64,000 nucleotides of DNA from a candidate division KSB3 bacterium (GTDB lineage Bacteria > Moduliflexota > Moduliflexia > Moduliflexales > Moduliflexaceae). A program made the position numbers and the translations under genes. The stretch is taken from NCBI GenBank assembly GCA_002748425.1, contig PDSJ01000021.1, forward strand, positions 55,467 through 119,466, read 5' to 3'. The notes under the pieces were generated by a model that worked only from the letters and a program-made list of their open reading frames with translations, ran no database searches and was not told the DNA's origin. Shown here one piece after another: positions 1 through 64,000 of this stretch (positions within the stretch are counted from its first letter, which is position 1; every line of letters begins with the position of its first letter).

Positions 1-998
1 GGTTCGAGTGGAGCTTGTGCGCTGGTACGAATTTTCTGAGCCAGCAGGCGGTCGCCGGCCAGTTTCCCTTCTTCCATCTCAACGCCCCACTTGCGCAGGA
101 GCTGGCTCAGATCCGAATTTTTCGGGGCAAACTGAGCCTGCTGCCCTTGCTGCGGATCGGGCTGCTCGACAAAACTGTAGGGATCCAGCAGAAAAACAGC
201 CCGACCACCTTTCATTACAAACTGATCGATGGCAAACAAGGTCGGTTCTGCCAGGTCTTTCGGATGCGCGACCAGCAGCAAATCGAGATCCTCAATCGCT
301 TCAGTGTCAGTCGGAACCGCACTCAGTTCATATCGCTGTTGAAGTTGCTGCACGATCTTCCAGGACGGCGCCAGGGGCTGACCCTGCATCATCTTCATCT
401 GCGCCATATAAGGACTGGCCGCATCTCCCATCACCGGCAGCGAGCTGAGAATGCCGAGCCGGGTTTTGTCACGGGTGATCGCCGAATCGATCAAACGGGT
501 CAGATCGTACTCCACGAAATTATCCCGATCCGGTGTAAAGAAAGGAATCTGTTTGACCACGCCGAAACCTGTTGTGACCACAGCTCCGAAAAAGAAGTTC
601 TCTTCTTCCGAAATCGGGAAGCGTTTCAAGCCGTAGCGCAGCGCATCCTCTTCATCGTCTGAAAAGGGCAGCGGATCGATCGTTTCCAGCCTTAACATGC
701 CTTTTGACCGCCGCACATATTCTTCAGCCAGGGTTTTCACAAAAGTATAGTATTTTGTGAAAAATTGAATTTGATCCGGCGCATTCATTGCAACGCTTCG
801 ACTAAAATACAGTTTCAGCGTCAGCGGTTGATGCAATTTTCCCAGCACCGTTTTTGTTCCGTCCGAAAGACTGTAAAGTTGCTCGTCAGTGACATCGATT
901 CTGAAGACTTGCGGTAAGTTGCGCAAGATACTGCTTACACTGAAGACGATGACTCCAATCAGGAGTATCGCCGCAATTGCTCGCATACTTCGATTCAT
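1..998 (-). CDS. GldG-like ABC transporter auxiliary/substrate-binding protein (partial, runs off the window start)
   Basis: Minus-strand reading from ATG at 998 gives MNRSMRAIAAILLIGVIVFSVSSILRNLPQVFRIDVTDEQLYSLSDGT..., open to the window edge. Start overlaps the stop of the downstream-numbered ABC-2 permease (ATGA). GldG-like content and neighbouring permease/ATPase. Not in the ORF track because it is truncated. Confidence 0.75.
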   Translation of the reverse strand, partial: MNRSMRAIAAILLIGVIVFSVSSILRNLPQVFRIDVTDEQLYSLSDGTKTVLGKLHQPLTLKLYFSRSVAMNAPDQIQFFTKYYTFVKTLAEEYVRRSKGMLRLETIDPLPFSDDEEDALRYGLKRFPISEEENFFFGAVVTTGFGVVKQIPFFTPDRDNFVEYDLTRLIDSAITRDKTRLGILSSLPVMGDAASPYMAQMKMMQGQPLAPSWKIVQQLQQRYELSAVPTDTEAIEDLDLLLVAHPKDLAEPTLFAIDQFVMKGGRAVFLLDPYSFVEQPDPQQGQQAQFAPKNSDLSQLLRKWGVEMEEGKLAGDRLLAQKIRTSAQAPLE

Positions 999-1729
999 GA
1001 GTTCGCCTTCCTTTCATCCAGGATGATGCAGCAACTCAATATCCACCCCACGATCATGAAGAGGAAATAAGCGACATCATACAAGTTCAAAATACCTTTT
1101 AACATCGGCTCAATATGTCCCGGCAGACTAATCGCCTCAAATGCTTCAACCAGTCCGTCGGGGAGAAATGCGCTCAAAAATTTCAGACTTGTCGGCGCAC
1201 CAGCATAGATAAGCAGCGCACAGACGACGACAGAGAGAATAAAACTGATGATTTGACTTTTGCTCACAGCTGAGAAAAAACTGCCGACCGCCAGGAATGC
1301 GCCGGCCATCAGCATACTCCCAAAGTAACCCAGCACGATCAGGCCGACGTCAGGATGGCCGAGATAAGCAGCCGTCAAGGGCATTGGAAAAGTCAGAAGC
1401 AACGCGATGGCGATGAAAGTCCAGGCGGCCACAAACTTTCCCAACACCGCCTGTGTTACGCTAATCGGCAATGTCAGCAACAGTTCGATCGACCCGCTGC
1501 GGCGTTCTTCAGCCCAGAGGCGCATTGCCACGCTCGGCACCATAACCATGAACAAGAAAGGCAGATTCTCGAAAAAAAGACTCAAGTCCGCCCGTCCCAT
1601 TTCGAAAAATTTGGCTTTAAAAGGAAGGTAGCCGGAGAAAAAGAGAAAGATCACAAGAAAAACATACGCGACCGGCGTCGCAAAATAGCCCTGTAATTCC
1701 CGTTTAAACACTGCTAGAAATCCGTTCAT
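995..1729 (-). CDS. ABC-2 type transporter permease (GldF-like)
   Basis: 244 aa with multiple hydrophobic segments; MNGFLAVFKRELQGYFATPVAYVFLVIF and RLWAEERRSGSIELLLTLPIS are typical of GldF/ABC-2 permeases. Confidence 0.85.
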   Translation of the reverse strand: MNGFLAVFKRELQGYFATPVAYVFLVIFLFFSGYLPFKAKFFEMGRADLSLFFENLPFLFMVMVPSVAMRLWAEERRSGSIELLLTLPISVTQAVLGKFVAAWTFIAIALLLTFPMPLTAAYLGHPDVGLIVLGYFGSMLMAGAFLAVGSFFSAVSKSQIISFILSVVVCALLIYAGAPTSLKFLSAFLPDGLVEAFEAISLPGHIEPMLKGILNLYDVAYFLFMIVGWILSCCIILDERKANS

Positions 1730-2463
1730 TCGATCGCTCCTTTCTGTGTGTTCGCAACGCCCGTCACTCTGCGGAAGATCTCGAAAAGATCCGTCTTATA
1801 CTCCGCTTTCAGATCTGCAGGCCTGGAGTCTACCAGAATCTTGCCGGCAGCGATGATAATAATGCGCGAACAGACTGCTTCAACCTCTTCGAGAATATGC
1901 GTCGAGACGACAATACACTTATTTTCGGCAATCGAATCGATCAACTGCCGCACTTCATATTTCTGGTTCGGGTCAAGCCCGTCGGTCGGCTCATCCAGAA
2001 CCAGCACCTGGGGGTCGTGGATGAGCGCCTGCGCCAGCCCCACGCGACGGCGATAGCCTTTTGACAAGGTTTCGATGCTCTGATGAAAGACGGATTCGAT
2101 CGAGCAGGTTGTCACGACTCGATCCAGAGCAGCTTCGCGCTTTGAGCCGTAAAGCTGGCGGGCATCGCAAATAAAATTTAAAAATGCCGACACCGTCATT
2201 TCATCGTAGGCCGGAGCGTGTTCTGCCAGATAGCCGAGTGACTCACGGACTTTCATCGGCTCTTTCAGGATATCATGGCCGCAGACCTTCGCGCTGCCGC
2301 CATCTGGCGTCAGAAAGCCGGTCAGCATTCGCATCGCAGTGGTTTTGCCGGCGCCGTTCGGTCCCAGGAAACCCAGCACTTCGCCCTGTCCAACGCTGAA
2401 ACTGATACCGTCGATCGCTCTGATCGGGCCAAAGGTTTTTTGTAAATTCTGTACTTCGATCAT
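1726..2463 (-). CDS. ABC transporter ATP-binding protein (GldA-like)
   Basis: Walker A GPNGAGKTT, signature LSKGYRRRVGLAQAL, Walker B VLVLDEPTDGLDP. Start probably the internal Met (MIEVQNLQKTFG) rather than 2511. Confidence 0.9.
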   Translation of the reverse strand: MIEVQNLQKTFGPIRAIDGISFSVGQGEVLGFLGPNGAGKTTAMRMLTGFLTPDGGSAKVCGHDILKEPMKVRESLGYLAEHAPAYDEMTVSAFLNFICDARQLYGSKREAALDRVVTTCSIESVFHQSIETLSKGYRRRVGLAQALIHDPQVLVLDEPTDGLDPNQKYEVRQLIDSIAENKCIVVSTHILEEVEAVCSRIIIIAAGKILVDSRPADLKAEYKTDLFEIFRRVTGVANTQKGAIE

Positions 2464-2964
2464 CTGTTCACATCCTGCTTCCCGATGCCCGTTCTTGTGT
2501 TTCAAGAACACACATCACAAGCCGGACTCATGAGAGGCTCCTCGTTGAAACGAGTCTCTCACATCCATTGTAATGTACTTCTGTTTTTGCACGATAACAG
2601 TGGATCAGCACCCACCCGCCTGATCCAGAGAGAAACTGGATACTGCTGAAATTGTCGGCCGCAGCATATTGGGAAGCGCAGAACGCAATGTCAGTGGCGC
2701 TGTCAGCATGAACTGATACAAAATATATGCCATTCAGGATCGAACAGCCTTAAGGAACAGGAAAGCCTTTTATTTATTAGACATTCCATACGCTTCACTT
2801 AGCAGGAGCCCATTTGAAGCAGCTAAACGATCCTATGCCTTATTTCCGGTACAACAACCCGTAAAAAACATATAATCTCTTGAAAAACAAAGGGTTAAAT
2901 ATATAATAATGTTTTTAGGGGAATTATACCTGAATTCGGGTATGCGGCATCTACCGGCAGTAAA

Positions 2965-3032
2965 CAGTCGCCCCCAACATTGTAAGGCCGGATATGATGA
3001 CATACCCGGCCTTACAATGTTGGGGGCGACTG
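2965..3032. repeat. Perfect 27-bp inverted repeat, hairpin/terminator-like, directly downstream of pta
   Basis: cagtcgcccccaacattgtaaggccgg (2965-2991) and its exact reverse complement (3006-3032). One mismatch then 4 more pairs (tatg/cata) closing on a 4-nt loop. Confidence 0.9.
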
Positions 3033-3038
3033 ATCAAT

Positions 3039-4040
3039 CTAATCTGCCAGCAAGGAGGTCACGGCGACCATATTGACAATATCTTCGGCACTGCAACCAC
3101 GTGAGAGGTCGTTGACCGGCTTCGCAAAGCCCTGCATAATCGGGCCGATTGCGGCAGCTCCAGCCAGGCGTTCGGTCAATTTGTAAGCGATATTGCCGAC
3201 ATCCAGGTTCGGGAAGATGAGAATATTCGCTTTGCCAGCCACTGCGCTTCCTGGGGCTTTGCGCTCGCCGATCGATGGAACCAACGCAGCATCGGCTTGC
3301 AGCTCACCGTCCAATGGCAAATCAGGCGCTTTTTCCCGGGCGATCTTCGTGGCGTCACACACTTTGTCTACTAATTCGTGATCGGCACTGCCTTTTGTCG
3401 AAAATGAAAGCATTGCAACTTTAGGATCGAAACCCGGAATAAGATTTTTGGCGCTCGCAGCTGTAGTGATTGCAATGTCAGCCAGGGTTTCGGCGTCAGG
3501 ATTCGGCAATAATGCACAGTCAGCGTAGATCAGGGCGCCTTCATGCCCAAAGTCCGGTTTGTCCATGATCATGACAAAAAAGCTGGATGCCGTTTTAATG
3601 CCTGGTTTCGTACCGATGACACGTGCGGCGGCAGAGATCACTTTTCCAGTAGCATTCACGGCCCCGGCTAAACTACCCGCAGCCTCACCCTGCCTCACCA
3701 TCATCGCTCCGTAATACAACGGATCTTTCAATGTCGCAAGTGCCTCATCTTCGGAAATCGCTTTGCCTTTAGCGGCACGCATATCAAAATAGATCTTTGC
3801 GTATTCATCGAGATGATCGGCGCTTTCGGGATTCACAACCTGCAAAACTCCCATGTCAAGACCGGACTCTTCGGCCAGGCTGGCGATGACAGCAGTATCC
3901 CCCAGTAACACCGGCACGGCAAGATCTTCGGCCAGAATGTCTTTTGCAGCCAGGATCGTGCGTTTCTCCATACCTTCAGGCAATACAATTGCTTTTTTGT
4001 TTGCAGCAGCTTTCTTGCGGATATCGGCGATTAAGTTCAT
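3039..4040 (-). CDS. pta: Phosphate acetyltransferase
   Basis: 333 aa; MNLIADIRKKAAANKKAIVLPEGMEKRTILAA..., SFFVMIMDKPDFGHEGALIYADCALLPNPDAETLADIAI, NILIFPNLDVGNIAYKL are characteristic of PTA. Confidence 0.95.
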   Translation of the reverse strand: MNLIADIRKKAAANKKAIVLPEGMEKRTILAAKDILAEDLAVPVLLGDTAVIASLAEESGLDMGVLQVVNPESADHLDEYAKIYFDMRAAKGKAISEDEALATLKDPLYYGAMMVRQGEAAGSLAGAVNATGKVISAAARVIGTKPGIKTASSFFVMIMDKPDFGHEGALIYADCALLPNPDAETLADIAITTAASAKNLIPGFDPKVAMLSFSTKGSADHELVDKVCDATKIAREKAPDLPLDGELQADAALVPSIGERKAPGSAVAGKANILIFPNLDVGNIAYKLTERLAGAAAIGPIMQGFAKPVNDLSRGCSAEDIVNMVAVTSLLAD

Positions 4041-4232
4041 AGTATGCTCAGCGTTTCAGCCTGGCAGCCTGAAAGAACTGACGATCTTCCCTCTTCCTGT
4101 CCTTCCCCACTCCCAGATTTCACGCTGTATCCAGGCTTCTTCAACAGTATCAGATAATGCTTACCCCACGCGCCCCCCTCCTCTTCGGAGAGAAACATGC
4201 CGATACTCTGACCATTTTCTGACGCTGTCCTA

Positions 4233-5009
4233 TCATTGCAGCCAGTTAATGAATTTATTAAAGGCTTCCAGAAAGATCTCTTCTTTCCAGGTTCGGATCA
4301 CCTTCTTTTTCAGAAGACTATGATGCTGCTCCCAGAGCTTCGTAAAATGACTCTGGAGCTGATTCCCTTCAAGTTTTCTATATTCAGCTCGTAAACGTCG
4401 AAAGCCCTCATCAACTTCTTTATCGCGTTTCTGTGCCAAGAAAATCACAAACTGCACGGGATTGATATCTTTAAGGGCTAAAAAATCCTGCACGGTCATA
4501 TAGAGTATTTCATCAAATCCTCCGTTCTTTGCGACAAAAAATTCCCAATTCCTGTTTTCAGAAAGCTCGGGACTCAGAGGCACTGCACTTTTCAGCGATT
4601 TTTGTTCGGTCAGGCTATGTTCGATCTGTTCCGTGATAAATTGATCGATATTGACGTAATTCGCATCGAAAGAGCCGTTTGGAATCAACTGTTTGACATG
4701 CCCCAGCAAGCTGTGCAGCGTCGTTTCAATTCGTGAGAGGCGATCCTGAATTCCGGCGCTTTCCTCCTGGAGTTCACGCATTTCTTTCAGAATCTTCGCG
4801 GAGAATTTCTTTTCCTGTACTTTCATCAGCGACTTCACCGGCGTTATCCAAATGTCAAGAGCAAGACGCCAGTCCCTCTCAGCCCCATCATGTTCCCTGA
4901 TGTTATACATCGCATACATGCTCAGCAAAGAAAGAAAAACAACGAGGGGGAAAATTGTCAAGTTTTTGTCGTCACAGCAAGCGCAGAGTGTGCCAAAACC
5001 ATCCGGCAC
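4233..5009 (-). CDS. Hypothetical membrane-anchored coiled-coil protein
   Basis: 258 aa; one N-terminal hydrophobic segment then charged, heptad-like helical sequence. GTG start overlaps the TAG stop of the HerA-like gene (TAGTG). Confidence 0.65.
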   Translation of the reverse strand: MPDGFGTLCACCDDKNLTIFPLVVFLSLLSMYAMYNIREHDGAERDWRLALDIWITPVKSLMKVQEKKFSAKILKEMRELQEESAGIQDRLSRIETTLHSLLGHVKQLIPNGSFDANYVNIDQFITEQIEHSLTEQKSLKSAVPLSPELSENRNWEFFVAKNGGFDEILYMTVQDFLALKDINPVQFVIFLAQKRDKEVDEGFRRLRAEYRKLEGNQLQSHFTKLWEQHHSLLKKKVIRTWKEEIFLEAFNKFINWLQ

Positions 5010-6673
5010 TAGCCGAAGACGTCTTCTTCATCCTGCATGGCCCGGCGGTCCTGCTCGTCTTGTGAAAGAAAACCCATATCGTTATAAAACTGCTGGTCGT
5101 AATTTCGAGTGCGCACCACAACCGGCATCGGCACAGCATGCCCCATCACCAGGGCCTGCTGTTTGGAATCAAGACTGGCCAGCACGCTGCGCAGGCCGCC
5201 GACGTTGTTCACGCCGGTCAACACTGATTGAATATCTTTCTCGTCATTCAGCAGCGCTACAATCCTGGTTCCAACCTGCGAAATCACTTCGTCATCAATG
5301 CCCGAGGGACGCTGATCGACGATCAGCAGCGAGACGAAATACTTCCGCATTTCCCGCGCGATAATCCCGAAAATCGTCTGTTTTGCAGTGTGGGGGTTGA
5401 GGAATTTATGGGCCTCCTCGATCGTAATCACCAGATGTTTCGGCTTATCTGCCGAATCTTGCGACGCATGATAGATCTCGGTCTGTTTGACGTACAGTTC
5501 GTGGATACGGCGGGTGATGATGCCTGCGACCAGCAAATAGGCCAGCATGCTGGTCTCACGGCCGAACTCGAGCACAATGTGAATACCCCGATTGATATAA
5601 TCCATCATGGTCGAGACAATATCCTCGCTCGACCCGCCCATGGTGATGAAATCAAAATCCGTCAAGCGTCGCAGCTTGCGGTACAGCGCCGAAAGAGATT
5701 CCGGATGCGCCCCCAGTTCGTCAGCCAGACCTTTGATGTCTTTTTCTCCTCGTGTGATGAGAATTTCAAGCCAGTTCTTACCGTATTTTGCGACGATCAG
5801 ATAGGCTGCCTCAACAGCGGTCGGATTCAAACGCAGTTCATCCTGTAAAGGGGCAATGTCTTCGACCGCGATTTGATTTGTGAAAATTTGTACTTCACGA
5901 TCCGCCTGCACGTTTCGCCGCCGGGTTGATTCCGGATCCAGCGTAAAAATGGCAACTCTACTGCCAAAAAGCTGTTTCAGTCCCTTCACAAAGCTGCCCT
6001 TGCCTTTTCCGGCCTCCTGGGTGGCCTGCCAGCCGTATTCGCTGTGCATGTCGAAGATGAAATTGACCGCTTTCTCCTGCTTGACCAGACCGCATAAAAC
6101 CAGACGTGTGAGAAAGGTTTTTCCGGTTCCGGTTTTCCCAAAAATGCCGTTGCTGCGTTCGACGAAACGATCCAGATTCAGGCAGACCGGCGTCTCCATG
6201 TCCAGAGGTGTCCCAAGAAAGAAATACTTCCCGCCGCTTGCCGCTTCATCCCCGAAAATCTGATTCACATCGTCCTCAGACGCGTCGAATACGTTTGAGA
6301 AATGCTCTGGAATCGTCTTGACCGGGAGCACCTCTGTGCGCTCTTCTCCATTCCCCTCTTTCGGGACCATGAGCATCGGGCGCAGCAGAATCGTGGCATA
6401 CGCACTCGTACCGGACAGCACTTCCCGCATTAACATATCGCCACGTTCTGGGGGATGCAGCACGATTTGCCGATTAGCGGTATCAAGTCGCACATCGGTG
6501 ATCATCGAAAAAAAATCATTTTTCCGCCCTTCGATCACGACAAATTTTCCGGCTTTCACATCTTCAATGCTCTGGCAGGGAGCCAGCCGCATCTCGATCC
6601 CTTCCGTCAAAGAGCCGCAAGTCACCGTTCCAATCTCTCTAACTCGCTCATTCATAGCATATTCCCGATTCAA
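5009..6673 (-). CDS. HerA-like ATPase (HAS-barrel plus DUF87-type P-loop)
   Basis: 554 aa; Walker A GIFGKTGTGKTFLTRL, Walker B LVITIEEAHKFLNP, LLIVDQRPSGIDDEVISQVGTRIVALLNDEKD typical of HerA. Start may be the internal MNERVREIG. Confidence 0.9.
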   Translation of the reverse strand: MNREYAMNERVREIGTVTCGSLTEGIEMRLAPCQSIEDVKAGKFVVIEGRKNDFFSMITDVRLDTANRQIVLHPPERGDMLMREVLSGTSAYATILLRPMLMVPKEGNGEERTEVLPVKTIPEHFSNVFDASEDDVNQIFGDEAASGGKYFFLGTPLDMETPVCLNLDRFVERSNGIFGKTGTGKTFLTRLVLCGLVKQEKAVNFIFDMHSEYGWQATQEAGKGKGSFVKGLKQLFGSRVAIFTLDPESTRRRNVQADREVQIFTNQIAVEDIAPLQDELRLNPTAVEAAYLIVAKYGKNWLEILITRGEKDIKGLADELGAHPESLSALYRKLRRLTDFDFITMGGSSEDIVSTMMDYINRGIHIVLEFGRETSMLAYLLVAGIITRRIHELYVKQTEIYHASQDSADKPKHLVITIEEAHKFLNPHTAKQTIFGIIAREMRKYFVSLLIVDQRPSGIDDEVISQVGTRIVALLNDEKDIQSVLTGVNNVGGLRSVLASLDSKQQALVMGHAVPMPVVVRTRNYDQQFYNDMGFLSQDEQDRRAMQDEEDVFG

Positions 6674-6748
6674 CAGCGCATTATCAATCCCCGCAACTTC
6701 GCGCGAGACATCCGAGGCGCACGACTTGCCAGCAACCGCATTAACGCT

Positions 6749-7330
6749 CTACAGAACAATCCGTTTTAAAATCGATTCCAGGCGATCGTAATCATCCCGA
6801 AATAAACGGGAAAGCTCCTTGCCGATCCGGATCAGGCAAGCCCGCGCCGAGCCGCTTTGGCACGAGCAGCTCTGCTGAATCGCAGCAATCAGCAGTTCAT
6901 CACTGAGGCTTCCACCGATTCCCGCCAGGGTTCTGAAATAGTCGTATTGCTGCGTAAACGTCTGTACTTCTTCAGGAGTGCAGACATACACAAAATCATG
7001 CAGTCTGGGAGGATGCGGAGGCACTAACTGTCTGATCACGCCGTCCAGACTGTACCCCACAATTTTTGCTCTGATTTCAGTACGCAGCAGTTCGAAAATC
7101 TGCGGTTGTTCTTTTCTGAGTTCTTCTTCACTTTTTCCATAAGCAACCGGCTGACGGTTCGGCTCGCTGCTTCCGGTTATGATATCGCAAATCATTGCAA
7201 TACTCATCGGCGAGGTCCCGACTTTCACAAACGATCCAAAGGGCGGCGACCCGTTCAGTACTCGTGTTTGGGCACTCAACTCAGTTGTACTGCTCTCGAT
7301 CACCTCAGCGATATACTGTTTCGGCATCAT
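6749..7330 (-). CDS. HAS-barrel domain-like protein
   Basis: MMPKQYIAEVIESSTTELSAQTRVLNGSPPFGSFVKV... resembles a HAS-barrel N-terminus. Lies immediately upstream of the HerA-like gene. ORF-track start (7489) looks too long. Confidence 0.6.
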   Translation of the reverse strand: MMPKQYIAEVIESSTTELSAQTRVLNGSPPFGSFVKVGTSPMSIAMICDIITGSSEPNRQPVAYGKSEEELRKEQPQIFELLRTEIRAKIVGYSLDGVIRQLVPPHPPRLHDFVYVCTPEEVQTFTQQYDYFRTLAGIGGSLSDELLIAAIQQSCSCQSGSARACLIRIGKELSRLFRDDYDRLESILKRIVL

Positions 7331-7626
7331 AAGAGAATGTTTTGTGAAGAAAACCCGAAGCGTAAATAAGGACCAGAAGACGTCGCGTCGTCCTGAATTC
7401 GAACGCTCTCCACTCCCTTCTATTTCGTATTTTCCGCGCTGCTGTGTATAAAAATTTCGGGGAGACCATGTCTTTGTGGCCCCCGGCATAGAGACATGAA
7501 GACGGATACTGCAGTCAGTTCTGCTCCTGAGTCAGCTCTTCAATCGTTCCGTTTCCGACGATTTGGCTCTTCTGCATGCCGAAAGTATCCCATTCTCAAA
7601 CATCCTTTATGGATCACAGCTCCTTT

Positions 7627-8547
7627 CTATGAAATCCAGCGCGGCTTGACAAGGACTGCCAGATTTCGCATGAACGATGTTCCGGAAAAAGAGTAGATCA
7701 ACAACGCTGTCCAGATACAGATGAAGCTCACGGCATGAGCCTGGCTAAAGGCTTCTCCATACACAAATATACCGAGCAGGAGCGCCAGACTTGGAGACAG
7801 ATATTGTAAAAACCCGACCTGCGACAAAGGAATCATTTTCGCAGACTGGGCAAAACAGAATAAAGGCAGCGAAGTCACAACACCGGCGAGCACGAGCAGA
7901 ACCTGTGTTGAAACGGCGTGTTGTTCGAATGCGCCTTGATGACGAAACTCCTGGTAGCCTAAAAAGGCGAGACAAAGCGGAGAAATTAACAATGTCTCAA
8001 TCGTAAGCGCCTGCAATGACGCCACAGGCACCGCTTTCTTCAACAGACCGTACAGACTGAGGGAAAGCGCAAGGGTGAAGCCAATCCAGGGAAATTTTCC
8101 GTACTGAAGGGTCAGGTAGCCGACTCCGACGGCAGACAGCCCGACAGCGATATATTGCCAAAAATTCATGTCTTCCCGAAAGATCAGCACACCAAGCAGC
8201 ATACTGAAAAGTGGGCTGATGTAATAGCCCAAACTGGTTTCAATGATATGGTTCGTATTGACCGCCCAGATGTATGTGCCCCAATTCACGCCGATCAAGG
8301 TCGCGCTGAGACATAACGAATTTCTGGTGCTGCGGACATTCCATGCTCTCCGGGCCTCACCCAATTCGCCCTTGAACAGAAGAGTCACGCCTGCAAACAC
8401 CAGCGACCAGATAATGCGATGACTCAGGATTTCCAACGGCGGGACAGTCTTCAGCAATTTCCAGTAGGCTGGCAGCACTCCCCAAATTCCAAAAGCAGCG
8501 ATTCCATAGACAACACCAGCAACAGCGGCTTTCTTTTCCTGGTCCAT
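7627..8547 (-). CDS. rarD: RarD-type EamA family transporter
   Basis: 306 aa polytopic protein; GIAAFGIWGVLPAYWKLL, EILSHRIIWSLVF, TNHIIETSLGYYISPLFSMLLGVLIFRE are RarD signatures. Confidence 0.93.
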   Translation of the reverse strand: MDQEKKAAVAGVVYGIAAFGIWGVLPAYWKLLKTVPPLEILSHRIIWSLVFAGVTLLFKGELGEARRAWNVRSTRNSLCLSATLIGVNWGTYIWAVNTNHIIETSLGYYISPLFSMLLGVLIFREDMNFWQYIAVGLSAVGVGYLTLQYGKFPWIGFTLALSLSLYGLLKKAVPVASLQALTIETLLISPLCLAFLGYQEFRHQGAFEQHAVSTQVLLVLAGVVTSLPLFCFAQSAKMIPLSQVGFLQYLSPSLALLLGIFVYGEAFSQAHAVSFICIWTALLIYSFSGTSFMRNLAVLVKPRWIS

Positions 8548-8569
8548 ACGCTTTCTCGCAGGCTTGTGT

Positions 8570-10522
8570 TCAAACAGTTCTTTCTGCCAGCGTTTCCATC
8601 AACGCTTCCATCTCAAGCTGGGCTTCTTCCCACTGCCGGTAAAAATCCTCGAGTTCCTTCTTCACGCTCGCATGCTCCTTCTGGAGTTTCACAACTCTTT
8701 CACTTTCTTTGTATGTCTCCGGTGCTGCCATCGCGAATTCCAGCGCCTCCTTCTGCGCTTCCATGTCTTCAATGGTGCTTTCCAGACCATTCACCAGTTT
8801 GCGCAGACGGTTCCGTTCCTTACTGATCATCTGGCGGGCCTCAGCTTCCAGACGCTTTTGCTCTTTGTTTTTTCGGACAACAGACAATCCCTCTGCCTTT
8901 ACCGCAGCATGCACCACAAGATCCGATTCGCTGTCGCGTTTTTCCAGATAGTACGAATAGTTACCGGCAAACTGTTTGAGATGGCCGTGCTGAAGCTCTA
9001 CGACACGACCGACGATTTTATCCAGAAAATAGCGATCGTGAGAAATGAGAATCAACGTGCCGTCATAATGTACCAACGCATGTTCCAGGGCCTCTTTCGA
9101 CATCATATCCAGATGGTTGGTCGGTTCATCCATAATCAGGAAGTTTACCGGCGATAACAGGATTTTCGTCAGCGAGACCCGCGCCTTTTCTCCGCCGGAA
9201 AGGACACCGATTTTTTTATAAATATCGTCGCCCTGAAACTGGAAAAGGCCCAAAATATCTCGGACACGCGGACGATACCCATCAGCGGCAGTGGAAACGA
9301 CTTCGTCGTAAATCGACGCATTCAGGTCCAGCGCATCGACCTGATGCTGGGCGTAATACCCGAGCGTCACCCGTTCGCCAATCTCCACACGGCCCTGCTG
9401 CGGCGTGAGTTCTTTCGCGATCACGCGGGTCATAGTCGTTTTTCCGGCGCCGTTCACGCCGACCATGGCGATTTTTTCGCCGCGATACAGTGAGAGATTG
9501 ACGTCCTGCAAGACCCAATCTGTCTCGTAACGGAAAGACATATCTTTCAGATGGAGAACGTCTTTATAGCTCGGGAGGGTGACCTGAATGTGAAAATCAA
9601 GCCGGCGCGGCGGCGGAGGCAGCTCGATCGTTTCCATGTTCTCTAACTGCTTCACCCGACTCTGAACCTGTCTGGCTTTTGTGGCTTTATAGCGGAAGCG
9701 CTGAATAAATTTCTCCTGCTTCTCGCGTTCCGCCTGTTGTTCTTGCCATCTTTTGCGCAGCAGTCCAAGCCGCTGCTCTTTCTCGCGTTCGTAAAAATGA
9801 TAATTCCCGGCGTATTCTTCCAATTTTCCCCGATCCAGTTCATAAATTACTTCAGCCAGCCGGTCAACAAAAAAACGATCGTGCGACACAATTACCACAC
9901 TGCCTGCAAAATCCAGCAGATACCTCTCCAGCCATTCCAAAGACGGAATGTCGAGATGGTTGGTCGGCTCATCCATCAGCAGCAGATCAGGTTTTTGAAG
10001 CAGCAAACGTGCCAGATGGACGCGCATCCCCCAGCCTCCGCTGAATTCCCGCAGCGGACGTTCGTAATCGGCATTTTGAAAACCCAGACCGGCCAGAATC
10101 GCCTTTGCATCTGCTTCCAGCCGATAGCCATCCAGAGCATCATAGCGATGCTCGAGATGTCCGATCTGCTCCAGCAAGGCATCATGATGAGCATCCGGAG
10201 CATTTAATGCATCATGCAGTTCCGCCAGTGTCTTCTCGATCTCCAGGGCTTCGTTCCGCCCTTGTAAAACGATCCGCAGAATCGAGCCATGCCAAGGCAC
10301 GATTTCTTCCTGCGGCAAGTAGCCGATTTGATAGCCTTTCGGGGTGATAATGCTGCCGTGATAATCACCGATCTCGCCGGTCAGGATGCGCAGCATCGTG
10401 GTTTTGCCGGCTCCGTTCGGTCCGATCAGCGCAGCCCGCTTTCCAGCCTGAAGAATCCAGTCGACACCATTTAACAGCTTGCGGTCGCCGATTTCATAGT
10501 GTAAATCTCGGATCTGTAACAT
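8570..10522 (-). CDS. ABC-F family ATP-binding protein
   Basis: 650 aa with two ABC domains: GPNGAGKTTMLR / FSGGWGMRVHLARLLLQKPDLLLMDEPTNHLD and GVNGAGKTTMTR / LSGGEKARVSLTKILLSPVNFLIMDEPTNHLD. No TM segments. Confidence 0.95.
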   Translation of the reverse strand: MLQIRDLHYEIGDRKLLNGVDWILQAGKRAALIGPNGAGKTTMLRILTGEIGDYHGSIITPKGYQIGYLPQEEIVPWHGSILRIVLQGRNEALEIEKTLAELHDALNAPDAHHDALLEQIGHLEHRYDALDGYRLEADAKAILAGLGFQNADYERPLREFSGGWGMRVHLARLLLQKPDLLLMDEPTNHLDIPSLEWLERYLLDFAGSVVIVSHDRFFVDRLAEVIYELDRGKLEEYAGNYHFYEREKEQRLGLLRKRWQEQQAEREKQEKFIQRFRYKATKARQVQSRVKQLENMETIELPPPPRRLDFHIQVTLPSYKDVLHLKDMSFRYETDWVLQDVNLSLYRGEKIAMVGVNGAGKTTMTRVIAKELTPQQGRVEIGERVTLGYYAQHQVDALDLNASIYDEVVSTAADGYRPRVRDILGLFQFQGDDIYKKIGVLSGGEKARVSLTKILLSPVNFLIMDEPTNHLDMMSKEALEHALVHYDGTLILISHDRYFLDKIVGRVVELQHGHLKQFAGNYSYYLEKRDSESDLVVHAAVKAEGLSVVRKNKEQKRLEAEARQMISKERNRLRKLVNGLESTIEDMEAQKEALEFAMAAPETYKESERVVKLQKEHASVKKELEDFYRQWEEAQLEMEALMETLAERTV

Positions 10523-10811
10523 ACTTTATCATTCTATATATCATATTCTATTCAGCACACACGGAGATCCCTCCGGCACAAGTGCAGTACCCTCTTTTAC
10601 GATTCGGACGAATTTTTCAACTAAATTCTGGGGATTATCACAAAAACTTCCGCTGAACGGCCTCCGATCAATCGTCCATGACCTGAATTCGAGTGGACTG
10701 TGAGCGTGGAAAAGGTACGACGTTTACGATCAGGCTGCCCAAAGCACCGCAGAATGTATAAGTACGCTCCACACGGGGAACGGATTTTTTCAGCGGCATG
10801 TCAATCAAGAC

Positions 10812-10858
10812 CTTTTCACAGATTGTGTGTCAATGCTTTTTAACACACAATCGAAAAG
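10812..10858. repeat. Imperfect inverted repeat / hairpin in a long non-coding gap
   Basis: cttttc-aca-gattgtgtgt (10812-10830) pairs with acacacaatc-gaaaag (10843-10858): 16 bp with a 3-nt bulge. Confidence 0.6.
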
Positions 10859-11235
10859 AACCATACAGACCTCCCCTGATACGAGCTCTGTAGAAGTTAT
10901 TGAAATTCAAAGCATCCCATAAGCTATGCGTAATTCCTCATCTGAAAGAATTTTTTCTTGACAAGGCCTGCCTTTTCCTGCCATTCCGCACGTAGCGAGG
11001 AGTGGTCGCAGGCCAATCAGCGCTTTCATCAGGCTCTTTGCGAATGGGGCCAGAGGAAAACTGCATCAACAAAGCCGTCAATGCGCCCACCGGTTCAGCG
11101 TACCGTATCGCATGGTAAAAACGTAGAGATGCTCTTGAGACGGAGCACTATGCAGTAACGAGTGTTTGTCTGTATTTGTCCAGCCTGATAAAGAAGAATT
11201 TGTATCACAGTTTCAGCAGACGCGTTGAGAAAAAC

Positions 11236-11889
11236 ATGGCAGATTTCCGGACGCATAGCATCACCGGACTAATCACAGGGTACGCCGCTGCAATCGGCGT
11301 GACAAACCTGCAGATCGTCGCACAGCCTTTGACGCCATTGTATATGTTTACAGCCGCTTTTATCGGCTCGTTTCTGCCCGATTTGGACAGCGATCACGGA
11401 ACATCCTTTAAAATTGTATTCAGCGTATCGGCAATATGCGGCGGAGGCATGAGTTTCCTCTATTTTCTCCAACAACACACAATCAGCCTCTTCTCCTGGG
11501 TGCTTGTCCCGCCGCTGATAACGCTGATAATCCGATACGGCATCGGCGCATTGTTCAAAAAATGTACAGTTCATCGAGGCATTTTTCATTCGCTGCCCGC
11601 GATCGGTATCGCAAGCTTGAGCGCGCTGCTCCTGCTGCGATCTTTTGCGCTGTCCTCACTGGATGCGCTCCTGATTTCCGGAAGTATCGGCCTCGGCTAT
11701 CTCAGCCATCTCATTCTGGACGAGCTCTACGCCGTTAACTTTGACGGCTTGAGATTCAGCCCTAAAAAATCTCTGGGGACCGCCCTCTCCCTCGGCAGCT
11801 CTTCGAAATTGGTCACCGTGAGCACCTATGTTCTGCTGACAGCACTGTTTGCGCTCAACTGCGACATGCTGGCAACGATTTTACTGTAG
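11236..11889 (+). CDS. YdjM/DUF457-like membrane-bound metal-dependent hydrolase
   Basis: [19 protein letters not shown]... DLDSDHGTS... [12 protein letters not shown]... [19 protein letters not shown]; conserved H/D motifs and TM segments. Start at the internal ATG preferred over 11176. Confidence 0.8.
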
Positions 11890-12094
11890 ACGACCGACTC
11901 TGCTCGAGTACGAAGCAAGATTTACTCAGCATCTGACACAGGGTTTCACACGGCAAATCCGCCCACTGTCCACTAAATACGGTCAGAGGTCTACTCATAA
12001 TACTCTCTCCTCAGAAATTCACATTTTCCCTGCAAAGCGGCAGCAGCACCCCTGACTCCCCCTTTGCACGTCAACGACTCCAGGCTCCGATCGA

Positions 12095-13267
12095 TTACAG
12101 GTCAAGCCATACAGCGCCCTGGCGTGAACTCTCAACGCATTTCCCGATAAATTTCACTCCGGCAATTCCATCATGCACCGTCGGGAAATCAAGTTCATCC
12201 GCACCCAAGTCTTCACCAGCGTTTTTGCGTAACAATGCATGTAAAAACGTGCGGTAAATATTGGCAAATGCCTCAAAATAGCCTTCAGGATGCCCGGCGG
12301 GCACACGCGAATATGCCGCGGCATGGGGAAGCAGTTCATCCCGGCCTCGCGATAACATGACTGTGGGCTGTCCGAGACGAGAGACTTTCAGATAATTCGG
12401 ATTTTCCTGCGTCCATTCGAGTGACCCCTGTGTACCGTAAATGCGGATTTTGAGGTCATTATCATGGCCGACAGCGACTTGACATGTCCAATATAAGCCT
12501 TTGGCGCCGTTATCATATTCCAGCATAACCGTGGCATTATCGTCCAAGACGCGATCTTCACCGAAGATATCGAGACGAGCGCACAGGGAACGGATTCTTA
12601 AACCGCTGATGTAGGCAACGAGATTTTCAGTATGGCTGCCGATATCGCCGATACAATTCGCCTTTCCCGTGAATTCAGGATTCGTGCGCCATGCCGCCTG
12701 TTTCTGCCCGTCTTTTTCGATTGCTGTGGCCAGCCAGTCCTGCGCATATTCGGCATTGATAAAGCGAATTTCGCCGATTGCCCCGTTTTGCACCATTTCG
12801 CGAGCATGTTTGACCATCGGATATCCTGTATAAGTATAGGTCATACAAAAGAAAAGTCCTTTTCTTTCTGCAAGATCTGCAAGTTCTTCGGCATCGGCAA
12901 GCTCCGGGGTCAGAGGTTTGTCACAGACGACATGAATGCCATTTTCCAGAAAGGCTCTGGCAATCGGATAATGGGTGCTATTCGGGGTCACAATGACGAC
13001 AAAATCGATTTTATCCTCACGTGCACCCTCCGCCTTTGCCATCTCTTCGAACGTTTGATAGAGACGGCTTGCATCGATTCCAAGGGCTGCTCCTGTTGCC
13101 AGAGTGTTTTGATAATCACGGGAAAAACATCCGGCGATAAGTTCGGTCATTCCATCAAATTTAGCGGCTTTACGATGCACGTCGCCAATAAACGCGCCTT
13201 GTCCGCCGCCAACCATGCCGTAACGCAGCCTACTCGCTACGCAGCGTGTTTTACTGCTCTCGATCAT
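12095..13267 (-). CDS. Gfo/Idh/MocA family oxidoreductase
   Basis: 390 aa; RYGMVGGGQGAFIGDVHRKAAKFDG, FVVIVTPNSTHYPIARAFLENGIHVVCDKPLT. SD-like aggagg upstream of ATG. Confidence 0.93.
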   Translation of the reverse strand: MIESSKTRCVASRLRYGMVGGGQGAFIGDVHRKAAKFDGMTELIAGCFSRDYQNTLATGAALGIDASRLYQTFEEMAKAEGAREDKIDFVVIVTPNSTHYPIARAFLENGIHVVCDKPLTPELADAEELADLAERKGLFFCMTYTYTGYPMVKHAREMVQNGAIGEIRFINAEYAQDWLATAIEKDGQKQAAWRTNPEFTGKANCIGDIGSHTENLVAYISGLRIRSLCARLDIFGEDRVLDDNATVMLEYDNGAKGLYWTCQVAVGHDNDLKIRIYGTQGSLEWTQENPNYLKVSRLGQPTVMLSRGRDELLPHAAAYSRVPAGHPEGYFEAFANIYRTFLHALLRKNAGEDLGADELDFPTVHDGIAGVKFIGKCVESSRQGAVWLDL

Positions 13268-13369
13268 GTTTTGTTCCTCCTTTGGACTGGGACATCATCT
13301 TGTCCCGACGATTCCTGAAAAGCCTGTATCCTGCTAAAGAGATCAACGCTGTCATGACACGTTAAACAG

Positions 13370-13384
13370 GCAAAATTTGTGCCA
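13370..13384 (-). promoter_or_regulatory. Sigma-54-type promoter (-24/-12) upstream of the Gfo/Idh/MocA oxidoreductase
   Basis: Minus strand reads TGGCAC-AAATT-TTGC: exact TGGCAC-N5-TTGC core, about 100 bp upstream of the ATG at 13267 and correctly oriented. Confidence 0.7.
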
Positions 13385-13440
13385 AGATGTGTACAAGCTG
13401 CCGACATCCCTGATATTCATGGGCGTGACAAAGAAAATCC

Positions 13441-13470
13441 TTGACATCTCAGGACCATCAACCATATTTT
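13441..13470 (+). promoter_or_regulatory. Sigma-70-like promoter upstream of the radical SAM-reductase fusion gene
   Basis: TTGACA (13441-13446), 18 bp, TATTTT (13465-13470). Confidence 0.4.
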
Positions 13471-13656
13471 ATCGTGTCAGTCTATCGCACACTGCCATCT
13501 GAACAAGTTCAAAAACCGGTACAGATATATGAGGAGCTCGATCCTCTTCTTGACGCTAATGTGAAATGGAGTAAAAGCCTTGCCCAAAATTTCGAAGCTC
13601 GTCACTATCAGGTCTTTTCCGCGACCACCAAGAAAAAATAACACTAAGGCTTTTCT

Positions 13657-15660
13657 ATGAGATTACAAGAATATCTTTTTGAAGTCGCACCCAGGGCCCC
13701 GCTGTACGAACTTGCCAGACGAGGACTGATCCGTTCCCCGAATCCGCTGACCATTACTTACTCTGTGACGGCGGCCTGCCGCAGTCTTTGCAAAACCTGC
13801 AATATCGGACGGACATATTTGGAAAATCCAGAACGCGCCAAACGGGATCTTACGCTCGATGAGATCGAGAAAACCTTTCGACATCTGGGACATATCTACT
13901 TTTTCAACGTATCCGGCGGCGAGCCCTTTATGCGCATGGATCTTCCTGAGATTTGCCGTCTGGCCTTTATTCATCTCAAGCCCAGACTGATCAGCATTCC
14001 CACGAATTCCCTGGCTCCGAGAGCTATCGAGAAAAGCACATTGAAAATTCTTGACTATATGGAAGAACTGCTGCCTGATTCGGTATTTCTCTCGGTCAAG
14101 CCCTCCATTGACGGGGTCGGCGAAATGCACGACTACCTGCGCGGGATTAAAGGGAATTTTGTCAAACTGGAAGAAACGATCGATCGTCTGCTGGCGCTTC
14201 GCTCAAAAAATCCGAGACTCCATGTCGATCTCGGTTCCGTAATTTCCAATTTCAATCTCCACCACCTGCACGATTTGGAGGATTGGGTTCATCAGCGCGG
14301 CATTGAGGCCTATCGACATGAAATTGCGGAACAACGCGTGGAGTTTCATAATATCGGAGACCCGATCACCCCGTCTCCGGAAATCTATGAAAAACTGACC
14401 CTGGAATTTGCAGAGAAGATTGTGCGCAACATTAAAGAAAAGGGCTTTTTCACCAGAGTCACCGAAGCGATCCGTATCAGCTACTATCATGTTGCTGTCG
14501 AAATTCTCCGGCAGCGACGGCAGGTGACGCCCTGTTACGGTGGCCTGGCCAATATCCACATGGATCACGACGGCGAAATGTGGGCCTGCTGCATTCTTGG
14601 AGGCGAGCAGTCAATGGGCAATGTACGGGACTGGGACTACGATGTGCCGGCGCTTCTCAACTCAGAGCAAGCCAAAACAGTCAAAAAGTATATTGCCGAC
14701 GGCAACTGTGCCTGCCCCCTGGCCAGCCAATGGCTCAACAATGTGCTTCTAACGCCGCGCCACATGTTGCGAGTGCTCTATACGCTCTTTGTCCGCTTCC
14801 CCTTAGCCAAATCCTCTTCGAAAGAAAACAAGCCTGCACGAAAAATCAATCCGAAAGACGTTAAAGTCCGCATTCGGGGCACTTCCCCCCGCTCAGCCAT
14901 TGTACAGGAAAAGGCCGGGGTTATCAGCGCTCCGAAAAATGCTGATCTGCCGTTCTTTGAAATCGAAGCAGCCGAAACCGCAGCCCAGGACACTCCGCTC
15001 CCCTCAAAATTTCCCAAATCACTCCACCGCGTCGAATCGGTCCGCGATCTGACCTCCTCAACCTGTCTCTTACAAATCGAGAGAAACGGCCTGCACTTTA
15101 TCCCCGGCCAATATGCAATGCTCGGAAAACCCGGAAGTTTCGAGGCGCGCGAGTACACGATTTACTCAGGAGTGCAGGACACGCAGTCTTTGAAATTTCT
15201 GATTACAGTCGTGGATGGCGGCCGGGTCTCACAGGCCCTGCGCAACTGTGTGGCAGGAGAGATATTAGAACTGGAAGGCCCGATGGGCTATTTTCAGCTC
15301 GAGAAGCCCTCAGCCGCCAAAAAGCATTACTTTATTGCCACTGGCAGCGGAATCGCGCCTTTTCATGCTTTTACCCAAAGCGAAGCAGAACTCAATTTCA
15401 CCTTATTACACGGTGTGCGCTGGCTTGCTGATTGCTATCACAAGGACGACTATGACCCGCAGCGCTATATTTCCTGCGTCAGCCGCCAAAAAGGCGGCGA
15501 TTTTTACGGACGGGTCAGCGATTATCTGAAAACTCAGACACTGGCACCCGATGTCTGCTATTATCTCTGCGGTAACTGCGATATGATTTACGACGTCCAC
15601 GACATCCTCACAGAGAAGGGCGTGCCTCATAACCAGATCAAAACAGAGATCTTTTATTAA
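13657..15660 (+). CDS. Radical SAM/SPASM-like protein fused to a C-terminal ferredoxin-NADP reductase-like FAD/NAD(P)-binding module
   Basis: 667 aa. N-terminal CRSLCKTC (CxxxCxxC) and VSGGEPFMR; later Cys-rich TPCYGG...WACCILGGEQ...NCACPL. C-terminal FIPGQYAMLGKP, AREYTIYSG, GPMGYFQL, FIATGSGIAPFHAF, YYLCGNCDMIYDV match FNR-type reductases. One uninterrupted frame. Confidence 0.88.
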   Translation: MRLQEYLFEVAPRAPLYELARRGLIRSPNPLTITYSVTAACRSLCKTCNIGRTYLENPERAKRDLTLDEIEKTFRHLGHIYFFNVSGGEPFMRMDLPEICRLAFIHLKPRLISIPTNSLAPRAIEKSTLKILDYMEELLPDSVFLSVKPSIDGVGEMHDYLRGIKGNFVKLEETIDRLLALRSKNPRLHVDLGSVISNFNLHHLHDLEDWVHQRGIEAYRHEIAEQRVEFHNIGDPITPSPEIYEKLTLEFAEKIVRNIKEKGFFTRVTEAIRISYYHVAVEILRQRRQVTPCYGGLANIHMDHDGEMWACCILGGEQSMGNVRDWDYDVPALLNSEQAKTVKKYIADGNCACPLASQWLNNVLLTPRHMLRVLYTLFVRFPLAKSSSKENKPARKINPKDVKVRIRGTSPRSAIVQEKAGVISAPKNADLPFFEIEAAETAAQDTPLPSKFPKSLHRVESVRDLTSSTCLLQIERNGLHFIPGQYAMLGKPGSFEAREYTIYSGVQDTQSLKFLITVVDGGRVSQALRNCVAGEILELEGPMGYFQLEKPSAAKKHYFIATGSGIAPFHAFTQSEAELNFTLLHGVRWLADCYHKDDYDPQRYISCVSRQKGGDFYGRVSDYLKTQTLAPDVCYYLCGNCDMIYDVHDILTEKGVPHNQIKTEIFY

Positions 15661-15719
15661 AAAACGGACGCTGATATGGCCGCACCATGGCGTCGTTGCT
15701 TCTCTTCGTGCAGCAACGG

Positions 15720-16001
15720 CTAATACCGGCGAGGAGGGCTGGTTCTTTGGCTCGAAGACGTACTGCCATCGTATTGTTCACGTTCATGCTCTCGAATGGC
15801 ATCCCCAATGACGGCTCCGGCAGCGCCGCCGACAGCCGCTCCGATGAGGGCACTTTCCGTATCCTCTCCGATGTCATGGCCGATGACTGCGCCAAGTGCT
15901 GCCCCGGCAGCAGCGCCTTGCTGCATCCGATACGACGTCCCACATCCGATCCCGCTCAGCAACAACATGCCACAACACAGACTGACAATAATTTTTCTCA
16001 T
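15720..16001 (-). CDS. Glycine-zipper lipoprotein
   Basis: MRKIIVSLCCGMLLLSGIGCG lipobox-like N-terminus then AAAGAALGAVIGHDIG...ALIGAAVGGAAGAVIGDAIREHE glycine-zipper repeats. Confidence 0.8.
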   Translation of the reverse strand: MRKIIVSLCCGMLLLSGIGCGTSYRMQQGAAAGAALGAVIGHDIGEDTESALIGAAVGGAAGAVIGDAIREHEREQYDGSTSSSQRTSPPRRY

Positions 16002-16109
16002 CATAAGTACCTCCACTGTTCAGGCTGAAGTCCGTTTAGCGCTGTCCGGCACATTCGGACACACAGCATGGTGATTTAAGCACAAAGAGTATTGACAGTA
16101 TCTGACAGA

Positions 16110-16124
16110 GCAAGTATTGTGCCG
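16110..16124 (-). promoter_or_regulatory. Possible sigma-54-type promoter upstream of the glycine-zipper lipoprotein gene
   Basis: Minus strand reads CGGCAC-AATAC-TTGC: one mismatch to TGGCAC-N5-TTGC, with the GG and GC dinucleotides intact; about 110 bp upstream of the start. Confidence 0.45.
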
Positions 16125-16304
16125 CCGATTCTTCTGCCTGAGACAGCAGAAGACTCGCGAAACGCAACAAGGCATTTTCTCAGGACTTCATTGCAGCACG
16201 ATCAGCAGACGCAGCAAGAGAGCTGTTTACAGTTTAGTCTGTTTTCGGAACTGAAATTTCTTATCTATGTTCTTGTATTTCTTTTCAGAACGTAAAAAAA
16301 ATTT

Positions 16305-16781
16305 ATGGACGATTTAACACATTTTGACGATCAGGGACGCTCGAGAATGGTTGATGTGAGCGACAAAACGATCAGCAAACGCGAAGCTTGCGCCAGCGGC
16401 ACAATATCCATGCAGCCGAAAACTTTCGACATGATTGTCAAGAAAGAGATCCGGAAAGGTGATGTGCTGGAGGTCGCCAGGGTTGCCGGCATCATGGGGA
16501 CCAAACAAACGAGCGCCTTGATTCCGATGTGCCACCCCCTGCCGATCAGCAGCGTAGCAATTCACTATCGATGTCACGAAAAAACAGCGGCGATCGATAT
16601 TGAGGCCACAGTGCGCGTCACCGGCAAAACTGGTGTGGAAATGGAGGCTCTGACTGCCGTAAGCATCACAGCCCTCACCATTTACGATATGTGTAAAGCC
16701 GTGGATCGAGGAATGAGCATTTCCGATATTCGCCTTTTACGGAAAAGCGGGGGCAAAAGCGGAGTGTTTCAGGCTCCATAG
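16305..16781 (+). CDS. moaC: Cyclic pyranopterin monophosphate synthase MoaC
   Basis: 158 aa; LTHFDDQGRSRMVDVSDK, KTSALIPMCHPLPIS, TGKTGVEMEALTAVSITALTIYDMCKAVD, LLRKSGGKSG are diagnostic. Confidence 0.97.
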   Translation: MDDLTHFDDQGRSRMVDVSDKTISKREACASGTISMQPKTFDMIVKKEIRKGDVLEVARVAGIMGTKQTSALIPMCHPLPISSVAIHYRCHEKTAAIDIEATVRVTGKTGVEMEALTAVSITALTIYDMCKAVDRGMSISDIRLLRKSGGKSGVFQAP

Positions 16782-17055
16782 AACAAGAATCTGACACGGT
16801 TGAAGAAGGAGCAGGAAGCTTTCACAGACAGCACTCAAAGCCCTTTAAACGAGCATGGCAGAACTTGCCGGGAAACTTGTGAGAAGCATGCAGAAACACT
16901 GCGCGGTTTGAGTTGACGGGAAATGTGTAAAATTCTACTTGACGCATTCCTGGAAAGAAGGTTATGCTTGACAAGAATGCTTTGGCACAACAGCCGAACT
17001 TCACCCGGAAAGCACACCGTATTTCCAAGCGGCATCATGAGAAAAGGATACGCGT

Positions 17056-17715
17056 ATGGCACAACGAGATTATTATGAAGTTCTTGGAGTCGAGAAAACC
17101 GCATCTGATGCTGAGATCAAACACGCTTACCGGCGTGCAGCCCTGCAATATCATCCGGACCGAAATTCCGGCGATGAAAGCGCTGCAGCACGCTTTCGGG
17201 AAGCTGCCGAAGCCTATGAAGTCTTATCAGAGCCGGAGACGCGGCAACAATATGATCGTTACGGACACGGTTTTAATACACGCCATGCCGCGCACGAACA
17301 GACGCGGCCTTCACCGCCGCCCCATCAGGAACCCTCTGATATTATGGAAGAACTCTATATTGAGCTGGGCTGGATGCTGGTCAACGAACATGGACGCTAC
17401 ATCCCAGCTGATATTTTCGAGGTCACCTTCCATGAAGAGCTGCAGAACGGCATTAAACTTCCCTTTATCTCCGAACGCACGCATCATCCTGCGACACATG
17501 TACCGGTGGTCTGGATGAAAAAAATTAAAAAAAGCGGTCTGAAAAGCAGGAAAAAGACCGGCAAGGCGAGGAGTACTGCATACCTCAAAGAATCTCTGGA
17601 GGAAGTCGGCCTGTCGATGGAGGATTTATCCTTTTCCGAGTTGTTTGAGTTCAGTAAAGATATTGGTATGTCTATCGGAGTGAAGGTCTTAAAAACCCTG
17701 GTGGGAAGAAAATAA
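17056..17715 (+). CDS. J-domain (DnaJ-like) protein
   Basis: [37 protein letters not shown] (HPD motif) ... [18 protein letters not shown]-terminal part not recognised; no DnaJ zinc-finger repeats. Confidence 0.9.
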
Positions 17716-17863
17716 CAGCGAAACTCTCATGATGGGACGATGAGCACTGCAAGCAGCCGAGCGAGATCAGTACAGGTCCAGCGCTCTGGAATGAGTAGTG
17801 CCATAAAGCCGTGCGCGTTCAAACGCAGTGAAGTCCGCATGAGACCTATGAGAATACAGAGGT

Positions 17864-19768
17864 ATGAATCCGAACATTCATGTTCTGCCTGATGAGGTTG
17901 CTAATCATATCGCTGCCGGAGAAGTCATCGAGCGCCCGGCCTCGGCCGTCAAAGAGCTTATTGAGAATTCCATCGATGCCGGAGCGACGCAGATTGATGT
18001 CGAAATCGGGATCGGAGGAAAAGCGTATATTCGCATCAAAGATAACGGGCACGGCATGAGCCGGGACAATGCCCGGCTGGCATTCGAGCGCCATGCCACA
18101 AGCAAAATTTCCTCTACCAGGGATATTTCTGCAATTTCAACTCTCGGTTTCCGCGGAGAAGCTCTTCCCAGTATCGCCTCGGTCTCAAAGCTGAAGCTCT
18201 TGACCCGGTCCAGCGACGAAATCGCGGGAACCCGCATCGAAATTCACGGCGGCCACTGTATCAATATTGTTGACGCCGGTTCCAGCCCCGGCACCTATAT
18301 CGAAGTCAACGATCTCTTTTATAAAACCCCGGCCCGTTTAAAATTTCTCAAATCCCCTGGTACGGAGATGGGCTATATCAACGGGATTATCAGCGATCAG
18401 GCCCTGGCGCATCCTGAGATCGGTTTCAGTGTGAAAAATAACGGGAAAGAGCAGCTTTCACTGCCTGCAGGCAGCAGCCTCGAACAGCGCGTCGCCGGCT
18501 TATTCGGACGGGATATTGTCCGCGAACTGGTCGAGATTCGTGATGTTGCCGGCAGTCTCGAAATTCGCGGGCTTATCGGCCTTCCTTCCTGCAATCGCGC
18601 AAGCCGGACCTATCAAAAAACCATTGTCAACGGCCGCCCGATCAAAGATAAAACGATTATTCACGCCATCCAGCAGGCCTACGATACACTCGTCCCCAAA
18701 CGTCGCCATGCGGTCGTCTTTCTTTTTATCACCCTGCCTCTCCAGCTGGTGGACGTCAATGTCCATCCAGGCAAAACCGAAATTCGCTTTGTCCACTCCC
18801 AGTCGATTCATGAGCTGGTCGTAAAAAGCATCCGTAAAACCCTCAACGCAGCCCTCAACACACGATCACTTCCATCCTTTGGAACAGCCCCTGCGCCGGG
18901 CGACAATCCGGTGTTTACTCCGCAGAATGCTGCGTCCGATGATTCTCCCGCGAACTTCAGTCCGGGACGTCCGGAATCATCACAGAAACGCCTGCCGCTT
19001 ACAGCCCGGACAAATTTTCAGCTCTCGCCCCCCGGAGACGGCAGCAGCAACGCTGTCACAGCAGCGTTTCGCCAGGAAGACACTGAACACTCCCCAACGT
19101 GCTGCAACGTGCAGCATCGGCCTGCAGCCGGTCCCTCACCGGCCTCCGAACAGCATCTGCCTCATCCTGTCACGGACGGCTATGCCCTGTTCGGGCGATT
19201 GAGACCGATCGGTCAGTTCGATGATACCTATATTCTGGCCCAGACGAACGAGGACCTCTATATTATCGACCAGCACGCAGCTCACGAGCGAGTCTACTAC
19301 GAAAAATATAAAGCGCAGTTTCAGACCCAGGATTTTGAAGTTCAGCAACTTTTATTTCCAGTATCTCTCGAACTCTCGCACCGGGAACAGGCAATTCTTG
19401 AAGAACATCTGGACTCCTTACATGAACATGGCTTTGATCTGGAGCCTTTTGGCGGCACCACGTATCTGCTCAAAGCCGTACCAGCCCTTTTAGCGAAATC
19501 CGATTACAAAAAGCTCCTTTACGACATCATCGACCGTTATGAAGCACATAAAAGCAGCACCATCGAGCAAAAGATCGATCAGGTTTTGAAAGTCATGGCC
19601 TGTCATACAGCCATCAGAGCGCATCAGCGCTTACAGGATTCTCAGATTATCGCCCTGTTGAAACAAATGGACGAGCTGGCTCTGCCCTACACCTGTCCAC
19701 ATGGACGCCCGACTGCGATCAAAATCTCTCTCGGAGACCTGGAAAAAAAATTCGGCCGAATTGTCTAA
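17864..19768 (+). CDS. mutL: DNA mismatch repair protein MutL
   Basis: 634 aa; IAAGEVIERPASAVKELIENSIDAGAT, FRGEALPSIASVSKL, DQHAAHERVYYE (DQHAx2Ex4E endonuclease motif), CPHGRP. Confidence 0.97.
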   Translation: MNPNIHVLPDEVANHIAAGEVIERPASAVKELIENSIDAGATQIDVEIGIGGKAYIRIKDNGHGMSRDNARLAFERHATSKISSTRDISAISTLGFRGEALPSIASVSKLKLLTRSSDEIAGTRIEIHGGHCINIVDAGSSPGTYIEVNDLFYKTPARLKFLKSPGTEMGYINGIISDQALAHPEIGFSVKNNGKEQLSLPAGSSLEQRVAGLFGRDIVRELVEIRDVAGSLEIRGLIGLPSCNRASRTYQKTIVNGRPIKDKTIIHAIQQAYDTLVPKRRHAVVFLFITLPLQLVDVNVHPGKTEIRFVHSQSIHELVVKSIRKTLNAALNTRSLPSFGTAPAPGDNPVFTPQNAASDDSPANFSPGRPESSQKRLPLTARTNFQLSPPGDGSSNAVTAAFRQEDTEHSPTCCNVQHRPAAGPSPASEQHLPHPVTDGYALFGRLRPIGQFDDTYILAQTNEDLYIIDQHAAHERVYYEKYKAQFQTQDFEVQQLLFPVSLELSHREQAILEEHLDSLHEHGFDLEPFGGTTYLLKAVPALLAKSDYKKLLYDIIDRYEAHKSSTIEQKIDQVLKVMACHTAIRAHQRLQDSQIIALLKQMDELALPYTCPHGRPTAIKISLGDLEKKFGRIV

Positions 19769-19787
19769 ACTTTTTTCAATTTTAATG

Positions 19788-19816
19788 TTGACAAATTTCC
19801 GGGGCCTTTGTAGACA
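19788..19816 (+). promoter_or_regulatory. Sigma-70-like promoter of the tRNA gene
   Basis: TTGACA (19788-19793), 17 bp, TAGACA (19811-19816), 14 nt before the tRNA 5' end. Confidence 0.55.
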
Positions 19817-19830
19817 AGCTTGTATTGACT

Positions 19831-19902
19831 GGACGCTTAGATCAGCGGTAGATCGCTGCCTTCACACGGCAGAAGTCACTGGTTCAAATCCAGTAGCGTC
19901 CA
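19831..19902 (+). tRNA. tRNA-Val (anticodon CAC)
   Basis: Cloverleaf by eye: acceptor ggacgct/agcgtcc, D arm gatc-agcggta-gatc, anticodon arm ctgcc-ttCACac-ggcag, T arm actgg-ttcaaat-ccagt. Confidence 0.92.
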
Positions 19903-19912
19903 TTAGTGCGAT

Positions 19913-19947
19913 GCCCGACGCAGCAATGTGTGTGTCGGGCTTTTTTT
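19913..19947 (+). terminator. Rho-independent terminator after tRNA-Val
   Basis: gcccgac (19913-19919) pairs with gtcgggc (19934-19940), followed by seven T. Confidence 0.85.
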
Positions 19948-19974
19948 ATGCTGTTGACATTTTGGTAAATTTTT

Positions 19975-20397
19975 ATGGGACGAATACTCGGTCTGGACGT
20001 AGGAGACAAAACAATCGGCATGGCTGTCAGCGATGAACTGAAATGGACCGCTCAGGCAGCAGGAAGCATACGCAGAGCAGGAAAGAAGACGGATTTTCCG
20101 GCTATTATCAATTTTGCACAAGAGAATCAGGTCGAAGAGATTGTGATCGGACTGCCGAAAAATATGGACAATAGTCTTGGCGAGCAGGCCAAAAAAGTGC
20201 TCACATTTTCACGACGCCTGCAAGGCCGTCTCGGGGCAGACGTCAAAGTGACCCTTTGGGATGAACGCCTCAGTAGCTCTGCTGCTGAGAAAACTCTTAT
20301 CGCCGCGAATGTCACGCGAAAGAAACGTAAACATGTGATCGATACGATGGCGGCGGTGCTGATTCTGCAAGGCTACCTGGATTCTTTGTCCCCATAA
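19975..20397 (+). CDS. ruvX: Putative pre-16S rRNA nuclease / Holliday junction resolvase YqgF (RuvX)
   Basis: 140 aa; MGRILGLDVGDKTIGMAVSDEL, IVIGLPKNMDNSLGEQAKKV, LWDERLSSSAAEKTL are YqgF signatures. Confidence 0.93.
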   Translation: MGRILGLDVGDKTIGMAVSDELKWTAQAAGSIRRAGKKTDFPAIINFAQENQVEEIVIGLPKNMDNSLGEQAKKVLTFSRRLQGRLGADVKVTLWDERLSSSAAEKTLIAANVTRKKRKHVIDTMAAVLILQGYLDSLSP

Positions 20398-20730
20398 AGA
20401 AAATTCTCCTGAGAAATATGCTGCCTTGCAGATTGCAGGTGTTCGCGATCCAGCGATATTCGCGATAACGTGCTTCAGGCAGAGCGCAGGGAGCATCCGT
20501 CGAAACGACATCGATACAGGGCCTCATTCTTGTGCATGTATTGTGTATCTCGGGCCGTTTTCAGGCTTTGTTCCAGTATCATACAGCAATTTTTCTTGTT
20601 TTTTGCCCCTCGAAAAGACATTTTTTTCTTGCATTCTTTTCAGGGCTGATCTAAGGTCTGAATATCCATAAAGTTGTATCCTCTTCCCCAAGATTTGTTA
20701 ACCGCAGAATTCCAGGCGGAGGTATGAGTA

Positions 20731-22407
20731 ATGATGATGTGTCGTTCCCTGAGATCTCACAACGGCTTTTCTCTTGTGAAGATACTGCTTCTTTTCGTTA
20801 TGTTTGCCCTGGCGATTTTATACTACCTGCCCCACATTAATGGGACGACCCTGACAGTCGTCAACCAGATCGGCGATCGAGTGAAGGGCGTGGTCAATGA
20901 TCTGAAAAGTAAAGTTATACTCATCAAGCATTCCTTTTCAAACAGCCTGGACTCACTACATGTCAAAGTCTCGCGCAAACTTGCCGATCTCCTGGATAAA
21001 CTGAACCTGAAAAAACTCTCTAAGCAGATTAAAGGTGTGCAAGATGCCTGGGAGCGAGACATGTCCACCCTGCTCGAAGCGTCCCGAAGCCGAGGCTTCA
21101 ACGTCTCGGAGATGCAAAAAATGTATGATGAATACAATGCTGGAGAACGAAGCTGGCGTCGTGTGGAATCATTTTACTGGGATGATATGCAGGCCCAAAC
21201 CCAGAAAGCGGTTCAAAAAAGTTTCGAGCATTTTCTGGAACGTCCGATCGGATGCAGCGATTTCAGTCAAGAACTGAAAACGATCTGGGAAATCGGCGAA
21301 CGCTTTAACGAAGGCTCATTTTCAGGCTACACGGAAGCAAAAGCGTTGAGCGACACTCTCTATAATCCTCGTTCAGTGGATTTTGTGACAGAACTTTTTG
21401 AATGGCTGCGCGTCGCAGGCCTCTATGCCTCTCCTCCCGGAGACTGGAGAAACGATTGGTTCATCAGGCAATTAATCACGGCTACCGCGACTGGCGAGAA
21501 CGTGACACCGGATTATCCCGCGACGATCCAGATGATCACATCTCAGGTGGGGAATCATGAGGTGTATAGAATACTCGGAGATATTACCATCGCGGAGATC
21601 TACCTGAACTACAATCTGCTTCATGCTTCAATCCAGTATTATGAAGACGCAATCTCCAGCCTCTCAGCCATTGCGCGGCAAAAAGATGCGCGGCAACCAT
21701 ATTCCAGGTCCACACTCGGAATCCACATGGCCTTGGGATTATTACACGAACGGATGTGTAGTAACAGCGATCTTGCCAGCAAAGAATTCAAGGACGTCAT
21801 TGCGATCGCCAGACGTCTGAACCTGCCCTGCAATCAGTACAACCAAGCGCACTATCATCTTGCAGTTCTCAATTTACAGATCCGCGAACGATCTACGATT
21901 CAGCCACAATTTACGCAAAACAAAGAACCGGTGTCTGTTACGGCGGAAGAACTTTTACAAGAAAAGCCTGCTGCTTCGCCTTCTGAGACAGCAGATGGTG
22001 TCATAACAGGCACAATTGGCGACGGACAGGTCGGTTCACGCGCCATGAGGCCCTCGACAGGAACACCCGACCCCGGGCGGAAAGAACATCCGCTCAGTGG
22101 GGGAACGCCCCCCGGCCCGCTAGTCACGCCGACCCCGTCGGATTATTATGCGCCGGGAGAAATCATACTTGGGACGATCCTGCCCGGGAAAAGTCAGCGG
22201 CGGCGAGAGCGTGATATTCGATTGCGGCCACGGCAAGAACTGGGCGGTTCGCTCAAAATGGAAACGTTCAAGCTGGAGCAGCTTTACGATCTTGGCAGCA
22301 TTCCGGAAGATGCTGTACGGGAATTTGAACTGTACCTGAAATGTCAGAGCCGGGGAGAAGATACCGTGATCGCCCGCTATGTGCTGAGTAAATATTACGG
22401 CAGATAA
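20731..22407 (+). CDS. Hypothetical membrane-anchored protein, probably TPR-like helical repeats
   Basis: 558 aa; N-terminal TM (ILLLFVMFALAILYYLP), long helical region, NYNLLHASIQYYEDAISSL and ALGLLHERMCSNSDLASKEFKDVIAIARRL TPR-like, Pro/Gly-rich linker near the C-terminus. Confidence 0.7.
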   Translation: MMMCRSLRSHNGFSLVKILLLFVMFALAILYYLPHINGTTLTVVNQIGDRVKGVVNDLKSKVILIKHSFSNSLDSLHVKVSRKLADLLDKLNLKKLSKQIKGVQDAWERDMSTLLEASRSRGFNVSEMQKMYDEYNAGERSWRRVESFYWDDMQAQTQKAVQKSFEHFLERPIGCSDFSQELKTIWEIGERFNEGSFSGYTEAKALSDTLYNPRSVDFVTELFEWLRVAGLYASPPGDWRNDWFIRQLITATATGENVTPDYPATIQMITSQVGNHEVYRILGDITIAEIYLNYNLLHASIQYYEDAISSLSAIARQKDARQPYSRSTLGIHMALGLLHERMCSNSDLASKEFKDVIAIARRLNLPCNQYNQAHYHLAVLNLQIRERSTIQPQFTQNKEPVSVTAEELLQEKPAASPSETADGVITGTIGDGQVGSRAMRPSTGTPDPGRKEHPLSGGTPPGPLVTPTPSDYYAPGEIILGTILPGKSQRRRERDIRLRPRQELGGSLKMETFKLEQLYDLGSIPEDAVREFELYLKCQSRGEDTVIARYVLSKYYGR

Positions 22408-22420
22408 GCCCGCCTCACAT

Positions 22421-22453
22421 CAACAGCGACGTGTACGCTGAACGTCGCTGTTG
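22421..22453. terminator. Bidirectional hairpin between convergent genes
   Basis: caacagcgacgt (22421-22432) and acgtcgctgttg (22442-22453): 12-bp perfect stem between convergent stops at 22407 and 22478. Confidence 0.65.
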
Positions 22454-22477
22454 GCGCCTAAAGCGACGTATCAGATG

Positions 22478-23017
22478 TCAATTCAGCACCTCAAGCTTTA
22501 CTTGTTCAACTCCAGCGTCCAACAAATCAATTGTTTGTGCCGCCCGCGCAGAAAGATCGATAATACGCTCCGCTTTGAAGGGACCGCGATCGTTAATCCG
22601 TACAGAAACCTGCTTCCCGTTTGAAAGATTCGTCACACGAAGCTTTGTATCAAAGGGGAGTGTGCGATGTGCAGCCGTATATTGGGTCGGTTCGTAACGC
22701 TCACCGTTGGCGGTCAGGCGACCGTAAAAGCTATTATGGTAATAGCCGGCAACACCGATGACCGCTTTTAAAGGAGAGTCCACCGGGACGGCGGGCAGAT
22801 TTTTGAGAGAGACGCTTGCTTCAGGCTCTTGCAGTACGACCATTTTCTGAGACGGAACGACCGATTGCCTGTGCGTAACGCCCGGCGCCATCTGTTGAAA
22901 GCCTTTGTGCTGCTTGCCTCGAACACAGCTTTTCACAAGCAGTATACAGCACAGCAAAAGCACAATACATGCGATTTGAATTTTCAGCAAACGTCTATAA
23001 ACAGGATTTCTCTTCAC
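22478..23017 (-). CDS. rlpA: RlpA-like (double-psi beta-barrel) protein
   Basis: 179 aa; GVAGYYHNSFYGRLTANGERYEPTQYTAAHRTLPFDTKLRVTNLSNGKQVSVRINDRGPF...IIDLSARAA. Confidence 0.92.
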   Translation of the reverse strand: MKRNPVYRRLLKIQIACIVLLLCCILLVKSCVRGKQHKGFQQMAPGVTHRQSVVPSQKMVVLQEPEASVSLKNLPAVPVDSPLKAVIGVAGYYHNSFYGRLTANGERYEPTQYTAAHRTLPFDTKLRVTNLSNGKQVSVRINDRGPFKAERIIDLSARAAQTIDLLDAGVEQVKLEVLN

Positions 23018-23228
23018 CCTGAGGCCCCGTATTCTGAAAGATCGTGCTTAAATATGAATGCGTCCTTGAATACACATTTCATGAAAAACGTATTTTTGCC
23101 AGCAGTGCGGAAAAAGTCAAGAGAAAATCGGCTGGGGCATCTATGAGAATCTGCAACGGCTTTTCACGTTCCGTGTGTCTGGCAGATGATCTGTTTACAC
23201 GACGTATATGAAAACCGGGGATGATATT

Positions 23229-24314
23229 ATGGCCGAAAAGATCTTTCCCTGTAGGCAATGCGGGGCATCAGTACGCTACAAGGCTGGCACGAATTCTTTG
23301 CTTTGTCCCTATTGTGGAACGGAAAATGAGATTAGCGTCGATCGTTCGATTGCCATTGAAGAACAGGACTTTCACGAGTATCTTCGACATGCTGCGTCAA
23401 ACGCAGACACTGTCGATCATATTGTCGTTACGTGTCAGTCATGCGGAGCCGAAACGACGTTTGATGATAATATTGTCGCCTCAGCCTGCCCTTTTTGCGG
23501 CACTGACATTGTTGCTCAACAGCATTCTGTGAAAAAGCTGAAGCCGCAATCGTTATTGCCGTTTCAAATCGATAAGGAAACGTCGGCCGCACAGTTCAAG
23601 CACTGGTTGGCATCACGATGGTTCATACCTGATAAGGTCAAAAGATTCGCCCGCAGAGGAGGGGTGAAAGGAATCTACTCTCCCTATTGGACCTATGATG
23701 CTGTAACAACGACCGATTACACGGGAGAGCGCGGCGAATATTATTATGTCACCGAACGCTACACTGCCATGGAATCCGGAAGAAATGTGACCAAAGAGCG
23801 CGTTGTCAGAAAAACCAGGTGGCATCCGGCTCGTGGAACCGTTCGAAACGTGTTTAATGATGTAATCGTCGCAGGGAGTGAAAATATTCCCAAAAAATTA
23901 AGTGATCGGCTCGTTCCCTGGGATCTTGAAAATCTGGTACCCTATACCGAAGAATACCTGAGCGGCTTCCTCGTGGAAAGCTACACCATCAATGTCGAAC
24001 ACGGCTTTGAAGACGCCAGGAACAAAATGGAACCAACTATTCTGGCGACCATTTACGAAGATATTGGCGGTGATGAGCAACGAATCACGCGGCTGAATAC
24101 GCAGTATGCTGACGTCACCTTTAAACACCTTCTGCTGCCGGTCTGGTTCGGAGCCTATCGCTTTCGAGAAAAAGTCTTCCAATACATTGTGAATGCCCGA
24201 ACCGGCGAGGTACAAGGTGAACGCCCGTGGTCATGGGTAAAAATTACACTCGCAGCGCTCGCCGGACTGCTTATTGCAGGCGGAATCTACATCTTGCAGC
24301 ACACTGTACACTGA
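23229..24314 (+). CDS. Membrane protein with two N-terminal zinc ribbons
   Basis: MAEKIFPCRQCGASVRYKAGTNSLLCPYCGTENEI, CQSCGAETTFDDNIVASACPFCGTDIV, C-terminal TM LAALAGLLIAGGIYIL. Start at the internal ATG preferred. Confidence 0.8.
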   Translation: MAEKIFPCRQCGASVRYKAGTNSLLCPYCGTENEISVDRSIAIEEQDFHEYLRHAASNADTVDHIVVTCQSCGAETTFDDNIVASACPFCGTDIVAQQHSVKKLKPQSLLPFQIDKETSAAQFKHWLASRWFIPDKVKRFARRGGVKGIYSPYWTYDAVTTTDYTGERGEYYYVTERYTAMESGRNVTKERVVRKTRWHPARGTVRNVFNDVIVAGSENIPKKLSDRLVPWDLENLVPYTEEYLSGFLVESYTINVEHGFEDARNKMEPTILATIYEDIGGDEQRITRLNTQYADVTFKHLLLPVWFGAYRFREKVFQYIVNARTGEVQGERPWSWVKITLAALAGLLIAGGIYILQHTVH

Positions 24315-24355
24315 TAAAGCATCATAGCGTATCTCACAGGCGAACAGACACATTT

Positions 24356-27274
24356 TCAGAGCACGGTCAGGATTTCGAGAGCTGTTTCGTGTTCGGCGTT
24401 GGCCGCTTGAATGGCATCTTCAGAACCCAGGACAACGACATCGCCCTGATCGCTCACGCGCTCCAGGACTTCCGCAAAATCTTTAAAATCCTGCACTGTT
24501 GTACTGAGGACCTCATCACGAATGTTCTGATGAAATTCATCGTTTTCTCCAAGCAGGTAACGAACCATTGAGCTATAGCCTTTGGCATCAGGCAGCTGAT
24601 AATCGTCGATCTGACCGATTGCGCCGATAATAGTTTTAGTCAGCTCCTCATCGTCCAGCGTCGTATCCTGCAGAAACTTGGCTGTCAGATCGTAATTTTC
24701 CAGCGTTTTCAGCAGATTGGGATCGCGGTAAGACAGATAGCTGAAAAGCCCGGAACGTCGATTGAACGAGCAGAATCCCCCATACGCTCCACCCTGCACC
24801 CGCACTTTCTCCCAGAGCCAGGAGCTACGCAGATACTGCGTGATCACCGCGCTCGAGCCATGATACGTATAGCCGTTTTTGTAAAGATTTGCGCCTTTGG
24901 CCACAAAATTCACCTGAGCCGGAATGGTCAGCCCTTCATGGGAGCTAAAAGGCTGAGGCTTCCATTCGGCGCGCGTCAATTCAGCGGCAGGAAATTCGCT
25001 CAATACCGCCCGTAATGTTGGCTGGAGATGTTCCCAGTTGTCTCCATCCAGGGTGACATTACAAACAAGCGCACTGCGGTTAATCACAATCCGACGGACT
25101 TCTTCCAATTTTTCCAGGACTAGCGGCCAATCCTCCTCAATGTCTGAAGCCAATTTTCGAATAAAAAAGAGCGATGAAACGCCGCTGCTTTGCTCGGAGA
25201 ACCAGGCGGATTCATGGAAATGGGCCCCCAGACGAGTACGGGCCGAAACATGGCCGGAGGGAACCAGACCGGACTCTTTCCGGGCTTTTGTTTCCAGCAC
25301 GATCTGCTTCACGCGTTCCCGATTATCGAGCGTGACGTTCAAAAGTACATCCCGCATAAGTCCAAGCAGATCTTCGACTTGATTCATCGTCGCTTTCCCG
25401 TGTAAAAAGAGCCAGGCGCCGCTCTTGCTCGAGCCCTGAAAGGCGGCGTTGAGAAATGAAGGCCAGATCCCGCCGGTTGTGCGGCCGATTCGTTGTGAGA
25501 GTTTCACAAAATCTTCGCTGCGGGTGCCAAGTTTCACCAGGGCGTTCCCAAAAAGAGCTGCGTATGGCAGCAGGTCCTGCGGCAGGGTATGCAGGTCGAA
25601 GCCCAGATCGAGGTAGAGGATGCCGTTCGTAAACAGATCGTGATACAGAATCTCGCTATCATCGTGCTTGAAGACGTCCAACGGTATCTGTCGGCCCTTT
25701 TTCTCCAAATCCGCCAGAGTCAGCCCCGGCAATTTCGCCAGAACTTCGGGAGCATCGGGAGTCTCCTGCCAACGTTTCAACTCACGCGTTCGTTCGACAA
25801 GTGCGTCCAGCTCTTGGGGCGTCATGACAGCTTTCGCCTCTGCCAACCTCGCCTCTTCATTGATTGTACGGATGTTTTCGATTGCAGGATCGGGTTTCAG
25901 TAAGACAGTACAGCGGTGCGGATTCTCGAGCAGATACGTTTGAATCATGGATTCAAAGAACTGCTGCTCATTCCTGATCTGCTGTTTTACTGCGCGCAAA
26001 GGCTCTTCAAACGCTAAAGGCGCAATCGGGTCCTTGCCGTGCAGCCACGTAGTCAGTGAGGCAAAAAACAGCGAAAGACCACGCGGAAAGCTGCCGGTAT
26101 TCTGCTCTCGCAAGTGGAATTCAATGGTATTTACGGCTGCCTCGATTGTATCGGGATCGATCCCTGTTAGTACCAGCTCGTTCAAGGTCTCCTGGATCAA
26201 ACCTTCGACGGTTTCAGCATCTTCAACGGCAATTCCTGTCAGCCCGGTGGAAAAATATAATTGCCGCAATGAATCATGCAAACCGCCGCCGATGAGGTCC
26301 TCACCCAGGCCGGAGTTGATCAACGCTCTCCGCAGCGGAGAAGCCTGCGTACCGACCAGGATATACCCCAGCATAGCACATGCCAGATCTCTCTGCGGAT
26401 CGCCGCTTTCCGGGAACAGCCAATTCACCGTCATCATCCCTTTTTTCTCCGCGTCTCTTGCTTCAGCAACATGATAGGAAAACGTCAGTTCAGCAGGCTT
26501 TTCAAAAGGTTCTTGCAGACAAATTTCAGGTGAAGGCGTTGAGATCTCGAAATCCCTCAGACGGGAATCAAGGAAGCGCAGACGTTCTTCGGGATCGTCA
26601 TTGCCGTAGAAAAAAATCCGGGAATTGGACGGATGATAATAGCGCGTATGAAAGTCTTTAAATTGTTTATAGCTCAAGTTCGGGATCTCGTCTGGATCGC
26701 CTCCGGATTCCAAGCCGTACACATTGTCCGGAAAAAGCGAATGCTGAGAATAGCGATACAGCAGACTGTCGGGTGAAGAAAATGCGCCTTTCATTTCATT
26801 GAACACCACGCCTTTGAGGCGCAGCGCCTGAGCAGGATCGTCAAGTTCGTAGTGCCAGCCTTCCTGCTCAAAAATACGGCGGCTGATGCAGGGATAGAAA
26901 ACAGCATCAAGATATACATCAATTAAATTGTAGAAGTCCTTCAGATTCTGGCTTGCCAGCGGATATACGGTTTTATCGGGAAAGGTAAAGGCGTTTAAAA
27001 AGGTGTTCAGAGAACCTTTTAAGAGCTCCACAAACGGTTCTTTGAGCGGATATTTTCGAGAGCCGCAGAGCACTGAATGCTCCAGGATATGTGGCAGGCC
27101 GCTGGAATCATCCGGCGGTGTACGAAAGCTGATGCCAAAAACCTTGTTGTCGTCACTATTTTCTAAAGAGAGCAGTTCAGCGCCGCTTTTAAGATGTGTA
27201 AAGTGGGTCGCTTTTGTCTTGATTTCAGGAATCTCCCGTATCTGAATCACCTCAAATCCATGTATTCTTGCCAT
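24356..27274 (-). CDS. M16C family insulinase-like metallopeptidase (presequence-protease type)
   Basis: 972 aa; GLPHILEHSVLCGSRKYPLKEPFVELLKGSLNTFLNAFTFPDKTVYPLASQN (HxxEH). Confidence 0.95.
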   Translation of the reverse strand: MARIHGFEVIQIREIPEIKTKATHFTHLKSGAELLSLENSDDNKVFGISFRTPPDDSSGLPHILEHSVLCGSRKYPLKEPFVELLKGSLNTFLNAFTFPDKTVYPLASQNLKDFYNLIDVYLDAVFYPCISRRIFEQEGWHYELDDPAQALRLKGVVFNEMKGAFSSPDSLLYRYSQHSLFPDNVYGLESGGDPDEIPNLSYKQFKDFHTRYYHPSNSRIFFYGNDDPEERLRFLDSRLRDFEISTPSPEICLQEPFEKPAELTFSYHVAEARDAEKKGMMTVNWLFPESGDPQRDLACAMLGYILVGTQASPLRRALINSGLGEDLIGGGLHDSLRQLYFSTGLTGIAVEDAETVEGLIQETLNELVLTGIDPDTIEAAVNTIEFHLREQNTGSFPRGLSLFFASLTTWLHGKDPIAPLAFEEPLRAVKQQIRNEQQFFESMIQTYLLENPHRCTVLLKPDPAIENIRTINEEARLAEAKAVMTPQELDALVERTRELKRWQETPDAPEVLAKLPGLTLADLEKKGRQIPLDVFKHDDSEILYHDLFTNGILYLDLGFDLHTLPQDLLPYAALFGNALVKLGTRSEDFVKLSQRIGRTTGGIWPSFLNAAFQGSSKSGAWLFLHGKATMNQVEDLLGLMRDVLLNVTLDNRERVKQIVLETKARKESGLVPSGHVSARTRLGAHFHESAWFSEQSSGVSSLFFIRKLASDIEEDWPLVLEKLEEVRRIVINRSALVCNVTLDGDNWEHLQPTLRAVLSEFPAAELTRAEWKPQPFSSHEGLTIPAQVNFVAKGANLYKNGYTYHGSSAVITQYLRSSWLWEKVRVQGGAYGGFCSFNRRSGLFSYLSYRDPNLLKTLENYDLTAKFLQDTTLDDEELTKTIIGAIGQIDDYQLPDAKGYSSMVRYLLGENDEFHQNIRDEVLSTTVQDFKDFAEVLERVSDQGDVVVLGSEDAIQAANAEHETALEILTVL

Positions 27275-27358
27275 ACGCTTCCTTCATGTCTGCGAACAAT
27301 GTTCTGTGTATCCTGCAGGGGCACAGCTGCCGGGTAACGCACACGTTTTTCGCCTTTT

Positions 27359-28036
27359 TCAGCGATATTGCCGCTTGCCGAAGACAATGGTACCAAGACG
27401 AATCATGCTTGCGCCTTCCTCAATGGCGACCTGATAGGAATCTGACATCCCCATTGACAGGGTCTTCAGCGAAACATTTGGAATGTCAAGCAGCGCGAGT
27501 CGATCGTAAATCTTTCTGGCCTGACGAAAATAGGGACGGCTCTCCTCGGGATCGGGCGAAAAGACTCCCATAGTCATCAGACCTTCCAAACGCACATTGT
27601 CCAATCTGGCGATTTCCCGCACCAGTCGCTCAATAGCGTCATATTCCGGAGGCATCCCGGACTTTGAATCTTCACTGCCGATATTCACCTCAACATATAT
27701 CGGCACCACTTTAGCAATACGAGCTGCCCGCGCATCGATTGCTTTTGCGCTGTCAAGAGAGTCAACGGTCTGGAACAGATCAAAAATCGACAGCGCCTTA
27801 TTAATCTTATTTTTCTGTAACGAGCCGATTAAATGCCACTCAAGTTCACGGGCACGTTCTCCAAGAGCCGTCAACATTTTTTCAGCTTCCTGCACATAAT
27901 TTTCGCCAATGTGCTCAGCTCCGGCATCGATCGCTTCAAGCACTTCTTCAACACTTCGGGTTTTGGCGGCAAGCACAATTGTCACATGATCGGGGACTTC
28001 CCCGCGTATTCTCTGATAATTTTCTCTAATACTCAT
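27359..28036 (-). CDS. yggS: YggS family pyridoxal phosphate homeostasis protein
   Basis: VTIVLAAKTRSVEEVLEAIDAGAEHIGENYVQEAEKM, EWHLIGSLQKNKINKAL, YVEVNIGSEDSKSG, GLMTMGVFSPD, LSMGMSDSYQVAIEEGASMIRLGTIVFG. Start MSIRENYQ preferred. Confidence 0.95.
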   Translation of the reverse strand: MSIRENYQRIRGEVPDHVTIVLAAKTRSVEEVLEAIDAGAEHIGENYVQEAEKMLTALGERARELEWHLIGSLQKNKINKALSIFDLFQTVDSLDSAKAIDARAARIAKVVPIYVEVNIGSEDSKSGMPPEYDAIERLVREIARLDNVRLEGLMTMGVFSPDPEESRPYFRQARKIYDRLALLDIPNVSLKTLSMGMSDSYQVAIEEGASMIRLGTIVFGKRQYR

Positions 28037-28339
28037 TCCTCTGCCCTCATCCATGTTCTCTTGACAAAACTCTTTCCTCGCAATTACGACGGATCAGCTC
28101 TTCTGAAGATATCTCTCGACGAGCCCGCGAAAAAGTCAAGGACTCTTTCGCCAGGAAGATGAGAGAAAAGCAGAGAATATGAAAACAAGAGGTTGCCGTC
28201 CCGATATCATCCCTTTATCCAACATGCTTCAAGACAACGCATTGCTGCTGGTGGGGGCGGCAAGGTGTGCGTTTCAAGCCGATCGTAGCCTTCCTTAGCC
28301 ATCGGTGCCCTCCTAGGCAGCGTTACATGACCTGAGACA

Positions 28340-29710
28340 TCAGTCTTTCAGGTGATATTTCTGAATGCGGTATTGCAGGGTTTTATAGCTGATACCCAAT
28401 AATTCTGAAGCACGTTTGATGCTCCAGTTACTTTTCTTCAAAGCCGACTCGATCAGACTGCGTTCGAGATGCTCCAGTGAGATCCCTTCGTCAGGGATCC
28501 TGAAATTCCTGATGTCCTGCGGGGCTGGAGGAGAAACTGCCTCCTGGAGTTTTTCTGGCAGAGTCTCGATTTCGATGCGATCGTGATCGGAGAGAATGAC
28601 ACTGCGTTCAATCACCGATTCCAGCTCACGCACGTTGCCTTCCCATCGATAATCCATCAGGCGTTTCGTCACATTCGAGGCGATGCTCTGGATCGCTTTG
28701 CCGTGTTTGGCATTGTATTTTGTGAGAAAATGCTGCGCCAGATAACTAATATCTTCCCTGCGCGCGCGTAAAGGAGGTAAATAGATCGGGACGACGTTCA
28801 GACGATAGTACAGATCCTGTCGAAAACGCCCTTCCTTGACTTCTTCCTCAAGTTCTTTGTTGGTGGCAGCCAGCAGGCGTACGTTGACTCTAATGGTCTG
28901 TGTGCCACCGACCCGTTGAAATTCGCCCTCCTGAAGCACCCGCAGCAACTTGGCTTGCAGCGTGATGTCGAGGTCTCCGATCTCATCAAGAAAGAGAGTG
29001 CTGTTGTCAGCCTCCTCAAACAGGCCTTTCTTCTGACTGTGTGCGCCGGTAAAAGCGCCTTTTTCATGGCCGAACATTTCACTTTCCAGCAAACTGTCGG
29101 GGATGGCGGCGCAATTGACCGCCAGAAAACGCCGATCCTTACGCTTGCTGTGATAGTGCAGGGCTCGCGCGACCAGCTCTTTGCCAGTACCGCTTTCACC
29201 GTAAATAATGACCGTTGATTCGCTCGGGGCGATTTTTTCGATCATTTTAAAGACGTCTTGCATTTTAGGAGAGCGGCCGATGATGTTATGAAAATCGTGG
29301 CGTTCTTGAAGTTCCTGCCGCAGCGATCGATTTTCATCGCTCAGTTTTTTACGGCTCAGAGCCCGTTCGACCACCAGCGTTAACTGCTCCTTGCCGAGCG
29401 GTTTTGCGAGATAATCGTAGGCTCCTTTTTTAACGGCATCAACCGCGGACTCCAGGGACCCATAAGCTGTCACAACGACAACAACGATCTCCGGATCGCA
29501 GTCCTTAATGTGTTCTAAGAGTTCGACCCCATCCATGCCGGGCATACGTAAATCCGTCAAAACCACATCAACCGGATCGTGTTTGATATACTCCAGAGCG
29601 TCGACCCCCGACCCGACCACAATGACTTCACAGCCGCGATCTTCAAGAATATCGCGCACGATTTCGCGTTGAATCGCTTCATCATCGACAATGAGAATTT
29701 TTCCTTCCAT
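28340..29710 (-). CDS. NtrC family sigma-54-dependent response regulator
   Basis: 456 aa; receiver MEGKILIVDDEAIQRE, VLTDLRMPGMDG; AAA+ GESGTGKELVARA, GAFTGA loop; C-terminal Fis-type HTH ALKKSNWSIKRASELLGISYKTLQYRIQKY. Confidence 0.97.
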   Translation of the reverse strand: MEGKILIVDDEAIQREIVRDILEDRGCEVIVVGSGVDALEYIKHDPVDVVLTDLRMPGMDGVELLEHIKDCDPEIVVVVVTAYGSLESAVDAVKKGAYDYLAKPLGKEQLTLVVERALSRKKLSDENRSLRQELQERHDFHNIIGRSPKMQDVFKMIEKIAPSESTVIIYGESGTGKELVARALHYHSKRKDRRFLAVNCAAIPDSLLESEMFGHEKGAFTGAHSQKKGLFEEADNSTLFLDEIGDLDITLQAKLLRVLQEGEFQRVGGTQTIRVNVRLLAATNKELEEEVKEGRFRQDLYYRLNVVPIYLPPLRARREDISYLAQHFLTKYNAKHGKAIQSIASNVTKRLMDYRWEGNVRELESVIERSVILSDHDRIEIETLPEKLQEAVSPPAPQDIRNFRIPDEGISLEHLERSLIESALKKSNWSIKRASELLGISYKTLQYRIQKYHLKD

Positions 29711-29712
29711 AC

Positions 29713-31173
29713 TTATGCTCCCTCTGCGATCGGCAGCAACAGGGTGATCGTCGTCCCATGTCCTTCTTCACTCTTGACATCAATCGTACCGCGATGATCT
29801 TCGATTACGCGGTTGACAATCGAAAGCCCAAGACCGGTCCCTTCTTCTTTTGTGGTAAAATAGGGCTGAAAGATGCTTTCCTGATGCTGTGTTGGAATCC
29901 CTGGTCCTGTATCTGTAAAACTGATCCGGCACAACGGGCCGTGTGTCTTCTGATCGTCTGCACAAGTGTCGGCTTTCACACATAAACGCCCACCTTCTTC
30001 CATCGCCTGAATGGCATTGAGACTAATGTTCAGATAGGCGGTTTTCATCAAGCCTTCGTCAGCCCGGATGTTCAGGTCGTCTGACTCAATGTCAAGGTAA
30101 AAGTCTATGCCGCGCTGCGCTGCCTCATTTTCAAGCAGTTGAACGATTTGCTGCAAGAGCGGCTGAAGCGGAATAACTTTCATATCGGGATGTAAAGGAC
30201 GTGAGACCTGTAAAAAGTCAGACACCAGCTTGTTCAAGCGCTGTAACTCAGTTTTGATATTCGTCACATACGTATCGAATTTTTGCTGCCGACGGGCCTC
30301 CTGTGGTGAAAAACGATCGCGCAGGTGATCGACAATCAGGCTGATTGAGTTGAGCGGGTTCCGGATTTCGTGCGCCAGTCTGGCCCCCAGCTCGCCCAGG
30401 GCAGCCATGTGTTCGGAGCGATGCACCCGCTGTTCGAGAGCTTTATGTTCCTGGAGCTTTGCAGCCATTTCATTAAAGCCCGAGATCAAAATTTGCAGTT
30501 CGCCGCCGCCGCTGCTGTTGACGCGAGTATGAAAATTTCCCTCTGCCACGGCTTTTGACGCAGCAACGAGTTGCTCAATTGGTTTGGTAAAGCGATTCAC
30601 AGTGAACACTGCAATTGCAGTGCCGGCAATAAAAATAATGCCGATCCATACGATGTTGGAATATTTAGCTTTTTTGATCAGATATTCCAGATCGTTCATG
30701 ATCAGGACAATATTGATATAGCCGCGCTTCATCCCATTTTCATACACCGGAAAGGTGACATCATACGTATTGATATGCTTTTTCAGCAGGCGATCCCAAA
30801 TGTTATCGCCAGCGCGATTGACCCGGATATCTTCAAGCTCTTTCAGCGAGAGTCCTACGTCTTCCGGGGTTGAACTGGCGATGACCGTATGATGCAGATC
30901 GAGCAGGGAAACCTGTACCGCGCGGCCCCCCTGTCCCATTCGCAGCAGCAGATTATGCTGGAGAGTCCTCTGAGCGCTTCGAGTCAGAAATTGCTGGATT
31001 TCAAGGACATTCCCAACGTTCTCAAGCGATTTGACATGCTGAACAACTTGCTGCAGCAGTTCGGCTTCACCGCGATCGAAAATAGTATATGACACAAGAA
31101 ACGTCGCTCCTAAAATGAGAACCATCAATCCGATCAGTTTTGTTTTGAGTGACATATTCTGTGTGTGCGGCAT
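29713..31173 (-). CDS. Sensor histidine kinase (two TM, HAMP)
   Basis: 486 aa; periplasmic region, TM IVWIGIIFIAGTAIAVFTV, HAMP, LGARLAHEIRNPLNSI H-box, DTGPGIP, TTKEEGTGLGLSIVNRVIEDHRG. Confidence 0.96.
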   Translation of the reverse strand: MPHTQNMSLKTKLIGLMVLILGATFLVSYTIFDRGEAELLQQVVQHVKSLENVGNVLEIQQFLTRSAQRTLQHNLLLRMGQGGRAVQVSLLDLHHTVIASSTPEDVGLSLKELEDIRVNRAGDNIWDRLLKKHINTYDVTFPVYENGMKRGYINIVLIMNDLEYLIKKAKYSNIVWIGIIFIAGTAIAVFTVNRFTKPIEQLVAASKAVAEGNFHTRVNSSGGGELQILISGFNEMAAKLQEHKALEQRVHRSEHMAALGELGARLAHEIRNPLNSISLIVDHLRDRFSPQEARRQQKFDTYVTNIKTELQRLNKLVSDFLQVSRPLHPDMKVIPLQPLLQQIVQLLENEAAQRGIDFYLDIESDDLNIRADEGLMKTAYLNISLNAIQAMEEGGRLCVKADTCADDQKTHGPLCRISFTDTGPGIPTQHQESIFQPYFTTKEEGTGLGLSIVNRVIEDHRGTIDVKSEEGHGTTITLLLPIAEGA

Positions 31174-31182
31174 AAAGGATGA

Positions 31183-31213
31183 GCCGTCAGGCAGTTCAGC
31201 ACTGCCTGACGGC
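31183..31213. terminator. Hairpin between degP and the histidine kinase gene
   Basis: gccgtcaggcagt (31183-31195) pairs with actgcctgacggc (31201-31213): 13-bp perfect stem, 5-nt loop, no obvious T-tract. Confidence 0.6.
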
Positions 31214-31248
31214 GGAGGTTGAGTAATCTCCTTTGGGGAGATCCTGCT

Positions 31249-32709
31249 TTATTCTGCGCTGACGACGACAAAGAGGGTGTTTCCGCCTCGTTGAATCAGA
31301 GCCAGAAAACTTTTCTCATCGCCGAGTCTTTTCATCGCATCATTATAGTCCTCAATCGAGTGAAGCGGCTTTTTATTGATCTCTTTGATCAGGTCACCGC
31401 GCCGTAAACCAGCCTCAGAGGCCGGACTGTGCGGCTCGACATTCGAGATAACGACTCCGTCCTCACCGATGTAGCCAAGCTTATTAGCAACGTTGTCCGT
31501 CAATTCCTGTACGCTCAGTCCAAATCTTGCTGCGGTTTCGCTCGGTGCTTCAGCTGTAATCTGGCTGTCGCCAGGCTGTTCACCGAGAAGCACGTTGATG
31601 GTTTTCTTTTTACCGTTCCGAATAACGACGACATCGACTTTCTTCTGCACTGCGGTCCTGGCGACGATGTTCTTCAAGCTGTTCGGCCCGTCAATCGCCT
31701 GCCCATCAAATGTGATAATCACGTCGCCGCGTTCGAGTCCGGCTTTCTCGGCCGGGCTGCCTTTCAACACGTCACCGACCAGAGTACCGGTGGTGTCCTC
31801 CAGATCGAAGCCTTTCGCGATTTCAGGCGTCACAGCCTGAATCATGACCCCAAGCCATCCCCGAACGACCTTTCCATCTTTGATCAGGCTGTGTTGAATC
31901 GATTTGGCCATGTCGATTGGAATGGCAAAGCCGATGCCCTGATAACCGCCGCTGCGGCTGAAAATCGCCGTATTGATCCCGATGACCTGCCCGTAAATAT
32001 TTACCAGAGGACCGCCGCTGTTTCCAGGGTTAATCGCAGCATCGGTCTGAATGAAATCTTCATAATCGTTGATCCCGATGTTCGAGCGTCCTTCAGCGCT
32101 GATAATACCAGCCGTCACCGTCTGAGATAAGCCAAAGGGCGTACCGATCGCGATCGCCCAGTCACCCACTTCGAGTTCATCCGAGCTACCGAGTGTAACT
32201 GTCGGGAGATCATCGCCATCAATTTTAATCACGGCAACATCAGTCTTAGGATCGGTTCCAATAATCTTGGCATCAAATTCGCGCTTATCGGCAAGTGTGA
32301 CTTTGATGATATCAGCATTTTCCACAACGTGATTGTTTGTAAGAATGTATCCGTCGTCACTCGTGATAAATCCTGAACCAAGTCCCTGACGTTTAAATTC
32401 CCGATTCTGGGGGATATCACCAAAAAAGCGCCGCATGAAGTCGTCGCCCCAAAATTCATGAAAGTGCTGGGTGCCCCGAGCCTGATTTCTCACTGTCTGT
32501 TCAGTACTGATATACACGACGGCCGGACCGACATCTTTCACAATATCCCGAAAGGTTTGACTCAAACTTTCGAGACCTTTGCGCATGTCGGACTCAGCGT
32601 GGATATGTTCCTGAACACTGAATGTCGTGAAAAACAGCGCACACACTACCAGGCCGACCGTGATAAACAGATTTTTGTTTTGTAAGCGCAATGCGTTGAT
32701 CGTTTTCAT
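31249..32709 (-). CDS. Do/DegP-type periplasmic serine protease (two PDZ domains)
   Basis: GSGFITSDDGYILTNNHVVENADIIKV, DPKTDVAVIKID, DAAINPGNSGGPLVNIYGQVIGINTAIFSRSGGYQGIGFAIP, two PDZ-like regions. ATG at 32709 preferred to TTG at 32718. Confidence 0.96.
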   Translation of the reverse strand: MKTINALRLQNKNLFITVGLVVCALFFTTFSVQEHIHAESDMRKGLESLSQTFRDIVKDVGPAVVYISTEQTVRNQARGTQHFHEFWGDDFMRRFFGDIPQNREFKRQGLGSGFITSDDGYILTNNHVVENADIIKVTLADKREFDAKIIGTDPKTDVAVIKIDGDDLPTVTLGSSDELEVGDWAIAIGTPFGLSQTVTAGIISAEGRSNIGINDYEDFIQTDAAINPGNSGGPLVNIYGQVIGINTAIFSRSGGYQGIGFAIPIDMAKSIQHSLIKDGKVVRGWLGVMIQAVTPEIAKGFDLEDTTGTLVGDVLKGSPAEKAGLERGDVIITFDGQAIDGPNSLKNIVARTAVQKKVDVVVIRNGKKKTINVLLGEQPGDSQITAEAPSETAARFGLSVQELTDNVANKLGYIGEDGVVISNVEPHSPASEAGLRRGDLIKEINKKPLHSIEDYNDAMKRLGDEKSFLALIQRGGNTLFVVVSAE

Positions 32710-32952
32710 AAAAATCAATCTCCTCTATGACTCTGAAAAATCGTAGTCCCGATCCCCTGCTAACTGATTACACGTATGCGTGTGTCCGGATCTGCGATTT
32801 TTAGAAACGCCGTAACTTGCTGCGGCATCTCTTCTGTTAATAAATATGCTTCAAGCACTCTGCTCTCTTCCGGCAAATCCTTTTCCATGACTTGTCCGCG
32901 GACTCTTTTTTATGACGACATCATGGTGCAGGATCCTGATGTATTACATCAT

Positions 32953-32967
32953 ACAAAGACCGTGCCA
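32953..32967 (-). promoter_or_regulatory. Sigma-54-type promoter upstream of degP / histidine kinase / NtrC-type regulator
   Basis: Minus strand TGGCACGGTCTTTGTA: exact TGGCAC, N5, TTGT (one mismatch to TTGC), about 245 bp upstream of degP and correctly oriented. Confidence 0.55.
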
Positions 32968-33348
32968 TGTGAGACAGGTAGAACGCTGTCAAGGCGCAAT
33001 CACTCGTTTTCATGGAGTTTTCTGTAAGCGGCAGCTTGACAGACACGAAACCTACACAAGACCTCATATCAGGTATTTCTATCTGCGATCCTGAGACATT
33101 TATCATGCAAGTTATTGAATATCAGGATGATATGGTTTTTACGCCCGAATCTCAGCGTACCCCATTTACGGCATTAGCCTTCTCACAAAATGGATGAATC
33201 AGCCGTCTAGCGGACCGTATCCGTCTTCCTAAAGAAAAAAAGCAGGTTAAACTTGACACATAAAGATGAAAATTTTAAGTAGGATTTTTATAGACACGCG
33301 TTTAAAGAATGTCTCTCCAGTAAGAAGACGCCCAACAGGAATACGACA

Positions 33349-33804
33349 ATGCCAGTGTACACAAAATGGAATGCTGTTGATGACATGTTTGGGCTGAACG
33401 AAACGCTTGACTGCGTGATAGAACTTGTAAAAGAAATCGTTCCCCGCCGGAAATTGGATTCTTATTCAAGCTGGATTCCGGCAGCCGATATGTATGAAAC
33501 CGAATCGGCCGTGATACTCCATGTTGAACTGACGGGCATCGATAAAGAGGCGCTGGAGCTTAGCTATCAGGAAGGATATCTTGTGCTCAGGGGTCGGCGC
33601 TCGTTCAGTCCGGAAATGCAATCGGCGAAAATTCTCAGAATCGAACGAATGTACGGTGCCTTTCAACGGACCTTTTTGATTCCGACAGCCATCGACTCTC
33701 AACTTAGTACTGCTTCTTACGAGAACGGATTGTTATATATTCGCTTAGTAAAACGCCAGAAAGGCCAAGACGCGCACGTCAACGTGCCGATTACTTTTAC
33801 ATAA
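33349..33804 (+). CDS. Hsp20/alpha-crystallin family small heat shock protein
   Basis: 151 aa; SWIPAADMYETESAVILHVELTGIDKEALELSYQEGYLVLRGRR, YGAFQRTFLIPTAIDSQLSTASYENGLLYIRL. Confidence 0.95.
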   Translation: MPVYTKWNAVDDMFGLNETLDCVIELVKEIVPRRKLDSYSSWIPAADMYETESAVILHVELTGIDKEALELSYQEGYLVLRGRRSFSPEMQSAKILRIERMYGAFQRTFLIPTAIDSQLSTASYENGLLYIRLVKRQKGQDAHVNVPITFT

Positions 33805-33832
33805 AGACGAAGGAAGGAGTTTGAAAGACGCT

Positions 33833-36238
33833 ATGGAACAATTGCTGGATGCCTTAAATGGTTCATCGCATGAAGAACAGACGAATAGTATTCCCGAAGA
33901 GATTCCTGTACTACCGTTACGGAATGCCGTAATCTATCCCTATCTTTCCATGCCGATCGCGGTCTCCAGACCAGAGTCGATGAAGTTGATCGAGGAAACT
34001 CTCTCTGGTCAAAAGCTGTTTGGTGTGGTCGCTCAAAAAGATTCTGATGTTGAGGAACCCGAACCAGATGATTTGTATGGCGTCGGTACAGTCGTCAAAC
34101 TCCTTAAAATGATTCGAACACCTGAAGGAGAGATGTATGTCCTCGCCCAGGGGGTTGCCCGGATGGAAATTTACGACTACCCCCAGAAGAAACCCTTTTA
34201 TATTGGAAAGATCAGTACCTTAGACGATATTGTAGAAGACGAAAACGATAAGGAACTGATTGCAACGATTAAAAATCTGCGCGACTTGTTCAATTCCGTC
34301 GCACAGTTGGCATATAACATCTCAAATGAGGTGTTGACCATGATCCTGAACGTCGAGGATCCCGGAACCCTGGCAGATATGATTGCGGAAAACCCGAGCT
34401 TCTCGCTGCAGGAGCGCCAGGAACTGCTCGAAACCCTTGATGTGAAAATCCGCCTGCAGCGTGTAACCGTCTTATTGAACAGAGAAAAAGAAATCCTCGA
34501 ACTCAGCCGGGAAATTCAATCGCAGGTGCAAAGTGAGATGGACAAATCGCAACGAGAATATTACCTGCGAGAGCAATTGAAAGCCATTCAAAAAGAACTG
34601 GGAGAAGGGGACCAGCAGACGATCGAAATCGAAGAACTACGCAAGCAGATCAAAAACACCAATATGCCCGAGGAAGTGCGGGAGGTCGCGAATAAAGAAC
34701 TGAACCGCCTCTCCAAAATGCACCCGTCTGCGGGCGAATATACGGTGTCACGCACCTACCTCGACTGGATTCTCGATCTGCCCTGGGAAGAGAACACCAA
34801 AGATAATCTGAATGTCAAAGGTGCTGAAAAAATTTTAGAAAAAGACCATTACGGCCTGAAGAACGTTAAAAAACGTATTCTGGAATATCTGGCAGTCCGT
34901 CAGCTTACAAAAGAACCGAAAGGCCCAATTTTGTGCTTTGTCGGACCTCCTGGCGTAGGAAAAACTTCTTTAGGACGTTCGATCGCGAAAGCGTTGAATC
35001 GGAAATTCGTACGAATTTCCCTGGGAGGGATTCGGGATGAGGCTGAAATCCGGGGACACCGGAGGACGTATGTCGGTGCGTTGCCCGGTCGCGTGATCCA
35101 GGGGTTGAAAAAGGCCGGCTCAAATAATCCGGTGTTTATGCTGGATGAGATAGATAAAGTGGGCAGCGATTTTCGCGGCGATCCGGCATCAGCACTGCTG
35201 GAAGTCCTGGATCCCGAACAAAATGTCAGCTTTTCCGATCATTACCTGGAACTCGACTTTGACCTGTCAAAAGTGATGTTCATTACCACCGCGAATGTCC
35301 TTTCGACGATCCCTTCGCCTTTATTAGACCGGATGGAAGTGATTGAGATCAGCGGCTATACCGAAGAAGAAAAAATCATGATCGCCAAGAACTATCTGAT
35401 TCCCCGACAGTTAAAGGCCAACGGTCTGATACGCAAACAATTGACGATCGATAAAACTGCGCTGAAAACGCTGATCCACTCCTATACCAGAGAAGCTGGT
35501 CTGCGCAACCTCGAGCGTGAGATATCTTCGATCTGCCGGGGCGTTGCCAAAGAGGTGGTCGATGGCTTAAAAAAACCGGTCCGTGTCTCCTCAAAAACCG
35601 TCCCAAAGTATCTTGGGCCGATCAAATTTTTCCCGGAGATCGCCGAGCGAACGGCTCAGACCGGTGTGGCAACCGGTTTGGCCTGGACACCGGTTGGAGG
35701 CGATATTTTGTTTGTTGAGGCGTCAAAAATGAAAGGCAAGGAACGCATGACCTTGACCGGGCAGCTGGGAGACGTCATGAAAGAATCAGCAGAAATTGCG
35801 TTGAGCTATGTCCGCTCGAAAGTGCGCGAACTAGGCATCCCGGAAAACTTTCAGGAAGAGACGGATATTCACATTCATGTGCCTTCCGGGGCAATCCCCA
35901 AAGACGGTCCTTCAGCAGGTGTCACGATCTATACGGCACTGGTCTCGCTGTTCACAGAGAAGCCGATTCGTAATGACCTGGCAATGACTGGCGAAATCAC
36001 ACTACGCGGGCTGGTGCTGCCGGTCGGCGGCATTAAAGAAAAAGTGCTGGCTGCCAGAAGCGCCGGCGTCAAACATGTGATGCTGCCGGCAAAAAATGAG
36101 AAAGATTTAGAAGATTTATCTGAAAATGTCAGAAATGAACTTTTGTTTCATTTTGTCAATCACATGGATGACGTGATTGAATTTGCCTTGAGTAGTAAAA
36201 GCAAAAAAGTTACGAAAACTTCAGGAACGAGATTGTGA
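33833..36238 (+). CDS. lon: ATP-dependent Lon protease
   Basis: LRNAVIYPYLSMPIAV, GPPGVGKTSLGRSIAKALNRKFVRISLGGIRDEAEIRGHRRTYVGALPGR, PKDGPSAG catalytic Ser. Start ATG at 33833 preferred to TTG at 33821. Confidence 0.98.
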   Translation: MEQLLDALNGSSHEEQTNSIPEEIPVLPLRNAVIYPYLSMPIAVSRPESMKLIEETLSGQKLFGVVAQKDSDVEEPEPDDLYGVGTVVKLLKMIRTPEGEMYVLAQGVARMEIYDYPQKKPFYIGKISTLDDIVEDENDKELIATIKNLRDLFNSVAQLAYNISNEVLTMILNVEDPGTLADMIAENPSFSLQERQELLETLDVKIRLQRVTVLLNREKEILELSREIQSQVQSEMDKSQREYYLREQLKAIQKELGEGDQQTIEIEELRKQIKNTNMPEEVREVANKELNRLSKMHPSAGEYTVSRTYLDWILDLPWEENTKDNLNVKGAEKILEKDHYGLKNVKKRILEYLAVRQLTKEPKGPILCFVGPPGVGKTSLGRSIAKALNRKFVRISLGGIRDEAEIRGHRRTYVGALPGRVIQGLKKAGSNNPVFMLDEIDKVGSDFRGDPASALLEVLDPEQNVSFSDHYLELDFDLSKVMFITTANVLSTIPSPLLDRMEVIEISGYTEEEKIMIAKNYLIPRQLKANGLIRKQLTIDKTALKTLIHSYTREAGLRNLEREISSICRGVAKEVVDGLKKPVRVSSKTVPKYLGPIKFFPEIAERTAQTGVATGLAWTPVGGDILFVEASKMKGKERMTLTGQLGDVMKESAEIALSYVRSKVRELGIPENFQEETDIHIHVPSGAIPKDGPSAGVTIYTALVSLFTEKPIRNDLAMTGEITLRGLVLPVGGIKEKVLAARSAGVKHVMLPAKNEKDLEDLSENVRNELLFHFVNHMDDVIEFALSSKSKKVTKTSGTRL

Positions 36239-36261
36239 GTGCATAAAGGGAGGAAAGAGCG

Positions 36262-37194
36262 ATGTGTACACAGAAAGGGCTTCGGTATTATCTTTCAGGC
36301 TGTATCATACTACTTCTGCTTGCAGCCTTTGCTGATAACTCGCACGCTGCGGCAGACCAAGGTCAGGTTCTGCTGGATCTGCAGGAACAGATCATCGCGT
36401 TCCGCAAAGAGTTCAAACAACGCAGTGCCCAGGCTCAAGAAGATCGCAACGCCGTGTATGAGAATATCCGCCAGAAATTCAGCAACCTGAACGAGGCCCA
36501 AAACTCTCTTAATGACCGTGAGCCTGAGTTATCAGCGCAGCTCGAAAAAATTCAACCCATGCTGGAACAATATGGCGAACAGATTGAAACACTCGAAGCG
36601 ATGCTGGCAACGATGGAGAGCAGCATGCAGAGACGTCTGGATGAGTTTGAAGCTCAACTCCTGACTCAAGGGTCTTCTGCTTCAGGACGCCCCGAAAGGC
36701 AGAGCATGTCTGTCGGTCCGCGCCAGACAATGGACGCTGGAAACGAGGACGGACAAGTCAGCGAAGAGGACGATGCCGGAGGAGATTCTCTCAATCTCTC
36801 CGAAGGGGAATTGTTCCGGCTTGCGTATCGTTTTTATACGCAAAACGATTATGATGTTGCCATTGGCGGCTTCCAGAAATATCTGAATGATTTCCCCCAG
36901 GGGCAACTCGCCGGGCCTGCGCAATACTGGATTGCCGAATCATTTCTGAAGCTGGAAGACTTCGAAATCGCCCGGCAGGAGTTTGAGCGTTTGATCGCCA
37001 ACTATCCAAGGGATAATAAAGTGCCAGATGCCCATTACGGCATTGGCGTGGCCTTGCAGAAGCTCGGCCATGAGGCCGAATCACAAGCCAAATTTCAGTA
37101 TGTCCTGGATCATTTCAGTGGCAGCATTGCAGCGGAAAGAGTTCAGCGTCAATTAAAAAATCAGCGGACAACGCCGACGCAGACAGCACCTTGA
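36262..37194 (+). CDS. CpoB/YbgF-like periplasmic coiled-coil TPR protein
   Basis: 310 aa; signal peptide, coiled coil, LFRLAYRFYTQNDYDVAIGGFQKYLNDFPQGQLAGPAQYWIAESFLKLEDFEIARQEFERLIANYPRDNKVPDAHYGIGVALQKLG. Confidence 0.85.
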   Translation: MCTQKGLRYYLSGCIILLLLAAFADNSHAAADQGQVLLDLQEQIIAFRKEFKQRSAQAQEDRNAVYENIRQKFSNLNEAQNSLNDREPELSAQLEKIQPMLEQYGEQIETLEAMLATMESSMQRRLDEFEAQLLTQGSSASGRPERQSMSVGPRQTMDAGNEDGQVSEEDDAGGDSLNLSEGELFRLAYRFYTQNDYDVAIGGFQKYLNDFPQGQLAGPAQYWIAESFLKLEDFEIARQEFERLIANYPRDNKVPDAHYGIGVALQKLGHEAESQAKFQYVLDHFSGSIAAERVQRQLKNQRTTPTQTAP

Positions 37195-37282
37195 GGGCCG
37201 ATCCCATACAGAATGCGTGCAGAGCGCCAGAGAAGCGAATGCAGGATCAGAGAACTTCAGCGACAGCCTTCATCAAGTACAC

Positions 37283-37906
37283 GTGAAAATTCTGACAATT
37301 AGTGATACTGTCGAGCGCAGGTTATACAGCATTGCTGCCAAAGAGCGTTTTCCAGACATCGAACTGATTCTGTCCTGCGGCGATCTGCCGTTTTATTACC
37401 TTGAATTTCTGGTCACGCTCTTTAACGTTCCACTGTTCTACGTTCACGGCAACCACCATAGCAGGCCCATGTTGACGGCTGACGGCGGGGAAGTCGTTCA
37501 GCCGGGCGGCTGTGTCAATCTCGATCATCGTATCGTTTCTTTCCACGACGTGCTGATCGGCGGCCTTGAGGGATGTATGCGCTATAATAACGGTCCACAG
37601 CAATACACCGAAGGTCAAATGTGGTGGAAAATGCAGCAGTTGAAACCCTCCCTGTTCCGTAACAAACTCTTTCGGAAACGTGCTGTCGATATTTTCATTA
37701 CTCACGCCCCCCCCTCAGGCATTCACGATAAGCCGGATCTCTGCCATCGCGGTTTCAAAGTGTTCCGGCACTTCATCGAACGCTACGAACCGCGTTATTT
37801 CATTCATGGGCATGTCCACCTGTACAGCCTCAGGGACACCTGGAAGAGTACATATCACCGCACCAGCGTGATCAACACCTACGGCTATCGAATCCTCGAT
37901 ATCTAG
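37283..37906 (+). CDS. Metallophosphoesterase (calcineurin-like)
   Basis: KILTISDTVE...LILSCGDLPFYYLEFLV...VHGNHH...FITHAPPSGIHD...YFIHGHVH. GTG start inferred from protein content; ORF-track start 37217 likely too long. Confidence 0.85.
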   Translation: MKILTISDTVERRLYSIAAKERFPDIELILSCGDLPFYYLEFLVTLFNVPLFYVHGNHHSRPMLTADGGEVVQPGGCVNLDHRIVSFHDVLIGGLEGCMRYNNGPQQYTEGQMWWKMQQLKPSLFRNKLFRKRAVDIFITHAPPSGIHDKPDLCHRGFKVFRHFIERYEPRYFIHGHVHLYSLRDTWKSTYHRTSVINTYGYRILDI

Positions 37907-38152
37907 GTCCAGCGCGTACACTGCTTTTCCCAGAGTCCTTTGCAGCCATAAAGTGCGATGAGAGATTAATATTTCTTGACACGCTCTTTTGCACTTGTCA
38001 GATTTATTGTCTTGACGAAATCAGCTGGATGCATCATGCTGTTTGTGTTTGTACTCACGACTATCACAGCATCCGGCAGCGATAGTGACAGACAGCATTG
38101 ACTGTCGAGTGGAAAAAGCTTTGCGACACGGCAAGGCCCAACATGAACTTAC

Positions 38153-39934
38153 ATGATCAAAACGTTACAGTCGCTTTTTCACGTTTTTCTTTGTGTGTTG
38201 CTTGTTCTGCTCAGTTCTTGCGCAGGCAAACAAAGAACGCAGATTCCTGAAACAAACCCGCTGGGGCAGGACAGTATTATCCTGATGGAAAAGCTTCCCC
38301 GCGAGCGGATCGCCACTCCAAGCGCATATTATTTTTATCAGCTCGGAACACTCGCCGCCGGTTTTCATCAGCTCGATGAAGCTGTGAGTTTTTATGAACG
38401 CGCCATTCAAATCGATAAAGACTCAACTTTTCTTCGGATAGAACTGGCTCGCCTGCACCTTAACAACGGGCTTGATAATAAAGCTGAAGAACTGGTCAAC
38501 GAAGTTCTCAGCCTCAATCCTTCTGATCTTGAAGCATTGATTACTCTCGGCAGTATATATGCTGGTCAGCAGAACTATGACAAGGCAGTTGAGGCGTATG
38601 AACGCGTACTGGAACTGGCTCCGGATTACAGCAATGCGTATCTTTTCCTGGCAGATATTTATCTCCGCCAGGAACGAAATGATTTGGTCGTAGAAACCTT
38701 AGAGCGTCTGCTGAGCGTGAAGCCGGACTCCGTCACTGGTCTTTATCATCTGGGCAGAAGCTATCTTGAGCTTGAAGCCTATGACAAGGCGGCTCAGGCT
38801 TTTGAACAGGCGATCGAAATCAGCCCAGATGATTTTCAGACTCACTCGGCACTGGCCCTGACCTATGAATTGCAGAAAAATTATACAAAAGCACTTACGT
38901 TGTACGAAAAAATGATACGCTTAAAGCCGGGAGACGGACGCTTAATCGAACAGTTGATGAAACTGCATTTGTACCTGAAACATTATCAGCTTGCCCTGAA
39001 TTATGCCCAGCAACTTGAGCAACTTTTCCCTGAGAGCGATCAGCTTGATTTGCAAATCGGGATGATCAATTATGAGTTAGAGCAGTATGACGCTGCCCAG
39101 GAACGTTTACAGAGGTATTTGGACACCCATCCTCATAACACTGATGCCTTAAATTATCTGGCGCTGACAGCCGAACGTCAGGAAAATTATGAGCAGGCCC
39201 TCAGACACTGGCAAGAGTCCATCGAGATCGACCCTGGCTCTTTTGAAGCGCGTTCGCAGAAAGGTCTGTTACTGAATCGTCTGAAACGTTATGATGATGC
39301 GATGACAGTATTCCAGGAAAACCGGAAGCTCTTCCCAGACGAAGCAGAGTCTTACCTCTTTCTGGGTTTTGCGTATAATCGCCAAAAAGATTATCAGGCA
39401 GCGCTTGAAGTCTTCGATGCCGGTCTGAAAAAGGCGGCTGAACATGTCGCTCTCAACTTTTATCGTGGCGTAGCGCTGGAACGTTTAGGAGAATTTGAAA
39501 AGGCTGTCGCGGCCTTCACGTATGTCACTGAATTACAAAACGATCATGCCAATGCCTATAATTATATCGGCTATATGCTGGCGGAGCGCGGGATTCGGCT
39601 GGACGAGGCGCAGAAGGCGGTCGAACATGCGCTGAAACTTGAGCCGGAAAACGGCGCTTTTCTCGACAGTCTGGGCTGGGTGTTTTTTCAGAAAGGTCTC
39701 TTTGATAAGGCGATTCAATACCTGGAAAAAGCTCTGAAGTTTTTGGACAACGATCCGGTGATTTACGAACATCTGGGAGATGCGTACCGTAAAAAAGGCA
39801 ATCCGCAGAAAGCCTGTGAATCTTACGGGAAATCCCTGGAACTAAAGGAGCAAGAAGACGTTCGAAAAAAATATGAGGATTTGAAAACAGACCTGAAACA
39901 CCATATCAACGCAGATGGTCTGAATGCAGACTGA
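38153..39934 (+). CDS. TPR repeat lipoprotein
   Basis: 593 aa; FLCVLLVLLSSCAGKQ lipobox, then many consecutive TPR units (e.g. AQQNYDKAVEAYERVLELAPDYSNAYLFLADIYL-like). Confidence 0.9.
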   Translation: MIKTLQSLFHVFLCVLLVLLSSCAGKQRTQIPETNPLGQDSIILMEKLPRERIATPSAYYFYQLGTLAAGFHQLDEAVSFYERAIQIDKDSTFLRIELARLHLNNGLDNKAEELVNEVLSLNPSDLEALITLGSIYAGQQNYDKAVEAYERVLELAPDYSNAYLFLADIYLRQERNDLVVETLERLLSVKPDSVTGLYHLGRSYLELEAYDKAAQAFEQAIEISPDDFQTHSALALTYELQKNYTKALTLYEKMIRLKPGDGRLIEQLMKLHLYLKHYQLALNYAQQLEQLFPESDQLDLQIGMINYELEQYDAAQERLQRYLDTHPHNTDALNYLALTAERQENYEQALRHWQESIEIDPGSFEARSQKGLLLNRLKRYDDAMTVFQENRKLFPDEAESYLFLGFAYNRQKDYQAALEVFDAGLKKAAEHVALNFYRGVALERLGEFEKAVAAFTYVTELQNDHANAYNYIGYMLAERGIRLDEAQKAVEHALKLEPENGAFLDSLGWVFFQKGLFDKAIQYLEKALKFLDNDPVIYEHLGDAYRKKGNPQKACESYGKSLELKEQEDVRKKYEDLKTDLKHHINADGLNAD

Positions 39935-40014
39935 AAACGCGAATTGTCATTGAATGGCGAAGCGTTGCATCGCCGAATAATGAACTAACGCAGAGTATAC
40001 ACACATGTTACGGT

Positions 40015-40929
40015 GTGTTGACTATGAGAACAGATCCGCTGAAAAAAATATCAAGAGCTTTCGGTCTTGCGGCGATGGCCTTGGGCGTCTTGCTGCTGGC
40101 AGGATGTCCGTCGAAAATACCGCCGCTCATACAGCAATTCCCCGAAGACCCGGAACTGAACGCTGAAAAAGTCTCCGGCATCATTGATCAGCGGGCCGCG
40201 AGCTTTCAAAGCTTGCAGGGACTCGGCAAGGTGCATATTAAAAACTGGGAGGAGCAGTATAAATTTTCAGAGGTTTTCGCGTTTAGCACTCCGTCCAAAT
40301 TTCGCCTGGAAACCTTGGGTTTTCTCGATCAGCCGGTGGTGTTTTTTATCTCGGACGGGAGCATGTTGTCGCTTTTTTCTAAAAAGCACAATACCCTCTA
40401 TCGCGGCGTTGCTTCGCAAAAGAATCTCTTTCAACTCAGCGGCATCAATCTCAGTGTGGAAGACATGCTGCTGGTCTTTTCCGGAAATCCTCCCAGGCTG
40501 CCGAACATAAATTCCGAATGGGGCCTTCCGCTTCCAGATCGGAATCAGTTTTATCTCGAACGGATTTCATTACCCAGAAATACGCTGCAAAGGATTGTGT
40601 TCAATACCCAAACTCATACAATTTCCGGTATCCGGGAATATATGTTGAGCAACGGTGAATTGACATTGAATATTGTGTTTGACAACTATCGAGCTTTGGA
40701 AGGAGCCTACCCCATTCCGGAAATTATTCAGATCGAACGCCCCTTTGACAACGTCCGTGTGGATATCAGGTATAGCGACTGGCAGGTGAATCATGCTATC
40801 GATGAACAGGATTTATTCTCTTTTCCCCCGCCTCCTCAGGCAAAACTCCATATCCTCGACGCACTCGAATCAGATATTGAACCGCTCGACCCATTCGATG
40901 AGTTTCGGGTTAAGGGAGAAAAAGAATAA
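40015..40929 (+). CDS. Outer-membrane-type lipoprotein (LolA/LolB-like fold suspected)
   Basis: 304 aa; ALGVLLLAGCPSK lipobox; ASFQSLQGLGKVHIKNWEEQYKFSEVFAFSTPSKFRLETLGFLDQPVVFFISDGSMLSLFSKKHNTLYRG resembles LolB/DUF4292-type proteins. Confidence 0.7.
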   Translation: MLTMRTDPLKKISRAFGLAAMALGVLLLAGCPSKIPPLIQQFPEDPELNAEKVSGIIDQRAASFQSLQGLGKVHIKNWEEQYKFSEVFAFSTPSKFRLETLGFLDQPVVFFISDGSMLSLFSKKHNTLYRGVASQKNLFQLSGINLSVEDMLLVFSGNPPRLPNINSEWGLPLPDRNQFYLERISLPRNTLQRIVFNTQTHTISGIREYMLSNGELTLNIVFDNYRALEGAYPIPEIIQIERPFDNVRVDIRYSDWQVNHAIDEQDLFSFPPPPQAKLHILDALESDIEPLDPFDEFRVKGEKE

Positions 40930-40956
40930 TTCCTGGCCGCCTTCTGACAACGGATT

Positions 40957-43263
40957 ATGGCAAAACGACAGAACAACTCAGCAAAGCCCAGACAGCCGAG
41001 GGCACGGCGTTCACCGAAAATTGCAGATCCTCCGTCGTTTTCCAGGAAAACGCAAGCGCTTGTCAGTGAGGATGCTCCGAAGCAGGAACAAGAGCGCGGA
41101 AGAACACGCCAAGCGATCCAGGGTATTGTGTTCGGAGCCCTGTCGCTGCTCGTGTTTGTGAGTTTACTGACCTATTATGCAGATGATCTGACGTCCGGAG
41201 GTCCAATGCGGAATATTGCCGGACTGTTCGGAGCCCTGGTCTCGGAATATCTGTTCAGGTTTTTCGGCTATATTGCCTATGTGTTTCCTCTCATCTCGCT
41301 CCTGTTCAGCATCGATCGTTTTCAGACCACCCCGCGCTTCTCGAAGTATGGTAATCTGATCGGCGGCACTCTGGCAATTCTTTGCCTCTGTGCCTTATTG
41401 AGTTTGCCATCTCTTGGAACAGCAACTCGATTTTCTCCAGGCGGCTTTTTCGGAGTAACGATTTCAACCTTTCTGCTAGGCTACCTGAAAGTGTTCGGCA
41501 GCATTACGGTACTGATAACAGGGTTGATCATCGCCGGGCTCCTGCTGAACACCTATTTGTTCCGTCATTTATTGCTTCCCTCAGACACGCCTGTCATCCA
41601 GGAACTACAGCTCGAACGTTTCCCGGAAATTTTCAGTGCTCAAAAGAAGCCCGTATCGCCGAAAACAAAGGCAAAACCAAAGGCAGCATCAACACATTTT
41701 CGAAAAAAATTCACAAAGAACACAAACAAGAAATCCACATCTAAAGCCAAATCCAGAGCAGACAAGGCAGGCCAACACGAGGCATCCGAGTCGAGTTTAC
41801 ATGGCTATGAACTACCGTCTCCCACTCTGCTCAACAAAGCTCCGGCTGAAAAACTGCGAGCCGGGCTGAAGCAAAATTTACTTAATAATTCCAAAATCCT
41901 GGAAGAGAAACTCCTGGATTTCGGCATTGAAGGGCAGGTGGTCGGCGTCCTGCCAGGTCCCGTCATTACACGTTATGAATTCCAGCCTGCTCCAGGCGTG
42001 AAAGTCAGCCGGATCGTGAACCTGTCCGATGATCTGGCGCTGGGGATGAAAGCGGTCTCAATTCGTATTGAAGCTCCGGTGCCCGGGAAAGATGTCGTTG
42101 GGATTGAAGTGCCGAATGAGACGCGTGAAACCGTCTATCTGCGGGATTTGGTGGAATCGGAGCACTTTCTCAAGCACGAGTCCAGGTTGGCACTTGCGAT
42201 AGGGAAGGATATTGGGGGACATCCCTATTTTGCCGATCTGGGGAAAATGCCGCACTTATTGATTGCCGGTGCGACGGGTTCCGGCAAGAGTGTCTGCCTG
42301 AATACTTTGATTTGCAGCATCTTGTTCCATGCAACCCCCCAGGAAGTACGTTTTATCATGGTGGACCCCAAAATGCTGGAACTGGGGGTGTATGATAATA
42401 TTCCCCACCTGCTGATTCCGGTAGTGAAAGACCCGCAGAAGGCCTCAAATGCTCTGAAATGGGCGACAGAAGAGATGACCCGGCGCTATTCCGTGCTGGC
42501 GCAGAAAGGGGTTAGAAATATCGCGCAATATAACGATGCTCTTCAAGATTTCCGAAAGCATCAGCATCCGGGGGATCTGAAGCCGGGGGAAGAGCCTTTA
42601 CCGTATATCGTGATTATTGTCGATGAGCTGGCAGATTTGATGATGGTTGCTTCGGGCGTGGAAAAACCGATTACACGTTTGGCTCAAATGGCCCGGGCCG
42701 TCGGAATCCACCTCATTCTTGCCACACAACGCCCTTCAGTCGACGTTATTACCGGAGTGATCAAAGCGAATTTTCCAGCCAGAATCTCTTTTCGGGTCTC
42801 GTCAAAAGTGGATTCTCGCACAATTCTGGACAGCAATGGGGCGGAATTATTGCTGGGTGATGGCGATATGCTGTTTCTGCTCCCCGGAACATCGCGGATT
42901 CGGCGTTTACACGGATCGTTTCTCTCGGAAAAGGAGATTAAACGCCTGACAACGTATCTCAAAAAGCTGGGAAAACCACATTACGATCAGGCCGTATTGC
43001 ATTATACCGCGAAAAACGAAAACAGCAAAGACGATGATGAGCTGACCTATCGGAGAGCGGTCCAATTAGTCGTTAAACAAGGCGAAGCCTCGGTTTCGCT
43101 CTTGCGTCGAAGTTTAAAAATCGGGCACAGCAAAGCGGCCCGTCTGATTGATATGATGGAAGGTGACGGTATTGTCGGCTCGTTCAAAGGCAGTCGTCCG
43201 CGTGATATTCTGATCACGGCCGATCAACTGGACGAACGCTATCGTCATGTTGAAAATGAGTAG
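40957..43263 (+). CDS. ftsK: DNA translocase FtsK/SpoIIIE
   Basis: 768 aa; N-terminal TM segments, MPHLLIAGATGSGKSVCLNTLICSIL, IVIIVDELADLMMV, ATQRPSVDVITGVIKANFPARISFRVSSKVDSRTILD, C-terminal gamma-like winged helix. Confidence 0.97.
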   Translation: MAKRQNNSAKPRQPRARRSPKIADPPSFSRKTQALVSEDAPKQEQERGRTRQAIQGIVFGALSLLVFVSLLTYYADDLTSGGPMRNIAGLFGALVSEYLFRFFGYIAYVFPLISLLFSIDRFQTTPRFSKYGNLIGGTLAILCLCALLSLPSLGTATRFSPGGFFGVTISTFLLGYLKVFGSITVLITGLIIAGLLLNTYLFRHLLLPSDTPVIQELQLERFPEIFSAQKKPVSPKTKAKPKAASTHFRKKFTKNTNKKSTSKAKSRADKAGQHEASESSLHGYELPSPTLLNKAPAEKLRAGLKQNLLNNSKILEEKLLDFGIEGQVVGVLPGPVITRYEFQPAPGVKVSRIVNLSDDLALGMKAVSIRIEAPVPGKDVVGIEVPNETRETVYLRDLVESEHFLKHESRLALAIGKDIGGHPYFADLGKMPHLLIAGATGSGKSVCLNTLICSILFHATPQEVRFIMVDPKMLELGVYDNIPHLLIPVVKDPQKASNALKWATEEMTRRYSVLAQKGVRNIAQYNDALQDFRKHQHPGDLKPGEEPLPYIVIIVDELADLMMVASGVEKPITRLAQMARAVGIHLILATQRPSVDVITGVIKANFPARISFRVSSKVDSRTILDSNGAELLLGDGDMLFLLPGTSRIRRLHGSFLSEKEIKRLTTYLKKLGKPHYDQAVLHYTAKNENSKDDDELTYRRAVQLVVKQGEASVSLLRRSLKIGHSKAARLIDMMEGDGIVGSFKGSRPRDILITADQLDERYRHVENE

Positions 43264-43378
43264 TTCGAAGTAAATGTCACAGAACCATTGTCGTAAAGAC
43301 GTGGCTCCCTTCTGAGTCTGTACAGCAAGGGCTTGCGTTTTTTCGACAGTGTGTCTAATGATCTAAGGAGAGTTTTGT

Positions 43379-44935
43379 ATGAGATCTCGCAGAATAGCTT
43401 GTATCGGGGCAATGATGTTGGCAGGAGCAATGCTGTGGGTGGGTGTCCCGGCGGCAGCTTTAGCGCAGGAGAACACTCTGACACTGGCACTTGAAAGCGA
43501 CCCCACCAACATCGATCCGCGCTTTGGCACGGATGTCAACTCCGCACGCGTGTATCAACTCGTATCCAATGCCTTGATTAGAAAAGATCCACATTCAAAT
43601 CTGGTCCCGGATCTTGCAGAACGCTGGGAGAATCCTGATGATAAAACCTATGTGTTTTACCTGAGAAAAGGGGTCAAATTTCACGATGGAAGCGAGTTTA
43701 CGGCTGAGGATGTCAAGTACACCTTTGAGTCGATGCTCGATCCGGAGAGCAATTCTCCCAAGGCGTATGCGTTCAAAAATATCAAATCGATCCAGATTTC
43801 CGATCCCTACACGATCACATTTCGTCTCAACGAGGTCTCAGCTCCTTTTTTGCTTGAGATGGTTATTCCGATCGTTCCCAAAAAAGCTGCTGAACAGGAG
43901 CTTAACGAAAAATTTACGGAAACGTTAATCGGGACCGGTCCCTTTAAGCTTGTCAGCTGGACTCACGATCAGCAATTAGTTTTTAAAGCAAATCGCGATT
44001 ATTATTCCGGGCCGCCAAAGATCGATACCCTCGTGCTCAAGATCATCCCTGATGACACGGTACGCTTCCTCGAGCTGAAACAAGGTAACGTAGATCTTGT
44101 CCAAAATGCCATTCCTCCTGACATGATCGCGCTGGCCAGGAATACAAAGGGGTTGAAAGTGCTGCAGAAAGAAAGCGTCGTCATTTATTACCTGGGAATG
44201 AATTTGCACGACCCAATTTTACGGCATGTTAAAGTTCGACAGGCCCTGGCCCATGCGATCGATCGCCAAAGCATCGTCGATTATTTGATGAAAGGACAGG
44301 CTTCACTGGCGACAGGCTTGCTTTCTCCGGCAAACTGGGCTTACGAAAAAAACGTAACACAGTATGACTATGATGTCGAGGCGGCAAAAAGACTGCTGGA
44401 TGAAGCAGGCTATCCTGATCCTGACGGAGATGGCCCTGAGCCGCGTTTCAAATTAGCGTATAAGACGTCAACAGCTCCACTGCGAATCAGAATCGGGGAA
44501 GTGTTACAAGACCAGTTAAAGCGGGTCGGAATCGAAATTACGGAGATTCAGACCTTTGAATGGGCAAAGTTCTATGCTGACATTAAGTCCGGAGATTTTC
44601 AACTGTTCTCACTCCGCTGGGTCGGCATTACGGAGCCGGATATCTTTTACTCGATCTTCCACTCGAAAATGGTCCCGCCTGACGGCAGAAATCGTGGACG
44701 CTATGCCAATACACGGATCGATGAACTTGTCGAGAAAGGCCGCCGGACACTCGACCTCGGGGAACGGAAAAAAATTTACAGTAACGTACAGAAAATTCTG
44801 GCCGAGGAATTACCTTATGTCTATCTCTGGTACCCTCATAACATCGTTGTCATGAACGAACGGGTCCATGGTTTCACAGTGTATCCTGACGGTGATTTTG
44901 CCTCGATTAAAGATGTCTGGGTTGACGCAAAGTAG
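43379..44935 (+). CDS. Peptide/nickel-type ABC transporter substrate-binding protein (SBP family 5)
   Basis: 518 aa; signal peptide, LTLALESDPTNIDPRFGTDVNSARVYQLVSNALIRKD, LVPDLAERWENPDDKTYVFYLRKGVKFHDGSEFTAEDVKYTFE. No partner permeases adjacent. Confidence 0.93.
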   Translation: MRSRRIACIGAMMLAGAMLWVGVPAAALAQENTLTLALESDPTNIDPRFGTDVNSARVYQLVSNALIRKDPHSNLVPDLAERWENPDDKTYVFYLRKGVKFHDGSEFTAEDVKYTFESMLDPESNSPKAYAFKNIKSIQISDPYTITFRLNEVSAPFLLEMVIPIVPKKAAEQELNEKFTETLIGTGPFKLVSWTHDQQLVFKANRDYYSGPPKIDTLVLKIIPDDTVRFLELKQGNVDLVQNAIPPDMIALARNTKGLKVLQKESVVIYYLGMNLHDPILRHVKVRQALAHAIDRQSIVDYLMKGQASLATGLLSPANWAYEKNVTQYDYDVEAAKRLLDEAGYPDPDGDGPEPRFKLAYKTSTAPLRIRIGEVLQDQLKRVGIEITEIQTFEWAKFYADIKSGDFQLFSLRWVGITEPDIFYSIFHSKMVPPDGRNRGRYANTRIDELVEKGRRTLDLGERKKIYSNVQKILAEELPYVYLWYPHNIVVMNERVHGFTVYPDGDFASIKDVWVDAK

Positions 44936-44938
44936 CTT

Positions 44939-45694
44939 ATGAAGACAATGTATTTGCTGCCGAATTTATTCACGCTGGGTAACATCTTTCTTGGATTTTA
45001 CTCGATCGTCTCAGCAATTGATGGGAAGGACTCGCAAGCTGCGTATCTTGTCATCATTGCTGCATTTTTCGACGTCTTCGACGGGGCAATCGCCCGAGTG
45101 ACCAACTCAACCAGTAAATTCGGTGTGGAGTTTGACTCTCTGGCCGATTTGGTGTCTTTTGGCGTTGCCCCTGGGGTCCTGGCCTATCTTTGGATATTGA
45201 AACCGCTCGGTCGTGTCGGATGGCTGGGAGCCTTTTTATTCCTGGTCTGCGGAGCCTTGAGGCTGGCGCGTTTTAACGTCCAGGTGAAAACGGTCAGCAG
45301 CGAACGCTTTATCGGTTTACCGATTCCCTGCGCTGCCGGTATGCTCGTCTCCACAGTCATTTTCATCGAGCACTATACCGATCTGATCGGCCCTAAAGAA
45401 CAGTACCGATTCCCGGTGGCTGCATTGGTGTATCTGCTTGGAATCCTGATGGTCAGCAACATTCGGTATATCAGCTCAAAGGCTGTAAGATTGCGGGGAA
45501 AAAGTCCGTTCAAAGTCATGGTGATCGCGTCACTCATTTTGATCACCATTGCCCTCAAACCTGAAGTGACTTTTTTCACCGTAGGAGTCCTATACGTCCT
45601 GTTCGGACTGCTCGAAGCCATTCCAGGATTTCCAACGTTCTTTACACCACGCCTGAAAGATGACGCGGACAAAGATGAGGAACTCGATTCCTGA
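44939..45694 (+). CDS. pssA: CDP-diacylglycerol-serine O-phosphatidyltransferase
   Basis: 251 aa; LLPNLFTLGNIFLGFYSIV, FFDVFDGAIARVTNSTSKFGVEFDSLADLVSFGVAPGVLAY (CDP-alcohol phosphatidyltransferase motif). Confidence 0.95.
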   Translation: MKTMYLLPNLFTLGNIFLGFYSIVSAIDGKDSQAAYLVIIAAFFDVFDGAIARVTNSTSKFGVEFDSLADLVSFGVAPGVLAYLWILKPLGRVGWLGAFLFLVCGALRLARFNVQVKTVSSERFIGLPIPCAAGMLVSTVIFIEHYTDLIGPKEQYRFPVAALVYLLGILMVSNIRYISSKAVRLRGKSPFKVMVIASLILITIALKPEVTFFTVGVLYVLFGLLEAIPGFPTFFTPRLKDDADKDEELDS

Positions 45695-46724
45695 TACGGC
45701 CCTGAAAAAAGAGGCAATGCTTTATCGTTCGAGCGGTGCCGCAACGCTTAGCTGTTTTCTGTGCTCTCATCGCTGTGCGATCCGGCCCGGAGGAGTGGGA
45801 CTATGCGGAGTTCGGACACATCAGGACGGACGATTGTATACACTGGTGTACGATAAAGTGATCGCCGCGCATGTCGATCCCATCGAGAAGAAACCGCTTC
45901 ACCATTTTCTTCCCGGCTCTTTCTCCTTTTCCGTCGCAACGGTTGGCTGTAATTTTCACTGTTTCCACTGCCAGAATCATGACATCGCCCAAATCCCGAA
46001 AACCCGGGGCACTGCTTCCTCTCTTCCTGGGCATCCTGTCAGCCCTGAAGACATCGTGAACAGTGCCGCGAGAAACGGCTGTAAATCGATCGCATATACC
46101 TATACCGAGCCGACGATCTATTTTGAGCTAGCCTATGATACTGCCCGCCTGGCTCATGAGCGAGGAATAAAAAATGTCTTTGTCACGAATGGCTATATGA
46201 CCGAGGAAGCCCTGGAGACGATTCAGCCTTATCTGGATGCGGCGAATGTCGATCTCAAGGGCTATTGCGACAGCACGTATCGAACGGTCTGTGGCGGAAG
46301 GCTGGAGCCGGTCAAGGAGAGTATTCAACGCATGGTTCAACTCGGCATTTGGGTGGAAGTAACCACCTTAGTCATTCCGATGCATAACGAGTCGGAAACC
46401 GAGTTGCGGGAAATCGCGAAATTTCTAAAAGGAGTGAGCCCTGAAATTCCATGGCATGTCAGCGCCTTTCATCCTCACTATAAATTCACCCATCTTCCGG
46501 CAACCTCATCCGCCTCAATCGCCCGGGCGGTCGTTCTCGGCAAAGAGGCCGGGTTGAAGTACGTCTACAGTGGCAATATCTTCGAAAAGCGCTCGACGAA
46601 CACCTACTGCCCGTCCTGTGGAAAGCTTTTGATTCATCGCTCAGGGTTTCATCTCCTCGAAAATCAGCTTATGGACGGCAAGTGCCCTCTATGCAGCACA
46701 AAAATCGGGGGAATTTTTAGCTAG
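45660..46724 (+). CDS. amrS: AmmeMemoRadiSam system radical SAM enzyme
   Basis: CFLCSHRCAIRPGGVGLCGVR, GCNFHCFHCQNHDIAQ (CxxxCxxC), YTYTEPTIYFE, C-terminal CPSCGKLLIHR...CPLC. Start may lie inside pssA (about 35-nt overlap). Confidence 0.9.
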   Translation: MTRTKMRNSIPDTALKKEAMLYRSSGAATLSCFLCSHRCAIRPGGVGLCGVRTHQDGRLYTLVYDKVIAAHVDPIEKKPLHHFLPGSFSFSVATVGCNFHCFHCQNHDIAQIPKTRGTASSLPGHPVSPEDIVNSAARNGCKSIAYTYTEPTIYFELAYDTARLAHERGIKNVFVTNGYMTEEALETIQPYLDAANVDLKGYCDSTYRTVCGGRLEPVKESIQRMVQLGIWVEVTTLVIPMHNESETELREIAKFLKGVSPEIPWHVSAFHPHYKFTHLPATSSASIARAVVLGKEAGLKYVYSGNIFEKRSTNTYCPSCGKLLIHRSGFHLLENQLMDGKCPLCSTKIGGIFS

Positions 46725-46734
46725 TCCATCTAAA

Positions 46735-46759
46735 AAAGTGATGTGCGACACATCACTTT
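46735..46759. terminator. Bidirectional terminator between convergent genes
   Basis: aaagtgatgtg (46735-46745) / cacatcacttt (46749-46759): 11-bp perfect stem, 3-nt loop; an A-run on the + side gives a T-run on the minus strand. Confidence 0.8.
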
Positions 46760-46784
46760 GCTGTTCACCCTATTATTAGCAGTT

Positions 46785-48074
46785 CTAGACAGTCAGACTT
46801 TTTTCCATCATGATTTTGATCATGGTATCATCGACTTTTGCCATGCCGATATCACTAATCTTGCTGAAATTCAGAATGGTTTCCTCGACTGTTCTCCCAA
46901 CAAAACCTTCGATCGCGTTAATCCCATGATTGTTCATCGCCATATATGCAGACCGAATCGCCGAATCAGTCGCACTAACCACTTTGAGCGCACATCCGCC
47001 TTTGGCTCCATCACAGAGCATACCGCCCAAATCGCTGAGCAAGTTATTGATCGCCAGGGTAATTTTGTCTATATTCTTGCCAGCCAGCTGATACACAATA
47101 GCCGCGGTTGCCCCAACTCCCGCTGCAATCGCACACCCGCAAACAGGGGAAAGATCTCCGATATAGCATTTGATATAACTATTAAGTAAATGGGACAAGG
47201 CAACGCTTTTAAGGATATCATGTTCTTTCACCTTAAAATGCTTCCCAACATTGTAGGGAAGCAAAATTGCGACAACGCCCTGGTTGCCGCTGCCGCCACT
47301 AGCCATGACCGGACAGCTCACTCCAGCCATACGGGCATCTGCTGCTGAAGCCGTCATAATCTTGCTGGAAGCAAACACATCGCGAACCAGATACCCTTTC
47401 TCCGCTAAATCAGCCAGATAATAACCAACTTTTTGGAGTTTTTGCCCTTTTTCAGAGATTGTCAGATTCATGTCGATTCCAAGTTGCAGATAGGCATAAT
47501 CATCTTCGTCCATAGTCTCAATTAGATCGAGCAACTCAACGATTTTCATCTGTTGTAAAATCTTCTTATACTCCATAGCGCCTTCATGCTTCTCATCTTG
47601 CTCTTTCCGAAAAACCGTCACGCCATTCTTTTCTAAAAGCACTACATTCGTATGCCCGTATTTGATAATAGCCCGTGCTGACTCGCTCTCGGTGTGGAGA
47701 ACTACCTCAATATACAGCCTTTTTTTTGAATTATCGCATATAAGACGGGCTTTCTTGTCCTGAATCAATGCATCTGCCTGGCAAAGCAGTTCATCGCTGG
47801 TATGCTTCAGGATTTCCATCTTGAGTTTCGGGCGCTTAATCAACGCGCCTAAGACACCGGCAATAAGGTTTCCCCTTTTCCCATTGGTATTCGGCACAGT
47901 AACAGCTATGCCGTTTTTATAAACCCCAGGATCTACCGTAATGCAAATGTCTTGCAGACTATCATCATGTAACAGTTCCCCGGCAGCGCTTGCAGCATAG
48001 GCGACTGCAATTGGCTCTGTACAACCCAGGGCCGGAAAAACTTCATGCTTGAAAACTTCTTTTAATATATTCAT
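46785..48074 (-). CDS. L-cysteine desulfidase-like / UPF0597 family protein
   Basis: 429 aa; EVFPALGCTEPIAVAYAASAAGELL, VTVPNTNGKRGNLIAGVLGAL, GDLSPVCGCAIAAGVGATAAIVY, GGMLCDGAKGGCALKV. Confidence 0.88.
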   Translation of the reverse strand: MNILKEVFKHEVFPALGCTEPIAVAYAASAAGELLHDDSLQDICITVDPGVYKNGIAVTVPNTNGKRGNLIAGVLGALIKRPKLKMEILKHTSDELLCQADALIQDKKARLICDNSKKRLYIEVVLHTESESARAIIKYGHTNVVLLEKNGVTVFRKEQDEKHEGAMEYKKILQQMKIVELLDLIETMDEDDYAYLQLGIDMNLTISEKGQKLQKVGYYLADLAEKGYLVRDVFASSKIMTASAADARMAGVSCPVMASGGSGNQGVVAILLPYNVGKHFKVKEHDILKSVALSHLLNSYIKCYIGDLSPVCGCAIAAGVGATAAIVYQLAGKNIDKITLAINNLLSDLGGMLCDGAKGGCALKVVSATDSAIRSAYMAMNNHGINAIEGFVGRTVEETILNFSKISDIGMAKVDDTMIKIMMEKSLTV

Positions 48075-48155
48075 AATATTCTTGCTCCGTAGACGGCGTA
48101 TTCATCCTTACGGCTCAGAACGACTGTCAGGAGTCAGACAGCTCTGACAAGCCTT

Positions 48156-48989
48156 TTATCCTTTTGTCGCTCCTGCCATTAACCCGGTCATCTGAAATTT
48201 CTGCAAAATAAAATACATAGTAATTAATGGAAGCGCCCCAATCGTCGTACCAGCCATAATAACTGGCCAGGGGGTCGACAACCCTTCCAGAACAGGCAGG
48301 GTTGAAATTGCAACCATAAGCGTGAACATTTCTTGCGTGCGCATAAAAAGGAGTGGCCATAACAACTCATTCCAGCGGGCGATCATCACTATTGAACTCC
48401 ATGCAGCAAGGGCTGGTGTAATAACCGGAATCACCACATTCCAATAGATTTTGAACTCACTACAACCGTCTATGCGGGCCTGTTCCATCACGGACGTCGG
48501 GAAGCCGGAGATATACTGTCTCATATAGAAAATTCCGACTGCCGTGGCGATCTTGGGGACAATCAACGAGAGTAAATTATTGATCCATCCCAACTTCCTC
48601 ATAATGAGAAACACAGGAACAATATTCGTCTCGGGCGGGATCATCATGGTGGCAATCATCAAAATAAAGAGTCCCTCTTTTCCCGGAAAATCGTACTTCG
48701 CAAACGCAAAACCAGCCAGTGAGCAGAAAAAAAGTGTCGTAATCGTCCCAACAAAAGAAACAATCACGCTATTCAGAAAATTTCTCCAGATCGGGACAAG
48801 TTCACTCACTCGTTTGAAATTCTCAAACGTCGGGACCTTCGGGAGCATCGTTCCGAGGGTCCCAAAACTCTCAGATGCTGGTTTGATCGCCATAGAGCAC
48901 ATCCAAAAAATCGGAAACACCGCGAACAAGCAGACCACCATCAGCACCAGATACACAGAAACGCGTTGCGAAGCTGTTGTCACATTCAT
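48156..48989 (-). CDS. Carbohydrate-type ABC transporter permease (MalG family)
   Basis: MNVTTASQRVSVYLVLMVVCLFAVFPIFWM...; EAA-type motif MEQARIDGCSEFKIYWNVVIPVITPALA. Start at internal Met. Confidence 0.93.
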   Translation of the reverse strand: MNVTTASQRVSVYLVLMVVCLFAVFPIFWMCSMAIKPASESFGTLGTMLPKVPTFENFKRVSELVPIWRNFLNSVIVSFVGTITTLFFCSLAGFAFAKYDFPGKEGLFILMIATMMIPPETNIVPVFLIMRKLGWINNLLSLIVPKIATAVGIFYMRQYISGFPTSVMEQARIDGCSEFKIYWNVVIPVITPALAAWSSIVMIARWNELLWPLLFMRTQEMFTLMVAISTLPVLEGLSTPWPVIMAGTTIGALPLITMYFILQKFQMTGLMAGATKG

Positions 48990-48991
48990 AA

Positions 48992-49894
48992 TTAGCTCCA
49001 CTCTTTCGATCGTTTCATCATAATCTGCAACTGCCCCAGGGAAATGAGCAGGAGAATAATCGTCAGAGCCCATCCTATTGCCGAGGCATACCCGAGTTTG
49101 AAAATGATGAACCCATTATTATACAAATACTGCACGAGCGACATTGATGATGTTCCAGGACCACCACCTGTCAGAATATACGGTTCAGCGAATTTTCTGA
49201 ACGATTCTATCGAGAGATTGATGAAGCAAAAACCCAGAATTGGGGCGATTGAGGGGATCGTGATATACCAAAGATTCTGATGCGCTTTTGCCCCATCGAT
49301 TTTCGATGCATCATACAATTGAGGATCGATACTCTTGAGCCCGGAGTAAATAATCAGCATATACCAGGGGGTAACTCTCCAGATACTCAGGAGCATAACA
49401 GGAATTTTCGAAAAACGGGTGCTGGTCAGCCAAGGCTGAGGAGAAAGACCCAGAGTGACCAAAATATTATTGATCAAGCCGGTATTCTCGTCAAATATCA
49501 TGGAAAAAACCAGACCGACAGCGACTGTCGCCGAGACGTAAGGAAGAAACATGATCGTCTGGATAGCATTACGCCCTTTCAGCCAGTGATTATTCAGTAA
49601 CGATGCCAGGACCAGCGCAACAGGGATCACAATGATAATCTCTGCGCACCAATACAACATAGTATTGCCTAAGGCCTCCAAAAACATCTGATCGCGACAA
49701 AGATAGCGGTAGTTTCCCAGACCGATGAATCGCATAGGCCCCAGACCATTCCATTTATGGAACGTCAAGACAAACGACCAGAGAAGAGGAAAGAGTTGGA
49801 AAATCGCGAATAAGATAAAAAATGGCGAGATAAACAGATACACAACCCGCATCTTCCAGATCCGTTTCACGAGTGGTGATGACGTGACAGACAT
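48992..49894 (-). CDS. Carbohydrate-type ABC transporter permease (MalF/UgpA family)
   Basis: 300 aa; FLPYVSATVAVGLVFSMIFDENTGLINNIL, EAA-type LYDASKIDGAKAHQNLWYITIPSIAPILGF. Confidence 0.93.
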   Translation of the reverse strand: MSVTSSPLVKRIWKMRVVYLFISPFFILFAIFQLFPLLWSFVLTFHKWNGLGPMRFIGLGNYRYLCRDQMFLEALGNTMLYWCAEIIIVIPVALVLASLLNNHWLKGRNAIQTIMFLPYVSATVAVGLVFSMIFDENTGLINNILVTLGLSPQPWLTSTRFSKIPVMLLSIWRVTPWYMLIIYSGLKSIDPQLYDASKIDGAKAHQNLWYITIPSIAPILGFCFINLSIESFRKFAEPYILTGGGPGTSSMSLVQYLYNNGFIIFKLGYASAIGWALTIILLLISLGQLQIMMKRSKEWS

Positions 49895-49957
49895 AATGTA
49901 TCGTTTTTCCCTGGCGCATCAGAGGGGGAAGACGCGCCAGGCCTTCCCCTCCCGAAT

Positions 49958-51319
49958 TTACTTTGCAGCAGTCGTTTTGCCGATTCGATCTTTCAGTACT
50001 TTTCCCATATTTTCAATGGCCTGAGCCATTGTCTGGTCCCCGGCCACATATTTCTCAAGTTCCGCAGAAATAATCTGGTCCGCTTCAGCATCATGTGTCG
50101 TGACCCGCAGATTCTCGGAAGGATTCTGCAATCCGAGCCCTTCCATTTCCCTGAAAGACTGTCCGCCATAATACGCGCTCGGTTCTTTCCAGAACGGATC
50201 GGCAAGCAGTTCCAGGACCATTGGATTGGGATACGGGGCATTCTGTTCAACCATTTTCGTGGTCCAGGCATTTCGGGCCTCGCCATTGAAATTGAAATCC
50301 AGCAGATATTTCTTATAGAGTTCCGCATAAGGCATTTCAGGCTTTTTGATCAACGCTTCAATGGCTACCACAGGAGCTCCTCGTGTTCCGATGTCTTGAA
50401 ACACAGGAGCAGGCATCACGCGCCATTTCCCTTCCATATCCGGCAGATTCTGGCGCAAAAACTCACTCCAGAACGCGCCGATGTAAAAGGTCGCCACTTT
50501 GCCCTCACGCGTCGCATCATATAACGAGGGCTTAAAAATCGCAGACTTCAACAGCAACCCTTCACGATAAAGAGTATCTAAGGTCTCGAAAGCCAGTTTT
50601 GTTCCGGGGTCCTTATCAATGACGATGTTCCCATCATCATCCCAGATTCTGGCATTTGCCTGTGGCATAAAACCTCGGCGTCCATAGTAGCGCCATGTTC
50701 TCGATCCAGGATCGATGTAAGAAAGAAAGACTTCTCCGTTACTCGCTTCTTTCAATGTCCGTCCGACTTCAATCCAGCCTTCGATGGTGTCCATTTCTTT
50801 CGGATCGATGCCGTACTTGTCGAAAATTTCGATGTTATAAAAAAGCAGTTGCGGACGAAGGGATCGAGGGAAACCGTAATAACGACCATCATAAAGAATC
50901 TGATCGAACGACCCTTCCACAAACTTATCTTTGACAGATTCCACAAGATCAGTCATATCCACCAGAATTCCGGCTTCTGCCATGGCCTGCATACTGACAG
51001 GTGCTGTAGAGATCGCATCTGGTAATTCATCATACGCAGCGGCTGTATAGGACATCTGCACTTTCTGCCGTACATCAGCTTCCCCTTTTGTCTGAACGAT
51101 TTTCACGGTAACTCCAGGAGCAATATCACTGTTCCGCGCTAAAAAATCATCAAAATATTGTAATCGATACTGGGGGTTCCCATAACTGAAAAGAACCATC
51201 TCCCCGGCAGGGAACGTCTCTCCGCTGAATACTGCAGGACAAGAGAGAAGCAGCAAGGTAAAGATGACAGCTAACGTTATGATCCCTATTTTCAGTCTTC
51301 CTCGTTCTTTTCTCATCAT
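49958..51319 (-). CDS. Carbohydrate-type ABC transporter extracellular substrate-binding protein
   Basis: 453 aa; signal peptide, DELPDAISTAPVSMQAMAEAGILVDMTDLVE, YGFPRSLRPQLLFYNIEIFDKYGIDP. Confidence 0.92.
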   Translation of the reverse strand: MMRKERGRLKIGIITLAVIFTLLLLSCPAVFSGETFPAGEMVLFSYGNPQYRLQYFDDFLARNSDIAPGVTVKIVQTKGEADVRQKVQMSYTAAAYDELPDAISTAPVSMQAMAEAGILVDMTDLVESVKDKFVEGSFDQILYDGRYYGFPRSLRPQLLFYNIEIFDKYGIDPKEMDTIEGWIEVGRTLKEASNGEVFLSYIDPGSRTWRYYGRRGFMPQANARIWDDDGNIVIDKDPGTKLAFETLDTLYREGLLLKSAIFKPSLYDATREGKVATFYIGAFWSEFLRQNLPDMEGKWRVMPAPVFQDIGTRGAPVVAIEALIKKPEMPYAELYKKYLLDFNFNGEARNAWTTKMVEQNAPYPNPMVLELLADPFWKEPSAYYGGQSFREMEGLGLQNPSENLRVTTHDAEADQIISAELEKYVAGDQTMAQAIENMGKVLKDRIGKTTAAK

Positions 51320-51343
51320 TTATGATCCTCCTCAACAAATGTT

Positions 51344-52300
51344 TTACAGTGATCTGGCGGCCTCAATAGCAGCACAGATCTTTTCAATCGGAATATCCGT
51401 GGGCAACGTACAATCAGCTCCTAACAGAAATCCCTTCTTTCCAAACCGGTGGATAATGTTTTTGACCGTTTCCTGAATCTCCTCTTTTGTTCCATCCACC
51501 ATTACACCGCTGCGATCGTCCAGTCCTCCCAGAATGGCTTTCCTGAACAACGTCCTCCCTTGCTCTAATGAAAGCTCATTATCGTAAATTGCCCAATTAA
51601 ACACATCCCCTGGATAATCGACATACGGTTCGAAATCAATGTGGTCCTTGCAAATATGGACAAACAGCTCTCCTTTCTCTTTTTTCAGGGCGTTTAGTAC
51701 GGCGAGATCGTTAGGCTTGATCACTTGCTCAAAGAGTTCCCCTGCAAAACTCCGATAGCGCTCGCCTCCCAAGGCGGCATAATAAATCCCATCGATCCCG
51801 ATACGGCAGCACTCCTCAGCAAATGCCGTCAGGCTTTCAGCAACTGTTTGTAGTCCCTGGAGCACAGCTTTGGGATTGTCCATGATATGAGTTTCAAGCA
51901 TATTATTTCTGGAAAAATCTTTATCCGCCAGATCTCTGAATGAGTGAAACGCTGAGGCATAAACACCATGCACGGTAATTAAGGTATAGACTTCATCCCC
52001 GATCCGATCGAGAATTCTTTTTACAATATCCAACTCATTCTGATAAAAAGGGCTCTGTAAACTCATTGGCCTCACTTTCAGCCAATCAGATGCTTTTTCA
52101 ATCTTGACATCCAGTTCATAAAGATGTTCATTCATAATCTTCAGAAGATCGACATCACTTTGCTGATAAAACTCAAGATGAGCCTTAACTGCCTCAGTTC
52201 CAAAAAATTGATCTTCGGGAAAGTGAAACCAAAATCCCGCCGGAACGTAGTCGACATCTTTTCCCCAAATTGCTGCCCGTACCCGCTCTTTTTTATCCAT
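51344..52300 (-). CDS. Uroporphyrinogen decarboxylase superfamily protein, MtaA/CmuA methyltransferase-like
   Basis: 318 aa; MDKKERVRAAIWGKDVDYVPAGFWFHFP, GIDGIYYAALGG, HxC (FVHICKDH) and distal C (LLGADCTLP) forming an HxC...C pattern. Confidence 0.85.
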   Translation of the reverse strand: MDKKERVRAAIWGKDVDYVPAGFWFHFPEDQFFGTEAVKAHLEFYQQSDVDLLKIMNEHLYELDVKIEKASDWLKVRPMSLQSPFYQNELDIVKRILDRIGDEVYTLITVHGVYASAFHSFRDLADKDFSRNNMLETHIMDNPKAVLQGLQTVAESLTAFAEECCRIGIDGIYYAALGGERYRSFAGELFEQVIKPNDLAVLNALKKEKGELFVHICKDHIDFEPYVDYPGDVFNWAIYDNELSLEQGRTLFRKAILGGLDDRSGVMVDGTKEEIQETVKNIIHRFGKKGFLLGADCTLPTDIPIEKICAAIEAARSL

Positions 52301-52388
52301 ATTTCACCATCTTATCCTGTAGATGTGCATGTAGACACAGCTCTTCTCCGTTAGTTCCCTCAACGAGACGTTTTCATTACGATGACGC

Positions 52389-53120
52389 TCAGTTCAGCTT
52401 ATTCGCGCCAGTCTCGGCAACATGTGTGTTGGCCCGCAGCAGCGAGTCAAAGGTTCCGGCATCGGTCCACCAGCCTTCAAGTATCGAATAGCGCATCTCT
52501 CCGCGCTCGATATATGCATTATTGACATCCGTAATCTCCAGCTCACCGCGTCCCGAAGGTTTAAGGGTATCGATGATCTTGAATACGTCATTGTCGTACA
52601 TGTACACGCCGATGACCGCGTATTGCGATTTGGGCTGCTCCGGTTTCTCTTCAATCTGTACAATTTTTTCTCCGGCCAGTTCCGGGACACCGAAACGGTG
52701 AGGGTCCGGGACTTCTTTCAAGAGAATCTGAGCACCTTTGGGATGCTCCTGAAACGTGGACACGGCCTTGCAAATATTATTTTCAATGATATTATCTCCC
52801 AAGACAACGCAAATAGGGGCGTTGTCGGCAAAATGACGCGCGAGTCCCAGCGCCTCAGCGATACCGCCGTTGCCTTCCTGGTAGGTATAGTTGAGGTGTT
52901 TCAAGCCGAATTTTTTGCCGTTGCCCAGCAAGCGCAAAAAATCACCGGCATTTTTCCCGCCGGTCACTACCATAATATCCTCAATTCCAGCATTGACTAA
53001 TAGCTGAATCGGATAATAAATCATCGGCTTGTCATAGACCGGTAATAAGTGTTTATTCGTGACTTTTGTGAGCGGATCTAAACGCGTTCCCAGTCCGCCA
53101 GCCAATACAATTCCCTTCAT
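52389..53120 (-). CDS. Glucose-1-phosphate thymidylyltransferase-like nucleotidyltransferase
   Basis: 243 aa; MKGIVLAGGLGTRLDPLTKVTNKHLLPVYDKPMIYYPIQLLVNAGI, VVLGDNIIE, WTDAGTFDSLLRAN. Confidence 0.93.
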   Translation of the reverse strand: MKGIVLAGGLGTRLDPLTKVTNKHLLPVYDKPMIYYPIQLLVNAGIEDIMVVTGGKNAGDFLRLLGNGKKFGLKHLNYTYQEGNGGIAEALGLARHFADNAPICVVLGDNIIENNICKAVSTFQEHPKGAQILLKEVPDPHRFGVPELAGEKIVQIEEKPEQPKSQYAVIGVYMYDNDVFKIIDTLKPSGRGELEITDVNNAYIERGEMRYSILEGWWTDAGTFDSLLRANTHVAETGANKLN

Positions 53121-53216
53121 TGTTCAGTTTGTCAGTACTCAGTATGACACACAGCTCTGATCTTCAGTCAGCCGAATTCGCCGGATTTTGAAGATTACAG
53201 ACTGTTCATGGGAAAG

Positions 53217-53684
53217 TTATCCGTCGTTTCTCGCCCAGTCATACGGAATGTCATTTTTGTGTGGATGGACACGAAACTCGTCCGGCTCTTCATAATTGTA
53301 GAGTTCCGTCGGAATATTAATCACGATCGCTTCATAGTCACTGACAGCTTTAAAACCGTGAAACACAAAAGGAGGAATCGTGATCAGCAACGGATGATGC
53401 TCGCCAAAAAAGAATTCGTTCACAACACCGCAGGTCGCTGAATCTTCGCGACTATCATATAGCACCAGCTTCATCATCCCACGCACAACCGCCATGTTAT
53501 CGGTTTGTTGTTTGTGGTAATGCCACCCCTTGACAACACCGGGATACGCCGTTGTCATATACACCTGTCCGAAGCGCTGAAAGTGCTCGTCATCGCTTCG
53601 GAGAATTTCCATCAACCGTCCGCGTTCATCCGGGATGACAGCTAAGCGTTTCAGTTGTACACCGACAATCCGTGTTTCATTCAT
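53217..53684 (-). CDS. dTDP-4-dehydrorhamnose 3,5-epimerase family / cupin protein
   Basis: 155 aa; DERGRLMEILRSDDEHFQRFGQVYMTTAYPGVVKGWHYHKQQTDN, VPPFVFHGFKAVS-like region. Confidence 0.85.
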   Translation of the reverse strand: MNETRIVGVQLKRLAVIPDERGRLMEILRSDDEHFQRFGQVYMTTAYPGVVKGWHYHKQQTDNMAVVRGMMKLVLYDSREDSATCGVVNEFFFGEHHPLLITIPPFVFHGFKAVSDYEAIVINIPTELYNYEEPDEFRVHPHKNDIPYDWARNDG

Positions 53685-53687
53685 CTG

Positions 53688-54659
53688 TTATACCTCCTCC
53701 TGCGCACGGACCCATGTGATCACATCATCCAACGTGGTGTCAAGCCGGGTTTCAGGCACAAAACCAGTCACACTCCGGAGTTTCGACACGTTCGGCATAC
53801 GGCGCAGCATATCTTCAAAACCTTCGCCATAAGCTTTATCATAAGGAATACGTACGATTTCGGATTGACTGTCCGTCATGCTTCTGACTTTTTGCGCCAG
53901 ATTTTCGATGCTGATACGTTCCGTGCTGCCGATATTAAAAATTTCTCCTATAGCCTGCTCACTTTCAAGCAGGAGTTTCAACGCGTGAACAACATCTTTG
54001 ACATTGGTAAAGCACCGGGTCTGCCCGCCGCTTCCATAAACCGGAATCGGCTCGTTGCGGAGGGCCGCCCGCACAAAGCGAGGGACAACCATCCCATAGC
54101 GTCCAGTTTGGCGTGGCCCAATCGTATTAAATAATCGCACCACCACGATCGGCAAATTACGCTCTTTCCAGTAGGCCAGCGCCAGAAATTCATCGATCGC
54201 TTTCGAGCAGGCATAACTCCAGCGTCCTTTAGTGGTCGCGCCCATAACGAGATCGTCGTCTTCTGAAAAAGATTCGTTCTGGCTTTTACCATAGACCTCC
54301 GACGTCGATGCGATCAAGACTTTTTTCTTCTTGAGATTCGCATATTGCAACACAAGCTCGGTCCCGTAAATATTGGTTTCGATTGTGTTGACCGGGCTTT
54401 CGACGATCAATTGAACTCCGACTGCAGCAGCAAGATGCACGATTACATCGCATTTGTCGATCAGTTCCCGCAAAAGCTGCTGATTGGTGATCGTATCTAA
54501 AAAATAGTGGAAGCGGGGATTCGGCTTTAGATGCTCGATATTCTCGATACTTCCGGTTGATAAGTCATCGATCACAAAGACCTCGTGCTGCTCGGAGAGA
54601 TAAAGTTCTACAAGATGCGATCCAATAAAACCGGCTCCTCCGGTGATCAGTATTTTCAT
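53688..54659 (-). CDS. NAD-dependent nucleotide-sugar epimerase/dehydratase (SDR)
   Basis: 323 aa; MKILITGGAGFIGSHLVELYL, STSEVYGKS, YACSKAIDEFLALAY (YxxxK), GPRQTGRYGMVVPRFV. Confidence 0.93.
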   Translation of the reverse strand: MKILITGGAGFIGSHLVELYLSEQHEVFVIDDLSTGSIENIEHLKPNPRFHYFLDTITNQQLLRELIDKCDVIVHLAAAVGVQLIVESPVNTIETNIYGTELVLQYANLKKKKVLIASTSEVYGKSQNESFSEDDDLVMGATTKGRWSYACSKAIDEFLALAYWKERNLPIVVVRLFNTIGPRQTGRYGMVVPRFVRAALRNEPIPVYGSGGQTRCFTNVKDVVHALKLLLESEQAIGEIFNIGSTERISIENLAQKVRSMTDSQSEIVRIPYDKAYGEGFEDMLRRMPNVSKLRSVTGFVPETRLDTTLDDVITWVRAQEEV

Positions 54660-54679
54660 AATGTTCAGACTCCTGTAAG

Positions 54680-55873
54680 TCAGCGGTGTGTGCTGCTCGA
54701 AAGAGTGTTCGCTATGTATTGATAGACCTGATCGGTCTTTTCCAGATAAATCTCATAGCTGTATTTTTCCTCGCTGAGCTGCAAGGCGCGTTCAACAAGC
54801 TTTTCTCCCAGCTCAGGATGCTCTATCAGCCTTACTATCCCGGCGGCAAATGCCTCGGCAGTATTGTCGGTCAACACGGCGACCCCGCTATTGAGGACTT
54901 GTGTATGAGTCAGGATCTTGGTTGCCACAATCGGCTTACCGGATTTGAGATACGAATAAATTTTCAAAGGAGTGTTTTTGCCGTCTTTCCGAGGTGAGAC
55001 TAAAATATCTGCTAACGCAGTGTATAAAGGCATATCTTCGACCGGCTGCTGCCCCAAAAAACTGGTAAATCTTTCAATACCCAGCGCGCGTGCCCGTTCT
55101 TTCAACTGCTCAATCTGCTCCCTATGCCCGCCGACAAGCACATAGCGCACGTTCTCATACTGTGTTGAAACATGTTTAGCGCTTTCCAGCAGTAAGTCCA
55201 AACCTTGATACGCTTCCATGGTTCCGGTATAGACGACGACCTTTTCATCCAGCAGATGAAGCTGTTGCCTGACTTGTCGAAGCTCTTCGCTGGTCACGAC
55301 ACGCGTCGAATCCGTCACCGGCACGTTCTCAATGACCAGGAAAGGATGGTTGCGATGCAATTTCTCTACCCGTTCACCGAGATAGGGGCAGATGACGATT
55401 GTTTTACTCGAGTGTTTCAGTACCCAGCGCTCCATCAACTCACCAAATTGGAACAGGCGTTTCGATCGGCTGATCCCGAAATTACTCATCTGTTCCGGCA
55501 GGCTGGAGTGCATGTCGTAAACATGCGGATAACCGAAAAATTTTCTCAGCACGGCCCCGACAATGACAGCTTCCTCATGAGTATGTACGCAGTCATAGTG
55601 ACCGCGGAGCATCTTCCAGAACGCCTGGATGAACAACGGGATATCAAGAAAAATTTTGGCAAAAGACGGCCCTATTTTGATTGTATTGATAAAGGGGAGT
55701 TTCAAGGAACGATGAATCGTCACATTCTCGATATCGACATTCTCTCCGATCGGATACGTGATCAAATCGACCTCATGTCCTAATTTTGAGAGGGCTTGCA
55801 GACGATGGAATTCGCTGAAGGGCGTTCCTCTCGGTTGAAAAAAAGGCTCCGGAGCAATCATTAAAATTCTCAT
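54680..55873 (-). CDS. Glycosyltransferase family 4-like protein
   Basis: 397 aa; MRILMIAPEPFFQPRGTPFSEFHRLQALSKLGHEVDLITYP, KVVVYTGTMEAYQGLDLLLESAKHV, PLKIYSYLKSGKPIVATKILTHTQVL. Confidence 0.92.
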   Translation of the reverse strand: MRILMIAPEPFFQPRGTPFSEFHRLQALSKLGHEVDLITYPIGENVDIENVTIHRSLKLPFINTIKIGPSFAKIFLDIPLFIQAFWKMLRGHYDCVHTHEEAVIVGAVLRKFFGYPHVYDMHSSLPEQMSNFGISRSKRLFQFGELMERWVLKHSSKTIVICPYLGERVEKLHRNHPFLVIENVPVTDSTRVVTSEELRQVRQQLHLLDEKVVVYTGTMEAYQGLDLLLESAKHVSTQYENVRYVLVGGHREQIEQLKERARALGIERFTSFLGQQPVEDMPLYTALADILVSPRKDGKNTPLKIYSYLKSGKPIVATKILTHTQVLNSGVAVLTDNTAEAFAAGIVRLIEHPELGEKLVERALQLSEEKYSYEIYLEKTDQVYQYIANTLSSSTHR

Positions 55874-56025
55874 GGCATTTCTCCTGAAACGCTGACAAAC
55901 AGCATCTGCTTCAACAGGATCTTAGTAGTGTGAACAGGGAAAAACTGTCAAGGAAAAGGTCGGGAGAAGGCAATGCAGAGCATCGTATGAGCAAAGCAGG
56001 GTTTATGAAACCTTTCTTTACGTCG

Positions 56026-57288
56026 TCAGTTGTCGTCCTCCAGCGGCATACGCAGCAACGTAAAAGGCTCAGGCTCCTGCTCTACTGCGACTGTGATCAC
56101 GGCTCCGCCTCCATGAGCAACCTGTATCGGCTCTCCGTCCGGATCAAACATCTCTCGAATCTCCTGACAGAAACTGTCTGCAGGGCTGATAAATTCAATC
56201 ATATCTCCGACCTGGAAACGGTTTTTAACTTCGACCTCGGCCCGACCGCTTTTCGGATCATAGCTTGTAACACGACCAGCAAACTTATAGCGGGAGTACA
56301 ACGAGTAGCCGTGCTCGTAATTCTGGCGCGATTCTTCCCGCGCATCGATCAAAAAACCGGTAGTATAGCCGCGACTGGCTGTAGCATAGACATCATTCAG
56401 GACCTCCGGATCAAAAGCCTCCCCTGCCTCGATACGATCCAGAGCACGACGATAGGCTCGTCCAATGTTGGCAAGGTAATAGACCGATTTAGTACGCCCT
56501 TCGATTTTAAAACTCTCAACACCCGCGTCCGTAAGCTCCTGAAGAAGCGTGACAGCACACAAATCCTTTGAATTCATGATATAGGTCCCGTGCTGATCTT
56601 CTTCAATCGGGAAATACTTGCCCGGTCGGTTGCGCTCTTCGAGCACGACGTCTGCTGCGCCTTCGCAGAGCCTATATTCCCAGCGGCAGCTATTGGTGCA
56701 GACGCCCAGATTGGCGTCGCGATGGCTGCTCATATAGCTGGACAGCAGGCAGCGTCCTGAATAGGAAATACACATCGCCCCATGTACAAACACTTCAAGA
56801 TCGATATCAGGAACCTGTTCGTGAATGCCGCGAATCTCCCTGATCGAAAGTTCTCGCGGCAGAATGACTCGCTGGATACCCTGATTTTTCCAAAATTGTA
56901 CTGCTGCCCAGTTCATGGTATTCGATTGGGTCGACAGGTGAATTTCCAGATCCGGAAACTCCTGGCGGGCAAACATGATCAGACCAGGATCCGACATGAT
57001 CACTGCATCCGGTTCCAGGCGCATCAATGAACCTAAGGCTTGCAGCGACGGCTCAACACGATTATTATGCGCAAAGATATTCAAGGTCAGATAGACCTTC
57101 ACGCCGCGTTCGTGAGCATAGTCGATTCCTTCTGCCAGTTGTTCTTCGCGAAAGCTGTTGGTTCTGGCCCGCAGCGAAAATTTCGGCATTCCCGCATACA
57201 CAGCGTTTGCACCGTAGGCGCAGGCAAATTTCAGTTTGTCAAGTGTTCCCGCCGGCATGACGAGTTCTGTGCGTGAGTTCAAATTCAT
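56026..57288 (-). CDS. U32 family peptidase
   Basis: 420 aa; [87 protein letters not shown]. Confidence 0.95.
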
Positions 57289-59195
57289 TCCAGCTGTTCC
57301 TCGTCCTTGTCCTTTCCCATAATTTTGCGCAGCTCGCTGCCTTCGACCACCTCTTTTTCCATCAGCAGCTGAGACAATTCTTCCAAAAGCCAGTGGTTCT
57401 CCTGCAGAATTTTCCGAACCCGCTTATGGGCACTATCGAGGATCCGGGCCACTTCTTCATCGATCTCTCTGGCTTTTTCCTCACTATAATCGCGTGCGCT
57501 CGAGGGCATCGGCGCATCCATAAAGGCGGAACGGCGTTCCTTTTCAAAAGTGCGCAACCCCAGCTTTTCACTCATCCCGTACTCTGTGACCATGCTGATG
57601 GCAATATCGGTAGCCCGCTGCAAATCGTTTTGTGCGCCGGTCGAAACGTCCTGAAAAAGAATTTCTTCAGCCACCCGGCCTCCGAACAAGACGCAGAGCT
57701 TATCTTCCAGTTCAGCGCGGGTCATCAAATAGCGATCGTCTGTCGGAAGCTGCTGTGTATAGCCCAGCGCCGCAATTCCACGCGGAATGATCGAAACTTT
57801 ATGCACCGGGTCTCCGGTGGGAACACTTTCGGCGACAATTGCATGACCAGCCTCATGGTAGGCGACAATGGATTTTTCTCTAGCGCTGATAACACGGTTT
57901 TTCTTCTGCAATCCGCCGACAATTCGATCGATCGATTCGTCCAGCTCACTCATACCAACGCTGTCCTTATTATAACGGGCTGCCAAAAGGGCGGCTTCGT
58001 TGATCAGGTTCGCCAGATCAGCGCCGACAAATCCCGGCGTGCGGGCAGCTAATGTATCCAAATCAACATCGTCCGAAAGTTTGACCTCACGGGTATGGAC
58101 AAGAAGAATCGCTTTACGTCCTTTGACATCGGGCCGATCAACGGCAACCTGCCGATCAAAACGTCCTGGACGCAACAGAGCCGGATCCAGAATTTCGGGA
58201 CGGTTCGTCGCTGCCATGATAATCACACCGGTATTGGGCGCAAAACCGTCCATTTCGACCAGAAGCTGGTTCAAGGTCTGTTCCCGTTCGTCGTGTCCGC
58301 CCATCGGATTGATCCCCCTGGCCTTCCCAAGAGCATCCAGTTCATCGATAAACACAATACAGGGCGCATGCTCTGTGGCCTGCTTGAAAAGATCCCGCAC
58401 GCGCGAGGCGCCGACTCCGACGAACATTTCGACAAAGTCAGATCCGCTCATACTGAAAAACGGGACTTTTGCTTCACCAGCCACTGCACGGGCCAGCAGA
58501 GTTTTCCCAGTGCCTGGCGCACCGACCAGCAGAACCCCCTTGGGAATCTTTCCTCCCAAACGCTGAAATTTTTCCGAGGACTTCAGGAACTCCACGACTT
58601 CCTGCAACTCCTCCTTTGCTTCATCAATACCGGCAACATCATCGAACGTGACCCTGGTTTCATCTTCCGCCATGACTCGCGCTTTACTCTTTCCAAAAGA
58701 CATCATTGCCCCGCCAGGCCCCATACGCTTGATCATCCATTGCCAGATAAAAAAGAAAAATATCAACGGCACAACCCACGAGAGCAGCGCTCCGATCAGA
58801 CGATTTTCATACTTGCCGGAATAATCGATGCCCTTGAGATCCAATTGCGAGACCAGGTCCGGATCTTCAACCCGTATGGCGCTGAAGGGACTGCCGTCCT
58901 TGAGAACACCCTGAATGAGCTGCGGGCTGATATTGACATATTTAACCCCATCTTCGGACAATTTCCGCTTGAAATCACCATAAGAAATGTCCCGAACCGT
59001 TCCGGCCAGAAACAATTGCTGGAGAAAAGACAGCGCGAGGAAGACAAGAATAACATACCAAATTGTAAAATGGGTCCGCCTCGGGATTTTGCGCTTCTTT
59101 CGTTGGCCGTTTTTGGGAGAAATGTCTAGGTGTTTAAAAAGCCAGTCTTTCATTTGATTAAAATTATTTTGTCTCTTTGACTGTCGTCCTGCCAT
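57285..59195 (-). CDS. ftsH: ATP-dependent zinc metalloprotease FtsH
   Basis: Two N-terminal [53 protein letters not shown] zinc motif. Start MAGRQSK preferred; overlaps the next gene start (ATGA). Confidence 0.98.
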
Positions 59196-59429
59196 GCCGT
59201 GCTGCCTCCATTTGATGGAAATACCTGCGCGTATGTTGAGATCCTGAAAGATCTGTGTTTGGTACAAAGTGTACCCGCCCCTCTCAGGGCGTCAAGAAAA
59301 TTAGTCTTGTACAAAGCCGATACAATCTTCAGCGGCAGATTAAGCCTTCTTCGAGATCTGGCGTCAGATTGAAAACTCCTCCTTTATCAAGTCTATATTT
59401 TAGACAGACAGCTTCGGGGCGCAGTCTCC

Positions 59430-60782
59430 ATGCAGACACTGAAGATCCAAAACATCTTTTTCGTATGCACATCATTGCTTCGTGTGCGAACGCCTGTGAA
59501 ACATTTTTGCATATCCTGCCTGGCTTCTCTGCTGAAGTACTCGTGTCCATGGCTTCTTAAAGAGCTGTGGATTTACTATATTGTGGAACCTGTGCTTCTG
59601 GGAATCTTTCTGCTGACGGTACTTGCAGGAACCACCTTCTCGCCCTTATTTTCTCAAAAATCACTCAATGAAGCCACACTGCCCCCTGAACTGTTTCGAC
59701 CGAAAATTCTTACGGATTTTGAGCGTCGCTTTCCTGCTCCTGCAGGACTGGAAGCGCATATTGTCTTTTGGCGCATGGTCTTCAGCCGCTATACCAGCCG
59801 TCAGGCTCTGCTACACGACACGATCTATCCTCAAGTACTTTATGAGGTGGTGGATCGCGATCGACAACCAGGGATCCGGCGCACCGTAAGGAAATACAAA
59901 AATATTCTGTGGCAGCTCCATCAATGGGAGAGGACAAAGTCAAGTCGGGAACTCTCTGCTGAAGAAAAAAAGGTGTTTCGTTTGTTTGCAGGTATTACGG
60001 AAGACCATAAGTTCAGAAAGGCTGCATCATCTCGCCGCATGAGAGTTCAGATCGGCCAGCGCGACAATTTTATCAGGGCGATTGCTCTGTCCGGCCTGTA
60101 TCAGAAGCATTTTGAGGAGATCTTTCAGAGTTACTCGCTCCCGGTTGAGTTGACCCGGATTCCATTCGTTGAATCGTTTTTCAATCCTGACGCATATTCC
60201 TCAGCAGGAGCAGCCGGAATTTGGCAATTTATGCCGGCCACCGCCAGGATCTACGATCTTCAGGTCAATTCCAGAATCGACGAACGCTATGATGCCTTCA
60301 AAGCGGCAGATTCAGCGGCACGTCTTCTGAAGGCAAATTACGAGCTGCTCGGTTCGTGGCCTCTGGCCGTCACAGCCTACAATCATGGACCTTACGGGAT
60401 ACTGAAAGCGATAAGACTTCTTGACACCAAGGACCTTGGCGTCATCGTCAGAAAGTATCACGGCAAGAGCTTCGGCTTCTATTCCAGAAACTATTATGCA
60501 CAGTTCCTGGCAGCAGCCGGACTTATGCTGGATTATCAACGCTACTTCGGCTCGATCAAGGCGCTGCCGGGACTTCAATATGAAAGCGTCACTATAGAAC
60601 GACAGATTTTTCTCAACGATTTGCTCAGTGAACTGGCGATTCCAAAAGACGAATTGTTGATCCTGAACAAGAGCCTGAAGCGTTCAGTGCTCCAGTCGAG
60701 AATCCCCTTACCAAAACACTTTACACTGAAACTTCCTCTTGGGAAAAAAGCTCTTTTCCTCGCTCGATATTCAAATTTGTGA
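59430..60782 (+). CDS. Membrane-bound lytic transglycosylase (SLT/MltD-like)
   Basis: 450 aa; PVELTRIPFVESFFNPDAYSSAGAAGIWQFMPATARIYDLQVNSRIDERYDAFKAADSAARLLKANYELLGSWPLAVTAYNHGPYGI. Confidence 0.92.
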   Translation: MQTLKIQNIFFVCTSLLRVRTPVKHFCISCLASLLKYSCPWLLKELWIYYIVEPVLLGIFLLTVLAGTTFSPLFSQKSLNEATLPPELFRPKILTDFERRFPAPAGLEAHIVFWRMVFSRYTSRQALLHDTIYPQVLYEVVDRDRQPGIRRTVRKYKNILWQLHQWERTKSSRELSAEEKKVFRLFAGITEDHKFRKAASSRRMRVQIGQRDNFIRAIALSGLYQKHFEEIFQSYSLPVELTRIPFVESFFNPDAYSSAGAAGIWQFMPATARIYDLQVNSRIDERYDAFKAADSAARLLKANYELLGSWPLAVTAYNHGPYGILKAIRLLDTKDLGVIVRKYHGKSFGFYSRNYYAQFLAAAGLMLDYQRYFGSIKALPGLQYESVTIERQIFLNDLLSELAIPKDELLILNKSLKRSVLQSRIPLPKHFTLKLPLGKKALFLARYSNL

Positions 60783-60811
60783 AAAAAAAGAACACATCTG
60801 CCGAATTCAGA

Positions 60812-63133
60812 TTATGAGCCCTCCGCAGTGATTTTCAGGTCGTCGCCGTCTTGACTGATAAGAGCCTTGCCACCGTGTTCGAGTTTGCCGAAAAGAATCT
60901 CCTCTGCCAAGGGCTGGCGGATCGTTTCCTGAATCAGGCGTGCCAGCGGACGCGCACCGTAACGTTCGTCGTAGCCATGTTCAGCGAGCCAGGAACGGGC
61001 GTCCGGCTCGAGAGTGATCTGAATCTGCTGTGAAGCAAGCTGTCCGCGTAATTCATCGATAAATTTCTCGACAATGTTTTCCATGATTTCCTGTGAGAGC
61101 CCGTGAAAATATACAATTTTCGTCAGACGATTCCGGAACTCCGGGCTGAAAAGGTGTTCGACAGCATGCCTTCCGGCAGAATCATCGATCTGTCGGTCGA
61201 AACCGATCGCGCGCCTGTCCATCTCGCGCGCTCCAGCGTTGGACGTCATCAGCAGCACCACATGACGGAAATCTGCTTCCCGACCGCTGTTATCGGTCAA
61301 TACAGCATGATCCATCACTTGCAGCAAAATGTCGAAAAGATCGATATGCGCTTTTTCGATTTCATCCAGCAACAGCACACAGTGCGGGTTTTTACGAATA
61401 GTTTCGGTCAGCAATCCGCCCTGATCATATCCGACATAGCCCGGAGGGGCACCGATTAGACGGGATACCGCGTGTTTCTCCATGTATTCGCTCATATCGA
61501 AGCGTTTAAAAGGCAGTCCCAGGCACAGAGCCAATTGTTTGGCAATCTCGGTCTTGCCAACACCCGTAGGGCCGGCAAAAAGGAACGCTCCGACCGGTTT
61601 GTCAGGCAGATTCAAACCGGCGCGCGCCAGCTTGATCGACGACACGACTGCCTCGATCGCCTCATCCTGTCCAAACACCTTACGAGTCATGCGTTTTCTA
61701 AGTTCCGCCAGTTGTTCGCGCTCGCTTTCACCGGCTTTCAGATCCGGAATGTTGGCAATCTCCGTCAGCACGTCTTCAATATCGTCAAGGTCGAGTGTCC
61801 GCTTTTGTGATGCCTGGTCTTGGATCTGATTCAAAGCGCCGGCTTCATCAATGACATCGATGGCCTTGTCCGGCAGAAAACGTTCGGCGATATGTTGAAA
61901 AGACAAACGGGCCGCGCCTTCCAGCGCCTGATCGGTATAGCGGACGCCGTGATAGTCTTCGAAACGGGGACGCAGGCCCTTCAGAATCGCAATCGAATCA
62001 TCCACCGAAGCTTCCGCAATATCGAGTTTCTGAAAACGGCGCACCAGAGCCTTATCATGTTCAAAATGCCGCCGGTATTCTTCATGAGTGGTGGTTCCGA
62101 TACAACGCAGATTGTCAGTATGCAGCGCACGTTTCAAAAAACCTGACGCATCTACCGAATTACCGCTCGTGGACCCAGCCCCGACGATCATATGGATTTC
62201 ATCCACAAAGAGTAGTGCTCCCAGACCAGAGGGCGCGTTGTCGTTATACTGCTTAATCAGCGTGAGAATGCCCTTCAATCGCTGCTCAAACTGACCCCGG
62301 AACTTTGTGCCTGCCAGCAGCGAGCCAATGTCCATCGCAAATATTTTTGCATCCCGGAGGATCTTCGGGACCTCGTTGCGTACAATTTTCTGAGCCAGAC
62401 CTTCCACAATTGCAGTTTTGCCGACTCCCGGCTCGCCGATGAGAAGCGGATTATGCTTCAAACGGCGGCAAAGCACCTGGATAATCCGCCGCAGTTCCCG
62501 GTCCCGTCCGATCAGGGGATCGAGTCTGTCCTGCTTGGCCAACTGGGTCAAGTCCACAGCAAAGGATTCAATCTGAAAAGCAGCCGACCTTGTTGCTCGA
62601 CGTTGATCGGATTCATCATCTTCGCCGAGTTCCCCAGAATTCTCGCCTGATGCCTTCACCCATTCATCATCTGAATCAATCCTGCCGTGAGAAAGCCAAC
62701 TCAGCACGTCGACCCGCGTAATCCCTTGTTTTTTAAGCAGATAGACGGCATGAGAATCCTGTTCCAGAAAAATCCCTGCAAGTAAATCACCGATTTCCAA
62801 TTCGGCTTTTCCAGAAGAACTGACTTGATTCACGGCCCGTTCCAGTACCCGACGAAATCCAAGCGTTTGGACCGACAGCAGCTCCGGCTCAGGACTGTCA
62901 TCATCCAGTGGTTTTTGCGGGACCGGCAATTCGGGGATCTGCTCGTGAAAAAAGTCCAGAAGCTCTTGCAGCAAGCTGTTGACATCGCCGCCGCATCCCC
63001 AGATAATCGTCTTGCCGTCCTCATGCTGCACAATCCCGTATAAGAGGTGCTCGACCGTAATATATTCATGCCGGCGTAAAATCGCTTCACGTACGGCTCC
63101 ATCGACAACCGTCTGCACGTCATGATGACTCAT
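60812..63133 (-). CDS. clpA: ATP-dependent Clp protease ATP-binding subunit ClpA
   Basis: Clp N domain, GEPGVGKTAIVEGLAQKIV, GPTGVGKTEIAKQLA, APPGYVGYDQGGLLTE. Start MSHHDVQT preferred; adjacent clpS supports ClpA over ClpB/ClpC. Confidence 0.96.
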   Translation of the reverse strand: MSHHDVQTVVDGAVREAILRRHEYITVEHLLYGIVQHEDGKTIIWGCGGDVNSLLQELLDFFHEQIPELPVPQKPLDDDSPEPELLSVQTLGFRRVLERAVNQVSSSGKAELEIGDLLAGIFLEQDSHAVYLLKKQGITRVDVLSWLSHGRIDSDDEWVKASGENSGELGEDDESDQRRATRSAAFQIESFAVDLTQLAKQDRLDPLIGRDRELRRIIQVLCRRLKHNPLLIGEPGVGKTAIVEGLAQKIVRNEVPKILRDAKIFAMDIGSLLAGTKFRGQFEQRLKGILTLIKQYNDNAPSGLGALLFVDEIHMIVGAGSTSGNSVDASGFLKRALHTDNLRCIGTTTHEEYRRHFEHDKALVRRFQKLDIAEASVDDSIAILKGLRPRFEDYHGVRYTDQALEGAARLSFQHIAERFLPDKAIDVIDEAGALNQIQDQASQKRTLDLDDIEDVLTEIANIPDLKAGESEREQLAELRKRMTRKVFGQDEAIEAVVSSIKLARAGLNLPDKPVGAFLFAGPTGVGKTEIAKQLALCLGLPFKRFDMSEYMEKHAVSRLIGAPPGYVGYDQGGLLTETIRKNPHCVLLLDEIEKAHIDLFDILLQVMDHAVLTDNSGREADFRHVVLLMTSNAGAREMDRRAIGFDRQIDDSAGRHAVEHLFSPEFRNRLTKIVYFHGLSQEIMENIVEKFIDELRGQLASQQIQITLEPDARSWLAEHGYDERYGARPLARLIQETIRQPLAEEILFGKLEHGGKALISQDGDDLKITAEGS

Positions 63134-63225
63134 ATTTTGAACGTCCTGCACATAAAGCACCGTTGAATCACCGTGAAACCTTATACAGCATACAGCGAGT
63201 TCAACGTCAGTCACTTATGGTACTG

Positions 63226-63540
63226 TCACGCCGGCTCTGCGACACATTTGAGAGGATAATTGTGTTCCCGGGCAAGGGTGCGGGTCTGCATCACTTTGGT
63301 CTCTGCAATGTCCCGCGTATAGGTTCCTGCCACTCCTTTGCCTTTTTGATGAACGTCGAGCATGATCTTTTCTGCTGCAGCTCTGTTATGATGAAAAATG
63401 CGCTCCAAAATAAACACAACAAAGTCCATTGTGGTGTACTCATCGTTATACAGGACTACGTGGTATGCTGCAGGCTTTCTGGCATCAACGTCATCCTCGT
63501 TCAGGACGTCACTGCCGTATTCATAAGCGTATTCACTCAT
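63226..63540 (-). CDS. clpS: ATP-dependent Clp protease adaptor ClpS
   Basis: 104 aa; YHVVLYNDEYTTMDFVVFILERIFHHNRAAAEKIMLDVHQKGKGVAGTYTRDIAETKVMQ. Confidence 0.97.
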   Translation of the reverse strand: MSEYAYEYGSDVLNEDDVDARKPAAYHVVLYNDEYTTMDFVVFILERIFHHNRAAAEKIMLDVHQKGKGVAGTYTRDIAETKVMQTRTLAREHNYPLKCVAEPA

Positions 63541-63808
63541 ACTGATTTCGTCTCATACTGTTGACGTAATAGTAAGGACAACTTAGACAAAAAACCGTTG
63601 GCAGGCGATGGAAACGACGTCAAGGAAAAAAGAAAAAAGCTTGACAACGCGGCATCCACAGGAAACATATAGCCTGACTATCTCGCATTGTTATCATCAA
63701 ACGATCTTTTCAACACAAAAGACGCCAGTTGAATGCCAAACGATGCCTGCGACTTAGTGTTTTCGTAAAATGTGCAATGTGCCTGTGAACATGGCGCACT
63801 AACAAAAC

Positions 63809-63850
63809 AGCCATTCCTGCGGCATGCCTGCCGTTTCCCGGGAATGGCTG
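63809..63850 (-). terminator. Terminator-like hairpin downstream of the partial minus-strand CDS
   Basis: cagccattcc (63809-63818) / ggaatggctg (63841-63850); on the minus strand the stem is followed by TTTTGTT. Confidence 0.6.
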
Positions 63851-63903
63851 AAGAATGTGGCCCGACGTCCTATATAGCAGACGAAACAGCCTGCGGTGAT
63901 AAT

Positions 63904-64000
63904 TTATTCACTTGGGGCTTCTTTAATCATCTGAATAACATCCAGAGCAATGGAATTCGGGACTGGGAACGTGAGATTGTACTGCACGATTTTCCATTGG
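63904..64000 (-). CDS. C-terminal fragment of a protein, possibly SnoaL/NTF2-like (partial, runs off the window end)
   Basis: Minus strand reads ...QWKIVQYNLTFPVPNSIALDVIQMIKEAPSE*; the WKIxxYNLTFPVPN pattern resembles SnoaL/DUF4440 C-termini. Confidence 0.45.
   Translation of the reverse strand, partial: QWKIVQYNLTFPVPNSIALDVIQMIKEAPSE

Follow-up and report, generated by a model that had tools for sequence, protein, structure and literature searches.

A single gene in the 64,000-nucleotide stretch analysed here (the window), from a candidate division KSB3 bacterium, encodes a radical SAM enzyme, a linker and a C-terminal FAD/NAD(P) reductase of the FNR type in one chain. The reductase module falls in a clade whose sampled members are all linked to radical SAM genes, and it is probably a dedicated NAD(P)H-to-radical-SAM reductase, here attached covalently to the enzyme that it would reduce. 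More tentatively, this mainly Verrucomicrobiota clade may comprise direct, dedicated donors to radical SAM enzymes that work without flavodoxin or ferredoxin and were twice fused into self-sufficient enzymes. The electron source of radical SAM enzymes in vivo is described as elusive (PMC11994313), and laboratory work relies on dithionite or on the flavodoxin pair from E. coli (PMC10470005, PMC11994313). The one-chain enzyme and the clade of matched separate reductases provide donor–enzyme pairs open to testing, including one with MiaB, whose product ms2i6A is easily measured, and the window protein itself might serve as a radical SAM catalyst that runs on NAD(P)H in a single chain.

The sequence-only reading had described one uninterrupted frame with an N-terminal radical SAM CxxxCxxC motif, a Cys-rich region able to bind an auxiliary cluster, a linker and a C-terminal FAD/NAD(P) reductase, and all of these parts were recovered. 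The 667-residue frame runs from an ATG at 13657 to a stop codon at 15660 on the plus strand, and the domain order, which that reading had proposed to verify, is Radical_SAM, a sub-threshold SPASM, FAD_binding_6 and NAD_binding_1 in Pfam (Table 1). Radical_SAM (PF04055) matched residues 35–210 with 40.5 bits (cut-off 29.5). SPASM (PF13186) matched residues 293–353 below its curated cut-off (16.8 against 21.5 bits), which is passed by relatives in other fusions and in Fermentibacterota. In an alignment with 73 relatives, C41, C45 and C48, the cysteines C293, C311, C351 and C353, and the GGE motif G87-G88-E89-P90 are invariant, while position 312 is Cys in 59 and Ala in 14. Judged from sequence, the invariant cysteines would suffice to ligate the SAM cluster plus a single auxiliary cluster in a twitch-like arrangement, short of the seven-Cys SPASM pattern. 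None of the NCBIfam radical SAM equivalogs scored above its cut-off, the best being NF033640 (54 bits against 170) and TIGR04053 (45.2 against 395).

Table 1. Features of the fused gene (positions in the window)
Feature	Positions	Strand	Evidence
Fused gene: radical SAM enzyme, linker and FNR module, 667 aa	13657..15660	+	Open frame; Pfam domains; full-length homologue L021; AlphaFold2 model
Radical SAM catalytic domain, residues 1-385, ending in an auxiliary-cluster region (twitch or truncated SPASM)	13657..14811	+	PF04055 above cut-off; identity to relatives
CRSLCKTC, residues 41-48, ligands of the SAM-binding [4Fe-4S] cluster	13777..13800	+	All 73 relatives carry C41, C45 and C48
Residues 293-353, with invariant Cys at 293, 311, 351 and 353 that could ligate a single auxiliary Fe-S cluster	14533..14715	+	Conservation; weak PF13186 match
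Tail/linker, residues 386-454	14812..15018	+	tblastn to L022/L023; pLDDT; tails of orthologues
FNR module, residues 455-667	15019..15657	+	PF00970 and PF00175 above cut-off; conservation; solved-structure matches; tree

The C-terminal half has the characters of the FNR superfamily: both Pfam domains (PF00970, residues 472–547, 42.3 bits against a cut-off of 21.1; PF00175, residues 559–648, 23.3 against 22), the RxYS/T and GxGIxP motifs and the FNR fold. Its FAD motif is REYT (498–501), its NAD(P) motifs are GSGIAP (563–568) and CGN (638–640), and it ends in the aromatic residues FY. The AlphaFold2 model is confident for the radical SAM part and very confident for the FNR part, whereas residues 388–450 mostly have pLDDT below 50, so that the linker is largely disordered in the model; with a pTM of 0.63, the placement of the two domains relative to each other is not confidently predicted. 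The solved structures closest to the FNR part are ferredoxin/flavodoxin-NADP reductases (Foldseek E 1.5e-16, target-normalised TM about 0.75), with the Fpr-type enzymes 5thx, 6rr3, 1fdr and 8dos among the matches.

The distribution of related reductases carries most of the functional argument. The query P0001 was searched in 390 Verrucomicrobiota genomes, the only phylum sampled in depth, which were drafts and metagenome-assembled; up to three candidates were scored per genome. Matches were picked by similarity rather than neighbourhood, and the neighbours were identified independently of the search. The top matches were separate proteins of about 220 aa with 38–47% identity. In the FNR-domain tree (n = 88), the window FNR lies within a 21-member clade (support 93/84). 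A first tree (n = 86) had given 19 members (96/91) with one type-B fusion, described below, as a long branch, and the clade persisted (93/84) after the relatives of that fusion were added.

All 21 sampled members of the clade are linked to a radical SAM protein. Eleven lie directly upstream of miaB, for which a representative neighbour passed the MiaB equivalog cut-off (374 against 355), and five directly upstream of a BchE/HpnJ-like B12-type radical SAM gene; the gap to the radical SAM gene ranges from about −61 to +131 bp, on the same strand. The remaining members are two type-A fusions, including the window protein, and three type-B proteins, placing fusions in five genomes. In type B, a clade FNR is joined to a different radical SAM/SPASM family, only 24–26% identical to that of the window. 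This fusion is full length in G256 and G1110, whereas in G423 it is split over two contigs, one reaching from the radical SAM part to the FAD domain and the other with the end of the FNR; one type-B entry, L173, is a fragment at a contig end. The type-B radical SAM protein has unfused orthologues (60–63% identity) within the same order, indicating that the type-A and type-B fusions arose independently. Looking for the same fusion in other genomes, as the sequence-only reading had advised, thus yielded a second type-A protein (L021) and an independent fusion of the same reductase clade. In total, the clade is linked to four different radical SAM families: miaB, the B12-type gene, fusion A and fusion B.

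Chance adjacency accounts poorly for this pattern. Radical SAM matches numbered 329 in the 53.7 Mb of 12 of these genomes, or about 0.7% of genes assuming 0.9 genes per kb, and the chance of radical SAM adjacency per gene is accordingly about 0.7%. Four distinct kinds of linkage would arise by chance with a probability of about 2e-9. Fisher's exact test comparing the 19-member clade with the other FNRs retrieved by the same procedure, 16 of 67 of which were radical SAM-linked, gave 7e-10, although related rows are not independent.

FNRs outside the clade have neighbours of several kinds. A separate, fully supported clade (100/100; L201, L202, L205, L212, L217, L221, L226) lies directly upstream of rlmN in Verrucomicrobiota, visibly so in seven of eight cases with one at a contig end, and miaE is divergent on the opposite strand in most. 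Seven further FNRs are followed by a twitch-type radical SAM gene, frequently within an ArsM-like operon; in L105:5612-10309, L106:4431-8813, L215 and L218, an ArsM-like methyltransferase gene, the FNR gene and an overlapping twitch-type radical SAM gene form a conserved operon, three with a cellulose-synthase-like glycosyltransferase, and the product is possibly an arsenic-containing metabolite. In L166:2472-4213, a SPASM-type radical SAM gene lies directly upstream of an other-clade FNR on the same strand, unfused. Paralogues beside a PduO-type cobalamin adenosyltransferase and/or MurB (L188, L199, L203, L206, L213, L219, L224, L225) are possible cob(II)alamin reductases, further subclades adjoin ApbE or TrhO/PanE genes, and in L230 a related FNR from outside the radical SAM clade lies beside cysteine desulfurase-like and IscU-like genes. 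The ApbE, PduO/MurB and TrhO/PanE neighbourhoods indicate that the wider family has several jobs; within it, the clade of the window protein is the radical SAM one.

What MiaB, the B12-type enzyme and the two SPASM-like families have in common is a need for reduction, which most simply explains why one reductase clade is attached to all of them. We therefore propose the following scheme. NAD(P)H would pass a hydride to FAD in the C-terminal module, and the reduced FAD would deliver single electrons to the radical SAM part, either directly to the SAM-binding [4Fe-4S] cluster or via the putative auxiliary cluster (C293, C311, C351, C353); the reduced cluster would then cleave SAM and begin the radical reaction. 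The flexible linker of about 60 residues might allow the reductase to move towards and away from the catalytic part, in the manner of self-sufficient P450s. In Verrucomicrobiota, FNRs of the clade would serve MiaB and the B12-type enzyme as separate proteins, and the same reductase would have been fused twice, to different radical SAM enzymes. We infer the direction and route of the electrons, as well as the dispensability of flavodoxin and ferredoxin. The complete linkage of the clade and the two independent fusions considerably strengthen the earlier suggestion that the protein could be self-sufficient and driven by NAD(P)H. The other possibility raised in the sequence-only reading, a flavin-coupled oxidase or reductase that acts around the product, is less likely.

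An intermediate carrier is the first alternative. The FNR might reduce a small flavodoxin or ferredoxin, which would in turn reduce the radical SAM part, with fusion or operon merely co-localising the chain. The nearest solved structures, being ferredoxin/flavodoxin-NADP reductases, fit this, and the genome of the window encodes a 176-aa flavodoxin. With a potential of about −320 mV, NAD(P)H is only weakly reducing towards the radical SAM cluster, which is usually more negative, and the FNR module itself lacks a one-electron relay domain; a flavodoxin or ferredoxin might therefore still act in between. However, among 12 Verrucomicrobiota genomes with an FNR–radical SAM pair, four have no flavodoxin match and in another four the only matches lie in long frames (about 400 aa or more), in a survey confined to flavodoxins and to genomes that may be incomplete. 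Radical SAM turnover can be supported by NADPH and FMN alone (PMC10470005), and NADPH is the electron source of HutW, where heme has been implicated in passing the electrons on (PMC10035031). These precedents, that of TYW1 (below) and the sparse flavodoxins make carrier-free direct transfer plausible, and we regard an intermediate carrier as unlikely. Separately, short flavodoxin genes occur within about 1 kb of a radical SAM gene at G223:C7:222235, G348:C55:89436 and G437:C66:18376, possibly a second kind of dedicated donor pairing.

Electrons might instead flow the other way, from a substrate radical through the auxiliary cluster and FAD to NAD(P)+, or cycle between the SAM and auxiliary clusters, a scheme that has been suggested for SPASM dehydrogenases. 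The four invariant auxiliary-cluster cysteines and the SPASM-like regions in the radical SAM proteins of both fusions would suit such a role, but MiaB and the B12-type enzyme, with which clade members are also paired, lack a SPASM domain, and the only need common to all of these partners is reduction; we thus consider an oxidative function improbable as well. That the FNR does other work, such as reducing the radical product or free flavin, with its radical SAM linkage incidental, is very improbable: the FNR subclades beside ApbE, PduO adenosyltransferase/MurB and TrhO/PanE that would favour this are other clades, whereas that of the window is linked to four radical SAM families. Finally, the source genome is a draft assembly of 72 contigs, but we give virtually no credence to two genes having been joined by a sequencing or assembly artefact, given a full-length homologue in another metagenome-assembled genome (MAG) and phylum and purifying selection at the codon level in both halves.

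This homologue, L021, is a 649-aa protein from a Candidatus Cloacimonadota MAG with 62–64% identity over residues 1–667. Between the two genes, synonymous sites are saturated, and differences in the radical SAM part amount to 0.60 at codon position 3 against 0.23 and 0.13 at positions 1 and 2, those in the FNR part to 0.69 against 0.40 and 0.30, and those in the linker to 0.66 against 0.55 and 0.47. The third-position excess in both domains indicates that both halves are kept by selection, while the linker is weakly conserved between the two type-A fusions (34%). The independent homologue and the codon pattern rule out an assembly or frameshift artefact, one of the possibilities that the sequence-only reading had named as fatal to its proposal.

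The type-A fusion is rare. The radical SAM half was scanned against one genome per species (85,462 species), and the fusion was found in two genomes: among the four genomes of the small phylum of the window, only in the window's own, and among the 125 genomes of the L021 phylum, only in that of L021, although 118 of these contain a homologue above threshold, nearly always unfused, of about 360 aa and about 32–40% identity. A rare gene with 64% identity common to two phyla suggests horizontal transfer. Residues 1–385 of the window protein are 76% identical to the other fusion, and 44% and 37% to unfused relatives.

The fusion appears to have arisen from an unfused protein with a tail. In the radical SAM tree, the two type-A fusions group together (99), nested among unfused radical SAM proteins, and are adjoined by two Verrucomicrobiota proteins (support 100 for all four). 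Those two and L024 are 63–68% identical, unfused and end at 435–437 aa. The unfused proteins of about 435 aa have a conserved C-terminal tail, for example KINPADVKVSIKGTSKRAAIVMHKLGTIP, and the first part of the window protein's linker matches this tail of the Verrucomicrobiota orthologues (tblastn, L022/L023), indicating that the FNR was added behind a pre-existing tail.

The fused gene stands alone between two minus-strand genes and has no operon partners within the window, so its own neighbourhood is uninformative on the substrate. A second, ordinary-looking radical SAM gene in the window (45660–46724) is AmrS-like by reading. The clusters of unfused relatives contain a family-4-like glycosyltransferase (47 loci), an SDR/epimerase (41), a methyltransferase-like protein (20) and a polysaccharide flippase (17), among others. 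From these surface-glycan genes, we would guess, with low confidence, that a surface (lipid- or nucleotide-linked) glycan or glycolipid is the likeliest kind of substrate. In Fermentibacterota (L084, L088, L091, L093, L095, L096, L098, L100), the same radical SAM family carries an LPG_synthase_TM (PF03706) membrane domain fused at its N-terminus (about 701 aa), and these genes adjoin a conserved membrane-protein gene.

We found no report of a radical SAM–FNR fusion in the open-access literature, with subscription papers outside the scope of the search. Together with the NCBIfam result, this agrees with the sequence-only reading, which had not recognised the architecture as a characterised family. 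The unfused radical SAM proteins of the glycan clusters belong to the same radical SAM family (41–68% identical) but have no reductase and measure about 375 aa, or about 435 aa with the tail. BenC/MmoC oxygenase reductases are the best named-family matches of the FNR half; these possess a [2Fe-2S] ferredoxin domain and serve oxygenases, whereas Pfam found no such domain in the 667-aa protein, and assignment to this type was rejected on that ground and on score (86.2 bits against 430 and 71.9 against 500). The E. coli Fpr/FldA pair has the same presumed job, and the Fpr fold is common to the window FNR (1fdr, 8dos, 5thx), but Fpr and FldA are separate proteins, whereas the window reductase is attached to its enzyme and no flavodoxin is encoded with it. 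Self-sufficient P450s of the BM3 type likewise carry the reductase on the same polypeptide as the catalytic domain, joined to it by a flexible linker, an analogy already drawn for radical SAM enzymes (PMC10035031). P450 BM3 is a heme monooxygenase with FMN and FAD domains, while only a FAD/NAD(P) module is seen in the window protein, to which a BM3-like self-sufficient layout would nonetheless fit on sequence grounds.

The closest precedent is the eukaryotic tRNA-Phe 4-demethylwyosine synthase TYW1, in which a flavin redox domain forms part of a radical SAM enzyme and for which self-sufficiency has been proposed (PMC10035031, PMC9186531). TYW1 belongs to a different radical SAM family and acts on a different substrate, and its flavodoxin-like FMN domain is N-terminal, whereas the window protein has a C-terminal FAD/NAD(P)H FNR and no fused flavodoxin/FMN domain of the TYW1 type by Pfam. 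The general principle, a flavin domain built into a radical SAM enzyme, is therefore already known from TYW1; what is new here is the fusion to a FAD/NAD(P)H reductase and the reductase clade to which it belongs.
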